From Achatina immaculata (Eukaryota > Mollusca > Gastropoda > Stylommatophora > Achatinidae): a stretch of 64,000 nt of DNA. The DNA lies in NCBI GenBank assembly GCA_009760885.1, contig CM019717.1, forward strand, positions 50,553,366 through 50,617,365, read 5' to 3'. Positions within the stretch are counted from its first letter, which is position 1. Every line of letters begins with the position of its first letter. The translations under genes were made by a program, and so were the position numbers. The notes under the pieces are model-generated. The model was not told the origin of the DNA, did no database searches, and was given only the letters and a program-made list of their open reading frames with translations. This document shows positions 1 through 64,000 of this stretch, one piece after another.

Positions 1-356
1 TAAGAAACAACAGAATAAAATAATCACATGTGAAATTAAGTAAGGTAAATATCTCCATCCCAGCCTCAATATGTCCATTGTTATGAAAGTCTTAGCAATG
101 ACTTTTGGTAGGAAAGTATATGGAGAGCTGGATTCTTGTGCCAAGGCAGAGAGTGACTTCCAGATGGATTTCTAACACTTCCCATTAATCTGCATGAAAC
201 AAGGATCCTTACAGTTGTGTTAGGCAACAAAGGTATAGTCAGGTTATTGCAAAAACTTGCACTTTACCTTTAGAAACCTTTAAAAAGTGAAGACTCAAAC
301 ACTTTGCTGAACACTGTTTTCACTGCAGTAAACAGTGTTTCATTCAAGAACTATAG
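1..356. other. intergenic, no gene seen
   Basis: No coding signal is visible in this AT-rich stretch. The only structure is a short perfect inverted repeat, with 10-base arms at 310-319 and 330-339 (AACACTGTTT / AAACAGTGTT) around a 10-base loop. It could form a small hairpin but has no evident role. Confidence 0.5.
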
Positions 357-546
357 CAGGGGCTCTCAATCACTAGGGAGTTCCCCCACCTGAGTCGGGA
401 CCACAAATTGAGAGACTCATTCTGTTGGAATATGTTATGTATATTATATAGAATGCACTTTTTTAATCAGACAATCTTGGAGGAAAATACCATTCTCATG
501 AAAATGGTGCATGGGGCAAAAAAAAAAAAATGGCTGAGAACCACTG
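357..546. mobile_element. hAT-type MITE (non-autonomous DNA transposon)
   Basis: A 190-bp element with imperfect terminal inverted repeats. The left end reads CAGGGGCTCTCAATCA and the right end, reverse-complemented, reads CAGTGGTTCTCAGCCA; CAG-GG-TCTCA ends of this type are typical of hAT elements. The flanking 8-mers AACTATAG (349-356) and AACTAAAG (547-554) match at 7 of 8 positions, as expected for an 8-bp hAT target-site duplication. There is no transposase, so it must have moved in trans. It looks old, judging by arm divergence. Confidence 0.65.
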
Positions 547-899
547 AACTAAAGTTTGTAATCAATGCCAAAATACAAACTCAGAACAGTGAAGACATTT
601 TGCAAGTAAAGTAAAAAAAATATATATCACTGACAGCAATGAAACATTGCACCTTTTTTTAAAATTGACTTTGAATTGTGCTGTCAGTAATACTTTCATG
701 AGATTTCAACTACTGTATATGAGATTTATTGTTAATTAGGTCAGAAATCTGTAGCTTATATTCAAATATGAATCAAATGAAGGTTGGAAAATGCAAATAA
801 AACAAAACTTTCAGGTAGTACAGGAAAAATAACACACTTGTTTTCAGTATATTTCCCTTATTTTGCAAGTCCATTTGTACCACCCGTGAACAAGCATCT

Positions 900-1135
900 A
901 AAGTACAGTAAGAAAAAAAATCCTGTGTCTGAACTTCTCAGCCACCGGTGCATGATGTCCCTTGTGTGCTTGTCCATGACGGTCAGCGTCATGTAAGGTT
1001 GTTATGCCTATCTTGAACTTCATAACCCATTTGTAGACGAGCCAAGCACATGTACTTACCACCATACATCACAGCTATGCATATTTCTGAGGGGCTAAGA
1101 TTTTTGATGGACAGGAATTGGATGCCAGAATGCAC
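900..1135 (-). mobile_element. decayed mariner-type transposase N-terminal fragment
   Basis: The reverse strand gives a recognisable but broken helix-turn-helix region of a mariner-type transposase: residues like VYKWVMKFKIG followed by LHDADRHGQ, resembling the family pattern VYKWVEKFK-GR-S-HDE-RSGRP. Just upstream on the same strand are residues similar to the LSPSEI segment that precedes it in this family. Frames shift and stops occur, and no catalytic part or inverted repeats were found. It is a relic and the family call is tentative. Confidence 0.35.
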
Positions 1136-1318
1136 TTCTTCCTTGGAGTACAAGGTGCGACACACACAAAGAGTGAGACTGTACCTTTATCTCATTTTAC
1201 TGAGCAAGTTGAGACAATCAAATTCAATCTCTTTCAGAATAGAAATCCAACTGATGGTCATCATCTTTCACGCTTTCTCTGCCTTCTAAAAATGATTTGT
1301 GCCATTTAGAAATGTGTA

Positions 1319-1380
1319 CATGAGACAAGCACTCATCACTCAGTCTCTGTCAAGCATGCATGAGACAAGCACTCATCACT
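1319..1380. repeat. 22-bp direct repeat, 40-bp period
   Basis: The 22-mer starting CATGAGACAAGCACTCATCA occurs at 1319-1340 and again, identical, at 1359-1380. No further copies follow. The region 1136-1970 otherwise holds nothing recognisable. Confidence 0.8.
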
Positions 1381-1969
1381 CTAAGCCACTGTCAGTAACC
1401 GAAAAGTTTCAGTTGTGGATTTCTTCGGCTTCACAAGAAACTTGATGTTAACTCGCTGTTCTGTTTGCACTGCATTGTTTTTTAACCACACGCCTGCTGG
1501 TGCTGAGTGAAGTGATGGATTTGAGCCTTGTGTTACAGTGACAGGTTAGAACGTGCTCTGTAGCTGCCTTTTTGTCTCTCCCCTTCCACTCTTGGTTCCC
1601 GGGCTATAGGGTCAGTATCATTTTTGTGTGTGTGTGTTGCACCTCGTATGTCTGCAACATAGTTGTTATCTTCACATGTGGTATTCCTGGCTTGCTCCTT
1701 AGCAATGGTTGCTCTATGTGCTTACTTAAATTTTATTCAGATTTTTTAAACTCATGTACCTTCAAAATCGCCTGTGTTGAGATATTGTGTTTCAGAACCA
1801 TTCACTTCTGAATCTTATTCACATCTCCCTGGGTGTAGGTGAATTGGAACATTCCACCACTGTGGTATTGTTCTTATGATATGACCAAATGACTGCAGTG
1901 ACCATATACCTTCTCAGTATGAAATGCACAACAGCCATAAGAAAAGATGAAATTATTATTTTAAAAAAA

Positions 1970-2057
1970 CTACACAGATGTGGAATTACTATAGAAAGGA
2001 AGTATACAAAGATGGAATTATTATAGAAAAGAAGCATATAAAGATGAAATTATTATA
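1970..2057. repeat. about 34-bp tandem repeat, interrupted by a LINE
   Basis: About three imperfect copies of a ~34-bp unit containing ACAAAGATGGAATTATTATAG (varied between copies) run from 1970. The array resumes at 2605-2640 after the LINE at 2058-2604, showing that the LINE jumped into a pre-existing minisatellite. Confidence 0.6.
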
Positions 2058-2604
2058 TAAGCATCTTACATCCTTCCTGTGCCGTTAAACGTCACATCAG
2101 GCTCGCATAGTTGTCTGCCAAGTTTTCCTGTTTTCAGTGTTTTTTTCAACTTCATCAAGGGATGTTATGCCCACTAAACTGGCTTCTCTTAACAATGTCC
2201 TCTTTAGAGTTTCACATGGTCGACCTCATTTTCTTTGGTCTGTTGTGGTCCACCTGATAGCTTGTTTTGGCATTCTCTGGTTGTTTCTTCTCATCATATG
2301 GCCTACATATGTCCATCTTCTTTTTCTGATCACCCATAAGACAGGTTGTTGTTTGCTCATCTGTCTTATCTCTGTGTTGTTCTTAAATTCATTCCACTTT
2401 ATACCAAGTATTTTCCTTAGGCATTTGTTTTCAAAAGAGTCTAATTTCTTGTCTATTTCTTTAGTTGATTTCCAGCTTTCGCATGCATAAATGAGGGTGG
2501 ATATCACATTTGAACTGAATAATTTTAACTTGGTTTTTGTGCTTATAACTTTTGAATTCCGTATGTTCTCAAGATTTTTGAAGGACAATGCTGCTTTTGC
2601 AATA
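2058..2604 (-). mobile_element. 5'-truncated RTE-like LINE, 3' end
   Basis: A 547-bp insertion flanked by an exact 11-bp target-site duplication, AAATTATTATA, at 2047-2057 and 2605-2615. The minus strand carries an open segment (2588 to 2226, 120 residues) matching the C-terminal end of RTE-like LINE reverse transcriptases: LIYACESWK, KCLRKILGIKW and RRWTYVGHMMRR, the pattern LLYGSE-W ... CLRRI ... RRW-W-GH-LRM seen in this group. The remainder to 2058 is 3' UTR. The same 3' UTR occurs at 40995-41160 and, split, at 45232-45341 plus 47265-47320. 5' truncation with a target duplication is the hallmark of target-primed reverse transcription. Confidence 0.8.
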
Positions 2605-2615
2605 AAATTATTATA

Positions 2616-3132
2616 GAATATACAAAGATGGAATCATATCTTTAATTTATTGAAAAACAAGACAGGAGGAAAAAAAAGTTATATTTCATATTTTTTCACC
2701 TGTACATTTTCAGTGCCAAGCCTGGATAGTAACTTATGAATAAACCAACAGTAACTGATAAGTGATTTGACAAGAGCAGGAAGAAGAAACAATATTATTA
2801 AAATACATACAAAAGACAGCATTATATATATATATATATATATAAGAAAATCAGTAACCAACAACATGACTGTAGCACACAAAATAAAAAATAGGAATAG
2901 TCAATCTGCTGCATGCATGCACTTTTTTTTTTTTTCATAAACTGTGGTGATACATTATGAAACATCTTTCAGACTGTCTGTCTGCTGACAGTTTTTGATC
3001 AGCTTGGTTTTATTGCATTAGGTCTGAAACAATAGTGCTGGCATATAGTAATAGTTCTGGGTAGCAGATTTTAACAAATAAAACAATGAAACTCAGGAAT
3101 TGTAAACATAAAAGTTTGCTAATTTTTCCGGA
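2616..3132. other. gap with (TA)n microsatellite
   Basis: No gene is recognisable. A (TA)n tract lies at about 2822-2844 and there is a poly-T run near 2924-2935. The longest open frames are short, hydrophobic and AT-driven. Confidence 0.5.
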
Positions 3133-3245
3133 TACGAGGGGTGTTCAGAAAGTAATGCACCACATCATTTTTCTCAGGAGCTGTTTATTCAAAAAGCATG
3201 AAATTTATACACAGTATACATGGATATGTCATGTAAACATCAGTA

Positions 3246-5331
3246 TTACTCAACATAATCCCCATCAACTTGTACGGCTTTATGCCAGAATGAAACAAGT
3301 GCATGTATACCTAGCCCATGCCAAATTTTCTCTTGATTATGTAGCCATTTCTTTGCTGCATGAATCACTCCTTGGTCATCTTCAAATCTTATCCTTTGGA
3401 GTGCATCTTTAATAAGTGGACCAAACAGATGGAAATCAGAGGATGCCAAATCGGGACTATAGGGTGGATGGGGTAGTACAGTCCAACCCAGTTTGGTGAT
3501 TGCTTCCCATGTTGCCAGACTTGTGTGAGGGTGCACATCATCATGAAGGAGAAGCAGATCAGCTGGGACTTGTGCAGCCGAACTCTGTGAAAACGTTGAT
3601 TGAGTTTTTTCAATGTCTTAATGTAAGCTTGCGAATTAACTCTCCTCTAGGCATAACATCCACAAGAATCACACCTTCATTGCCCCAAAAGACAGTGATC
3701 ATGACCTTTCCAGCTGAAGGGGTTGTCTTGAATTTCTTTCCTCTTGGTGACTACGGATGATGCCACTCCATTGACTGTCTTTTTTTTGTCTCAAGTTCAA
3801 AATAATGTGCCCAGGTTTCATCACCTATTACCCTTCTTCTTTGTTCCCTTCTACCACTAAGACCGTCCCATGATCCTACTGAATTTACTCCTGCGGTCCT
3901 CGATAGGTCCCGTGGTCCCCGAAAGGACCACACAAGATCCTTGAGGACCACAATAGGTTCAGAGCATCACAGGACTTGAGCCTGTATTCTCGGTGGGTCT
4001 CAGAAGCGGTAGTTTTTGTTGCACCAGTTTAATCTAGACTTGACTTTCTCACCTGAAAACCTCGATGTGGTTTGGATACCAGTATATCCCCGTTGGGTGA
4101 GAGGTGGTTGCCAATCCAGGCTAGAGTTGGACTTTCTCATCGGAAAACCTCGACGTGTTTTGGGATACCCGTGTATCCCCACTGCTTTAGAGCAGAGGTG
4201 CCGTGAGTAGCTCTCTCCACGAGACTACTGGACATACCGATTAAGCTTCGCTTTATCCTTTCCATCACCTTTTCTCATTGGCGCTGCACGGCAACCCTAA
4301 TTGCTTTTTCGCATTTTCTTCATTGGCCGGGAGGAGTTTCACTCCACACGCGTCATCCAAAGAATCTCGCCAGCTCAGGCAATTCACCCGGTATGAGTGC
4401 ACATAGGATGTGGCCGACCTCCAGAGCAGAGGTGCCATGATTTGAGCAGTCCTGACCTTGAGACTTCTGATTACTTCACTTAATCCTTTCTTTCACCTCT
4501 TCCACAGTGGCGCTGTGCAGCAACCCCATTCACACCTTTCTTCGCTGGCCGAAAGGAGCTCTACTCCACGCACAGCAGCTGAAGAATCTCGCCAGCAGCG
4601 GTAGATGAGCTACCAAACATAACTATCATCTACCCAAAGCGTCTGGTTTTCAGGCACCAGATATTCACCTTCGCCCCTTCTCCTGTCAGTTTTAAACAAT
4701 TCTGCCACTGGACTTGACTGTCAGAGGCTATTTGAGACACACGCCTTGGAGACATTTCATTGGAATGGAGAGTGTATTCCCCACCCCATCTCCGGCTATA
4801 ACAGTCCTTTGAACCGTCACCTGTTACAGTCTTAGCCAAAAAGTTCTCTCCTTCAGCTTTGAAATGCTCCAACAATTCAGAAGAAATTGGTTTACTTTGC
4901 AATCGATGGTCATTTGTGAGACTTCGAGGAACCCATCTTGTGCAAACCTTAGAAAATCCGAGAGCTTTTATAACTGTATTTACACCACCATTGCTGACTG
5001 ACAGCTTTAAGGCCAGTTGTTGAGTAGTGATACGCCTATCAGTAAGAATAATGCCCTCAGCGCATTTCAACATTTCTGCCTTGGTGGCTGTGGCAGGACG
5101 TCCACAGAGCGGCTGATCATGCAACTCCTTATCTCCACTTATTGATTCTTTGATTCTCTGAACCCAGCAACTGACTGTACGTACTGTCAACTGCAAAACT
5201 TCCATACACATCACATGGACGCTTGTGAATGTTCACAACAGTTTCCTTCTCTGCAATGAGAAATTCATCACAATTCGCTGCTTATACTGCAAGTTGCTAA
5301 CACGCTCCATTTCAATGGTTAGGGCAGCCAT
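3246..5331 (-). pseudogene. mariner transposase pseudogene (split)
   Basis: Mariner transposases cut and paste their own element at TA sites using a DD34D catalytic triad. The frame begins at 5331 with residues MAALTIEMERVSNLQYKQRI, soon meets a frameshift, and continues as the DNA-binding half at 5214-4830 (GRPATATKAEML, ITTQQLALKLSVS, VPRSLTNDHR). It is then broken by the insertion at 3832-4815 and resumes as the catalytic C-terminal half at about 3790-3246 (PHTSLATWEAITKLGWTVL, PYSPDLASSDFHLFGPL, GDYVE at the end). Several stops and frameshifts, plus the large insertion, make it non-functional. The copy at 32561-34503 is a close relative. Confidence 0.85.
3832..4815 (-). mobile_element. 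non-coding retroelement with internal subrepeats, copy 1
   Basis: A 984-bp insertion inside the mariner transposase. It is flanked by an imperfect 12-bp target duplication: ATCACCTATTAC at 3820-3831 and GTCACCTGTTAC at 4816-4827 (10 of 12). In its own orientation (minus) it starts GGTTCAAAGGACTGTTATA and ends GGGAACAAAGAAGAAG. It has no ORF of note. It is homologous to 36149-37367 and 58697-60149, but carries fewer internal subrepeats than the 1453-bp copy. The GAA-rich tail and variable target duplication imply retrotransposition; the class is not one I recognise. Confidence 0.75.
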
Positions 5332-5470
5332 ATTCTTTGGCTGGTTGTGGTGCAGTATGGTTCAAACAATTGGCACATGCCATATTTAAGGTGTGCAAAA
5401 TTTCATGCTTCTATCTTCATTATTAGCTGAAAAAAATGTGGTGCAATACTTTCTGAATGCCCCTCTTAAA

Positions 5471-5527
5471 TAAAAGAGGCGTTCAGAAAGTATTGCACCA
5501 CATCGTTATTCCCCCCCCCCCCCCCCA
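5471..5527 (+). repeat. solo mariner end plus poly-C tract
   Basis: Immediately outside the mariner, a second copy of its terminal repeat reads AGAGGCGTTCAGAAAGTATT from about 5475 to 5503, with no matching body. A run of about 16 C follows at 5511-5526. It is either the remnant of a neighbouring copy or a by-product of aborted transposition. Confidence 0.6.
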
Positions 5528-6374
5528 AGGCTGGATTCCTGCAAATGAGGTGTCAGAAAACAACATAAGTTTTTGCAGGAGGATATAAGGGAATTCAGAG
5601 TTAGAGAGTTGCTGTTTAATCACAGACCTTTGCTGTTCCTTTCCCCTTCCATCCATTCTTGATACTAAAATTTAAAATTGATGAACTAGGTGAAAGCCTA
5701 CCACTAACATAACCAGACAGGCTCTCATCTGGAATCCCCAGGGTAAGACAAGGGACACCTAGAAACACCTCACGAAGGAGTCTTGAAGCAGAGATCAAAA
5801 AGGTCGACTAGCCCAGGACAAAAAAAAAATGGAGACCCTTTCTTGATGGCCTACGCCCCAAATCGGTGTAAAGAAGGCGAGGAAGGAAGCTGAAAGTTAA
5901 AAGACCTAGTCTGCTTGTTTGCAATGGTTTCTGTGTTTATTAATCTTTGTGAATTTCAATTTTATCATCCCAAGCAGATTTTGTTTATAAACTAGCCAGG
6001 CTTATATATTCAGCCATGAGAGACTTGCACCTAATGTACACATGTGACTGCCACCTGTCGAGGCAACTATTTTTTTATTTTAAAAAAAACAAAAACTGTA
6101 CATTTTAATGTTATGGAGAAACAGTGTACAATAATTATTGAAAATATGCTGTGTAATCCAAAGCTCCAAGGCTTTTCCCCCCATTTTTTAGAATATTGAC
6201 AACCACATTAAAAAACAAAAATGGCAAAATTTTCCCTCCTTTTTAATTGGTCTATCTCCAGTTACTTCCCTTTATTCTGCTCACCTTAGTTTGTGTGTGT
6301 GTGTGTGTGTGTGTGTTCATTATTGATTTCCTTTAAACTCAGGCAGTCAATCTCTGTTAAGCTGCCTTCAGTAT
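5528..6374. other. gap, possible LINE 3' debris, (TG)n
   Basis: No intact gene. Around 5800-5900 the sequence (residues like MAYAPNRCKEGEE in one frame) resembles the tail of a LINE, but not enough to assign. A (TG)n microsatellite lies at about 6291-6316. Confidence 0.4.
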
Positions 6375-6428
6375 AAACAGAAAGTCTTCTTCTTCTTCTT
6401 CTTCTTCTTCTTCGTTCGCACTGTCTGT

Positions 6429-7847
6429 CTATATCTGCAGTCCTGTCTCTTGGATAAATTTCACTGTTTTTTGTAACTCATGTATGGAACCGTAGAGCTT
6501 ATCTTCTTTAGTGGTTTCACTGGGCCAGTAATTATTTCTCAGTGTCTCGTAGTTGATGCAGTTCTGGAGGATATGTTCCACGGTTTGGGGCACCTGGGCA
6601 CATGTACATAGATTAGTAGTACCAATCTTAAACTTTGTATACATATGACTTCGGAGTCGGCTGTGTCCTGTTCGGAGACGGAAGATGGTGACTTGTTCCT
6701 TTCTGTTTAGCATGTGATAGTCATCATGTGGTGGTGTTTGTAGCTTCCTGTAGGTTTTTATCATGCTTTTCTTCTGATTATAGGTGACTGGTATGTCTGG
6801 TTGCTCCATTTCAGTGCCCTCTTTGGCCAGATGGTCAGCTTTCTCATTGCCTGGTATCCCACAGTGGGAGGGAATCCATTGCAAAGTGACTCCATGTTGT
6901 AAGCCAATTTTTGACAAGGCATCCTTAAGGTCTGGTAGTTTGTTGCACTGAAGAGCCTCCAGTACTGATCTTGCATCTGTGAGAATTACTACAGGACATG
7001 TATCAATTCTGGAGTCTCATAGTTTTTCAACTGCAGCAATAATTGCCCTAACTTCTGCATCAAAGTTGTTGCAGTATTTACCAGTGGGTATGGAAATCTT
7101 GTCAATGGTGTTGTTTGGATATTCAATATATGCTCCTGCCCCTCCATTCTTTATGGCATTATGTGCAGATCCATCTGTATACACACGTATCCAGGTGTCA
7201 CATGGATATTTGTCATCTAGAACACTAAGTGTGGCTGTTGATCTTACAAGACTGCTCTGCATCTCACCATTCTGCACACCTTTCACTTCAGTCTGAATAG
7301 TTATTTGTGTATAATCTGCTTCTTTCCATGGTGTATGCTCTGGTACAGATGATAATGGAGTGACTACAGTTGGAAGGTCTGGTATCAGCTTACGCATACG
7401 CTTGGCCTGATGAATGAAGCTGCTTCTTTTAAGCCGTCCTAATGCCAAGTTATTGAATCTCTCCTTCAGGGGATGGCTTACAGAGCTAAGGAATTTTTCT
7501 CCCATGGTCATGACCTTTGTGTCTCTACGTTCCTTTAGCGCTTGAACACCAACTATTTTCTGCATTTCTACTATTGGTGTGGACCTCATGGCACCTGTGA
7601 TAATCCGTAGTGACTGATTTTGAACCTTGTCTAGATTATGCAGCGTAGTGTTTGATGCTGTGCACCAAGATGTTGAGCCATATTCTAAATGTGGTAGAAT
7701 ACTTTGCTGATATACGTTCTTGAGGATTCTTTCACTAGCTCCCCATGTAGTCCCACTCAATTTTCTTAATATGGCTAGTTTTCTTCTGGCTTTTGCTTCT
7801 GCACTGTTGATGTGTTGCTTCCAAGTCAGTTTTGAGTCAAGAGTCAC
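6429..7847 (-). pseudogene. LINE ORF2 C-terminal part: RT thumb, RNase H, CCHC
   Basis: Two overlapping minus-strand frames. The first (7847 to 7017, 276 residues) continues the RT thumb (LDSKLTWKQHINSAEAKARR, LPHLEYGSTSW) and enters RNase H with the first catalytic motif VYTDGSAHN and GGAGAYIEYP. The second (6917 to 6429) completes RNase H (WIPSHCGIPGNEKADHLAKE) and ends in a CCHC-like motif, CTCAQVPQTVEHILQNC. RNase H is thought to remove RNA from the cDNA hybrid in these LINEs. The frames are broken between the two segments. Confidence 0.88.
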
Positions 7848-7849
7848 TC

Positions 7850-9544
7850 CTAAGTAAGGGGTTGGTTGTCCATCCTTAAGGGTATTTCATTTACAAAGAT
7901 CTTACCTGCTTTCTGTTTAGATGAGAGGGTGAACAGAGTGGTACTTGATTTCTCTGTGTTGATACTTACACACCATTTGTTTGTCCATGATGTCAAGATG
8001 TCTGCTGCTCTTTGGAGTCTCTGTGTAGCAACTGTCGCATATTCATCTGTACACCACATGACCAGATCATCTGCATACAGTGCTGCTTTGATTCCATAGG
8101 GAAGTTCCTTGACCAGGTCATTAATGAATACAAGGAATAGTGTAGGCGAAAGGACTCCTCCTTGTGGTACACCGTGTCGCAGAAGTACTTTCTGGCTTTT
8201 GTGTCCATCCATTACTACTCTAGCTCTTCTATTGTGTAAATAGGACTTTATCCAGTTGTACAGTCTTCCATTCACATTGCAGTTTCTTAGTTTCCAACAG
8301 ACCTTTTTTCCATACTTTATCAAAGGCTTTCTTCAGGTCTATCCACGCTGCTAGTACAAGGTTTTTCTCTTGGAATGCATCCTCAATCTCTTGAGAGAGA
8401 TAGGTCACTTGATCTTCCGTACTGTAGTACTGCCTAAATCCTGCTTGTTGTGGAACGAGAAGGTTTTCACTTTCTAGGTACCATTTTAGCCTCAGGTCAA
8501 TGATGCGTTCCATCGTTTTGCATAGGCAGCTAGTGAGACTGATTGGCCTGTAGCTGGAGGCAGTATCACTGTTTTTCCCTGGTTTTAGCAGTGGTACCAT
8601 GCTTGCTTCCTTCCAGATTTGAGGTAACTTACCTGTGCTCCAGCACATATTGAAAATATCCAACAGCTTTCCCATTGCTGCCATTCCAGGTTCTTGATCA
8701 TTTCATTGGACACTCCATCTGGTCCTGGTGATTTCCTTGGTTTCAGTTTACTAACTGCTAGGTCTAACTCACTGCGTGTGATTGGTGCATCCATGACCTC
8801 CACTTTTCTGACTTGTTCCTCCTCTTTCTGTGGCTCGATGCGCACTGTACGCTCCTTCTCTGGATGGATATCAATGTTGCAGTCCTGTGCAAACATGCGA
8901 GCAAAGTGATCTGCTACCTGCTTACCTGTAAGAGTTTTCCCATCCTCTATTAGTGTAATCTTTGTACTTCTTCCAGTACTCTCATCATTTAACTGTTTGA
9001 TTAGTTTCCACAGTTTCCTTCCATCCTTTTCAAAGTTTAGGGACTCTGTTTTCTCTCTCCAACTTTCCCGTCTGGCTTGCAGCTTTGCTCTCTGAAATTT
9101 GGCCTTAGAATGTTGGTAATTATTGTGGTGTTCTTGGCATGGTCTATTTTCTGCTTGCTTTCGAGCTGCTTCCACGTCATCATGGAGTTTTCCCAGCTCA
9201 CTAGACCAGTATGGTTTATAGTCCCTGCGAGCTCCTCTGGGAATGGTTTCACGAGCGGCCTGAAGGATACAAGCATTGAATTCCTTCACTATGCTGTTAA
9301 TATCCTTACCTTCTATGGACAGCTGTCCCACCAGGATACCTGTACGATGTCTGTACATTGTCCAGTTTGCTTTTTTATAGTTCCATCTGGGGAGAGGGTT
9401 ACTGGTGTTAAGGAGTTCATTTTCTATTGTCAGGAAGACTGGTCGATGGTCGCTACCTCCAAGTTGTTTTCCAACTTCACGTGTAATGTTCCACTTCAGA
9501 TCTGGAGAGTGGAATGCCAGATCTGGTGTGATTTTGTATGCCAA
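7850..9544 (-). pseudogene. LINE ORF2 reverse transcriptase domain
   Basis: RT motifs appear in order across three overlapping frames. In 9544-8585 are the end of the endonuclease (GGSDHRPVF) and the RT entry KPRKSPGPDGVSNEM. In 8684-8229 are SSYRPISLTSCLCKTMERI, QAGFRQYYSTEDQV and AAWIDLKKAFDKVW. In 8323-7850 are HGVPQGGVLSPTLFLVFIND and the catalytic ALYADDLVMW. The YADD box is intact, but frameshifts near 8600 and 8300 break the protein. Homologous RT sequence lies at 12519-13000 on the plus strand. Confidence 0.9.
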
Positions 9545-10275
9545 GCCCTTGAGTAAAATGTTGGGGCATCCATTGGCTGGTTGATCAGGAGAAGTCCATT
9601 ATCATCCTGCCAGCTCTCAACTTCCTCTCCTCTCTTGTCTATGTGGTCATAGCCCCAGCTCTGGGAATGACTGTTAAAATCACCACAGACCATCAGTCTC
9701 TCTTTGTGTGGGATTGTTCCTAAAGCAAGTGGGCGGTCATTAGGACAGTAATAGTTAAGGAGGTGGAAATCTGTATTACTACTTTTTAGATGGATCATCT
9801 GGTATTCGGCTCCTTCCATGTACACTCCCACCTGACATGCGCTGATGTTATTCTTAACAAGTGTGAGTACTCCTCCTTTTCTTCTGTCCTGTCGGTCTGA
9901 TCTAAAACACTGGTAGCCTCTGATTTTAAAGGCGGCATCTTTGGTTAGGTGTGTCTCCTGTATGCAGCATATACTTACCTGCTCTGCAAAAAGTATGTTC
10001 TCTAGTTCAACCTTTTTGCTATAGCCATCTCTAACACTGCTGACACCCTCAGCATTCCACTGCATTATTTTAAGTTCTTGCTTTTTGGCTGTTTTCTTCT
10101 GTTGTATTTTTTGGCCAGTAGCTCTACTCTCATGTCTCCTGACTCCACAAGACGAACTGAGAGGACCTCCAGTAGCATTGGGTGGACCCTTTCGAGGCAG
10201 GGGGCCCGGCACTGCACCTGCCTGGTTAGTCTTCACAGGGCGAGCACCATGTTTGAAAACTGTAGATATAGACAT
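9496..10275 (-). pseudogene. LINE ORF2 APE-type endonuclease domain
   Basis: This 259-residue frame holds an apurinic-like endonuclease domain that nicks target DNA to prime reverse transcription. Visible motifs are IMQWNAEGV near the N-terminus, CCIQETHL with the catalytic glutamate, and MVCGDFNSHSQSWG with the D-N pair. The last motif, SDHRPV, lies across a frameshift in the next segment. A basic, proline-rich N-terminal extension precedes the domain. Confidence 0.88.
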
Positions 10276-10700
10276 TTCATTAGCGATAATGCGTGTTACC
10301 CTGATTTTTGCGATGCGCCTTTTGGCTGGGTAACTCCGACTTCAGCACCTTTCCTTGCTAGGGCAGACTGTGGTCTTGCTCGGACTGCCATGAAGACAGT
10401 GTGGCTGGCCTGGCCAAAACGTTGTTTTCCAGCCTCTGGTGGCTGTACTTAAGCCCCTTCTCCATGTCAGATGGTTTGAGACAGTTCCACAAAGACACTC
10501 TGAGATGAGGAATCTGATGAGTGCTTCAACGATATCCATTCCCCGCCACCTATAGTCTACTGGCTCTGTTTTGTTTACATCATTCTGATAGCCATTGTTG
10601 TAAAGACCCATAGGCTTGTCACGTCCTGGATTCATTGGTTTCACACCAGACTTCCCTCATCCCCGCCAGAGATCTCCATGTCCCCATCCGTCCACCAACC
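10276..10700 (-). pseudogene. LINE ORF1-like region
   Basis: A minus-strand frame at 10644-10342 (100 residues, MNPGRDKPMGLYNNGYQND...) sits between the 5' UTR and the endonuclease. No zinc knuckle or coiled coil is evident, so calling it ORF1 rests on position only. The same stretch is conserved in the derivative at about 50450-50836, where the frame starting MDIVEAIIGFLI is open for 109 residues. Confidence 0.5.
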
Positions 10701-10789
10701 TGACATTACATTTTGCAAAAATAACAATTACAATTACAATTAGTGTTGATTGCTACAAGTTTCTGGGCTACAGAGGTAGGTCAGAGTTT

Positions 10790-10871
10790 TTAAGCAAACA
10801 GATCTATGTTCCCTGTCTCACAAACACTATGTTAAGATAAGTGTGTTCATAACACAGTTGTTCCCAGGGGG
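10790..10871 (-). promoter_or_regulatory. LINE 5' UTR monomer (single copy)
   Basis: In LINE sense this starts CCCCCTGGGAACAACTGTG and runs for about 75 bp, ending in CATAGATCTGTTTGC. The derivative at 50021-50318 has four tandem copies of the same unit. Repeated 5' monomers carry promoter activity in some LINEs (mouse L1 is the known example); a promoter role here is inferred. Confidence 0.55.
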
Positions 10872-10881
10872 AAACAGAAAG

Positions 10882-11439
10882 TCAAAATACAGAAAACAGT
10901 AAATCCTTTAGCAGGCAAGGATAAGTATGAAGTGCAGCAGCTCCTCAACATCTTTTGTAACCTTGCTCAGAGGCACTCTTGTCAACCTATATAAAAAACG
11001 GGTACCTGGTACATGATGTTAGGGAACTGCATGTGTGGAAAAGTGGGGGGGGGGGGGATGTCTGCCTGTTAGGTGTACAAAGTATGCAAGCTGTGTTTTG
11101 TATCCAAAAAATGGATACTCACAGGAAGTATCAAGACCATATATATGGAGTTGAGCAGAGCTAGAAATGAGCAATCAGGACAAAAAAAAAAAAACTTCAT
11201 ATGTGTAGCACTTCTAAACATTTACTCTTCACATATCAAAAATCCCCATACAAGTTTTAAAGCATAATGAAAATTCAGAGATAGTCTTTAATTTTAAAAT
11301 TTATTTGAATCACATTATCATTTCCTATGGACCTTTATCTCCTACAAGAAATAAATGCAGTAAACCATGCATTTTTAATATAGTCAAATCAATCAATTAA
11401 ACAAAAAACACCATCATAAATTTGTTATCCAGTTTAATA
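10882..11439. other. gap with poly-G run
   Basis: No gene recognised. A run of about 14 G lies near 11045-11058. Open frames here are short and AT-driven. Confidence 0.5.
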
Positions 11440-11625
11440 ATGGCAGCTAAGAGATGAAAAACCTTCATATGACAGCTAAGATGAAAAAAAAAAAACCTTT
11501 GTATCGTGACAACCAAGAAGTGAAACAAAATACCTGTGCATGACAGCTAAGAGATAAAATACCCGTGTATGACAGCTAAGATGAAAAAAATCTTTGTATT
11601 GTGACAACTATGAGGAAGTGAATGG
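11440..11625. repeat. about 100-bp tandem duplication
   Basis: Two imperfect copies start at 11440 (ATGGCAGCTAAGAGATGAAA) and 11540 (ATGACAGCTAAGAGATAAAA). Each contains an inner GACAGCTAAGATGAAAAAAA and a GTGACAAC segment. The inner repeat suggests an older ~40-bp unit. Function unknown. Confidence 0.7.
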
Positions 11626-12518
11626 ACTTATCCTGGTAATATTAAGGCTAAAAACAGATCCCTAGCTCCTCTTGAAGCAAAAAGGGTGACCATATCATCC
11701 TCTAGTATGGTGACACATTGAGAAAATGGTATTTCCTTACATGGCTCAGGCTCATAATATCTCAAACAAACATTCCATAATAGCCAATAACTCAACTCAC
11801 ACTGCTGCTCTGTGACTTCTCAGAGCTTAAACAAGCACTATCCTTATAACCTCATGAAATATTTCCTGAATATCAATGCTCATGAGCACAATAATCCTTA
11901 GAGACTTATATGATGGGTTAAATGTTAAATCTTCCACAGGCCATGATAAATCATGAAAATATCCTGGACAATCACAGTGTAAGAAGATTAGATTAGACAA
12001 TTACAAACTGATCAATATATTGACTACTATTGTTCAAGCTGCTTCTCATGGTCTCTTGAATGTAACAGCAACATACACAGCCATGCGTGATATTTTGTAA
12101 CACCAAGGTTCTTAGAGGCAGCACTGAGTTTGTTTTTTCTGCATGTCTCCTTAGTCATCATTTGCGATTTTTCAGTGTTATTGTACTGAATAGACCACTA
12201 GTGTTTGTGGTTACTGCGGCTTTCTGCATGTAGTTTCTCTGTAAGTATGGCACATGTGCCACTGGTATTCTATCACCACTTTTTCACAGCCACATAGGGA
12301 CTAGACACAAGCTCCTGTTCTATGATGAAAGGCAGAATGTCAGACGGGCATGCATGCCCAATTCTTAACCCTTTAAAAATAAAGTATGTTTGTTCTAAAA
12401 CTTTTAAAAACATGCTACTTCCCTGTCTGGTGTAATCTGTTTCAAATTTCAATATTATTATCTATTCTTTTCTCTTTAACTGAGAACTCACATCTCATTT
12501 TATGTATCTTACTCCAAA
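11626..12518. other. gap, nothing recognised
   Basis: About 0.9 kb of AT-rich sequence with no open frame above 60 codons, no repeats matched elsewhere in the window and no splice-bounded coding segment I can support. Confidence 0.4.
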
Positions 12519-14115
12519 GAACAGCAGACATCTTGACATATAGGCGAACAAAAGGTGTGTAAGTATCAATACTGAAAAATCAAGTACCACTCTGTTCACT
12601 CTCTCATCTAAACAGAAAACAGGTAACATCTTTGTAAACGACATATCCTCAAGAATGGTCAACCAACCCACTTACATACTTATAGGAGTTTCTCTTGACT
12701 CAAAACTGACCTGGAAGCAACACATCAGCAGTGCAGAAGCAAAAGCCAGAAGAAACCTATCCATATTAAGGAAATTGGGTGGAACCACATGGGAAGCCAA
12801 TGGAAGAATCCTCAAGAACATACTCTACCACATTTAGAATAAGGCTCCACATCTTGGTGCACAGCATCAAACACTATGCTGCATAATCTACACAAGGTAC
12901 AAAATCAGTCACTGTGGATTATCACAGGTGCCATGAGGTCCACACCAGTAGTAGAAATGCAGAAAATGGTGTTCAAGAGGTAAAAAAAAAAGACACAAAG
13001 GTCATGACTTTGGGAGAGAAATTCCTCAGCTCTGTAAGCTATTACCTGAATGAGAGATTCAGTAACTTGGCACTAAGGCGGCTTAAAAGAAGCAGCTTCA
13101 TTCATCAGGCCACGCATCTGCTGCTGACACCTGACCTTCCAACTGTAGTCGCTCCATTATCATTTGTATCAGAGCATACATCATGGAAAGAAGCAGATTG
13201 TACACAAATAACTATTCAAACTGAAGTGAAAGGTGTGCAGAATGGTGAGATGCAAAACAGTCCTGTAAGATCAACAGCTACATTTAGTGTGCTAGATGAC
13301 AAATATCCATGTGACACCTGGATATGTGTGTCTACAGTTGGGTCTGCACACAATAACATAAAGGATGGAGGGGCAGGAGCACATACTGAGTATCTGAACA
13401 ACACCACTGACAAGATTTCAATACCCACTGGAAAATACTGCAAACAACTATGATGCAAAAGTTATGGCAATTATCACCGCAGTTGAAAAACTACTGAACT
13501 CCAGAACTGATACATGCCCTATAGTATTTCTCATGGATGCAAGATTGGTACTGGAAGCTTTTCAATGCAACAGACTACCAGACCTTAAGGATGCCTTGTC
13601 AAAAATCGGCTCACAATACAGAGTCACCTTGCTGTGGATTCCATCCCAATGTGGGATACCAGGCAATGAGAAAGCTAACTGTCTGGCCAAAGAGGGCACT
13701 GAAATGGACCAACCAGACATACCAATCACCTATAATCAGAAGAAAAACATGATAAAAACCTACAGAAGCCACAAACACCACCACATGATGACTATCACAT
13801 GCTAAACAGAAAGGAACAAGTCGCCATTTTCTGTCTCTGAACAGGACACAGCCAACTCCGAAGTCATATGTATACAAAGTTTAAAGCTGGTACTACTACT
13901 CTTTGTACATTTTCCCAGGTGCCTCCAAACTGTGGAACATATCCTCCAAAACTGCACCAACTATGAGATACTGAGAAGCAATTACTGGCCCAGTGAAACC
14001 ACCAAAGACAATAAGCTCTACAATTCCATACATGAACAGCTAAAGATAGTGAAATTTATCCAAGAGACAGGACTGCAGATATAGACAGAGAATGCATACA
14101 ATGAAGAAGACTGAA
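12519..14115 (+). mobile_element. 5'-truncated I/Nimb-like LINE fragment
   Basis: A plus-strand copy of the RT thumb, RNase H and 3' end of the LINE at 6385-10871. Visible segments are LDSKLTWKQHISSAEAKARR (12690s), YPCDTWICVSTVGSAHN (the YTDGSA motif degraded to STVGSA), WIPSQCGIPGNEKANCLAKE and a CCHC-like tail. It ends near 14115 with ATGAAGAAGA, a decayed (GAA)n tail. Frameshifts and altered RNase H residues (D lost in TDGS, H lost in PSHC) make it a dead copy, more diverged than the full-length one. Confidence 0.85.
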
Positions 14116-14640
14116 GTTATGAGGCAGAAACAGATTATGATGTTCAAAATCTGTTCTTATCTCTCTTGATTAATTATACATCAGTAGGAAGCATATTTAC
14201 ACTAACAGTTCATTTTTATAATTTCCAGAAAATTTTGGTGTGATAGGACTAACATAATCTTGATTTTAAAGACACACCTGCATCATTTTATTTCGATGAC
14301 ACTGCAAATAGAAGACACTGGTTAATTTTCATCATATTTTTAAAAAAAAAAAAAATGTTGCGTTCACTTTTTTCCTTCATTTAAAGTCACCACACCTTTC
14401 TGATAAACTAAAAAGTTCAGGAAAGACAACACATGAAATAAAAGGAGATGCTCAAGAGTAGTGTAGATGATGGTGTAGTAATGTTCCCTCTAAGCTGTGT
14501 GATATTACGGCTCTGCACAAAATTTTATATGCTGTGTAATTTCCTGATGTTATTCTGTGATCTAGTGGCACTGAAGATAAATATAATATCATTATATGAG
14601 ATTGTCTTCCTGATTTCTTCGGATTTTAATTTTTTTTTTT
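14116..14640. other. gap, nothing recognised
   Basis: AT-rich, with poly-A near 14341-14354 and poly-T near 14630-14640. One open frame (14448-14693, hydrophobic) looks like a chance frame. Confidence 0.4.
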
Positions 14641-14654
14641 CCATGGAAACTTTA

Positions 14655-14719
14655 AATTTTGCACACAAGTTAAAAACTTTACACACAAGTTGAAAATTTT
14701 ACACACAAATTACAAAACT
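14655..14719. repeat. 20-21-bp tandem repeat, three copies
   Basis: Three copies of a unit of the form TTTACACACAAGTTGAAAA are at about 14657-14677, 14678-14697 and 14698-14718, with small substitutions. This is a minor minisatellite. Confidence 0.75.
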
Positions 14720-14984
14720 TTAGAGGACACAATGGGCAAGAGTTTTCCTCTCTACCTAATGTGCCTCTGAATATAATGAGAACCAATTATGAAAAATCAT
14801 CAGATCCTATTTCTGAATCACTCAACAAATGCCAACAACTTTTTTTATGTGCTATGAAAGTTGTCAAAAAGAAAAAAAAAAAAACACAACATAATCTCTG
14901 AAGAGGAATGTACTTCATCCTGTATCACAAATCATGAGTTTATGAATCAAACTAAACCTTTTCTTTTATGACTGACTATATGTG

Positions 14985-15260
14985 TCACGTGAAAAATATG
15001 GACGATAACAAAGAGCATTCAAAATCTACTGGACGTGGCAGAGATGTGGTTCATATGAAAAATGATGAGAATACCATGGACAGCCAAGAAAACAAATGAA
15101 GAGGCTCTAAGTGAGGCTGGACATAAAAAGAGATATTATGGCAAAATTCAGGACACAACAGACCAGATTTGTACTACATAACAACAGGAAAACTGGAAGG
15201 AAAAAAGGCCTGAGGAAGATAAAGAAATAAGAAACATGATGGACTAAAAGAGTGGCACAG
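14985..15260 (+). mobile_element. decayed RTE-like LINE C-terminal fragment
   Basis: The reading GAGATGTGGTTCATATGAAAA followed by ATGAGAATACCATGGACAGC corresponds to the LINE segment AEMWFI-R(K)MLRIPWTAKITNEE that is better preserved at 34130-34210 and 60290-60360. Downstream frames are broken. It is a short relic on the plus strand. Confidence 0.5.
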
Positions 15261-16720
15261 AGCACAGTCCAAAACACAGCTTACAGAAAGAGCAAAGGAA
15301 CAGATGGTTGTGGAAATCAGTGACTACCAACACTTAACTGGCATGGACCAGAGATAGATATATGTCTCACATAATAAACCTTAAATAATGCTTAACAATA
15401 GAGTGCACGACTATTATATGCTATATCACTGCTCCTTCACTCTATTATTACAGTGCAACACATAAGAATTTTTACACAGCTCACCAAAAATGCACCTTAC
15501 AAATTGAAAAGTAATTCATACAGTGACTGATTTTTTAAACAAATAGCTCCAATAGTATGCAGCTGTTGTTTTTTTGTTTTTTTTTAATTTAACCATAGAA
15601 AGTAAATGCACAACAAACAAACAAACAAAAAAAACCAAAGGTCCAAGTTATAACAAAATTTACACAGTCTTAACTTAGCCAGTTCCGTCTACATGGCACA
15701 GATTACACATTTCTATTGATCAATACACATGATCATGGTTGATTCCACTAAAAGAGTAAAATTTTAACAAATGATATTACATATTCAGAAATATTTTTAC
15801 AGATGTGAATCAGTAATTGAAAATAAAGAGAAAAAATACATGATCTTTCCAATCCATTCCTCAAGCAAAAAATCTTCAGTCAAATAAATGGTGGGTTAAA
15901 CAATTAATTGTGATTGGGCATGAGTGATCTATGATAGTTTCTCATTGCTATCCTGTTAACGCTGGTGACAAACTGAAATTTATACGGGAATGAACAGTTA
16001 ACTTCTCCAATCTTCCATATTTATAAAACTTCATATGAATCTTAACATTTGCATAAACAGTTCTTCCAGCTGATACATAATACAACAAGGCACTCTGCAT
16101 ATACTGTGTAAGTCAGTGAAGACGTAACATCTATATATTATTCAGAAACAGCTTTCTTACACAAAACATGTTAATCAATTCCCCACATCTATTATCACAG
16201 TAAATTACCTCAGTCCAACAAACACAAGCATTACCGTTCTGCATACAACGAAGTTACTCAAATTTTGCATGTCTAAAAATAAAATAACACAAATAATGTT
16301 GTCTTCTAAGAATGTACATCTATTTTTTTTTCTTTTTTTACAGCATTAGTTTGTATCTGAGTGCTGTTCTCCTGGCATCTTCCCTAGTTTTCTGGCTTTA
16401 AATCGGCCCATTAATGCAAGAAGATATAAACAAACAATATCAAAGTGGAGAACTCTGATACTGCCATCTAGGCAGCCATACATTCATAAACACTAACTGC
16501 AATACACAAAATAAATTTGGCTAATTATATTTTCAAAATATCACACAAAAGAGACTAGTTTCATGACTTAAGAAAAAAAAATGTTATCTGAAGTAGAAAA
16601 ATCCTATACAGCTGATGTCAGCACAACAAAGCTCAGGAAGCTATACTGTTAACCACATAAGCAGACAAATGTACACACTTTAGAAGAAAAACTGTAAAAA
16701 TCTAAGATTGCTTATGGTGT
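15261..16720. other. gap, AT-rich, nothing recognised
   Basis: About 1.46 kb with no open frame above 60 codons and no similarity to other parts of the window. There are poly-T and poly-A runs and a (CAAA)n-like patch near 15612-15630. Confidence 0.4.
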
Positions 16721-16721
16721 A

Positions 16722-16995
16722 CCGGTAGGTAAAATCTCCATTTTCACTCCATTAAGGCATAATGTGAATACGGCGTTAGGCCCGTATTTCCAAGACCTCC
16801 AGCACATGAAAGCCTGATGTGGTCAGCGTCATGCCTGGCTGGATTTACCTTCCCAGATTTTTATGGTGACCACTTTTAGAGGCTGGGCCCATTCTGATGC
16901 AGTGGTACCAGAAAAAAATCCCTTCTGCTGGAAATTGGACCCGGTACCACTGTATTAGTAAACCAAGCGCCGAACCACTCTGCGAATAATGTCAC
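16722..16995 (-). mobile_element. tRNA-headed SINE
   Basis: Read on the minus strand, the right end gives a tRNA-like head (GTGGTTCGGCGCTTGG, then GGTCCAATTTCC as a degraded B box). It is followed by a body containing, on the plus strand, CAGCACATGAAAGCCTGATG and GGTCAGCGTCATGCCTGGCT. The body matches the SINEs at 44945-45231 and, more distantly, 18915-19095. RNA polymerase III transcription from the tRNA head is known for such elements. Confidence 0.65.
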
Positions 16996-18480
16996 CAGAA
17001 GATAAATGTGTATGGTGAAGTTTTATGAAAGGTAGGTAGATCAGATTTAAAAAAGAAAAAAAAAAAAAGATAAAAAGTAGTTTTCCTCAAGGAGATTTAT
17101 GTTTAAAATATTGGTTGTCTTTTTTTTTTTTTTTAGGTTACATTTTATCCTTGTTCATTCTTTCCTAATCTTCCTAGCTTTTGTAAAATTGCATAAGTAA
17201 GTAACTTTCATCCACTTCTTTTAGTTCTCAGAGCCAATTTCATATTCAAAATAGACATGTGACATGAGCAAGCACAGCTGAAGCACCCACAACAATATAT
17301 GAATCAAATCTGTCCACCAGCAAACTTCCACATAAACCAGAGAAGCATCTATGTTATCACTACCTTAAATGCTGCAGGCAGAAATGTACTGCATTTAATA
17401 ATGCTTTAGCAAGACATCTGACTGATTTCCACACATTATCAGAAAATTATCTTCTTAAGAAAAACAAAAACAAAAAAAAAAAATCACAGAAAGCAATATT
17501 AAATCTCTAGAACCTGAAGTTATTTCAACAGTTAAAAAAAAATTTTCTCCCTCACTGAGCGTTCTCCCACACCACTCATACATACACCTGCATATGTGTC
17601 CATACGTATATAATTAGTCACGGCTTGTGCCATTATATACCCACACACAAGAGGTTTTTTTTTAACACAGTCTCCCACATACACGTTAGGTTTGCTTATC
17701 TGCCCTAAGAATAGTTCTAACAACAGATCCTATAGAAAAAAAAAAAAGCTTATATCCGATGTTTTTGTGTAGTACTTCGCACTCCATTTTCCATACAAGA
17801 TTATCTCCCACTAATTCACAACCAGCCTTGCATGCTGTTTACAGACTAGTGTGTGTTTGTGGCCACTGCACTATGAGACCAAAGTCTGAAGATAGTGCAG
17901 CCTCCATTGTTTACAACAAATGTTCCATAAACATGTTTGCTTTATTATTAACTATAAAAAATTTATCATGACAAAACTTATTAAGCTACACAAATTTCTT
18001 CAAAACTATGTTGTGTTTTTTTTTCAGACCTCTGTAATATTTGGATTACAGTAAATGAGAAAACTATAATAAATTCTAAATTAAATTTAAAATAAATTTT
18101 CTTTCACAACTATTGACAGACCTTATCAATTAGCTTGAGGTAATTTTGTTTCTCAGGTTTTTCCACGTCTATATATTTCACAATATTATACAATGTTTTT
18201 TATATTTTTCATAATATTATACGATATCTATGTATTTCACATAGATATACAATATTTTGTATGTTTCACAATATTACTTCAGACTTTGTTAATACTCATA
18301 CTTTTTTTGGTGTGAGAACAGCAACATGAGAAACATACCCCGTACAACTAGAGGCCTGAAAACCAAAATGGCATGTCTTTGAAGAAATTACACTGAATAA
18401 TAAAGAAACTCTGTGTCCTGTTATTTTACATATTATGTACATTTTGATGAAGGCACAGCTACAGTAGTATAAAAGGTACA
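16996..18480. other. gap, AT-rich, nothing recognised
   Basis: There are poly-T and poly-A runs, and at 18165-18275 a cluster of repeated short motifs (TTTCACAATATTATAC and variants) that is partly palindromic. No gene was supported. Confidence 0.4.
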
Positions 18481-18483
18481 TTT

Positions 18484-18635
18484 TTAGGGAGCGAGTCAAA
18501 AAGTAATTGCAAATCAAAAAAGACATAACCCTTGAAAAATATTTGAAAATACTTGAGAATGAGTCAGTCTTTTCATACAGTTTTCACTGGTTATATTCCT
18601 TGATTTTAAACTTACTTTCTGACTTGTTCTCATAT
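18484..18635. mobile_element. possible small MITE
   Basis: GAGTCAAAAAGTAATTG near 18492 and the inverse of AAGTCAGAAAGTAAGTT near 18610-18626 form imperfect inverted ends about 140 bp apart (13 of 17). This resembles a mariner-type MITE. No clear TA duplication could be fixed, so the call is weak. Confidence 0.3.
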
Positions 18636-18914
18636 GTGCATATGGAATCATTTTTAAAAAATAACTATGAGTTTATAAGAGGCAACTCAGAATTTATAAG
18701 AGACATCTGAATACTGTGGTTATGGCAGGCAGATACACATACGTGACAGATGATTTTTTTTTTTAAATCCACAACAGAGAACAAGGCTTTCTATGTTTCA
18801 CAACATTATCTCAACATTTATTAAAACATCTGACTCACAGATTGAGTCATAACTCAGTAACTAATAACAAGGACCGAGCCTCTTGCAGTGGAATTCTTAT
18901 TTATATATATATAT

Positions 18915-19095
18915 AAAGGTAAAGGTGACCCTGTCATGCCTTGGAGGCACATAGGGATATGGTGTTAGTGCCCATATTTTCCTTGACCTGTCAGCACACT
19001 AGAGGGTGATATGGTCAGTATCACGCCTGGCTGCCTTTCCTTCCCCAACTCCAGAAGAAGTCGGGTACCCATTTCTACAGTTGGGTGACTGTGTA
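18915..19095 (+). mobile_element. SINE fragment (shared-core family)
   Basis: The fragment begins AAAGGTAAAGGTGACCCTGT and contains GGTCAGTATCACGCCTGGCT, CCCAACTCCAG and GGGTACCCATTTCTACAG. The core overlaps that of the SINEs at 16722-16995 and 44945-45231. A (TA)n tract (19083-19110) follows. Confidence 0.55.
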
Positions 19096-19104
19096 TATAT
19101 ATAT

Positions 19105-19320
19105 ATATATTTTCCCTCATTGTATCTCCATTATTAGTTAGCAGTGATCCAAGATATTCAAAACTTTCCACTGCTTCCAGTTTTTCCTCACTCTTTAATC
19201 TGAAAACTTTATACATTTCATACTGCACAAATTTTTTTTTTAATGGAAACTTCCTATGATAATATCTTTCATTTTCTAACATGTCACGACATGAGATTTT
19301 TTTCTTTTCATCATTTTTTT
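19105..19320 (-). mobile_element. RTE-like LINE fragment
   Basis: The minus strand encodes EKLEAVESFEYLGSLLTNNG, the conserved connection after the RT core in RTE-like LINEs (compare F-YLG---G in the intact frame at 45344-47245). The same stretch in minus orientation occurs near 35190-35240. It is an isolated fragment with no ends defined. A further LINE-like minus fragment lies at about 19385-19560. Confidence 0.6.
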
Positions 19321-19689
19321 TTATCCTGCATGTATGAGTATGCAGAAAGTCAAAACATTACATCTGTGTACTTCAGTGATGAATTCCTTCTTCTTCTTTG
19401 AGAAAAGAAGAGACTCACTATTGCAGACAAAACTCATCTCCATTCCACTCTGTTCTTAATTTTTTTCTTTCTAATCGACAAAGTGCAAGAAAAACTGTTC
19501 CTACTGTTTAAGCCTTGTTATCTGTTATCATGGCTTTACTTTACTTTGTCTATCCTCCTTGTAATGGCGTCAGAAGCAGAAACCAATTTTGAGTGGATTT
19601 AGAAGAAACATATTTATAAGGAATTCAAAATTAGAGTAAAAAAACAGCAGAAAAATGGAGGAGCCAATCAGAAGCAATTTTAGGTGGAG

Positions 19690-19995
19690 CTGTTGTCAGC
19701 AGAGGTAAAGGTAAAGGTATGATTTGTGAATCAGCATCACTGCACATGGTCAACCCACAAGTGACCAACTAGGCAGTAGTTGACCAGAAACTGCCGACCA
19801 GTGTCGCCATCAGCACAAACTCCGTAGCTAGCAGCATCATTCCTCTTCCTTCCCAGAGCATTAACCCTGGTACCCATTTTTTTCTTGAGGTTGGGTGAAC
19901 TCGGAAGTTTTTTGTGAGTCGCGGAAATCAAAACTGGCTAGCCTGATCAGCGAGCGAGTGACTAATCCACTGTGGTAACGCAGCTCCCTTGTCAG
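19690..19995 (-). mobile_element. probable tRNA-derived SINE
   Basis: Starts GAGGTAAAGGTAAAGGTATG on the plus strand, the same GTAAAGG-type motif as at 18915. The right end read in reverse (GAGCTGCGTTACCACAGTGG then ATTAGTCACTCGCTCGC) looks like a tRNA head with an A-box-like segment. The ends are not fixed by a target duplication. Confidence 0.45.
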
Positions 19996-20540
19996 TAGAA
20001 ATGTTATCAGTTTAATCAATCTGACAGCAGAAAAACAGAGAAGCCATTCAGAAGCAATTCTGGGTGGAAATGCTGTTAACATAAATGTATCAGTTATATC
20101 AGAGTCAGACTACAGAAAGACAGAATACAGAAAAAGTAAAAAATGTAGGAGTAACAGCTCCACAGCCATGAGTGCAAATTCAGTTTCCATTTACATTGTC
20201 ATCTGATCTTCTCAGGAACTTTTCATAAGAAGTATCGTTTTCAAGAGTTGGTAATACTTCCTGTCATCAACAACTTTCAACAACATGAGGAAGTGATGCA
20301 TGAACAGAAACATGCAGACAATAACAATGGTCTTTATTAGTCAGTGGCAAAATATTTTCAACACACAATGAATTTTTAGGAATGAATGACTGACTGGTGA
20401 TCTCAGCAGCAAGTTTTTTCCTTTTTTTTTTTTGTTGTTGTGTATAACTGCCATTCAAAACAGTGCTTAAGTAGAAGTGAATACATATGGATAACTTAAT
20501 TATTTATGTCACAGCATGTGGACCAATTATTGAATAACAT

Positions 20541-20546
20541 TTTATT
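20541..20546 (-). terminator. poly(A) signal candidate for the LYSMD gene
   Basis: TTTATT on the plus strand gives AATAAA on the minus strand, 200 bases past the LYSMD stop codon. This is the first canonical signal downstream of it. Confidence 0.5.
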
Positions 20547-20745
20547 TGTCACTGCTGTAATTTAAACTTTTTTTTTTTTGCCCCATAATTTGTTAGAACA
20601 GACAACTGCATTTAATACTGGGGCCCATTTACTCTGTAAATAATGGGCACTAATTTTTGCTTCCCTGTTAAACAACAGTTACTCTGAAATCATGCGTAAT
20701 CATGTGATTGTATAATCACTGTAATTATGTAAAGCTCATGTTTCA

Positions 20746-21324
20746 TCAATGATTATTTAAGGCATACTTAATGTACAAAAACAGAACCACAGGCACGATG
20801 ATTGCAACAAGGAGTGATACTATAACTATAGACAACCAACTAATGCCACATGTTGCCCCCCCAAGGTTGCTACTTGGTCTGCTGGTCTGCAGTGGGCTGA
20901 TGCTCTTGTTAGTCAGCACAGATATGACTTCACTCAGTGACTCTCGCTCCAACCTAGGAGACTGTTTAAATTTTTTCAAGTCATCATCCATTCTCTGGAG
21001 AAATTTTTCAGCATCCTTCTCCCGTGAAGAAAAGTTCTCCCTGATACTTAGAGTTCTCAAGACCTTCATCTGAGTGTCGGGGTCACTGAAGTCATGTGAT
21101 GAGTTATTTTCTTCGAAATAATTATTGCACAAGTCTGGATCTGAGTCATTAGATGAAGACGCCCAATTTGCTGGTCTGGAATGTTGCAGAGTCTTGTGAT
21201 CTTTGGCGTTGCTGGTTATCTGTTCTGACAGAATTCCAAACCTTCTCATGGGAATTTTCAGAGTTTTAAGAGCAAAGAATTCTTGGTCTTGAATTAGATT
21301 GTTCAGCCTCTTCAGTTCAGAAAC
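20746..21324 (-). CDS. LYSMD3: LYSMD exon 2 (second half of LysM domain, linker, TM)
   Basis: A TATCAG acceptor precedes GTTTCTGAACTG (residues VSEL), phase 0. The exon has 193 codons including the stop: completion of the LysM domain, a Ser/Asp/Glu-rich linker (FSDPDTQMKVLRTLSIRENF) and the C-terminal transmembrane segment. Confidence 0.93.
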   Translation of the reverse strand, partial: VSELKRLNNLIQDQEFFALKTLKIPMRRFGILSEQITSNAKDHKTLQHSRPANWASSSNDSDPDLCNNYFEENNSSHDFSDPDTQMKVLRTLSIRENFSSREKDAEKFLQRMDDDLKKFKQSPRLERESLSEVISVLTNKSISPLQTSRPSSNLGGATCGISWLSIVIVSLLVAIIVPVVLFLYIKYALNNH

Positions 21325-24300
21325 CTGATAAACAGATAACGTATGAAAATTATGAAAGTTTTTTCTTTCTTTTTATGTGTATAAAATTCCTTTAAAATAA
21401 TACAGCGTATTCAGAAGGACAAGAATGAGAAATATTTCAAGATTCAATATGTAATGAGCATTTCAAATGTTACATAACCCACTCTGTGCCTTTGTAATAG
21501 TTCAGTGATGACTGCTGAGCATACGTAACAAGAGCACTACCTACATAATACTGTCAGGCCTTTGATGTGGCTCACACTGACTTCTCTTCATAAAAAAGTT
21601 TTTTAGTAATGTAACAGCATTTGAGACTACAGTAAAATTCATATCTGAAACTGGATTAACTACCTGAGAAAGAATGCAAATAAATATTGAAAACCAGATT
21701 AAATATGCCAATGTAAGTAATAACATAAAGAAAGAAAAATACATTAACTGACACAGTGATCAGACTTCTTTTTAAAAATTATATAAAGAACATATGAAAT
21801 GACATGACACATGGAATACAGATTTTTACCCATGATTCCAAGTTTCAATGCAAAATAAACTTGGAATCCTGTGTAAAAATTTCCTGATATAAATATGTGT
21901 ATTTTTTTCCATCATAAATGTGAGCTAATGTCACAGTCCTTCCCTCTCAAATACTTATTCTTCAGTGGTACAAATGATGCAACCTGGGGTAAACATCTTT
22001 ACGTAAATAAAATTGGGAAAAAAATGAAAATCAAATAATGATCTTACACTGTTGCCACATCTTAACACAGTTAATAAATATATATTGACAAAATCATAAG
22101 CCAGGTGTAGTGGAGAAAACCATAAACTGAAAAAACATCAATAATCACCCATGCTACATTAATTTTCTAAATGAAATACTTATTAAGAGATGGAATGTTA
22201 GCTGTCCTTTCTCTACAAATTTCCTCAGTTTCTGTTGAAATTTCACAAATAAAACTCATACAGCCACTACAAGTCATCTGCATGGCAAACTGAATAAGAA
22301 TATGAAAGATCTTACAAAAACTATCATTTTTAAGAAAATATTCTGGTAAATGATTGAAGATACACAGAAAATGATGAAAAATAGATTACTGGAATAATTT
22401 ATTAATTAAAAAAAACTAACTCTAGATGTTTTTAGTAGTAATACTAATTTTAATTTATCACAGCTCTGTATGTTTGAAATAAAAGCCAATTTTAATTTGT
22501 TGCAGCTGAGGTCACATCCAAAACACATCATCATCATCATCACCACCTTTCATTCCCTTGGGACCACAGATAAAGGCTCTCCAGTTGCCCCTGTTTATTC
22601 TGATTTCTTCTCTGCTTTCTTTAATGTGTAATCCTTGTCTCTGAGCACTGTCATAATTTCCCTTCTCCGAGCAGTTCTAGATCTTCCTCAGTTTCTACTT
22701 TCCACATCCATAACACACATCCTTCAAAACTGTACCAACTATGAAACAGTGAGATGCAATTCAATGAAACCACCTATAATGCTAAGCTCTATGGTTCTAT
22801 ACTGGAACTACAAAAAATAGCCCAATTTATCTAACAGGTAGACCTGCAGATAAAGACTGTAAATGTGTACAGAGAAGAAGAAAACATCTATAACTAGGAT
22901 AACCAAAAGCTTACTTCTGGTAACCACATTTATATAACGAATTATTTCATTACATTTTATAACAGCAGCCGGAGGACATTATTTTATTACTATTTTGTTC
23001 TTATAAGACATCTCTGCAAGTGTGTGCTTAATGATATAGGCAGCCATCTTCTTCTTCTTTTAGGAATTACTGAATTCAGTAGCTTTCCAAGCCACTGAGA
23101 CTCATTGATGCAGAACTAGACTTGTCTCCATTTCTCTCTGTTCTTGACTTTTTCTTGCCAATTGTTGATTCCAAAAGCATGTGTATCTTCTTCTAGGTTG
23201 TCTCACTACTGTTGTCTTGGTCTATCTCTTGGTCTATCCCCTTTCCTCACTTCTGTATAAGTCACCTCCATCTGTCCTCCCCCATTCTTTCTAAATGCCT
23301 GAGCCACCTCAGTCTGTTACAAACAGCCATCCCATGGTTAAAATTAAGACAGTAGAGTTGGGAATCTCACTTGTACAATCAGATTCAACTGAAATGCATC
23401 ATTTATCAAGGAGGCAAAGTTAGAATTGGAAAGTCAAAAAAATGAATGTTGAATCTAAGGTTTAGCATGCCAAGTTCACAGCCCTAGTTAAAATTTTGGA
23501 AAACAGGCATCAGCTTAACATAAATGTAACTCTCCATGTAAAACAGACACTACAAAAAACAACAGACTGAGGCTGCTCTGGTATTTAGAGAGAATGGAGG
23601 AGGACTGAAAAACAAAGATGGCCTATACAGAAGCTATGAAAGGGGATAGACCAAGAGGTGTACCTAAACTATGATGCTGAGACAACCTAGAAGATACATG
23701 TACTCTTGGAACTGACAACTGCCAAGAAAAAGTCAAAAGAGTAGAATGGAGATGTGTCTCGTCTGCAGCAATGGGCCTCAGTGGCTCAGAAAGCTGCTGG
23801 ATTCAACAGCTACTGATGATGAGAAAAAAAAAAAGGCATCAGTTTTCATTTTTGTAACTGAGTTACAGTGGCTTTCTTTAATTTCTAGTGGAATGGACCT
23901 AAAAAAAAACACTATCCATAAGTGTGGGGAGGGTAGGGATGATATCCCAATCCTTCCTTACTGGCCAGCCACTGGCACTAATATTAGTTAGTGGAAGTGG
24001 TGGTAGGGTCCTGGCTAGTTTTGTTTTGCTAAGAGAGAACCATCAGATCAGTGCCATGCCTACAGGCGTAGGTCATATCTCTCCACCGTGTTCAATCTTC
24101 CGCATCTCAAATCAGTTCAATTTGTTGCTTTCACGCCAAACCTTGCAGTCAGGCCATCTAGGTATGTCTGTCTTCTTCGTCCTCTCTCTTTTGCCAGTTA
24201 CCTTCCAGTCATGACCAATTTTTCAAGTCCTTCATGTCTGCTGATGTGTCCAGGAAACTTTGATTGTCTTTTTATTATGTATGGCACCAGTCTGGGATAT

Positions 24301-24980
24301 TAAGAGAGTACCATATCTGACAAAATTATCTCAGTTCTCAAGGGCTGTTCTATGAGTCAAAGTAAATGTTACTTTGATCACCAGAATAAACAAGAGCTGG
24401 TAATATCACAAGAACTTTGACAGCAACACATCAACTAACTTCAACAGAGGTGTCAAAAATGCCATGACTTAAATAAATAATAATCAGAGTGACTGTTCAG
24501 AATGGATCCCTTAATTTTGCTCAATACTAACAACCCTACCATACTAAAACACCATAATAAAATGTAAACCCATAAAAGGCTTAACATACCAAAACAAGCA
24601 AAAGTAATCTGAACAGAACAACAAACAACACTTACTGGGCATGCGTATTTAAGAGCGATTGCCTGCAATGTTTCCCCTTCTGCAATATCTCTCATAAAAT
24701 ACTCAGGCTGTTGTTCCTCATCTTGTGTATGGTATGAGGCGCCTTTAAGTCTTGACCGCATCTCGGGCATTTCAAATATCGTATGCTCGTCATCCACAGC
24801 GTGATCGTCATCTCCAAACACGTAAACCCTTGCTGATTTGACATTCTGTATCTCGTAACCTTTATAGTAACTATGTGACGATCTGTCATTATTGTAAGTA
24901 TCCTTTCTTCCTGCACGTCCAGTTTTTCTGCCAGAGTTGGGCACTGACGCCGAAAGTCCTTGTCTGTAACCAGTCGCCAT
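20746..24980 (-). CDS. LYSMD3: LysM and putative peptidoglycan-binding domain-containing protein 3/4-like (LYSMD3/4), two exons
   Basis: Joining 24980-24636 and 21324-20746 gives a 307-residue type II-like membrane protein; human LYSMD3 is about the same length. The N-terminal ~95 residues are polar and include the family motif VYVFGDDDH. One LysM domain spans about residues 97-140 (RDIAEGETLQAIALKYACPV across the splice, then ELKRLNNLIQDQEFFALKTL). A polar linker follows, then a transmembrane helix at about 278-300 (SIVIVSLLVAIIVPVVLFLY) and a short tail. Family members are Golgi or plasma-membrane proteins, with reported chitin sensing for human LYSMD3. The start is the first ATG after an in-frame TGA (25004-25002). 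LYSMD3 versus LYSMD4 cannot be settled by eye. Confidence 0.93.
22515..22720 (-). mobile_element. LINE 3'-end fragment with (GAT)n tail
   Basis: The start is (ATC)n near 22530, then a block containing GACCACAGATAAAGGCTCTCCAG and GTCTCTGAGCACTGTCA (shortened here by divergence). The same block is at 39680-39880, 60935-61120 and partly 53400-53485. On the minus strand it reads as the C-terminal end of an RTE-like LINE followed by a (GAT)n tail. Confidence 0.6.
22700..22885 (+). mobile_element. I/Nimb-like LINE 3' fragment
   Basis: HILQNCTNYETVRCN and the following ~150 bases match the CCHC-like tail and 3' UTR of the LINE at 6385-10871. It ends TGTACAGAGAAGAAG, another version of the family's GAA tail. 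Confidence 0.65.
23060..23332 (-). repeat. left arm of an inverted LINE pair
   Basis: The minus strand matches 23565-23825 over most of its length (both contain GGGGATAGACCAAGAG and GAAAAAGTCAA). They are two copies of the same LINE 3' region in opposite orientation, about 230 bases apart, within the LYSMD intron. Confidence 0.7.
23565..23825 (+). repeat. right arm of an inverted LINE pair
   Basis: The plus-strand copy of the same LINE end: AACAGACTGAGGCTGCTCTG, then GGGGATAGACCAAGAG and CTCAGTGGCTCAGAAAGCTG. It encodes a decayed RLRWSGHLERM-type tail and finishes at GATGATGAG. It can pair with 23060-23332 in a transcript. Confidence 0.7.
24000..24300 (-). mobile_element. RTE-like LINE 3' fragment
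   Basis: The minus strand gives a degraded C-terminal segment (GLEKLVMTG, then DIPRWPDCKVW), the GR-GRP--TYLD region of RTE-like LINEs. It contains stops. It lies within the LYSMD intron just downstream of exon 1. Confidence 0.5.
24636..24980 (-). CDS. LYSMD3: LYSMD exon 1
   Basis: 115 codons from ATG at 24980 to a consensus donor (CCA|GTAAGT). It encodes the cytosolic N-terminal part and the first half of the LysM domain (GETLQAIALKYACP). The open frame runs past the donor to 24453, but that extension is intronic: joining to exon 2 restores the family sequence. Confidence 0.93.
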
Positions 24981-25524
24981 AGAATATTTAAAACCACTAT
25001 GTCAGTTACGTCCACATGTAGAGCTAAATTTATCTAACATTTTGTATTTAACGACTGTAACTAACTCTCTGCCGGGGTGTTTGATATGTTTTCCCGATAC
25101 TTAAATTCCACGTCAGGAAAGTTCAACAAACCAACGGGAGATTACTTTGAAATAGATTACATTGCCGTATGGTAGTATATTAATGTCGTAAAACATTGTT
25201 CTCATAGGTTACATTATTAGAAAACAGCTCACTAACCACCTGTGGATAATTCTAACATCACTCGTGAAACACAGTTATATTTATATTCCTGGACACACTG
25301 TTGCCATCCGATACAAAAATATTATAACGATCATATGTTTGTTCACATTAGTATAAAAACTGGAGTTCTAGTTTTCTAAAGAGTTGTGACTACCAAACCA
25401 CGCGAAGCATCAACGATGACAAAGCAATAGAAAAATAAAATGGAGGAAACTGGAATAAGAGAAAAATGCCATATATCTGAGACACATGATAACATATAGA
25501 AAAAAAATGCCAAGTTGATATGAA
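24981..25524. other. region upstream of LYSMD, no second gene
   Basis: Likely to hold the LYSMD promoter and 5' UTR, but no TATA box or clear factor site stands out. No coding frame. Confidence 0.4.
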
Positions 25525-26964
25525 TAGATAAGGATGAGTGGCTAAATTCACTTCCAAAAGAACGAGAAAGATCTGTACTTCCACACACACACACCCGCGC
25601 GCACGCACACACACAAACACAATGCGACAACTGAAGCTGAGAAATGTAAAATGCTGTTTATGCTTCATAATTAATTAACTGTTAGCAGAATCAAAGATAA
25701 TAAGAAAACAATGGGGAGATCTGGAAATGCAAAAGAACCGGGTTAGCTGCCTCTCTTTGGGGATATGATACAAGATGGCGATGAACCAGCAAACGAGATT
25801 ATGATGATTCAGAGAGAAATGAATCGCTAACTCTATTCCCTGCCCTACACAATGAGTATTTTGGTGTATTTACAGACCACGTCCTGGTGGCTGCAGAGAA
25901 ATCGAAGATTAACTGTTATGAATCGAAGTAAAACAACTGAAATCTTATTTTATGAACGATAATTTGAAATTGTAAAGAAACGCTCTCTTTTGGCATACAA
26001 ACTGGAAGTTGTAATAGCGAAGTAAATGAGAGATCGACACACAGACAAAAGGAAACAGACGGATATCGTGACATTTTATGAGAAAGATTATGGTGGGTGG
26101 ATGGATGGAGGGAGAAGTGGGGCCACCTAGAGCAACTTAAAAGTATTTACCAACATAACATTCCTTAATCTGGAAGTTTTACATGTTTGCGTGTCCTTCA
26201 TGAGCGGTTAAGAGATCAAATGAAGAGGTCATGAAAGCGGAAGAAGAAGAAGAAGAGACAAACAATAACAAAACTCAGGAAGGGACAATCCAAATTCATT
26301 TAAGTCACGAGAGCAGGTGGGTTTGAATATTTGATAACAACAGATATGATAGAGGGCAAAATAGACTGCGGCAAAGAAAGAAAGATTATCATAGATGGAC
26401 TGATGAAGTGTCATGGAGAAGGAACACCTGTCCAGCTCATAATTAACACCTGAAATAGAGAATTATGAGAAATTATGATCCCAAACGCAATTCGGCATGG
26501 CACTGGATACAAGATGATCAGGGGAGGTGAAGCAAACAAAAAAAAAAACGGTGAAATTGAATACACGCTTATCTCCATAAGGTATAACCTCCACGCAAGA
26601 TTCTAAAAATAAACAAGTCGGACAAAATGCTGTCTGTGAACCGATTTGATACTGACACGAAGGTAATATATAAAATATGTATAAATAGACAATATATTTT
26701 AATTACATAATACAGCAGAGGAGATCACATAAATTCCCACAGAATGGAGGCTTCATGACAAATGTACGTAATTACATAATGAAAAATGTGTGATCTTATC
26801 CTTGCTCCATCAATACCATTTTGGCATTCAGTATTCATTAGGGAAGAAACTAACTTTCTCCTTTTCGTTTGTTATTTGTCCGTTCCTTCTGTTTTTATAG
26901 TTCGGTTTAAACTGTTCTTTTGAAAATGTAGCACCAATTCACTGATGCACATCGAAAATTAAAC

Positions 26965-27140
26965 GGAACTATTATAAAGCAGGTGCAATAATTCAAATAC
27001 CTTGAAGCAATAATAATTTCAGGTGGGAAATGCAAAACAGAAATTAAGAACAGAATAGGCCAAGCAAAGACTGCATTTCAGAGAATGAGAAACATATTAT
27101 GCAACACATCCTTATCAATGAATGTTAGAAAACGAGTCCT

Positions 27141-27188
<48 letters not shown>

Positions 27189-27531
27189 CCTGTCTTTTTA
27201 TATGGAAGTGCGAATTCCCTGGACAGCAAAAATAACTAATGAAGAATGTTTGAGAAGTGTTGAAGATAGAAAAAAATAAAAAAATAATAAGAGATAGACA
27301 ATGTACTTTCATATGACATACAATGAGAAGAGGGGGCATTGAAAATATTATAACAATATGAAAAATAGAGGGAAGAAGAGCAAGGGGAAGACCAAGAGAA
27401 ATGATACTGACGGGATGGTGTGAGAGGAGATCACCAACTGAGCTAATAGCCTGCATGAAGGATCGCGTACTCTGGAGAAGCACAATAACCAACGCCAGAC
27501 GGCACCTGATGATGATGATGATGATGATGAT
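26965..27531 (+). mobile_element. RTE-like LINE 3' fragment (copy A)
   Basis: Starts near GCACATCGAAAATTAAACGG and runs through GGCCAAGCAAAGACTGCATT, AACGAGTCCTAAAATTATAT and the (AT)n expansion to ATTCCCTGGACAGCAAAAAT, ending GCACCTGATGATGATGATGA, its (TGA)n tail. The middle (YIEPILLYGSE through AAEMWFI in the intact frame at 33859-34478) is replaced by the AT tract. Its duplicate is at 29990-30556. Confidence 0.75.
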
Positions 27532-27716
27532 ACCGAAAAGCTGTGATAATTTCTAGTTCCATTCCATACTTTGTCGAACCAAATTTCACCCCCCTCCCCC
27601 AAAAAAAAAAAAATCACTGTATCATACATTATCTTCCTGTTTACCTGGAGAAATTGCTGGAGGTAATCTATAGTCAAGAACTATAATTCTGAAGCTTTAA
27701 TTTTCACGGTGGCGCT

Positions 27717-27718
<2 letters not shown>

Positions 27719-27786
<68 letters not shown>
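27719..27786. repeat. (AT)n microsatellite
   Basis: Pure AT dinucleotides, about 34 units, with a length-variable partner at 30743-30814 in the duplicated copy. Confidence 0.95.
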
Positions 27787-27789
<3 letters not shown>

Positions 27790-28550
27790 ATATTTAAAAG
27801 CCGCGAAAATGATACGTTGTTCTTTGTTCATCAATATTAGTTTTCACAAAGATGTCCATGTGCGCCTGAACTACTCTGATACATCATCTTAAAATACTAA
27901 TTTGAATTTTGATTTAAACTTCTGTTTCCGTGTGCCTTTAATTTGTCAATGACAAATTCGAATAGTTGCATTGTGTTGTCATTTTTTTTAAAAGTAAAAC
28001 TTCATCTTGTCCTTGGGAAACGATCCTTTTCCATTTGAAAGTAACAACAAAGAAGCAAGATATTGCAATACGGCTCCAGCTGATCGAAAGGAAAAAAAAA
28101 AAAAAAGTACGGACAAGGGCTAATGTGTAACATCTTCAAATTAATGCAAATAATCCGAAAACAAATTATTTAGAATACAAGTTTTTCAGCAGACTTAAAA
28201 TGTTCTCCCCATTTTAAAGACAAGAAAACTTTTACATTAATAATATTAATACTAATACTGATAATACTACTAATAATAACAACAATCATGTTATCTATTT
28301 CTCTTCCCTGGTTTGCTGTCTTCAGGTGTCACTGAATGAAAGTTTTCAGTTGTACTGAAATCCTTGCCAGAATACGCCGTACTTTAAACTGAAGTGAATA
28401 AACAGGTTGAGAAAGGAATATCAAGTGGTAGGATTGTGGTATTCATGGTTGATCGCTTTAAGGAAAAGAATAGACGCTACAATGAAGAGACGAGCTATGG
28501 TAGGTTTCTATTCATCATCATCATCATCATCAAGAATGAATGATACAATG

Positions 28551-30739
28551 AATAGATAAGGATGAGTGGCTAAATTCACTTCCAAAAGAACGAGAAAGAT
28601 CTGTACTTCCACACACACACACCCGCGCGCACGCACACACACAAACACAATGCGACAACTGAAGCTGAGAAATGTAAAATGCTGTTTATGCTTCATAATT
28701 AATTAACTGTTAGCAGAATCAAAGATAATAAGAAAACAATGGGGAGATCTGGAAATGCAAAAGAACCGGGTTAGCTGCCTCTCTTTGGGGATATGATACA
28801 AGATGGCGATGAACCAGCAAACGAGATTATGATGATTCAGAGAGAAATGAATCGCTAACTCTATTCCCTGCCCTACACAATGAGTATTTTGGTGTATTTA
28901 CAGACCACGTCCTGGTGGCTGCAGAGAAATCGAAGATTAACTGTTATGAATCGAAGTAAAACAACTGAAATCTTATTTTATGAACGATAATTTGAAATTG
29001 TAAAGAAACGCTCTCTTTTGGCATACAAACTGGAAGTTGTAATAGCGAAGTAAATGAGAGATCGACACACAGACAAAAGGAAACAGACGGATATCGTGAC
29101 ATTTTATGAGAAAGATTATGGTGGGTGGATGGATGGAGGGAGAAGTGGGGCCACCTAGAGCAACTTAAAAGTATTTACCAACATAACATTCCTTAATCTG
29201 GAAGTTTTACATGTTTGCGTGTCCTTCATGAGCGGTTAAGAGATCAAATGAAGAGGTCATGAAAGCGGAAGAAGAAGAAGAAGAGACAAACAATAACAAA
29301 ACTCAGGAAGGGACAATCCAAATTCATTTAAGTCACGAGAGCAGGTGGGTTTGAATATTTGATAACAACAGATATGATAGAGGGCAAAATAGACTGCGGC
29401 AAAGAAAGAAAGATTATCATAGATGGACTGATGAAGTGTCATGGAGAAGGAACACCTGTCCAGCTCATAATTAACACCTGAAATAGAGAATTATGAGAAA
29501 TTATGATCCCAAACGCAATTCGGCATGGCACTGGATACAAGATGATCAGGGGAGGTGAAGCAAACAAAAAAAAAAACGGTGAAATTGAATACACGCTTAT
29601 CTCCATAAGGTATAACCTCCACGCAAGATTCTAAAAATAAACAAGTCGGACAAAATGCTGTCTGTGAACCGATTTGATACTGACACGAAGGTAATATATA
29701 AAATATGTATAAATAGACAATATATTTTAATTACATAATACAGCAGAGGAGATCACATAAATTCCCACAGAATGGAGGCTTCATGACAAATGTACGTAAT
29801 TACATAATGAAAAATGTGTGATCTTATCCTTGCTCCATCAATACCATTTTGGCATTCAGTATTCATTAGGGAAGAAACTAACTTTCTCCTTTTCGTTTGT
29901 TATTTGTCCGTTCCTTCTGTTTTTATAGTTCGGTTTAAACTGTTCTTTTGAAAATGTAGCACCAATTCACTGATGCACATCGAAAATTAAACGGAACTAT
30001 TATAAAGCAGGTGCAATAATTCAAATACCTTGAAGCAATAATAATTTCAGGTGGGAAATGCAAAACAGAAATTAAGAACAGAATAGGCCAAGCAAAGACT
30101 GCATTTCAGAGAATGAGAAACATATTATGCAACACATCCTTATCAATGAATGTTAGAAAACGAGTCCTAAAATTATATATATATTATATATATATATTAT
30201 ATATATATATATATATAGAACCTGTCTTTTTATATGGAAGTGCGAATTCCCTGGACAGCAAAAATAACTAATGAAGAATGTTTGAGAAGTGTTGAAGATA
30301 GAAAAAATAAAAAAATAATAAGAGATAGACAATGTACTTTCATATGACATACAATGAGAAGAGGGGGCATTGAAAATATTATAACAATATGAAAAATAGA
30401 GGGAAGAAGAGCAAGGGGAAGACCAAGAGAAATGATACTGACGGGATGGTGTGAGAGGAGATCACCAACTGAGCTAATAGCCTGCATGAAGGATCGCGTA
30501 CTCTGGAGAAGCACAATAACCAACGCCAGACGGCACTGATGATGATGATGATGATACCGAAAAGCTGTGATAATTTCTAGTTCCATTCCATACTTTGTCG
30601 AACCAAATTTCACCCCCCCCCCCAAAAAAAAAAAAATCACTGTATCATACATTATCTTCCTGTTTACCTGGAGAAATTGCTGGAGGTAATCTATAGTCAA
30701 GAACTATAATTCTGAAGCTTTAATTTTCACGGTGGCGCT

Positions 30740-30818
<79 letters not shown>

Positions 30819-31580
30819 ATATTTAAAAGCCGCGAAAATGATACGTTGTTCTTTGTTCATCAATATTAGTTTTCACAAAGATGTCCATGTGCGCCTGAAC
30901 TACTCTGATACATCATCTTAAAATACTAATTTGAATTTTGATTTAAACTTCTGTTTCCGTGTGCCTTTAATTTGTCAATGACAAATTCGAATAGTTGCAT
31001 TGTGTTGTCATTTTTTTTAAAAGTAAAACTTCATCTTGTCCTTGGGAAACGATCCTTTTCCATTTGAAAGTAACAACAAAGAAGCAAGATATTGCAATAC
31101 GGCTCCAGCTGATCGAAAGGAAAAAAAAAAAAAAAGTACGGACAAGGGCTAATGTGTAACATCTTCAAATTAATGCAAATAATCCGAAAACAAATTATTT
31201 AGAATACAAGTTTTTCAGCAGACTTAAAATGTTCTCCCCATTTTAAAGACAAGAAAACTTTTACATTAATAATATTAATACTAATACTGATAATACTACT
31301 AATAATAACAACAATCATGTTATCTATTTCTCTTCCCTGGTTTGCTGTCTTCAGGTGTCACTGAATGAAAGTTTTCAGTTGTACTGAAATCCTTGCCAGA
31401 ATACGCCGTACTTTAAACTGAAGTGAATAAACAGGTTGAGAAAGGAATATCAAGTGGTAGGATTGTGGTATTCATGGTTGATCGCTTTAAGGAAAAGAAT
31501 AGACGCTACAATGAAGAGACGAGCTATGGTAGGTTTCTATTCATCATCATCATCATCATCAAGAATGAATGATACAATGA
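28551..31580. repeat. 3.03-kb tandem duplication, copy B
   Basis: Second copy, offset by about 3028 bases. Visible differences are (AT)n length (about 30743-30814 versus 27719-27786), a C run at 30613-30622, a shorter (GAT)n, and an interrupted TA tract at 30174-30216. Such near-identity means a very recent duplication or an assembly duplication. Confidence 0.93.
29990..30556 (+). mobile_element. RTE-like LINE 3' fragment (copy B)
   Basis: Same fragment as 26965-27531, duplicated with the 3.03-kb unit. The internal TA tract is shorter and interrupted, and the terminal (TGA)n tail is shorter. Confidence 0.75.
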
Positions 31581-31957
31581 AGAGACGAGTTATGGTAGGT
31601 TTATATTCATCATCATCGTCATCGTCATCATCATCAACGAAAAGAATGGACGATACAATGAAGAGACGAGTTATGATAGGTTTCTATTCATCAGAACAAC
31701 AGCTCGCAGTTACATGGAATTCGTATAAGTACATGTACAGGTCTTGTTTACAAATATCATCATCATCAACGAAAAGAGTAGATGATACAATGAAGAAACG
31801 AGCTATGGTAGGTTTCTATTCATCATCATCGTCGTCATCACCATCATCATCAACAACAACAACAACGAAAAGATTGGACGATACAATGAAGAAACGAGCC
31901 ATTGTAGATTTCTATCATCATCATGGGGAGGAGGATGCGGATGAGGAGGTAGTGTAA
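31480..31957 (+). repeat. minisatellite with open frame (Ser-rich repeats)
   Basis: Five units share a core like GATACAATGAAGAGACGAG then ATGGTAGGTTTCTATTCATC, separated by (ATC)n and (AAC)n trinucleotides. Core starts are at about 31505, 31571, 31652, 31784 and 31880; the spacings 66, 81, 132 and 96 are all multiples of three, so one frame (31436-31957, 173 residues) stays open and would encode R-DDTMKRR-MVGFY followed by Ser runs. Core differences are mostly amino-acid changing, which argues against selection on a protein. Most likely non-coding. Confidence 0.75.
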
Positions 31958-32490
31958 CTGAATGTATTTACTGTTGTCATTAAGATATCTCGACAGTTAT
32001 AAGCAGTATAAATAAAAGAATCGAAGTGAATGGAGAAATGGATCATTTCGCAAATGGAACAGAGCCTACATGCGAGCTTTTTAGAAACCTTTGCCTTGCT
32101 AGTAGATATACCAGTCCCATCCTTATTGATCAGATCGTAGTTCAAAAAGGCATGCTCACAGGAGCTTAGAAAGACATACCTACTAGCCCTGATTAAACTG
32201 CCGTCGTTTACCAAACTGACTTACTTCTTGGCCAAACTCTTCTACACATATTTAGAAACTGTACACTATTTCGCTTGTTTTCTCTTTAACTCTTCTGATC
32301 GTAATCTGCTTCTCTTCGTGTGTACTCTCATACTAGCTTTCGTCTGTTCATGTGTTCGTAAGTTTTCAAACCCACGGGTATGCTTCAAGCATATTTTGTT
32401 AAACATATTAAATAACTAAGCAGTCTTGTAGAAACTGCACAATTAATTTCCCATTCGTTGATTTTGCTGGTACTTACCCCTTCTCTCTCT
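31958..32490. other. gap, nothing recognised
   Basis: No coding segment or repeat matched elsewhere in the window. Confidence 0.4.
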
Positions 32491-32491
32491 C

Positions 32492-32560
32492 GCGCGCGTG
32501 CGAGCGCAACTATATACACGCACGCACGCACGCGCACGCACACACACACGCGCGCGCGCG
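32492..32560. repeat. alternating CG/CA tract
   Basis: CTCTCGCGCGCGTGCGAGCG, then CACGCACGCACGCGCACGCA and a terminal CGCGCGCGCGCG. Alternating purine-pyrimidine sequence of this type readily forms Z-DNA. A mariner is inserted at its right edge, and GT repeats continue beyond that element at 34504. Confidence 0.85.
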
Positions 32561-32662
32561 CGAGGGACGTTCAGAAAGCAATGCGTTTTTCCCAGGAGCT
32601 GTTTATTCAAAAAGCATGAAATTTATACAAAATATACATGGATATGTCATGTAATCATTGGT

Positions 32663-33734
32663 ATTATTCAACATAATCCCAATCGCCAGCGCGAAACATA
32701 TGCATGCATTCCTAGCACGTACCAGATTTTCTCTTGACTATGTAGCCATTTCTTCGCTGCATGAATCACTCCTTCATCATCTTCAAATCTTACCCCTCAG
32801 AGTGCATCTTTAAGTGGACCAAACAGATGGAAATCAGAGTGTGCCAAATCGGGACTATAGGGTGGATGGGGTAGTACAGTCCAACCCAATTTGGTGATTG
32901 CTTCCCGTGTTGCCAGACTTGTGTGAGGGCGCGCATTGTCGTGAAGGAGAAGCAGATCTGGTGGATTCTTGTGCGGCCGAACTCCGCGAAAACGTTGATT
33001 GAGTTTTTTCAATGTCTTAATGTAAGCTTGCGAATTGATTAACTCTCCTCTTGGCATAACATACACAAGAATCGCACCTTCAGTGTCCCAAAAGACAGTG
33101 ATCATGGCCTTTCCAGCTGAAAAAGTTGTCTTGAATTTCTTTCTTCCTGGTGATTGCGGATGATGCCACTTCATTGACTGTCTTTTTGTCTCAGGTTCAA
33201 AATGATGTGCCCAGGTTTCGTCACCTGTTAAGATCTTAGCCAAAAAGTTCTCTCCCTCACCATTGAAATGCTCCAACAATTCAGAAGAAGTTGCTTTCCT
33301 TTGCAATCGATAGTCATTTGTGAGACTTCGAGGAACCCGTCTTGCGCAAACCTTAGAAAATCCGAGAGCTTTTATAACTGTATTTACACTACCATTGCTG
33401 ACTGACAGCTTTAAGGCCAATTGTTGAGTAGTGATACGCCTATCAGTAAGAATAATGCCGTCAGCGCTTTTCAACATTTCTGCCTTGGTAACTGTGGCAG
33501 GACGTCCACAACGCGGCCGATCATGCAACTCCTTATTTCTACTTGATGATTCTTTGATTCTCTGAACCAAGTGACTGACTGTATTCCTGTCAACTGCAAA
33601 ACTTCCATACACATCACATAGACGCTTGTGAATGTTCACAACAGTTTCCTTCTCTGCAACGAGAAATTCATCGCAATTCGCTGCTTATACCGCAGGTTGC
33701 TAACACGCTCCATTTCAACGGTTAGGGCAGCCAT
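32663..33734 (-). pseudogene. mariner transposase pseudogene, copy 2
   Basis: A 280-residue open segment (33639 to 32797) holds helix-turn-helix sequence (GRPATVTKAEMLKSADGI, ITTQQLALKLSVSN) and the DDE domain: TGDETWAHHF (first D), WHHPQSPGRKKFKTTFSAGK, LLLHDNARPHTS (second D) and PPYSPDLAHSDFHLFGPLK (third D). Thirty-four residues separate the second D and the D of SDFHLF, the DD34D signature of mariner. A frameshift near 33700 separates the initial MAALTVEMERVSNL, a stop follows FGPLKDAL, and the C-terminus is shortened. All three catalytic aspartates survive, but the gene is broken. Confidence 0.9.
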
Positions 33735-33858
33735 ATTCTTTGGTTGGTTGCGGTGCACTTTAGTTCACACAATTGGCACATGCCATATTTAAAGTGTGCA
33801 AAATTGTATGCTTCTATCTTCATTGTTAGCCGAAAAAAAAAGATGTGGTGCATTACTT

Positions 33859-34478
33859 GCAGTATAAAATTAAACGGAACTATTTTAAAGCAGGTGCAGA
33901 AATTCAAATACCTTGGAGTAGTAATAACTTCAGATGGGAAATGCAGAACAGAAATTAGGAACAGAATAGGCCAAGCAAAGACTGCACTTCAGAGAATGAG
34001 AAACATATTATGCAATACATCTTTATCAATGAATGTTAGAAAACGAGTCCTGAAATGCTATATTGAACCTATCCTGTTATATGGAAGTGAATCATGGACA
34101 ATAGGCAGGTCTGCACAAAAATCATTGGAAGCAGCAGAAATGTGGTTTATTAAAAGAATGTTGCGAATTCCCTGGACAGCAAAAATAACTAATGAAGAAT
34201 GTATGAGAAGAGCTGGAGAGACAAACAAATCTTGTCAAAAAGATAAGAGAGAGACAATATACTTTCATAGGACATCCAATAAGAAGAGGAGGCATAGAAA
34301 ATATTATAAAGTAGAGGGAACTAGGTCCAGAGGAAGATCAAGAGAAATGATACTGGGCAGTCTGACGGGATGGTGTGAGAGGAGATCACCAACTGAGCTG
34401 ATGGCCTGCATGAAGGATCATGTACTCTGGAGAAGCATAATACCCAACGCCCGTCGACACGGCACCTGATGATGATGA
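33859..34478 (+). mobile_element. 5'-truncated RTE-like LINE nested in mariner
   Basis: Inserted in the mariner end with a 10-bp target duplication (TGCATTACTT at 33849-33858; TGCATCACTT at 34479-34488, 9 of 10). The open frame (to 34469) covers the LINE C-terminus: FKYLGVVITSDGKCRTEIRN, PILLYGSESWTIGRSAQKSL, EMWFIKRMLRIPWTAKITNE, then a basic tail. It ends with the (GAT)n tail at 34467-34480. The same LINE end occurs at 26965, 29990 and 60150. Confidence 0.85.
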
Positions 34479-34503
34479 TGCATCACTTTCTGAACGCCCC
34501 TCG

Positions 34504-34592
34504 TGTGTGTGTGTGTGTTTGTGTGTATATGTATATATATATAAAAGATATAAGTGTGCGTGCGTGCGTGCGTGCGTGCATGTGTGTATACT
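34504..34592. repeat. (GT)n, (TA)n and (GTGC)n microsatellites
   Basis: A compound simple repeat directly outside mariner copy 2, likely continuous with the CG/CA tract on its other side before insertion. Confidence 0.85.
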
Positions 34593-36030
34593 GTCCAAAA
34601 AAGAAACGCATAACTACTGATGACCAAATTTAGCCATAACTTTGATATTCTATTCATTCTTTTGCATGTCCCTTGTGGAACTTTGCCTCCCTGACAGCAT
34701 TCCTGTAGGCCTCTCGGTTGTGAGCAAGATGGCCTGCTGCTGATGCATCCATTTGCAGATCATCAACGATGTCTTGCAGCCATCTTCGCTTTGGTCTTCC
34801 TCTCTTTCTTTTTCCCATTATGTACCCTTCCAAGACGGTCTTCCCTAGATTATCATGACGTTTAATGTGTCCAAAATATTTAAGTTCTCTCTCTTTAATC
34901 CTCTTTATTAGCCAACCTTCTTCAATATTAATATTCTTGTAGTATAGATATATTTGTTCTTTTTTTGTGTCCATGGTATTTGAAGAACTCTTCTGTAGCA
35001 TTTACATTCAAAGGCATTTATGTGTTTCTCAAATGTTTTGTTAAGTGTCCAGGTCTCACAGGCATATGTTGCAATGGGAAAGATGCATGCCCTTAAAAAT
35101 CTTATTTTTTGTAGTTCTGTCTGTTCCTCTCCACATATTCTTTAGTTGTTTTACTTTCTGAAGAGCGATACATGTCATCCTTTTAATTTCCCTCATTGTA
35201 TCTCCATTATTAGTTAGTAGTGATCCAAGATATTCTATAGCTTTTTAAATTGAATGAATACAATTTTAAAATTGCACACAATAATATCTAAGGGTTTAAA
35301 TACTCACTTGACAGTTTCTTGCATCTGTGTAACGAGAATTTGTTAGGCCCAGGGGTTCTCAAGTTAGTATGGTGTGCGGCTTCCGTTTGCATTGATCAGC
35401 GACTGGCATCTCCTGGGCATAGATGCGATCAGATGTCTGATGTGCACCTGTGGGATGGCTGCCTACTCCTCATGGAGTGCCTGTCACAAATCACGACAAT
35501 TGGCTGAAGAAACGTTTCGGCGACAAAAACATCTTTGCAGCTCATCCCATAGGTGCTCGATCGGATTCATGTCTGGAGACAGTGATGGCCAGGAAAGGGG
35601 TTCTGAGATGATGAACCAGAATAAACCAATCATCAGCTGCTGTTGTCACCCTGGGTCGTCCACTGCAGTGCCGGTCTTTAGCTGATCCAGTGACTTGGAA
35701 ACAGTGCCAAAGTCGACTGATGGTACTCTGCTGCACGTTCAAATGCCCGGCAACCTGAATTTGACTTTCGCCTGCTTGCAGGCAACCAATAGCAATGTTT
35801 CGTAAGTTTTGCGATAGAGCGCCATAATTGTCTGCTTGAGAATTAACTGAATTTGTTTGTATAACCTCGTCCTTTTATAGGGTTTCATTTGCGTGAGAAG
35901 TGAGTTGTGCTCACCACAAAAATCATGACTTTTAAAAAAAAACGTAAAGTGAGTTACGGTTAAAAAAAATGCATGATTAGCAAGGGCAGCTACTGTGTTC
36001 TGACTATACACGAGAATAGCAAAATTCACG
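34593..36030 (-). mobile_element. Tc1-like transposon relic with LINE fragment
   Basis: CTGTCCAAAAAAGAAACGCA at about 34590 resembles the end of Tc1-type elements. At 35860-35400 the minus strand carries a transposase remnant: QQSTISRLWHCFQVTGSAKD and SGRPRVTTAADD, the paired-like DNA-binding domain, followed by catalytic-region fragments broken by frameshifts. The opposite inverted repeat was not found. Between these (about 34650-35240) lies a minus-strand RTE-like LINE end. Confidence 0.6.
34654..35240 (-). mobile_element. RTE-like LINE C-terminal fragment
   Basis: The minus frame 35001-34654 encodes IKRIKERELKYFGHIKRHDN, VLEGYIMGKRKRGRPKRRWL and ends near REAKFHKGHAKE. The upstream part (35240-35010) matches EYLGSLLTNN-type sequence as at 19105-19320. 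Copies of the same tail lie at 48560-48680 (minus) and 49215-49410 (plus). Confidence 0.7.
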
Positions 36031-36148
36031 CTAAATCATGGACCTGATATCTTGGTGACAATCTTTGGTTTGGTTTGAGATACCCGGGAAAAAAATTTTG
36101 TCATAACATATTTTTTTTTAAAAATGAAGCTTATATTATCACTATTGT

Positions 36149-37367
36149 CCGCTGCTGGCGAGATTATTCAGCTGCCGTGCGTGGAGTGGGGCTCCTCCCG
36201 GCCAGTGAAGAAAAGTGCGAATGGGGTTGCCGCGCGGCGCCACTGTGGAAGAGGTGAAAGAAAGTATTAGGTGAAATAATCAGTAGCCTCTGGGTCAAGA
36301 CTGATCAAATCACGACACCTCTGCTCTGGAGGTCGGCCACGTCCTATGTGCACTTATAGCGGGCGAAATGCCTGAACCGGCTTAACCTAGGGGTTAAGAC
36401 ACTGCTGGCGAGATTCTTCGGATGCAGCACGTGGAGTGAAACTCCTCCCGGCCAATGAAGAAAATGCGAAAAAGCAATTAGGGTTGCCGTGCAGCGCCGG
36501 TGTGAAAAGGTGATGGAAAGAATAAAGCGAAGCTTAATCGGTATGTCCGGTAGTCTCGTGGAGAGAGCTACTCATACCACGGCACCTCTGCTCTAGAGGC
36601 CGGCCACGTCCGGTATACATCTATACTGGTGAAATATGTCTAAACCGGCTTACACCAGGGGTGAAACTTGATGGTTACTCATGTCACGGTACCTCCGCTC
36701 TAGGGGTCGGTCACGTCCTAAACACGGCCATAATATAATACGCCTAAACCGGCTCAACCCAGGGGTGAAACTTAATAGTGTCGAGGATTCACTCTCCTGG
36801 ACTTCGTACTGGTCACAACTAGGAAGGGTAGCGGCCACGACCACAAAATGCTGAAGTCGGAGACACTGGACCAGTGCAGTCTAGATAGGCAACCACCTCT
36901 CATCCGGCAGGGATGTATGCGTATCCTAATTAAGCTGAGGTTTTCCGGTAATAAAATTACGCTGGACTGGATAGGCACCTCTCATCCGGCGGTGATACAC
37001 GGGTATCTCAAAACACGTCGAAGTTTTCCGGTGAGAAAGTCCAACTCTAGACTGGATGGGCTACCACCTCTCACCCGGCGGGGCCTGATATCCAAACTAC
37101 GCCGAGGTTTTCCGGTGAGAAAATCCAACTCTAGATTAAACTGGTGCAACGAAAACCACGGTGTCACGCAATCCCGCTTCTGAGACCCACCAAGAATTCA
37201 AGCCCAAGCCCCGCAATACTCTGAACCTCTTGTGATCAAGAGGATCTCTTGTGGGCCTCTCCGGGACAACAGGGGGACCACGGGACACATCGAGGACCAC
37301 GGGAGTAAATTCAACAGGATCAGGGGGCGATCTTGATCTAGAAGCAATCAAAGGAGAAGAAGAAGAG
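36149..37367 (+). mobile_element. non-coding retroelement with internal subrepeats, copy 2 (5'-truncated)
   Basis: Flanked by an exact 10-bp target duplication, TCACTATTGT, at 36139-36148 and 37368-37377. Relative to the full copy at 58697-60149 it lacks about the first 215 bases, i.e. it is 5'-truncated, and ends AAGGAGAAGAAGAAGAG. Truncation plus target duplication plus a simple-repeat tail show insertion by target-primed reverse transcription. No ORF above about 110 codons. It contains two long subrepeats (GCTGGCGAGATT...) and three to four ~88-bp subrepeats (GTCCAACTCTAGACTGGATG...). Confidence 0.85.
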
Positions 37368-37479
37368 TCACTATTGTAACTAATTAAATAACTTTTTTGA
37401 GCGCATTTTGTGATGACGTCATTTACTTCATTTTTCAATTTTTTTTTTCACAGAAAGTGTAGTGAGACTTTTAAAAACA

Positions 37480-37610
37480 CACTGTATAAGCTATGCGTTC
37501 TGGTCAGGAGTTTGGGGTGGTGAGTGAGTGTGTGTGTTTGAGTGTGCGTGTTTATGTGTGTGAGAGAGAAAGAGAGAGTGTGCGTGTGTGTGTGTGTAAA
37601 AAACTGTTTA
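37480..37610. repeat. GT/GA-rich tract
   Basis: Imperfect (GT)n and (GA)n sequence about 300 bases upstream of the UNG start, between the retroelement and the putative promoter. Confidence 0.7.
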
Positions 37611-37670
37611 AATATTTACAGAATACACACTCACTCAGAACACCATCACACACTCATAATGTATGAACTA

Positions 37671-37678
37671 GCGGGAAA
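37671..37678 (+). promoter_or_regulatory. E2F-like site
   Basis: GCGGGAAA is the complement of the canonical E2F core TTTCCCGC, 250 bases upstream of the UNG ATG. UNG is a known cell-cycle/E2F target in mammals; conservation here is inferred. Confidence 0.4.
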
Positions 37679-37784
37679 AAAAAGTTAGAAACAGCCCCAC
37701 CCTTCTCTCCGTTGTCTGTTTACTTTCCATTCTAAGACATGTGATGGGGTTCATTTCCGGTTCATAGGTGTTTAAATTTGGAAC

Positions 37785-37794
37785 TTTGGCGGGA
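37785..37794 (+). promoter_or_regulatory. E2F-like site
   Basis: TTTGGCGGGA fits the E2F consensus TTTSSCGS and lies 128 bases upstream of the UNG2-type ATG (41 bases before the upstream in-frame ATG). With the site at 37671 it suggests S-phase control. Confidence 0.45.
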
Positions 37795-37921
37795 CATCTG
37801 CACAACTATATGCGAATAACTATTAATGCGTGCTACCTGGATTATTACTAAGTGGATATCTTACTCAGACGCAAAAGACAAATTACTTATCAGGTGTCTA
37901 CATCATAACCTGAATCCAGCC

Positions 37922-37981
37922 ATGTTGCAGTGTAAAATATCGGAGTTTTTTGGCTCCCCTCTTCGTCAGAAGGAAACTGGT
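37922..37981 (+). CDS. UNG: UNG exon 1 (PIP box)
   Basis: Twenty codons, [20 protein letters not shown], with a perfect PCNA-interacting box Q-x-x-I-x-x-F-F. Donor GGT|GTAAGC, phase 0. An upstream in-frame ATG at 37826 follows a TAA stop and could yield a longer N-terminus. Confidence 0.85.
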
Positions 37982-40900
37982 GTAAGCACTCTTGCTATAG
38001 TTACTGTGAGGTTTTAACACCAAGTACACAGATCTATGTCTAATTTGTCGCTAATTTTATGCGTTTTATGAGTGAATGGATTGACAAACTAGAAGGCATA
38101 TGTTTTGGTACACACGAGATAGCTTACAGATTCCCAGTAAAAACAAATGTTCCACAATACCGGTACATACAAATGATCCACATTCCTAGTACAATGTCCA
38201 TATGATCTTCTTATGTTTGAACACTTTTTGCCAGCCAGTGTTATGGTAGAGAGAGATTGTATTAAAAAGTATCACTATACATAAGCCAAATAGACATGAT
38301 TTCTTTATATCCTAGCTTGAAGTAAAAACAAAAACAAACTGGCACCGCTGCCATGGAAGACATTCGCTCCTCACTAGATCAGATCATAACATCACCAAGT
38401 TTTGTTATTGGAAGCAACACTCTGAACCTCCACCCAACATTAAGACTTCTGAAGAATTGCAAAGCACATTGGAGCGTTTGTGGTGTGATAAGAGACAAAC
38501 AAAGAAGGCTGTTAACAACATACACAAGTGGTTTAGGGTCTTGACCAACTTTTTTTGTTTGGGGTTGCTGGTATTTTTCATGACATTCTTCTCTGACGTT
38601 GCCATCTCAGCACGCATATATTCATGTTAGCAATATCTTCTACCAGCTCAGCAGAGAAGAACAAGATCTTTAGACTCAGAACAGGCCACAACAGACATCA
38701 CATGTTTAGCAGACTCAAGAAAGGCACAAACGATGAATGCACCTCTGGTATCGACAAAATTTCTGTCACACATAAGAGTCCATAATAGTCTTAACAGCCT
38801 AAGACAAACAGCAGCATTCTTCAAAGCTATCCAAGTTGATGTCTGAAAATGTTCATTAAAGAAGATAGCGATATTATATTGTGGTACAGAATTATGTGAG
38901 ACTTCATGGACAGGTTTAGGGAACATTTTATTTTTACAGGATCAGCATTGTCTATGCAGGAGAGATGTAATAATTTCATAGAGATGTGCCACTGATCGCA
39001 GACAAGATCATTTTATTTTCTAAATATCAATTCACATTATTAGACAAAATCACTAGTTAAACCATATGGTAAGCACATCAATATCAACTTTGTGCAGCCT
39101 ACACCCTAAGGACAAATAGCTTAGAATATGCAATTAAGGAATTTTATGAACAAAAAATGTAAATTATCAGAAACAGTTGTCATAATGGGAGATTTCAATG
39201 GCAAAGTTGGAAATCAGCCAGAAGAACATAGTGGGAAATATTGGTCTTGAAAAACATAATTATTGGAGACAAACTTATTGTAAGGGCAAAAAGTGATGAT
39301 TGTTTCTACAAACATTTGAAAACACAATATACTTGAAAGGGTCCAGGAAATTTTCTCTTTGCCCATTCTAGACGTCATCTTGAACCACCCATTGCTGCCT
39401 TAGAATAATAGTATGTAGTACATCTTCTGTTGTGATGAATTCTGCAGAGCAGATATGGCTGAGTGAGGCAGATATGAATCTCACTCCCATGTGAATACTG
39501 ATGTTCCCCTGAGTGATCTGGCACCTGTCAAAACAATGCTTTATCCTTCAGAAGATATAAGTCAGTAGTGAACTGTCCTCATCTCTGTGGATTGCCTTTG
39601 GTGCCAGGGACTTTTCAGATGACACATCTTGTGCAAATGTAGCCCAGCACTGTTGTTTTGACTTGGTTGCCAGTTGTTTGAATGTGTTCATCATCATCAT
39701 TGCCTTCCACTCCTTTGAGAGCACAGGCCATAGATAAAGGTTCACCAGTCATCCCTGTTCTTGGAATTATTTTCTCCTTCCTTCCATGTATATCCCTTGT
39801 CTCTGAGCACTGTCACAATTTCTCTTCTCCAAGTAAGTCGAGGCCTTCCTCGTTTTCTAATGTTTGTACATAACTATCTGCATATCATGTCAAGACCCAT
39901 TTTTTTTACTTTGTAGGCATAAGAAAGTCCTTCTGATGTAACTGTTACATGACCACCAGTGCTTATTTTCTCAGACCCTAATGATTCAGTGAATTCGGAG
40001 GCACATAGAAAAATATGAAAAGCTATGATGTGTTAAGCATAGTAGTAACATTAACTCTGTACAGATAATATTTTTGCATTTTTTTTTTGGTAACATACAT
40101 TTTAAATGTGATATTTTTTAGCACATTTATTGAGCATTCATTTCCATTTTATCTGCAGGAAAATGTCAAAAAAGTCCCTAATAATAATTCTACTGAACCC
40201 AGTGCCAAAAAGAGGAAAACCACCATAGAAGCAAATTTCTCTAAAGAGAGTGAACATTCAGAATCAAAACTGTCCCAAACAGATCAACAGAGAATGGAAC
40301 AAAACAAATTGTCTGCCAAGCTGAAGTTGCTAGGAAACAAAACCAATGGTCTGGTTGTTAACTTTGGTCCTTCATGGTTTAAAGCATTGGAACCAGAGTT
40401 TTCTAAAGAGTATTTTTTGAAGGTTTGATATTTTTCCACTAGTTTTACAACAGATTTCTAAATTTTCTTGTGGTATGTTCACTGCCATTTTTGTAGTTAC
40501 TTACTTTGTGAAGATGAGATGAGAGTGAAATTATAAGTTGTATGGTGTGAATGATGTATTCACACTGGATTATACTGTATATCTTTATATTTGAAAAACT
40601 GATAGAGACAAGCCAGGTGCATTATCCTAGAATATCTTTCTTGTCAGACATTTTCATGAATATATTGTTCAGGATAAATCTTATCTGGTTTGAGTCTTTT
40701 TTTTTTTTTTCCTCACTTATACTTCTTTCTTGCCCAAGATCTACATCATACCTTTCACTGATAATTTATTTTTTGCCTTCATGTGTTTACTGTTCATTTG
40801 ATATAGTTCTTGATGGAACCCTCTGCCAAAATATTGATTGTGCTTTTTACTTGACTGCAGTTTTTTTTCCACTCGATAGCTTGTTTTGGGACTCTCTGAT

Positions 40901-43900
40901 TGTTTCTTCTCATCATGTGACCAATGTATGTCCATCTCCATTTTTCTTATCACCCATGTGACAGGTTGTTGTTCACTCATCTGCCTTATCTCTGAGGTCG
41001 ACCACGTGAAACTCTAAAGAGGACATTATTAAGAGAGGTCAAATTAGTAGGCATAAAATCCCTTGGTGAGGTTGAAAAATGTGCAGAAAACAGGAGTACT
41101 TGGCGAACTACCATGCGAGTCTTATGCGACGTTTAACAGCACAGGAAGGATGTAAGATACTTTCTCATTCTACTTAGTGTTGTCTGTCGTTAGAGCATGG
41201 AGATATACCAGACAGTCCTTAAGTCTGTACTGTCTGCTATGATTATTTAATTAAAAGAAGTCTTTTTCTGTAGTAAGCCATGGGAGTTTTTTTTTTATGT
41301 CAGATCTCATGGCATCTTGCCCGTGTCATTAAATTTAGAGGATATTACTACACACAAATATAGCTTTCAGATTTTTTTTTTTTCTGTTTAGCTGAGCCAG
41401 TTTGTTGCTGAAGCAAGGAAAAAGGGCACTGTGTACCCACCACCAGAGCAAGTTTTTACATGGACATTGGCTTGTCCTATAGAATCAGTGAGTTGATTTG
41501 TTTCATGAATTGTATAACACTGGAAACTTATATAACTGCATGCAGCAAGCAGTTTTTCCATTTATTTGTCTCATTAGTGTTTATTTTCATGCAGATGTGC
41601 ATGATAACAACAATTTTCTAAAAGAATTATCTGTGTGGGCATTTATGCAAGAATCATATGATTAATTCATATTAATGAATGATTTGTGCACATTTTCTGC
41701 TGTCATAAGTTTTCTTTTTATGTCATCATTACTTTTATTTTAAAAAAACATATTAATAAGTACAAATAAGTTATGGAAAAATAATGTAATGTGTTTTACA
41801 TTTCCTATAATGCGGAGATGTGTTTTAAGAATTATAAATTTGTTTCATTTAAGGTAAAAGTTGTCATAATTGGACAGGATCCCTACCACGGACCAAAGCA
41901 GGCTCATGGTCAGTAAAGTCTTCTTATGCAATAGTGTGTCTGCTATGAAAGTGTTAGAAAATGTGTAAAGATCACTGCAGATATCTGAGGCAAAAGCTAA
42001 ATATTTGCCACTAGAAGTTGCAGAAAACAGCAGCCTTCATGTTGTCAGATACGGTGATCCATCATTTAAATGCAAAAGAAGAAAAAGGTGTTTATGTTAT
42101 AAGTAATACAAGTGGTAGTATGCTGCAAAAGTGAGAATAGTAAAACACCATTGGTACATTTTTAGACATTCTCGGCATTTAAAATAGAGAATATCTTCCT
42201 GCAGGATGAGTCTTTCACTGCATGCACTACTATCAGTGAGTGGATGAAAATACGTGAATGTCAGTCCTGTGAATAAAGGACTTTGGCTGAAGTATAGACT
42301 TTTAGTTAGTAAAAAATGCTTAGCCACATTGCAGGACATGAACCAGAGAATTTATGCTCAGTGTTTGGATTTTTTATATGGAATGCTCACTCTTCTCTCT
42401 CTCTCCTCTCTCTCTCTTTTTTTTTTGTCCTCCTTTTTATCTCTTCTCTTCAATAACCTTTCAGATTTCAGAATCTGACATCTTGCATTCAGGACACTCC
42501 AATACATGTTTCACTGCATCCTCCAACATGCACCAAGAGTCTTGTCTACTAATGGTTCCTGTCAAATGTTCATTTTTATTATATGGTTTTGTCCATTTGG
42601 TTCAGGTTTTCTTCCAGCACTCTTACTCTGTCCTGCTTCATCAATCCCTGTGTATGCTCATTGTTCATCTGCTTCTTCTCGTCATCATCCTGTAGTCTGT
42701 GTAATGTGGCCTTTGCAATATCCTCATTATCTGTTTTCAGCATGCCTTATGTTTCAGCCTGCCCAGCCAGCCTATCAGCCAACTCATTTCCATGCACACC
42801 AGCATGCCCTGGACAGAAGATCCATGTTAATTGCTTCATGTGTGTGTCCCAACAGGTTTACCAGTTCTCTCCAGAGAAGTTTTTCAGTCGTCCTTAGCAT
42901 GCTCAGTGAGTCTGTCACAACAACACCATGAGACACTTCCAGATCTACCAGCTACCCAGTTGCCACTGATACGGTCTCAATCTCCTGTGCACATGGTGGA
43001 TGTGGTGACTGCACAAGCACCCGATCTCTTTGTCACACGTCTTCCACTCCAATAGAGTGACCTTACCATCACAATGGTTCCTCTTTCTCCTGGCCAGACA
43101 ATACCTACCATTCAAGTTTGGAGCCCAAAATAAATTATAATTTGATGTCTGCTGATATAGATGTTTTGTTTATATACTGCTTATACTGTTTCGAGTTGTA
43201 TTTTTATGGTTTTTATATGTAATTTCAGGTCTGTGCTTCAGTGTGCTGCCAGGCATCAAGCCTCCACCAAGGTATGTGTAATGTGCAATATATTTATGTA
43301 TATATGCACATAGAATATTCTTTTCCCATAACAAACCAGAATATGCACTGACATTTGTGTTGCAGAGTGAGCCAGCACTGTCATATTACAATATGAAGCT
43401 TTTGTAGGTTCTTCTTCTTCATCCTTCTTCTCAGACATTCACACCAGTCTCTCTCTCACAAACGCTGCACATTGTCTTATGCATTGCCTCAAGCACTATA
43501 GAACTTTTCTGGTAGGGGTCTGGGGTATCTGCCTGATTGGGTTGTGCAGCTGGCAACTCTGGAGGATGTGATGTGGCATCTGTTGCTCTTTGCTATTGTG
43601 CCAGTTTTCAGCTTCTGGTATAGTTGGTGTCTCAGTCTGAAATGTCCTTTTCTCAGAAGATTATGACTTGTTCATTTCTTGAGAGTTTATGGTATATGTC
43701 ATCAACATTTGCTATGGGGTGTTGTTTTATCCATTTGTTTTTATATATGGCTTTTAGTTTTTTTTTGTTTGTTTGTTCAAATTCAGGGCTTATTTAGTCA
43801 TACAAGTTAAAAAATTTAGCATCATTTTTTTATGTTGAAACAGAGAAAGGTGCAAAATATCATTCCCTATGAATTGAAAATTCATAAACCTGCTTCAACT

Positions 43901-46900
43901 GCAGATACTTTTGTTATGGAATTATGAATCTTGTTTTGTGCAAACGAATAATCAGCTATTTGGGGTCTTTATTCTTCTCCCAGTCTAGAGAACATGTACA
44001 AAGAACTTGAATCAGATATTCCAGGCTTTAAAACTCCAGATCACGGAAACTTAATTGGGTGGGCCCGACAAGGTGGGTTTACTGACTTATATAAAACTGT
44101 CATAGATTATCATCTTATCAGTCACATATTTTTACTCTTTTTCACCTTTATATTTTATACTGAAATAACTTTTGATAGCTTAGTGAGATGTGCTCAAGTA
44201 AGAAGTAAGTATTGTAGGTATGTTACAGCATCATCATGTGCCCTGCCTGGGGGCGTTGACGACCATGTCTCTCCGCAGTTCTGTTGTTGTGCTTCTTTCA
44301 TGCCATTTTGTCCAGCCATCTGAGACTTTCTCTCTTAGTCTGTCTGTCCCTTTTCCTGCCTTCAGTTTTTTCTGTTGTCACAATATTTTCAGTTCTTTCT
44401 CTTCTCATTATATGGGTATGAACCTAGACTGTCTCCTCTGTAGTGTGTTTATTAAAGTTCATTTCCCGTTGGTTTCTCATATGTATATGATATAGCCAAA
44501 AATCTTCTACAATTATTTGACATAGGTGTATATCATTGATATGTTTAAGATATTTGGAAACAAAAAAAAGAAATGAACAAAAACAATTACATTGCTTTCA
44601 AACTTACATTTGGGATTAGGTTCAGCTGCTATGTATTTCCAGGTGTGCTTCTGCTCAATGCTTGTCTGACGGTCCAGGCAGGCCAAGCAAACTCCCATGC
44701 TGGCCAGGGTTGGGAGAAATTTACAGATGCTGTCATACAGTGGCTTAACACAAATCTCACTGGTGTTGTATTCTTGCTGTGGGGGGCTTATGCTCAAAAG
44801 AAGGGAGCTTGTATCAACAAGGTGAGCCACACATTTTCTCCATAATCAATAATGAAAGAGAAAAAAAAAAATATATATATATATACATACACACATGCAC
44901 ACAGAGATATATATGTATATATTACTTTGACAATATAGGTACAGTAAAAGCCCTGTTTCCATGCCGTTAAGGCATATATGGAATATGGTGATAGGCCTGT
45001 ATTTCTAACGCCTTCAGCACATGAAAATGTGATGTGATCAGTATCTTGCATGGCCAGTTACCTTCTAAGATTTCTCTGGTATCAATTTTTAGAGGCTGGG
45101 TGGATTCCTGGATCTTTTTTTAGGTGTAATGGTACCAGAAAAAGTCCCCACTGCTGGGATTTGAACCCAGTACCACTGGATTAGTAGACCAAGAGCCTAA
45201 CCACTTGGTCAGCTAAGCCATTCTTACATCCTTCCCATGCCATAAAATGTCACATAGGTCGCATGGTAGTTTGCTAAGTGTTCCTGTTTTCGGTGTTTTT
45301 TTTCCAGCATCCTCAAGAGATTTTATGCTAACTAATTTGGCAAAGAAAAGAAATCAAGAACAAATTACTGAACACCAAATCACAACGGCTTAAAGAACGA
45401 GTTTTAAGTAATTATGCACAAAAAGACGAAGAAGTGAAGGAATCATGCCGTCAAGATAAACGTCAATATTATGACAATTTAGCAGAAACAGCAGAGAAAG
45501 CAGCATATACAAATGACATGAAAACCATATATAAAATCACAAAGCAGATGACAGGTAACTTCAACACAAGATGTGAAAGTGCAGTAAGAACACAAAATGG
45601 ACAACTGGTCAGTGGAGAAAGAGAAAAAATTGAAAGATGGAGGGAACACTTTAACACCCTACTAAACAGAACACAAGCAGCACAGACAATAGACATACCT
45701 GAAGCAAAAACGGAACTAAACATCAATACAGGACCAATAACAATAAATGAAGTAAAGGAGGCGATAAAGAAGCTAAAATCAGACAGGGCACCAGGTGAAG
45801 ATGAAGTGACTGCGGAGATGTTGAAAGCAGAAGAAACAGAAACACCAAAACAACTTTGCCGGATATTACAACAAATTTGGGATTTAGAAAAAGCCCCAGA
45901 GGAGTGGAAAACTGGTCTTATGGTAAAATTACCAAAGAAGGGTGACCTCAGAGATTGCGGGAACTGGAGAGGCATTACCCTACTGCCTCTCACCAGTAAA
46001 GTATTTTGCAGAATAATCATCAACAGAATTGTACCAACACTTGAGGAAAAACTTCGGAAAGAGCAAGCAGGATTTAGGAAAGGAAGATCATGCATAGACC
46101 ACATATTTGTACTTAGACAAATATTAGAACAGGCAAATGAGTGGCATAGCACAACATATGCATTGTTCATAGATTTTGAGAAAGCCTTTGACAGTGTCAA
46201 CAGAGATGCACTGTGGAAAATCCTAAGATGGCATGGCCTCCCCCATAAAATAGTTAATGTAATCAAAGCCCTATACGAGGGTTTTCAGTGCAAAGTGATC
46301 TGTGGAGAACATACCTCCAGCAGCTTTAGGGTACAAACAGGAGTGAAACAGGGATGTATACTATCACCAACATTATTTATCTTGGCAGTAGACTGGTTAA
46401 TGAAGGAGGCAACATCAGACAAACGCAGAGGATTACAATGGACCCTTGACACAGTGCTGGAGGACCTTGACTTTGCGGATGATATTTGTCTGTTATCAAG
46501 CAGTCACAAAGATATGCAAGATAAAATAAACAAGCTAACTCAGAATGCAAACAACATAGGACTAAAGATCAACGTAGGAAAGACAAAGTTAATGAAGCAA
46601 AATGTGAACAACAGAAATGTACTCAGAGTAGATAACAAGTTAGTGGAGGAGGTCAACGAATTTGTATACCTTGGCAGCAGAGTAGTAGAAAATGGAGACA
46701 GCACAGAGAACATCAACAGCAGACTTACTAGAGCAAACCAGGCTTTTGCAATGCTGCAGAATATATGGAAATCCAAAAAACTAAGCATAAATATGAAAAT
46801 CAGGATATTTAAGAGTAATGTTCTAAGTGTACTACTCTATGGAAGCGAATGCTGGAAAATCAGCAAAACCATAGAAAACAAGTTGAATTCTTTCCAGACT

Positions 46901-47521
46901 AAATGTTTACGAAGAATTAGAAAAATATTTTGGCCAAACACTATAAGAAATAACATCTTATTAGCAGAAATGCAGATGAAACCACTGACAACAATTATTG
47001 AGGAAAGACGCTGGCGATGTTTGGGACATGTGCTCCGAATGACTGACAACTCACTACCAAAAATAGCACTAAGATGGACACCACAGGGGAGCAGAAGTAA
47101 GGGTAGACCAAAAGAGACATGGAGAAGAACAACAGAAAGGATGTTGAGCAATAGAGGGCTCACCTGGGCAAGAGCAAAAAAAAAGGCGAAGGACAGGCAT
47201 TTGTGGAAAACCCTTGCGGAAGCCCCATGTGCCCTGGGCACTTGAGATTCAGAGAGAGAGAGAGAATTTGGCCTTACTTAACAATGTCCTCTTTTGAGGT
47301 CAACTTAATTAAGCCATTACTTTGACAATATAAACACATAAAATTCCTTTTTTATTTTTCAGAAAAAGCATCACATTCTGACAACTGTCCATCCATCACC
47401 ACTGTCTGCTCATCGTGGTTTTTTTGGCTGCAAACATTTTTCACAATGCAATGGACTGTTGAAAGCTGGAGGTCAGAAATCAATTGACTGGAAGCATCTC
47501 CCAGAAGAGGCTGAATCGTAG
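37922..47521 (+). CDS. UNG: uracil-DNA glycosylase (UNG), eight exons
   Basis: UNG removes uracil from DNA to start base-excision repair. Joined exons 37922-37981, 40159-40422, 41392-41487, 41854-41908, 43229-43271, 43984-44072, 44643-44821 and 47363-47521 give 314 residues (human UNG2 is 313). All junctions are GT-AG and in frame. Domains: PIP box at residues 3-10 (QCKISEFF) for PCNA; a basic KKRK patch, likely nuclear; an RPA-binding-like helix ([17 protein letters not shown]); then the catalytic core with GQDPYHG (Asp149), the Pro-rich loop [28 protein letters not shown] and [11 protein letters not shown] (His272). All key residues are present. The start is the ATG that puts the PIP box at the N-terminus; an in-frame ATG at 37826 could add 32 residues. 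A pseudo-exon copy of exon 2 lies at 61416. Confidence 0.97.
39680..39880 (-). mobile_element. LINE 3'-end fragment with (GAT)n tail
   Basis: Begins (ATC)n at 39690, then TGCCTTCCACTCCTTTGAGA and GTCTCTGAGCACTGTCAC. Same LINE family as 22515-22720 and 60935-61120. In UNG intron 1. Confidence 0.6.
40159..40422 (+). CDS. UNG: UNG exon 2 (linker, NLS-like patch, RPA-binding helix)
   Basis: 88 codons between CTGCAG| and |GTTTGA. Contains AKKRK and [17 protein letters not shown], then the start of the catalytic fold ([20 protein letters not shown]). Phase 0 at both ends. Confidence 0.95.
40741..41160 (+). mobile_element. RTE-like LINE end with inverted 5' part
   Basis: 40741-40990 encodes on the minus strand [20 protein letters not shown] and neighbours, i.e. 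the LINE C-terminus. From about 40995 the sequence continues in plus orientation with the following 3' UTR (GTCGACCACGTGAAACTCTA ... CAGCACAGGAAGGATGTAAG). The two parts are adjacent in the parent LINE (compare 2604-2058), so the upstream part is inverted: the pattern left by twin priming. In UNG intron 2. Confidence 0.7.
41392..41487 (+). CDS. UNG: UNG exon 3
   Basis: 32 codons including [20 protein letters not shown], the family's VYPPPEQVF stretch. Acceptor TTTAG|, donor |GTGAGT; phase 0. Confidence 0.96.
41854..41908 (+). CDS. UNG: UNG exon 4 (catalytic water-activating loop)
   Basis: [18 protein letters not shown] plus one base; carries the catalytic Asp of GQDPYHG. Acceptor TTTAAG|, donor |GTCAGT; ends in phase 1. 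Confidence 0.97.
42480..43060 (-). mobile_element. LINE fragment with RNase H
   Basis: The minus strand reads [20 protein letters not shown] (42810-42750), the RNase H motif of I-like LINEs, and about 250 bases later a CCHC-like [17 protein letters not shown]. It differs from the 6385-10871 family, so is another LINE lineage. In UNG intron 4; broken frames. Confidence 0.6.
43229..43271 (+). CDS. UNG: UNG exon 5 (Pro-rich loop)
   Basis: [13 protein letters not shown] and two bases of Ser. Acceptor TTTCAG|, donor |GTATGT; ends in phase 2. Confidence 0.96.
43480..43750 (-). mobile_element. LINE RNase H-downstream fragment
   Basis: The reverse strand resembles the segment after RNase H ([12 protein letters not shown], as [14 protein letters not shown] in the full LINE). 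Short, in UNG intron 5, ends undefined. Confidence 0.45.
43984..44072 (+). CDS. UNG: UNG exon 6
   Basis: [20 protein letters not shown] then GNLIGWARQ, preceding the uracil-pocket strand. Acceptor TCCCAG|, donor |GTGGGT; ends in phase 1. Confidence 0.96.
44225..44460 (-). mobile_element. LINE 3' fragment
   Basis: Begins with an ATC-type tail (GCATCATCATGTGCCC) and resembles the minus-oriented (GAT)n-tailed LINE ends elsewhere. In UNG intron 6; low confidence. Confidence 0.4.
44643..44821 (+). CDS. UNG: UNG exon 7 (uracil pocket)
   Basis: [20 protein letters not shown] carries the Asn that recognises uracil; then [13 protein letters not shown] and [12 protein letters not shown]. Acceptor TTTCCAG|, donor AAG|GTGAGC; ends in phase 0. 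Confidence 0.96.
44945..45231 (-). mobile_element. tRNA-headed SINE
   Basis: The minus strand from 45231 reads a clear tRNA-like head: TAGCTGACCAAGTGGTTAGG (A box) and GGGTTCAAATCCCAGCAG (B box), then a body shared with 16722-16995 (CAGCACATGAAAATGTGATG on the plus strand). It abuts the LINE 3' UTR at 45232. In UNG intron 7. Confidence 0.8.
45342..47264 (+). mobile_element. 5'-truncated RTE-like LINE with intact RT frame
   Basis: A 1923-bp insertion with an exact 8-bp target duplication, AATTTGGC, at 45334-45341 and 47265-47272. Ends in (AG)n (47251-47264), a simple-repeat tail. The endonuclease half is missing, consistent with 5' truncation. Located in UNG intron 7 in the same orientation as UNG. 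Confidence 0.9.
45344..47245 (+). CDS. LINE reverse transcriptase (5'-truncated, open frame)
   Basis: The frame is open from the insertion edge to TGA at 47245, 634 codons, the longest in the window; there is no natural start (first GTG 45434). RT motifs in order: [90 protein letters not shown] and the catalytic [11 protein letters not shown]. The C-terminal part has [36 protein letters not shown] and [13 protein letters not shown], characteristic of RTE-like elements common in molluscs and flatworms. Without an endonuclease domain it cannot move on its own. The lack of any stop suggests a recent insertion. Confidence 0.92.
   Translation, partial: RKEIKNKLLNTKSQRLKERVLSNYAQKDEEVKESCRQDKRQYYDNLAETAEKAAYTNDMKTIYKITKQMTGNFNTRCESAVRTQNGQLVSGEREKIERWREHFNTLLNRTQAAQTIDIPEAKTELNINTGPITINEVKEAIKKLKSDRAPGEDEVTAEMLKAEETETPKQLCRILQQIWDLEKAPEEWKTGLMVKLPKKGDLRDCGNWRGITLLPLTSKVFCRIIINRIVPTLEEKLRKEQAGFRKGRSCIDHIFVLRQILEQANEWHSTTYALFIDFEKAFDSVNRDALWKILRWHGLPHKIVNVIKALYEGFQCKVICGEHTSSSFRVQTGVKQGCILSPTLFILAVDWLMKEATSDKRRGLQWTLDTVLEDLDFADDICLLSSSHKDMQDKINKLTQNANNIGLKINVGKTKLMKQNVNNRNVLRVDNKLVEEVNEFVYLGSRVVENGDSTENINSRLTRANQAFAMLQNIWKSKKLSINMKIRIFKSNVLSVLLYGSECWKISKTIENKLNSFQTKCLRRIRKIFWPNTIRNNILLAEMQMKPLTTIIEERRWRCLGHVLRMTDNSLPKIALRWTPQGSRSKGRPKETWRRTTERMLSNRGLTWARAKKKAKDRHLWKTLAEAPCALGT
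47363..47521 (+). CDS. UNG: UNG exon 8 (DNA-minor-groove loop, stop)
   Basis: [52 protein letters not shown], stop TAG. HPSPLS holds the catalytic His; the following H-R region is the intercalating loop. Acceptor TTTTTCAG|. The preceding intron carries nested LINEs. Confidence 0.97.
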
Positions 47522-48219
47522 TATAATTTTAACACTTAAGTCTTCTCTTTTTCCATCAGTCTGAAGATTTACCTCAGATACTCAGCACAGTGATCTTTCA
47601 ATTCGCTCATTGTTGTAGAGGTGCTGCATAGAAAAGCAGCATGCCATCTAGAATCAGTATTCTTGTGTGCATTAGTTTTTTTTTGTTTGTTTTGTTCTGT
47701 TTTTTTTTAATTTTTGGCCAGCTTTTTAATTGGTAGAAAATTTTATATGACTATGAAACTTTCATTTAAATGAGGTGTTGCTATAATTTTTTTTTGCTTT
47801 TATCATCATGAGTCCTTGATGAGGTTTTTATTTTTATGATCAGATAGACCTAATACTATGCATTCTATGACTTTAAAAATCAGGTAGGCCAAGTCAAAAA
47901 GATTTTGAGAATCTCACTTGTTAGTCAGAAATTTGCATGCAAAACAAGTGGTTTGAGCACTTCAGGATTTCTGAATAATGTTTGAAATCAGTGAATGATT
48001 AAGGCACTATATCACAAGATGGACTTCTGGCAGTTTCACAGTCACAAAGTTTGAAATTAAATTATGATGTTATCAGCATTCTGCAGTGCCCTAACTCTCA
48101 CTATCCTTTAGTTCCTATCTGACTAAACACAGCAGCCTTCCTTTCACTGCTAAAAGCTCTGACAAAAGAGTGCTAGCCATGGTTAGTATTAGAATCAGTG
48201 ATGTTGACAGAGATGAGCC

Positions 48220-48225
48220 AATAAA
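48220..48225 (+). terminator. UNG: poly(A) signal candidate for UNG
   Basis: AATAAA, about 700 bases past the UNG stop, the first exact signal noticed downstream. Variants closer to the stop could be used instead. Confidence 0.35.
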
Positions 48226-49214
48226 AATCACTCTTTTTCTAGCAGCATTTTCCTCAGCTTCCAGGAGCAAAAGTTAAAAAGCAGTTTTCAGTAGTTCAGC
48301 CACTCTGAGAAACACATCAGTCTCAACCCATCTGACCAAGTTGAAGTAAACATTCTGTTGCCATCATAAAGAAGAGTCAGGAGAAAGAATGTTCATAAAA
48401 CATGAATTGCACAGATGTTTTATTATAAAATCTGATATGGAATGGAGAGACCTTTGAAATCATGGATTGAAGATTGTGAGTCATATTTTGCATGAAGTCA
48501 TTTATGAGGAAGCTGTTGATTTTGTCTTGGATTTTTTTTTAAAATAGTCAGCGTTGAACCTTTTATGTTTTTTAAGAATCAGTCAGTCATTAGCATGTCC
48601 TTTGAGGAACTTTGCCTCCCTAACAGCTGTCCTAAAGGTCACTCAGTTGAAGTAAGATGCCCTGCTGCTGATGATTTGTAGAATAATACTTATAAACAAA
48701 CACTCAGGAGTTGCAAAGGAAAGTTAACTGGCATTAATGTTTTTTTTATGAGTTTATAAACAGTTGATTCATGACATCCATTTTATTTTGAAAGTAGTTT
48801 CACTGATTTAAATTTTTTTTTAACAAATAAATTTTTTATTTTTTAAGCTTTGTTTTTTTTTTTCAAAACCATGTGTATATGAAACTACCAAAATCTTCAT
48901 GTTTTTGGTATGTGACAGTTATTAAGATCACCCCAAATATCACTGATAGTTAAGATAACTCCAAATATCATTCATAGACAGTTAAGATCACTTCATTTAT
49001 CATTCTCTCCAGGTTATTAGTGTTGCATATGTATAGCTATCAAAGTGTAGATATTCTTTAGAAGCCTTATCCTTGACTTACAGCATCACAGACCTCTGGA
49101 CAGCTTAGCTACAAGCTCTTATATTTTCTTGTTTCCTTCTTCAACATAAGCCAGTCAGTTTTACTGTGCTTAGTTAATAATAGTATTTTGGACACATTAA
49201 ACATCATGATAATT

Positions 49215-49410
49215 TAGAGCAGACCATCTTGGAAGGGTACATAACGGGAAAAAGAGAGGAAGACCAAGGCGAAGATGGCTGCAAGACATCATTGATAATC
49301 TGCGAATGGACGCATCAGCAGCAGGGCATCTTGCTTACATCCGATAGGCCTACAGGAGAGCTGTCAGGGAGGAAAAGTTTGCAAGGGACATGCAAATGAA
49401 TAAATGAAGC
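49215..49410 (+). mobile_element. RTE-like LINE tail fragment
   Basis: CATCTTGGAAGGGTACATAA then GATGGCTGCAAGACATCATT corresponds to LEGYIMGKRKRGRPKRRWLQDI at 34800-34900 (minus). Same tail with ATGCAAATGAATAAATGAA at the end. Confidence 0.65.
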
Positions 49411-50012
49411 TAATATGAGTTAATATCAAAGGAAACTAGTATTTATGATGATATTATGTTTTTGCTCCACACCACTGCTTAATGTTGATCTGTTTATCAC
49501 TGGTTTTTTTTTTTACCTGAATTAGGTAATAAAACATGCAGATTTTATTATAGTATGATTCAGTTATAAAATATTGATTTTTAAAATAATACAAATTATA
49601 TTGATAAACCATGTACAGTTTCCAAAATGTGTTGCTTATTTATTTGGTTTTTACTTAAAAGTATTTGGCTTTACAATATGTTTGCACCAAAATTCTTAAG
49701 CCAGTATAAATTTTGATATATTCTGCCACTACAGAGAAGAATTTTGTAGTTACTTTACAGTAGGATATATGCCAGTGCCATATGTATCTTAATCAAGTAT
49801 TCACAATGCAGGAGACACACAAAAAAGTTAGAATTTTTCATATCTGTCATCTCAAAATGGGGCCAAAGATGCAGTACTTTTGGTGACTAATCTATAGCAA
49901 ACTACTTGTGTCAGGGTTGGTGAATCATAGCTGGTCAAGACCTTTTGTCTACTTTCCAGTGATTCTCCTGCAGACAGTAGTCTGGCCAAGTGAATAGGGA
50001 TTATAATGGGAA

Positions 50013-50856
50013 GGCCCCCTGGGTACAGCTGTGTTAAGAACACACTTATCTTAACATAGTCTTTGTGAGACAGGGAACATAGATCTGTTTGCCCTGGGTA
50101 CAACTGTTTTAAGAACACACTTATTTTAACATAGTCTTTGTGAGACAGGGAACATAGATCTGTTTGCCCTGGGTACAACTGTGTTAAGAATACACTTATC
50201 TTAACATAGTCTTTGTGAGACAGAGAACATAGATCTGTTTGCCCTGGTTACAACTGTGTTAAGAACACACTTATCTTAACATAGTCTTTGTGAGACGGAA
50301 CATAGATCTGTTTGCTTAAAAATGCTGACCGACTTCTGTAGCTGAGAAACCTGTAGCAATCAACACTAATTGTTTTTTATGTCAAAATGTTATGTCAGGT
50401 TGGTGGATGGATGGGGACATGGAGATCTCCGGCAGGGATGAGGGAAATCTGGCGTGAAACCAATGAATCCAGGACGTGACAAGCCTATGGGTCTTTACAA
50501 CAGTGGATATCAGAATGATGTAAACAAAACAGAGCCAGCAGGTGGCTGAGAATGGATATTGTTGAGGCGATCATCGGATTCCTCATCCTCATCTCTGTGG
50601 AACTGTCTCAAAGCCAATCTGGTCAGCCAGAAACTGGGTCTGACGTGGAGAAGGGGCTTAAGTACAGCCACCAGAGGCTGGAAAACAAAGTTTTGGCAAG
50701 CCCGGCCTGCACCACTGTCTTCATGGCAGTCCGGGCAAGACCACAGTCTGCCCTAGCAAGGGAAGGTGCTGAAGTTGGTGGTACCCAGCCAAAAGGTGCG
50801 TCGCAAAAATCAAGGTACACCCCATCATCGCCAGTGTGCGTACGAAGGAAGAAGGC
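50013..50856 (+). mobile_element. internally deleted, non-autonomous I-like LINE derivative
   Basis: 844 bp with an exact 8-bp target duplication, AATGGGAA, at 50005-50012 and 50857-50864. From GGCCCCCTGGG at its start to about 50836 it matches the 5' UTR and ORF1-like region of the LINE at 6385-10871 (CCAGGACGTGACAAGCCTAT, CTGCCCTAGCAAGGAAAGGT-type segments). It then jumps to a short end, CAGTGTGCGTACGAAGGAAG, which resembles the LINE's last bases (CAGTGCGAACGAAGAAGAAG). All of ORF2 is missing. Flanking duplications show the deleted form itself retrotransposed, so it must have used proteins from full-length copies. Confidence 0.85.
50021..50318 (+). repeat. 75-bp 5' UTR monomer array (four copies)
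   Basis: Units start at 50021, 50096, 50171 and 50246, each like GGGTACAACTGTGTTAAGAA followed by CACACTTATCTTAACATAGT. Spacing is exactly 75 bp. The full-length LINE at 10790-10871 has a single unit. Copy-number change in a 5' monomer resembles promoter arrays of rodent L1. Confidence 0.92.
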
Positions 50857-51064
50857 AATGGGAACGCAAACCCGGTCCTAAAAGTGCAAGTATGCACCTG
50901 ACATGACAGGAGACCGTGTGTATGTTTGTCTAATGTTGGTACCTGCTAGAGAGACTGAATCTAAGCTACGGAATTTCTGTGTCATGACCTCGTTTCTGTG
51001 TTTCACGCCTGAACAGTTACTGATGATTGCGCTTACAAACACCTTTTTTAAAAAAAATATATAT

Positions 51065-51160
51065 TTGGGAGGTGCGAGACAGCGCAGTTCGTTAGCACGC
51101 TGTTCTCTCGTGGCTAGACGGCCGCTCGTCCTACCGGAGTCTGTGGTTCAAATCTTAGGT
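51065..51160 (+). mobile_element. tRNA-like SINE head or tRNA relic
   Basis: GCGCAGTTCGTTAGCACGCT resembles an A box and GTGGTTCAAATCTTAGG a B box, about 70 bases apart. No good acceptor stem can be paired, so it is not a functional tRNA gene. It directly precedes the Penelope-like element. Confidence 0.5.
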
Positions 51161-51480
51161 AATTCTGTTGTGATTTTTTTTCCCTTTCAGGTCTCACTAA
51201 AATGTATAAAATAGGAAAAAAGTAAGAACAGTTTTATTACTTAACGATAACACGCTTTTGACGTTTTGGAGCGAGCCTTTGTCAAATAAAAAACAGAACA
51301 AAGAATCAGAGAGAGGAGACAAAGTACAGATTCACGTTAATTTGATATTAACAAAACAATAAAAAAAATTAAAGAAAAATGGCAAAAGACTTATCTCACC
51401 TTCTGGAATAGCACAGAACTAAAATCGCCTTGTATGTCCTCGATAGGACAAACAATAATCAATGGTTATGATGTAAACAA

Positions 51481-53250
51481 AAATCGACATTTCAACTTAA
51501 CCAAGGGAGAAACCATGGCATTATCTAGACTCCGACGTCGATATGACAGTAATAAAACCAGCCGACAAAACGTCGAATCTCGTAGTTTGGAAGAAAGATT
51601 TATATATTGCGGAAGGAATGTCCCAAGTTAGAAATACAAATTTATATGCCCCACGAAAAAAACGATGCTATCCCTTCAAATTATAATAAAGTGGAAGCAG
51701 CCATCAAAGATTTAATTCGAGAAGGTAGTTTCCCACCTCGAGCTGTCTCTCTTCACATCAAGGACAGTTGCTACCTTCAGTCCTCTTTCTAAAATCCACA
51801 AACCAAGTAACCCAGGACGTCCTATTGTATCACCGTGTTCATGTCCAACTGAGCACATTTCTGATTTTTTGGACAGCATTTTCCAACCGCTAGTACACAA
51901 ACTGCCCTCTTATTTGAAAGATACCAACCACGCCTTAACTACTCTTGAAGCGATCACACCACCACTCATATCACATCTTTCTTCTTGATGTCTGTTCCCT
52001 CTACACCTCTATCCCCCATGAAGATGGACTCTTAGCACTCTGTTATTTTCTCGACAAAGACCCTCACTTCACCATTAACACTGATGCCATAATAAGACAC
52101 ACAAATAGTACTCAACTTAAATTCTTTTGAATTCAACGGCGAATACTTTGGGCAAATCAGTGGTGTTGCCACGGGAACAAAAATGGGCCCTAGTTATGCT
52201 TGTTTATTTATGGGCTTTCTGGAACTCAAGTTATGGGAAACCTACCCTAGTAGACTTCCAGAATTCTATAAAAGAGATATCGATGCCACAGGACGAGCTA
52301 AAAAAGTTTATTGAATTCGCTAACTTACTTAATACAACATAAAATTCACTTATGAAGTTTCCGACAAGTCCGTGAACTTTTTTTAGACATTAAAATATCT
52401 GTTGGCACAAATAGGCTTATTACCTCCGTTTTTTACAAGACCATCGACATCCACACCTATTTACTTTACACTTCCTCCCATCCTGTAGCGTGTAAGAACT
52501 CCATCCCGTACTCCTAACTACTCTGTCTACACCTAATATGTCAGGATAACTCGGACTTTATCGATCAGTCCAACAATTTATTAGAATTTTTCAGTCATCG
52601 CAACTACACAGAAAACGTCCTTCGTGCAGCTTTCAACCGTATACAACTAATAAACCGCAGCATTTAGGAAAAAAAAAGCCAGCCTGTTATCCCATCTCAT
52701 AGGGTTAAATTAGTACTGCCCTTTCCACCGCAAGGTCAGATGGTTAAAAGATTCTTTATCGTCATCTGCCACTAATCCAACTCGACCCTGACACCCGTGA
52801 CATTTTCTCTGATCCACCCCTATTAGTATTAGTATACGAGCGTGAGCCAAATCTCAGTGACATCCTCGCCCACAGCCATTTAAAGCAAAACCTTCCATAT
52901 GTTGGAACCAGAAAATGTAACTGTGTGCTCTCACTGTGTACCCCGCCTGTAGTTTGGGAAACGGAAACAATCACTAAAACTATCTTGGCTCTCCATGAGA
53001 GATTCACATGTAATATATGTCATCGTATGTAACAGATGCAGGATAACTTATATAGATTTAGACTAGGAGACCGCATACAGAAACATCTGTACGATATCAC
53101 CCAGCATGCTTTGGCCCCAACCATAGAGGCAAATCTGATTTTCTGGTAAACAATCAGTTTCACAAACAGTGTCAAGCTTGAGAACCGCTACGTTCAGTAC
53201 TTTGGAATACTGGATCACATGGTTTGAACTCGTTATTCAGCTACCCATAA
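51481..53250 (+). pseudogene. Penelope-like reverse transcriptase / GIY-YIG pseudogene
   Basis: Segments in order over several frames: a basic N-terminus (LTKGETMALSRLRRRYDS); [40 protein letters not shown] and [40 protein letters not shown] (the LDVTSLYTNIPH motif of this family); ISGVATGTKMGPSYACLFMG. The catalytic Y-I-D-D box has become R-D-I-D-A (about 52272-52290), losing a residue. A fragment of the GIY-YIG endonuclease (LGDRIQKHLYDITQHA) lies at 53060-53110. Many stops and frameshifts; no function expected. Confidence 0.85.
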
Positions 53251-53724
53251 CCTTCCACAATCTTACTTATCCTCACGTGTTGCACATAGTTTAGTACCCT
53301 CACACATCATCACACTACTATTTCTCTGCCACAACTATAATCATTCATTGTTTATCCCTTCCCTACCATCATCTACTATCAAACATCACAAATCCCTATC
53401 CACTCACTACCATCATCATCAATCATCACCATCATCTTTCACTCCTTTAAGAGCACCGGCCATGGATAGGGGCTCTCCTTGTCTCTTAACATTTTCTACA
53501 CTCGGGCACAATTTTGCACCTTTTCCAGAACGAACGCTATGTTTACATCGCAACCATAGGTTGTGCTCCTATAGAGGACATGTAGGCGAGATTTTGGTTC
53601 TGTGCTATTCCAGAAGCTAAGTCATTTGCCATTTTTCTTTAATTTTGTTAACATCAAATTAATGTGAATCTGTCAAATTAATGTGAATCTATACTTTGTC
53701 TCCTCTCTCTCGTCCTGTTTGTTT

Positions 53725-53760
53725 TTTGTTTGACAAAGGCTCGCGCCGAAACGTCACAAA
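53725..53760 (+). ncRNA. hammerhead-ribozyme-like motif (Penelope 3' end)
   Basis: TTTGT, TTGACAA, A, then stem II GGC-TCGC-GCC, GAAAC, GTC and ACAAA. The flanking TTTGT and ACAAA can pair as stem I. Core letters GAAAC-GTC fit; the CTGANGA box is degraded to TTGACAA with one extra A. Penelope elements are known to carry hammerheads near their ends. Mirror copy at 51260-51286 (minus), related copy at 63915-63954. Confidence 0.45.
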
Positions 53761-53869
53761 TGTGCTATCGTTAAATATAATAAAGCTGTTCCTCCTCCTC
53801 CCCTATTCCCAGTTTATACATTTTGGTATCACAGCTTTACTGCAGTGTATGCAGGAAACTCTACTGTAG

Positions 53870-54135
53870 AGAGAGAGAGAGAGAGAGAGAGTAACAACAA
53901 CACAATTCTTTCAGATCATCAGAGGAAGTACCACGCCCCCCCCCCTCAGACAAGTGTTTCGGCCCTATTAAACTCCTGACACTCTAGGGGGGGGGGGGGC
54001 GGGCCCTTCTAGATTATGACTCCCAGAGGTTTTGTGAGTTGCTTTTCTTTTCTTCCTGGGATTGAACCCGTGATCTTCCAGTTGGCAATGCACTTTGAAG
54101 TGCATCTTTAACGATTTAGCTACGGGGGACTGGTA
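53870..54135 (-). mobile_element. tRNA-headed SINE
   Basis: The minus strand from about 54132 reads CCGTAGCTAAATCGTTAAAG (A box) and ACGGGTTCAATCCCAGGAAG (B box), then a body with long G/C runs (53936-53947 and 53984-53999) and a (GA)n tail at 53869-53893. Confidence 0.65.
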
Positions 54136-54330
54136 TTGGTTGTGACAAACAAAATTATTTATGTTCTCAATGCCTGTTTCGCATACTCCACAGCCAGCAT
54201 GAAGCCTTTTCTGCTGTTTCTGAAAGATTTTTCAATGTCCTTGCTCTTGCTTGTCCCTTTATGCTCAGTTGCTTACATAGATCGTATGCTGATGTTGCTA
54301 CGAATCCTCTCGCTCCCACTTCTACAGCTG

Positions 54331-54717
54331 TCACTTTTGCCCCGACTCCTGCCTCAGTTGCTTGACCAGGTCATTGTACTTCTCATATTTGAATAGATGT
54401 TGTTCCTTTATTCTTGCTTCGTACGGAACCGTAAGCTCGATCATTATTAGTTCATATTTTTCTATAGAGTACACTACAATGTCCGGTCGCATTCCTGTGT
54501 TCTTGATGGCAGTCGGGTATTCCCTTCTTCCTGGTAGGTCCGCTATTACATCCCAGTCATTTCCACTATCTAGCAGTGATGGTAAGGGAATGTCCCTGAT
54601 TTCTATATTCGATGTCGTACCAGCGCCTGTGAAGTATTTAGGTGGGACCTCAACTTTTTTGCTGTTATTTGCTTTATCTTTTGCTTCGTCTGCAATAGCT
54701 ACTAGTTCCTGCAGCAT
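54331..54717 (-). pseudogene. restriction-like endonuclease segment of HERO-like LINE
   Basis: A 128-residue open segment. The catalytic pattern R-P-D-I (GMRPDIVVYS), then E in IELTVPYE and K/Y-rich helix (HLFKYEKYNDLVKQ), fits the RPD-(12-15)-D/E-T--E ... K--KY arrangement of R2-type endonucleases. It nicks target DNA in active elements. Confidence 0.8.
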
Positions 54718-54729
54718 TCTGTTGTGCCG

Positions 54730-55329
54730 CTAGGTGTAGCGTCCTTGACCTAATGATACTCTGCATGCTGACAGCACATGTTCCAATGTTTGCTTTTCGT
54801 TGCAGAGAGGGCACTTTGTGTCTTTTGATAAACCCCATTTGTATAGGTTGGAGCCTATAGGCAGAAGGTCATAAGTGGCTCTGATGATGAAGTTGAGTCT
54901 CATGGGTGTCATTTTCCAGATGTCATTCCATGTTAGTGATCTCTGCAGGACTTCCTCCCATGTTAGTGATCTCTGCAGGACTTTCTCCCATGTTGTCCAT
55001 TGGCATTGCTGTACCTGTTGGACTGCCTTCTGGACCCGCTTATCATCCTCTGAATTCCTTACTTCGCTGATGATCATATCCCTTCTTTCCTTACAGGAGG
55101 ACTTTGACCACCATTTGATTTCACCACGACCAAATCCCCTTCTGTTGGTCTGGGTGTATTCTATTACTTCTTTCAGCTCCTGTGTTTCCCTGACTGCGGA
55201 GACTTCCTCACTCACTTTCCATTTTCGTCCAGTTTTAAGTATTGGCTGCACTTCTCGTACCACTGGATCTGTAGATTCTTGTAGCATCATTGCAAGCTTT
55301 GTCTTTCCTACCTTGTATTCTTCGACCAC
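54730..55329 (-). pseudogene. RT thumb and zinc-knuckle segment of HERO-like LINE
   Basis: A 199-residue open segment with KMTPMRLNFIIRATYDLLPI and the zinc motif CPLCNEKQTLEHVLSAC. A short internal duplication is visible, KVLQRSLTWEEVLQRSLTWN (also as DNA at 54940-54990). Preceded by frame breaks. Confidence 0.75.
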
Positions 55330-57416
55330 AGATTTGAATGGTAGCTGCAGTTTGCTCTTCTTGCAGTTCAGTGCTAAATCCTGGTGGTACGCCCAGCCAC
55401 TTTCTTATGGATTTATTTATCTTCTTTCGACTGCCTCTACTGTGCTGGTACTTACTTCGTAAATGAGTAGTGACCACATCAATTTTGGAATCAGCATGAA
55501 CTGGAGGCACCATATTTTAAACTTCCCCAGTAGCTTGCTTTTGTCTATGCTGCTGAGTCCATTCTGTGCCATTTCTATGACCTGCTCCACCGTGTGGAAG
55601 TATCATATACTCTGCCAAAGCTCTTCACTGGTCTTCCCCTACAGTTGGGATTATTTGATTTGCCACTGTGTACGATCTTTCCATCACCTTCCCCTTTCTG
55701 AGTGACAAGCTTCTTGACTTCTTTGGCTTGAAGCTCATACGGCACCATATGATAAGGCTATCCAAACGCTCTAACATCTTTCATGCCTGTGTTTCACTGG
55801 TTGTTATTACTGTTGTGTCATCCATGAACGCTTTTAGTGATGGCATCTGACATCCATTTCTGAACCTTGGGATTCTACTCCTCCTTCTGCTGCTTTCAGG
55901 ATTACTTGCATGGCTAGTACGAACAGTATGGGAGATATTGTACAGCCCATTGCAATTCCTACCTGGAGCTCAATCCATCTTGTAATATATCCTGATGTTC
56001 CAAATCGCACGAGGAACCCTTTGAAATACATTTTCAGCATCTTCATGATTTCTTTTGGCACATGATATATTTCTAGTGCGGTACTGAGACATACGCATTG
56101 GCTAGGTCAAGCCATATTATCTGTAGATCTTGCTTTCCAGATCTTGCCTGATGAATAGTTTCCCAAAATCATTGAAGCATGATCGAGATATCCTGGGAAA
56201 CCTGGAATTCCTCCCTTCTGCACTGATGTATCAACGTAACCGTTATCTAGGGGGTATGTTGTTAGTCTCCTTGCCATCACAGAGAAGAATATCTTTCCTT
56301 CCACATTCAGAAGTGAGATCGGTCTGAACTGGTTGATTTCAGTGGAATTCTGCTCCTTTGGGATGTATACTCCGTTAGCTTTTTTCCATGAGTCCCTTGG
56401 CCCATGCTGTTCGTAGGAATTTATAGAGCTTCTTTAGTACTTCGGGGCATCTTTTGTATAGTATGTAAGGGACGCCATTTGGGCCTGGTGCTGACTTGCC
56501 TTTAGCTTTCCCTATTACGCTCACTACTTCTTGTAAGGTTGGTGGGGTGCGTTTGAGCTTGCAGCCTGGTGCACAGGGCTACACTAGACCTTTCATCTGC
56601 TCGAGAGGTGTTGGTGATTTTTATCAGAGTATGTCTTGCTCAGATGCTACTCGAGCACCTCCTTACCTGCTTTCAGCGTACCTGATTTTGGCTGTTCAAA
56701 TAACTGCTTGGCAAACCCGAAGGGATCTCTGTAGAACTTTTCTCTTGCATATCTGATTTCCATCTTCCTTTTACAGTCTTTCAGCTCTGCAAAGGCTTGG
56801 ATTTTAGATGCTGCCAAACCTGTCTTAGTCCTTTCTTTTCTGATTCGTGTGCCTTCTTGAACATTTTCCGGGCATGGTTCTTCTGCTGTCTTATTGCTCT
56901 TATTTTCCTGACTTCTGGACTTTCTTGGTGTTACTTTTTCTCTTTGTGCCTGTTTGGCTCCAAACTCTTTGTGGCAGTGAAGATATATGATGTTACCAAA
57001 TGCTTCCAGTTTTTGCTCAAGGTTTTTCCCTCTCAGCTGTTTGTCCAATTCTTTGCATAATCCTGTGTCCAGGTTTTCCATTATGCTTTTGGTACTTATT
57101 GGTGGGAAGTTAATCTTGTCTCTGGTTTCGTCGGAGGGCTGCATTGCCTTCTTGTTGCCTGACACAACCTGAATACTCTATGTGCTGTGGTTTATATCCT
57201 GACAGAGATATTCTAATGTCTTATCTTAGACTGGCGTCATAGTGCACTGTTGAGAGTACTGGGCAGTAAGGAAACCACCACATCCCTTCTTCGTTCTGTG
57301 TATCTTCATGCCACGTTCCTTCCACAGATGCATGGATACTCCATCCGCTGTTCTAACCCGAATTAATTGGGGCGGGCATGGTCGTTTCCATATAGTCACC
57401 TGTTGATCCATTATTC

Positions 57417-57430
57417 ACCCCCCCCCCCCA
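57417..57430. repeat. poly-C tract
   Basis: About 12 C interrupted only at the ends. One of several C/G homopolymers in the window (5511, 11045, 53936, 53984). Confidence 0.85.
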
Positions 57431-58696
57431 ACTTTTTTCCGGTGAATCCTGGGGGCATTTCTTCTTTTTAGACTCTGTAGCGATAGTATGACGGTTGACA
57501 GGGTTGCTAGCCCGGACAGCCCAGTTCAAAGACGCTTTCCCAGTGAGGATTCTGGTCTTTCCCAGTGTCCATTGGTCTTTCCCGATATGCTTTGTGTATA
57601 GCTGTATGCCTATACACTGATTATTGTGACATCTCACTAAAGTGCTTTGTCTTTGATTTTTTTCGAGGTCTAATCCTGCAAAACTGTGTTCTCTTACTTT
57701 ACCGTACGAAGGCCTCGTTGTTTCTTATATATAATATGATATATAACATTTATCACATGTTTAACAGACTCAAGGTAGGCAGAAGGTAGGCACTTGTGGT
57801 ATGGACAAAATGGCTGTCACGTGTAAGAGTCCATGGCAATCTTAGCAGCCTAAGACAAACAGTAGCATTCTTCAAAGCTATCCAAGTTGATGTCTGAAAA
57901 TGTTCATTAAAGAAGATAGTGATATTATATTGTGGTACAGAATCTATGTGAGACTGCATGGACAGGTTTAGGGAATATTTTATTTTTACAGGATCAGCAT
58001 TGTCTATGCAGGAGAGATGTAATAATTTCATAGAGATGTGCCACTGATCACAGACAAGATAATTTCATTTTCTAAATATCAATTCACATTATTAGACAAA
58101 ACCACTAGTTAAACCATATGGTAAGAACATCGACATCAACTTTGTGCAGCCTACACCCTAAAGACAGCTCATAAAATGAAATTAAAGAATGCTATGAAAG
58201 CGTAATAAATTATTTTTAAAAATGCAGATTACCAGAAACAGTTGTCATAATGGGAAATTTCGATGCCAAAGTTGGAAATATGCCAGAAGAACATAGTGGG
58301 AAATATTGGACTTGAAAAGCATAATTATTGGAGACAAACTTATTGTAAGGGCAAAAAGTGATGATTGTTCCCACAAACATTTGAAAACACAAAATATTCT
58401 TGAAAGGGTCCAGGAAATTCTCTCTTTGCCCATTCTAGACGCTGCATCTTGAACCATCCACTGCTGCCTTGGAATAATGGTATGTGATACACTTTAAAGT
58501 CGCTAAAGGAAGTGAACAGAACCTTAAACATAAAAAAGACAGAGACTGTGGTTATATATAAGAAACAGAATCCACCAACATGCAGCATAAAATTAAACGG
58601 GACAATTCTAAAGAGATGCAGAAATTCAAATAGCTTGGAGCAGTAATAACTTCAGATGGGAAATGCCAAGCAAAGACTGCATTTCAGATAATGAGA

Positions 58697-60149
58697 GGTT
58701 CTAACGACTGTTATAAGCCTGAGGTGGGGTGGAGGATACGCTCTCTACTCCAGTGAAATGTCTCTCAGGCGTACGTCTCAAATAGCCTCTGACAGTCAAG
58801 TCCAGCTCGTGGCAGAACTGTTCAAGCCGACAAGAGAAAGGCGAATATCTGGGGCCTAAAAGCAGACGTTTCGGGTAGATGAGAGTCATGTTTGGTAGCT
58901 CATCGACCGCTGCTGGCGAGATTCTTCAGCTGCCGTGCATGGAGTGGGGCTCCTCCCGGCCAGCGAAGAAAGGTGCGAATGGGGTTGCCGTTGCACTGTG
59001 GAAAAGGTAAAAGAAAGGAGTAAGTGAAGAAATCAGTAGTCTCGAGGTCAGGACTGCACAAGTCACGGCACCTCTGCTCTGGAGGTCGGCCACATCTCAT
59101 GTGCACTCATACCGAGCGAGTTGCCTGAACCGGCTTAACCTAGGGGTTAAGACACTGCTGGCGAGATTCTTTGGATGCCACGCGTGGAGTGAAACTCCTC
59201 CCGGCCAAGGAAGAAAATGCAAAAAAGCAAGTAGGGTTGCTGTGTGGCGTCGGTGTGAAAAGGTGATGGAAAGGATAAAGTAAAGCTTAATCGGTATGTA
59301 CAGTAGTATCGTGACGAGAGCTACTCAGACCACGGCACCTCTACTCTAGAGGCCGGCCACGTCTGAAATACACCCATACAGGTGAAATATGCATAAACCG
59401 GCTTACACCAGGGGTGAAACTTGGTGGCTACGCATGTTACAGTACCTCCGCTCTAGAGGTCGGTCACGTCCTAAACACGCCTATACTGGAATAATATGCC
59501 TAAACCGGCTCAACCCAGGGGTGGAAGTCACTAGTGGCGAGGAGTCGTCCTCCTGGACAAAAACTCCCTCCTGGTCACAACTAGGAAGGGTAGCGGCCAC
59601 GACCATAAAATGCTGAAGTCGGAGACACTGGACCAGTGCAGTCTAGATAGGCAACCACCCAGCGGGGATGTATGCGTATCCTAATCACGCTGGGGCTTTC
59701 CGGTGAGAAAGTCCAAATCTGGACTGGATGGGCAACCACCTCTCACCCGGCGGTGATACACGGGTATCTCAAAACACGTCGAGGTTTTCCTGTGTGAAAG
59801 TCCAACTCTAGCCTGGATGGACTACCACCTCTCACCCAGCTGGGATATACTGATATCCAAAACATGTCGAGGTTTTCTGGTGAGAAAATCCAACTCTAGA
59901 TTAAACTGGTGCAACGAAAACAACGGTGTCACGCAATCCCGCTTCTGAGACCCACCAAGAATACAGGCTCAAGCCCTGCGAGACTCTGAACCTCTTGTGG
60001 TTCTCTCGAGGGACCACACGAGATCCTCGAGAGGACCACAAGAGGTTCAGAGTTACTTTCAGGGACCACAGGACCTATCGAGGACCACAGGCGTAAATTC
60101 AGTAGGATCACAGGGCGGTCTTGGTGGTAAAAGGAACGAAGAAGAAGAG
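58697..60149 (+). mobile_element. non-coding retroelement with internal subrepeats, copy 3 (full length)
   Basis: A 1453-bp insertion within an RTE-like LINE; AATGAGA (58690-58696 and 60150-60156) is duplicated. It begins GGTTCTAACGACTGTTATAA, the same start as copy 1, so this is the likely true 5' end. Layout: unique 5' ~215 bp; A units of about 245 bp starting GCTGGCGAGATTCTT at 58912 and 59157, plus a partial third to about 59525; B units of 88-89 bp starting GTCCAA at 59711 and 59800 and ATCCAA at 59888; a hairpin at 59984-60052; tail AAGGAACGAAGAAGAAG. No meaningful ORF. Confidence 0.85.
59984..60052. repeat. 28-bp hairpin within the non-coding retroelement
   Basis: Arms 59984-60011 and 60025-60052 (CTCTGAACCTCTTGTGG on the left, CCACAAGAGGTTCAGAG on the right) pair at 27 of 28 positions around a 13-base loop. 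Lies about 100 bases before the 3' end. Less perfect in the other copies. Confidence 0.85.
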
Positions 60150-60934
60150 AATGAGAAACATATTATGCAACACATCCTTATCAATGAATGTTAGAAAACG
60201 AGTCCTAAAATGCTATATTGAACATATCTTGTTATATGGAAGTGATTCATGGACAGTAGGCAGGTCTGCACAAAAATCATTGGAAGCAGCAGAAATGTGG
60301 TTTATTAGAAGAATGTTGCGAATCCCCTGGACAGCAAAAATAACTAATGAAGAATGTATGAGAAGAGCTGGAGAGACAAAAAATCTTGTAAAAAAAAAAT
60401 AAGAGAGAGACAATGTACTTTCATAGGACATGCAATGAGAAGAGGGGGCATTGAAAATATTATAACAAGAAGAAGAATAGAAGGAAGAAGATCAAGAGGA
60501 AGACCAAGAGAAATGAATGATACTGGATAGTCTGATGGGATGGTGTGAGAGGAGATCACCAACTGAGCTGATGGCCTGCATGAAGGATCATATACTCTGG
60601 AGAAGCATAACAGCCAACGCCAGTCAGCACAGCACCTGATGATGATGATGAGTACACTTTTTGTTGTGATGAATTCTGCAGAGCAGATATGGCTGAGTGA
60701 GGCAGATATGAATCTCACTCCCATGTGAGTACTGATGTTCCCCTGAGTGATCTGGCACATGTCAAAGCAATTCTTTACCCTTCAGAAGATATAAGTCAGT
60801 AGTGAACTGTCCTCATCTCTGTGGATTGCCTTTGGTGCCAGAATTAACACAGGGACTTTTCAGATGAAACATCTTGTGCAAATGTAGCCCAGCACTGTTG
60901 TTTTGACTTGGTTGCCAGTTGTTTGAATGTGTAT

Positions 60935-61120
60935 TCATCATCATTGCCTTCCACTCCTTTGAGAGCACAGGCCACAGATAAAGATTCACCAGTCATCCCT
61001 GTTCTTGGAATTATTCTCTCCTTCCTTCCATATGTATCCCTTGTCTCTGAGCACTGTCACAATTTCTCTTCTCCAAGTAAGTCGAGGTCTTCCTCGTTTT
61101 CTAATGTTTGTACATAACTA
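60935..61120 (-). mobile_element. LINE 3'-end fragment (duplicated copy)
   Basis: The same (ATC)n-headed fragment as 39680-39880, carried along in the segmental duplication. Confidence 0.6.
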
Positions 61121-61415
61121 TCTGCATATCATGTCAAGACCCATTTTTTTACTTTGTAGGCATAAGAAAGTCCTTTTGATGTTACTGTTACATGATCACC
61201 AGTGCTTATTTTCACAGACCCTAATGATTCAGTGAATTTGGAGGCACATAGAAAAAAATGAAAAGCTATGATGTGTTAACATCATTAGTAGTAACATTAA
61301 CTCTGTAAAGATAATATTTTTGTGTTTTTGTTTTGTTTTTGTAATACAAGTATACATTTTAAGTGCAATATTTTTCACCACGTTTATTGAGCATTCATTT
61401 CCATTTTATCTCCAG

Positions 61416-61654
61416 GAAAACGTCAAAAAGGCCCCTGTAATAACTGTACTGAACCCACTGCCAAAGAGAGGAAAACCACTGTAGAAGCAAATTTCTCTAA
61501 ACAGAGTGAACATTCAAAATTATCCCAAACAGATCAACAGAGAATGGAACAAAACATATTCTCTACACATTCAACCAATAGTCTGGTTGTTAACTGTGGT
61601 CCTTCATGGATTGCAGCATTGGAAGCAGAGTTTATTAAAGAGTATTTTTTGAAG
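61416..61654 (+). pseudogene. pseudo-exon copy of UNG exon 2
   Basis: Starts after an intact CAG acceptor with GAAAACGTCAAAAAGGCCCC and ends TTTTTTGAAG before an intact GTTTGT donor. 239 nt instead of 264. A one-base loss within the first 30 bases shifts the frame, and later indels remove the SAKLKLL region. No other UNG exon accompanies it, so it cannot make a glycosylase. Confidence 0.9.
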
Positions 61655-61724
61655 GTTTGTTATTTTTCTGGAAGTTTAACCACAAATTAAAAAAAAAAAA
61701 ACTAAAAACAAAGAATAGAAAGAG

Positions 61725-63115
61725 TAGAAGGACATCAGAAGTGTGAAAGAGATAGTGAAATGTTTAAAGAAATGAAGATGTTGATGAGAAATGTCACACC
61801 TAAACTAAATGTAATTTGTGACAAGATGGGGAAGACCTTGACAGAGACAGGAAATTCTCGAAAGATGGAAGGAATATTGCAGAGGAATGTATGAAACAAC
61901 TGACTGTGAAAGCAGAAATCAACAGTGTGAAGTATTATTGAAGGAAAAAGAACCCGAACCAGCAACTGAAGAAGTTTTATGGGCAATAAAGAATCTGAGA
62001 AATGGTAGATCACCAGGATGTGATGAAATAACAGCTGAACTTATTAAAGCAGGAGGAAAGGAAAGTGCAACAATCTATCATGCACTGTATAAAAAGATAT
62101 GAAATTCAGGTATTTGGCCAAAAGAATGAAAAAGAGCTGTATTCATACCACTGCCAAAAAGGGTGACTTGAAATTATGCACGAACTACAGAACTGTTGCC
62201 CTGATTAGTCATGCCAGTAAAATTGCATTAAAAATCATAATGGGTAGGCTTTGTAAGAAAATAGAAGCAGTCAATATGGTCCAAGCTGGTTTTAGGCAAG
62301 GAAGATCAAGAGATCATAAATTCAATATAATATTAATAATAGATAAATGAAGAGAATTTAATGTGAATCAATATTTATCATTTATAGACAATTCAAAAGC
62401 ATTTGATTATGTACAACACCAGAAACTTTGGAAAATAATGGAAAAAATAGGATTTCCAACACATTTGATACAGTTAATATCACTGCTGTATCTAGACCAG
62501 CAGGCAGCAGTAAGAATAAATGATGAAACAACTTGGGTTGACATAAAACATGGGTTCCGTCTGGGGTACATACTGTTGCCTTACTTATTTATCATGTATA
62601 CTGAAAATATAATGAGGAATGCTAGAGAAGATTGTTACAATGCCATAAAAATTGGAAGTTATGGCAGAGATTAGATACGCTGATGACATAGTATTACTGT
62701 CCACAACACAACAAGGAATGGAAAAACTAATTATGTCAATCCGTAAGAATAGTGAAGAGCAAAACCTCTATCTTAATGCAAAGAAAACTAAAATGATGAC
62801 AACTGACAAAACAAATAAGGCCGCTGAAATATGTAGCAATGAGGAAAAATTGGAAGAAGTAGAGAGTATTGAATATATTTAATCATTACTAACTAATAAT
62901 GAGGGAAATTAAAAGGAGGACATCTATCACTCTTCAAAAAGTAAAACAACTAATGAAGCTGTAGAAAGGAACAGACAGAACTACAAAAATAAGATTAAGT
63001 CCATGCATCTTTCACATCACAACATGTGCCTCTGAGACCTGGACACTTAACAAAACAGCTGAGAAACACATAAATGCCTTTAAATGTAAATGCTACAAAA
63101 GACAATAATTGGTGT
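61725..63115 (+). mobile_element. RTE-like LINE fragment (RT domain, decayed)
   Basis: Plus-strand RT in four or five frames: EEVLWAIKNLRNGRSPGCDE, LPKKGDLKLCTNYRTVALIS, VQAGFRQGRSRDHK, FIDNSKAFDYVQHQKLWKIM, IKHGFRLGYILLPYLF and IRYADDIVLLSTTQQGMEKL. Stops at about 62100, 62347 and 62673. It closes with a tail like TLNKTAEKHINAFKCKCYK and is directly followed by the Penelope element. Confidence 0.8.
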
Positions 63116-63143
63116 ATAAGTATACAACTATACACTAAACGAA

Positions 63144-63506
63144 ATGAAAACAATCACCTTTCCCAAAACTATCCTCACTCTTCATGAGGGATTCACATGC
63201 GAGTCCCGTAATGTGATATATGTCATCTTGTGCAAAAGATGCAGGATAACATATATCGGTGAGACTGGCCTCAGATTAGGGGACCGCATGCAAAAACATC
63301 TGTACGACATCACCCAGCATGCTTCGAAACCAGTCCCAAATCATTTCAATGGCCCCAACCACAGAGGCAAATCTGATTTTCTGGTAACAGCCATTAAACA
63401 ATGTCACGCAGATGACACAAGCCGCCTGGCACTTGAGAACCGCTGCATTCAAAATTATGGGACGCTGGAACCACATGGGTTAAACTCGCTGTTTAGTTAC
63501 ACGTAA
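63144..63506 (+). CDS. Penelope GIY-YIG endonuclease domain (open fragment)
   Basis: 120 residues open to a TAA. The order FTCESRNVIYVILCKRC (zinc-binding Cys pairs around the GIY equivalent VIY), TYIGETGLRLGDRMQKHL (YIG plus the conserved Arg), NHFNGPNHRGKSDFLVTAIK and LALENRCIQNYGTLEPHGLN (catalytic Glu and Asn) shows an intact C-terminal GIY-YIG nuclease that nicks target DNA in active elements. The RT half is missing upstream, so this is a fragment rather than a gene. Confidence 0.88.
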   Translation: MKTITFPKTILTLHEGFTCESRNVIYVILCKRCRITYIGETGLRLGDRMQKHLYDITQHASKPVPNHFNGPNHRGKSDFLVTAIKQCHADDTSRLALENRCIQNYGTLEPHGLNSLFSYT

Positions 63507-63914
63507 CATCATCTTCTTCAATCATTATAGTACCTCTCCACTAAATCCACCCCTTTTTACTTTTCAAACTTCCTCACAGCATCACTCTGCAACCCCGCTA
63601 TTTTCTCAGCAACCCCTCTTCTCTGCAACACCTCTTCCCCAATCACCTGTTTCAAATTCTCCTAGCTAGACCAGTAGTGCGTCACTCTCTCTCCCCTCCC
63701 CGGTTCCCCATCCACCATTCCCAGTTACAACCCACCGACCACATGTCACAGGTCTCTATTTAAACAATTTCCACGTCCTACCAGATCCATTCCTGACACA
63801 CACCGCCAGACAAGCCACACCTTGCAATTTACAGCTAAGTACCTTTTTTTTTTTTTTAACAGTATTCATGTAAATCTATACTTTATCTCCTCTCCCTATT
63901 TCTTCGTCCTGTAT

Positions 63915-63954
63915 GTTTTTGTATGATTAAGGCTCACGCCGAAACGTCACAACT
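63915..63954 (+). ncRNA. hammerhead-ribozyme-like motif, second Penelope copy
   Basis: TTTTTGT, ATGATTAA, stem II GGC-TCAC-GCC, GAAAC, GTC, ACAAC. TTGT and ACAA can pair as stem I. The CTGANGA box is TGATTAA. Same position relative to the element end as at 53725-53760. Confidence 0.45.
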
Positions 63955-64000
63955 TTGTAATCGTTAAGTAATAAAGCTGCTCCTACTTTTTTCCAATTTT

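Follow-up and report, generated by a model that had tools for sequence, protein, structure and literature searches.

Three copies of a long repeat in one window

The 64,000-nt stretch of the Achatina immaculata genome analysed here (hereafter the window) contains three copies of a long repeat that ends in GAA triplets, and raises the question of what kind of mobile element they represent and which machinery moves it. Copy A (58697-60149, + strand, 1453 bp) is a full-length form with a 5′ head module and diverges by 6.9% from a 40-sequence consensus (see below). Copy B (36149-37367, + strand) is a headless form whose alignment starts at consensus position 229, and copy C (3832-4815, − strand) has the full 5′ end and, compared with A, lacks two internal stretches of 28 and about 396 bp. 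A sequence-only reading had placed the three copies at these positions, and we found that they can be aligned with one another over most of their length.

Each copy is bordered by a target-site duplication, and re-reading the sequence gave the same matches as that reading had reported: 7/7 for A (AATGAGA at 58690-58696 and 60150-60156, + strand), 10/10 for B (TCACTATTGT at 36139-36148 and 37368-37377, + strand) and 10/12 for C (GTAACAGGTGAC/GTAATAGGTGAT, 5′ copy at 4816-4827 and 3′ copy at 3820-3831, − strand). A and C also proved to have a common 5′ start, as described, and GAA repeats end all three copies; the tail of A (60133-60149, + strand) reads GGAAC(GAA)n where the consensus has GCGAAC(GAA)n. 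B had been considered a 5′-truncated copy. It is indeed shorter at its 5′ end, but it does not look randomly truncated: its start coincides with a second 5′ end that recurs among copies.

The head module of A (58697-58906, + strand, consensus 1-228) ends in a hairpin whose 3′ foot is this second 5′ end. Alignment placed two subrepeats of ~245 bp downstream (58907-59418, + strand, comprising about 58907-59154 and 59155-59418), followed by an extra partial subrepeat of ~107 bp (59427-59541, + strand, consensus about 774-868) and by 2.8 copies of an ~88-bp subrepeat (59656-59900, + strand), for which TRF returned a period of 89. The 245-bp and 88-bp subrepeats of the earlier description are thus real, and the 107-bp unit is additional. 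The 3′ hairpin region (59983-60053, + strand) contains a near-perfect palindrome. This palindrome is longer than the 3′ hairpin of the consensus and may result from a templated inversion during reverse transcription.

A large genomic family with a sharp 5′ end

Using A as the query, we searched the 1.65-Gb assembly (145 contigs) and obtained at least 40 scored places, most of which cover query positions 1-1452, at 83-87% identity (A itself excepted). The 39 other places were fetched with 300-bp flanks; as they had been ranked by score, this sample is biased towards full-length copies. The match started at query position 1 or 2, with GGTTC within 1 nt, in 37 of the 39. The exceptions were L035, which aligns from position 36 and is closely preceded by a remnant of the start, and L046, which aligns from position 142 and adjoins a run of Ns. 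This search, which the sequence-only reading had called for, showed that the same ends, tail and duplications recur elsewhere in the genome and allowed us to build a consensus. Three extra copies or fragments (in L007, L048 and L078) were found by chance in roughly 84 kb of flanking sequence, which is not an unbiased sample, and this by-catch points only to the order of the copy number, 10^4-10^5; the first-look candidates from three queries (16104, 15536 and 11168) are not copies.

The consensus was derived from 40 sequences, namely A, B, C and 37 of the loci L009-L047 (L042 and L047 were left out). It is 1452 bp long, has a sharp 5′ end (GGTTCTAAGGACTG) and consists, in this order, of the head (1-228) with its 10-bp hairpin, two ~245-bp subrepeats, the 107-bp unit, three 88-bp units, a 3′ hairpin of ~90 nt and GCGAAC(GAA)n. 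Its GC content is 54%, compared to ~39% for the window, and its CpG observed/expected ratio is 0.82, compared to 0.42. Copies of the A, B and C subfamilies lie 4.8-8.3% from the consensus, and linked diagnostic sites are found among these older copies. The decay of CpG is bimodal in the 40 aligned sequences, with 20-32% of the CpG positions changed in 14 of them and 5-17% in the other 26; both classes occur in both variant groups, and the pattern may be a record of patchy germline methylation by location.

The 3′ hairpin segment (consensus 1310-1425) is predicted to fold at about −58 kcal/mol, with z-scores of −5.9 in the sense and −7.3 in the antisense orientation against dinucleotide shuffles. 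The predicted energy is about −57 to −59 kcal/mol in both subfamily consensuses (segments of 117-127 nt) and −18 to −49 kcal/mol in decayed genomic copies. The other consensus segments are mostly within about two standard deviations of their shuffles (one at −2.3), and the whole consensus reached a z-score of −4.0 against 12 shuffles only. We rejected the idea of an RNA that is highly structured throughout, given that 200-nt tiles of A, B and C mostly remain within |z| 2.5. Covariation gave no support for a conserved fold of the 245-bp unit, in which 1 of 38 pairs displayed a two-sided change, with an unfavourable covariation term.

Target duplications and empty sites indicate retroposition

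To identify empty sites, we joined the flanks of each copy minus one duplication and aligned them to the rest of the 64-kb window. The joined flanks of A aligned to a paralogous repeat at 33855-34294 (+ strand) and, with the same junction, to two more at 26955-27338 and 29983-30369; those of C aligned to a paralogous repeat at 32931-33517 (− strand). The repeat hosting A is RTE-like by our own reading of its frames (no Pfam match there), and the one hosting C is mariner-like according to its frames and to a Pfam Transposase_1 match in a paralogue. As both alignments run across the junction, A and C are true insertions with clean empty sites. No empty site for B was found in the window, where its flanks have no second copy.

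We then searched for target duplications in 37 genome copies; L042 and L047, whose 3′ ends could not be located, were left out. A duplication score of at least 6 was reached by 31 of the 37 copies, compared to 1.7 on average and 3 at most when the flanks were swapped between copies in ten rounds of permutation, and a score of at least 8 by 28 copies, compared to a permuted mean of 0.1. Among these 28, the duplication is 11 or 12 bp long in 20, the base preceding it is a pyrimidine (T/C) in 21 and its first base is a purine (A/G) in 24. No convincing duplication was detected in 6 of the 37 copies. The sequence-only reading had proposed target-primed retroposition, to be abandoned if other copies lacked target duplications or the GAA tail; both are present in the genome copies and, together with the empty sites of A and C, they uphold that proposal. 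The element thus exhibits general traits of non-LTR retrotransposition, i.e. target duplications of variable sequence, a simple-repeat 3′ tail of variable length and no coding capacity.

The element is non-coding and is unlikely to be a SINE

The absence of an open reading frame was confirmed in several ways. Differences are spread evenly over the three codon phases (57/52/49 of 158 between A and B; 47/40/40 of 127 between A and C), no stretch of the consensus longer than 123 codons is free of stops, and the longest frame of B has no Pfam match.

With a consensus of 1452 bp, the element is, as had been remarked, far longer than a usual SINE; SINEs are usually under ~600 bp. A SINE with a Pol III head was rejected: ARAGORN found no tRNA, Rfam returned no match at gathering scores for the window, nor any at E≤1 for four loci, and a box B motif was absent from the consensus at up to 2 mismatches, with two sites appearing at 3. 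Nine weak box-A-like sites occur in the consensus at 2 mismatches, and a single box-B-like site at 2 mismatches was found in copy C alone. TTTT runs at consensus positions 1030, 1119 and 1207, together with the length of the element, argue against transcription by RNA polymerase III. Seven sub-threshold Rfam matches (E 0.003-4.8), six of which correspond to miRNA families on the palindrome of A, are far below gathering scores and were discarded. Exact patterns of 24-28 nt had no match in collections of viral and other genome contigs, as expected for an animal repeat.

A young subfamily and a second 5′ end

A second, young subfamily, referred to as S, was recovered by using an S copy as the query, which yielded at least 40 scored places, 39 of them besides itself at 95-96% identity. 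Twelve fetched copies and the query differ by 1.1-2.3% from the S consensus and have GAA tails. S ends in GCGAAC(GAA)n, with one base changed in some copies, has a body of 1328 bp preceded by a 173-nt head when present, and is distinguished by its own head deletion and repeat number. The copy used as the query (L048:8093-9412, near L029) begins at consensus position 230 and has an extra 107-bp unit. With a 331-nt query made of 127 nt of upstream flank, the head and the start of the body, all 39 non-self matches listed started at query positions 112-130, at 96-100% identity, and 38 of the 39 starts were within 3 nt of GGTTC.

The head was present in 22 of the 40 S places listed, reaching to within a few bases of GGTTC, and absent from the other 18. 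In all 18 headless copies homology starts within 2 nt of CGCTG, at about position 228-231, which is the 3′ foot of the head hairpin. The older copies that we examined, the best 25 of 40 places (20 newly fetched, four already obtained, and B; places 26-40 were left unclassified for the head), comprised 5 that are headless at the same site, 1 that starts at position 99 and 19 that start at positions 1-4. Altogether, 23 of 65 copies are headless, each with a start no more than 2 nt from a single site; just one of the 65 starts at another point in the head. Body truncations are not included in these counts, since the queries ranked matches with a complete body start; truncations within the head would be visible. 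Target duplications directly abut five of the six fetched headless copies for which both flanks were available (L085-L089; not L079), and B likewise.

The head hairpin is predicted to comprise 10-11 bp (GGTAGATGAG...CTCATCTACC, the latter mostly CTCATCTGCC with a G-U pair in S), with energies of −14.9 and −17.5 kcal/mol. Headed and headless S copies are intermixed: the difference between the between-group and within-group distances was −0.0002 (P = 0.63) in a small sample of 13 copies, and L048b, L079 and L080 share four variants yet include both forms. This suggests a repeated origin of the second 5′ end. For the same reason we set aside a separate headless master copy, with the low power that 13 copies afford.

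A GAA-tailed LINE is the likely driver

A full-length copy of a LINE with a (GAA)9 tail lies at 10871-6386 (− strand), flanked on both sides by ACTTTCTGTTT. Its frames are broken, and Pfam analyses identified an APE-type endonuclease (Exo_endo_phos, PF03372/PF14529), a reverse transcriptase (RVT_1, PF00078) and an RNase H (PF00075), a combination that assigns it to the I superfamily. According to a bivalve-centred study, Nimb and Ingi are the sole I-superfamily clades of molluscs besides an unknown one (PMC10294476).

All 40 listed matches to the 3′-terminal 375 nt of this LINE (including the window copy) were 99-100% identical, and 28 of 30 fetched loci read TGCGAAC(GAA)5-10 at their 3′ end; older copies at 88-90% identity also exist. 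Nine of twelve copies that are truncated within the fetched locus have a duplication score of at least 7, and the three others lack a convincing duplication. The computed lengths in these nine are 12 (five copies), 10, 13, 15 and 17 bp, with a pyrimidine|purine nick in 8 of 9. In L066 and L069 (computed lengths of 15 and 17 bp), the calculation had picked a match away from the junction, where inspection by eye gave 12 bp and a pyrimidine|purine nick in both. The element and the LINE thus have in common GCGAAC(GAA)n, the duplication length and the pyrimidine|purine nick. Moreover, the tail of S and its divergence of 1.1-2.3% indicate that it was active at nearly the same time as the LINE, S being nearly as young as the LINE copies. 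For these reasons we regard this LINE as the likely driver of the element, an addition to the sequence-only reading, which had named none.

Beyond GCGAAC(GAA)n we detected no homology between the 3′ ends of the element and of the LINE (60 nt excluding the tail; P = 0.83, 0.80 and 0.17 against mononucleotide shuffles), and local scores between their 5′ ends, based on one LINE copy, were no better than those of shuffles (P = 0.40 for A and 0.45 for C). A 30-nt alignment between A and the body of the LINE was equalled by 1 of 60 shuffles (P = 0.017) and was treated as chance. This absence of further homology is the main weakness of the proposed pairing. Furthermore, the A, B and C subfamilies are older than the LINE copies found, so that they must have been moved by an earlier generation of this LINE or by another LINE.

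The LINE starts with 75-bp tandem monomers, four of them in a second copy at 50017-50315 (+ strand) and one, at about 10797-10871 (− strand), in the copy at 10871-6386; they resemble monomeric LINE promoters. At L029/L048, the 3′ end of a copy of this LINE is itself the insertion site of a full-length element.

Proposed mechanism and alternative explanations

We consider it highly probable that the element is a non-autonomous, non-coding non-LTR retrotransposon moved by a GAA-tailed I-superfamily LINE of the same genome. Probably transcribed by RNA polymerase II, its RNA would contain a 3′ hairpin and terminate in GCGAAC(GAA)n, which the LINE protein would recognise and take up. The LINE endonuclease would nick the target at a pyrimidine|purine step, and reverse transcription would begin within the GAA tail. 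The target duplication would arise from a second cut at a distance of 11-12 bp, the LINE thereby mobilising the element in trans. The RNA or cDNA would have two discrete 5′ ends, one at position 1 (GGTTC) and the other at 229/230, where the head hairpin has its foot.

A first alternative is that a longer coding LINE contains the element as its 5′, internal or 3′ portion, the last two of which the sequence-only reading had itself named as a danger. The element is long, rich in GC and CpG and built of subrepeats, much like a LINE 5′ UTR, and the candidate LINE has its own 75-bp 5′ monomers; nevertheless, this explanation is barely credible in view of the sharp GGTTC start of 37 of the 39 fetched matches, the target duplications of 31 of 37 copies, the confinement of all 39 flank-query starts to positions 112-130 and the absence of convincing homology between A and the candidate LINE. 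Another candidate origin, in place of a selfish family, is a host gene for a long non-coding RNA, whose retrocopies (pseudogenes) would also be non-coding and devoid of matches to curated RNA families or tRNAs. We find this very improbable, since the linked diagnostic sites of the older copies and the specific head deletion and repeat number of S indicate lineages that evolved through mobile copies. There is somewhat more room, albeit little, for a driver other than the I-superfamily LINE at 10871-6386: apart from the GAA tail, the two have no more than about 6 nt in common, the window contains other LINE families, and further LINEs of this genome could have a GAA tail as well. The exact GCGAAC before the repeat, the 12-bp mode of the duplications, the identical nick motif and the activity close in time all favour the LINE at 10871-6386.

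Two explanations of the headless form carry about equal weight. One is a discrete 5′ truncation caused by the LINE reverse transcriptase stopping at the head hairpin. This, the simplest explanation, is a serious contender, as the 10-11-bp hairpin at whose 3′ foot headless copies start has predicted energies of −14.9 and −17.5 kcal/mol and most of these copies begin with C, an unusual transcription start; on the other hand, to produce any long copy the same enzyme must get past the 3′ hairpin, whose predicted fold is far stronger (about −57 to −59 kcal/mol for both subfamily consensuses). The other, to which we give not quite an even chance, is a second 5′ end of the RNA itself at 229/230, arising by cleavage or from a second transcription start. 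Such an end would explain the precision of the headless start (within 2 nt in all 18 headless S copies and all 5 older ones, with 1 of 65 copies starting elsewhere in the head) and is consistent with the intermixing of headed and headless copies. Against it, Rfam contains no matching ribozyme, although small or unknown motifs could be missed by such a search. More speculatively, the head may be a separable RNA module: the RNA would be cut or restarted exactly where the hairpin has its foot, and a single source would yield two defined RNAs, both of which are copied. We rather doubt this extended version; if true, a non-coding retroposon would possess a built-in switch of its 5′ end, perhaps through a self-cleaving or host-processed structure outside Rfam.

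Relationship to known retroposons

We found no description of this element in the literature. As a working statement, the family looks new against the literature searched, and belongs to a kind that is already known from SVA, Sadhu and SIDEs. The ape VNTR composites SVA and LAVA are likewise long and non-coding, with a body of variable-number subrepeats, and are moved in trans by a LINE (PMC4432496, PMC7353768). Unlike them, the element resides in a gastropod, ends in GAA instead of poly(A), would pair with an I-superfamily LINE instead of L1 and has no Alu-like part that we could detect (no Rfam match). According to the available part of its description, Sadhu of Arabidopsis resembles the element in being non-coding, about 0.9 kb long and flanked by target duplications of 7-18 bp, in having no RNA-derived head or Pol III boxes, and in its inferred dependence on LINE machinery (PMC2848041). 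It differs in its poly(A) tract and low copy number and, within that same part, in having no subrepeat body described, and its 5′ motif CAATCGTTSC is absent from the 5′ end of the element, GGTTCTAAGGACTG (PMC2848041). By the features tested (tail, Rfam matches and host for SVA/LAVA, 5′ end and tail for Sadhu), the element therefore falls outside both. SIDEs such as Persaeus and Zenon are also non-autonomous LINE partners; they are internally deleted LINEs of about 0.3 kb (PMC6740152), whereas the 5′ end of the element is unrelated to the candidate LINE.

SINEs with LINE-derived 3′ ends similarly combine a non-coding body with a LINE-like terminal sequence and tail and with target duplications, from which the element differs by its length of about 1.3-1.5 kb, the lack of a tRNA or curated RNA-family head and its internal TTTT runs. 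In trypanosomatids, RIME/ingi and NARTc/L1Tc are pairs in which the non-autonomous partner of an ingi-type LINE has a 5′ end in common with that LINE. In contrast, the 5′ end of the element is not common to the candidate LINE.

Few retroposons are known that are long and non-coding, carry subrepeats and have a likely driver (SVA, LAVA, Sadhu), and SVA-like elements tend to be viewed as a peculiarity of primates. The element would be an apparently independent case in a mollusc, with a LINE of a different superfamily as its likely driver and no poly(A) tail. As near-identical copies of both partners are present in one assembled genome, the system would permit direct tests of the features that a non-poly(A) LINE recognises and of how a non-coding RNA acquires two fixed 5′ ends.

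Other features of the window

The named matches of a frame at 20746-21372 (− strand) are LysM-domain (LysMD3-like) proteins, most of them from gastropods; the best of these, from the land snail Candidula unifasciata, is 67% identical. An open frame at 63120-63506 (+ strand) resembles, by its motif, a GIY-YIG endonuclease of a Penelope-like element. Finally, a (GAA)5 stretch with nearby RTE-like remnants occurs at about 26240 and again at about 29268, an offset of 3028 bp that reflects a local duplication.
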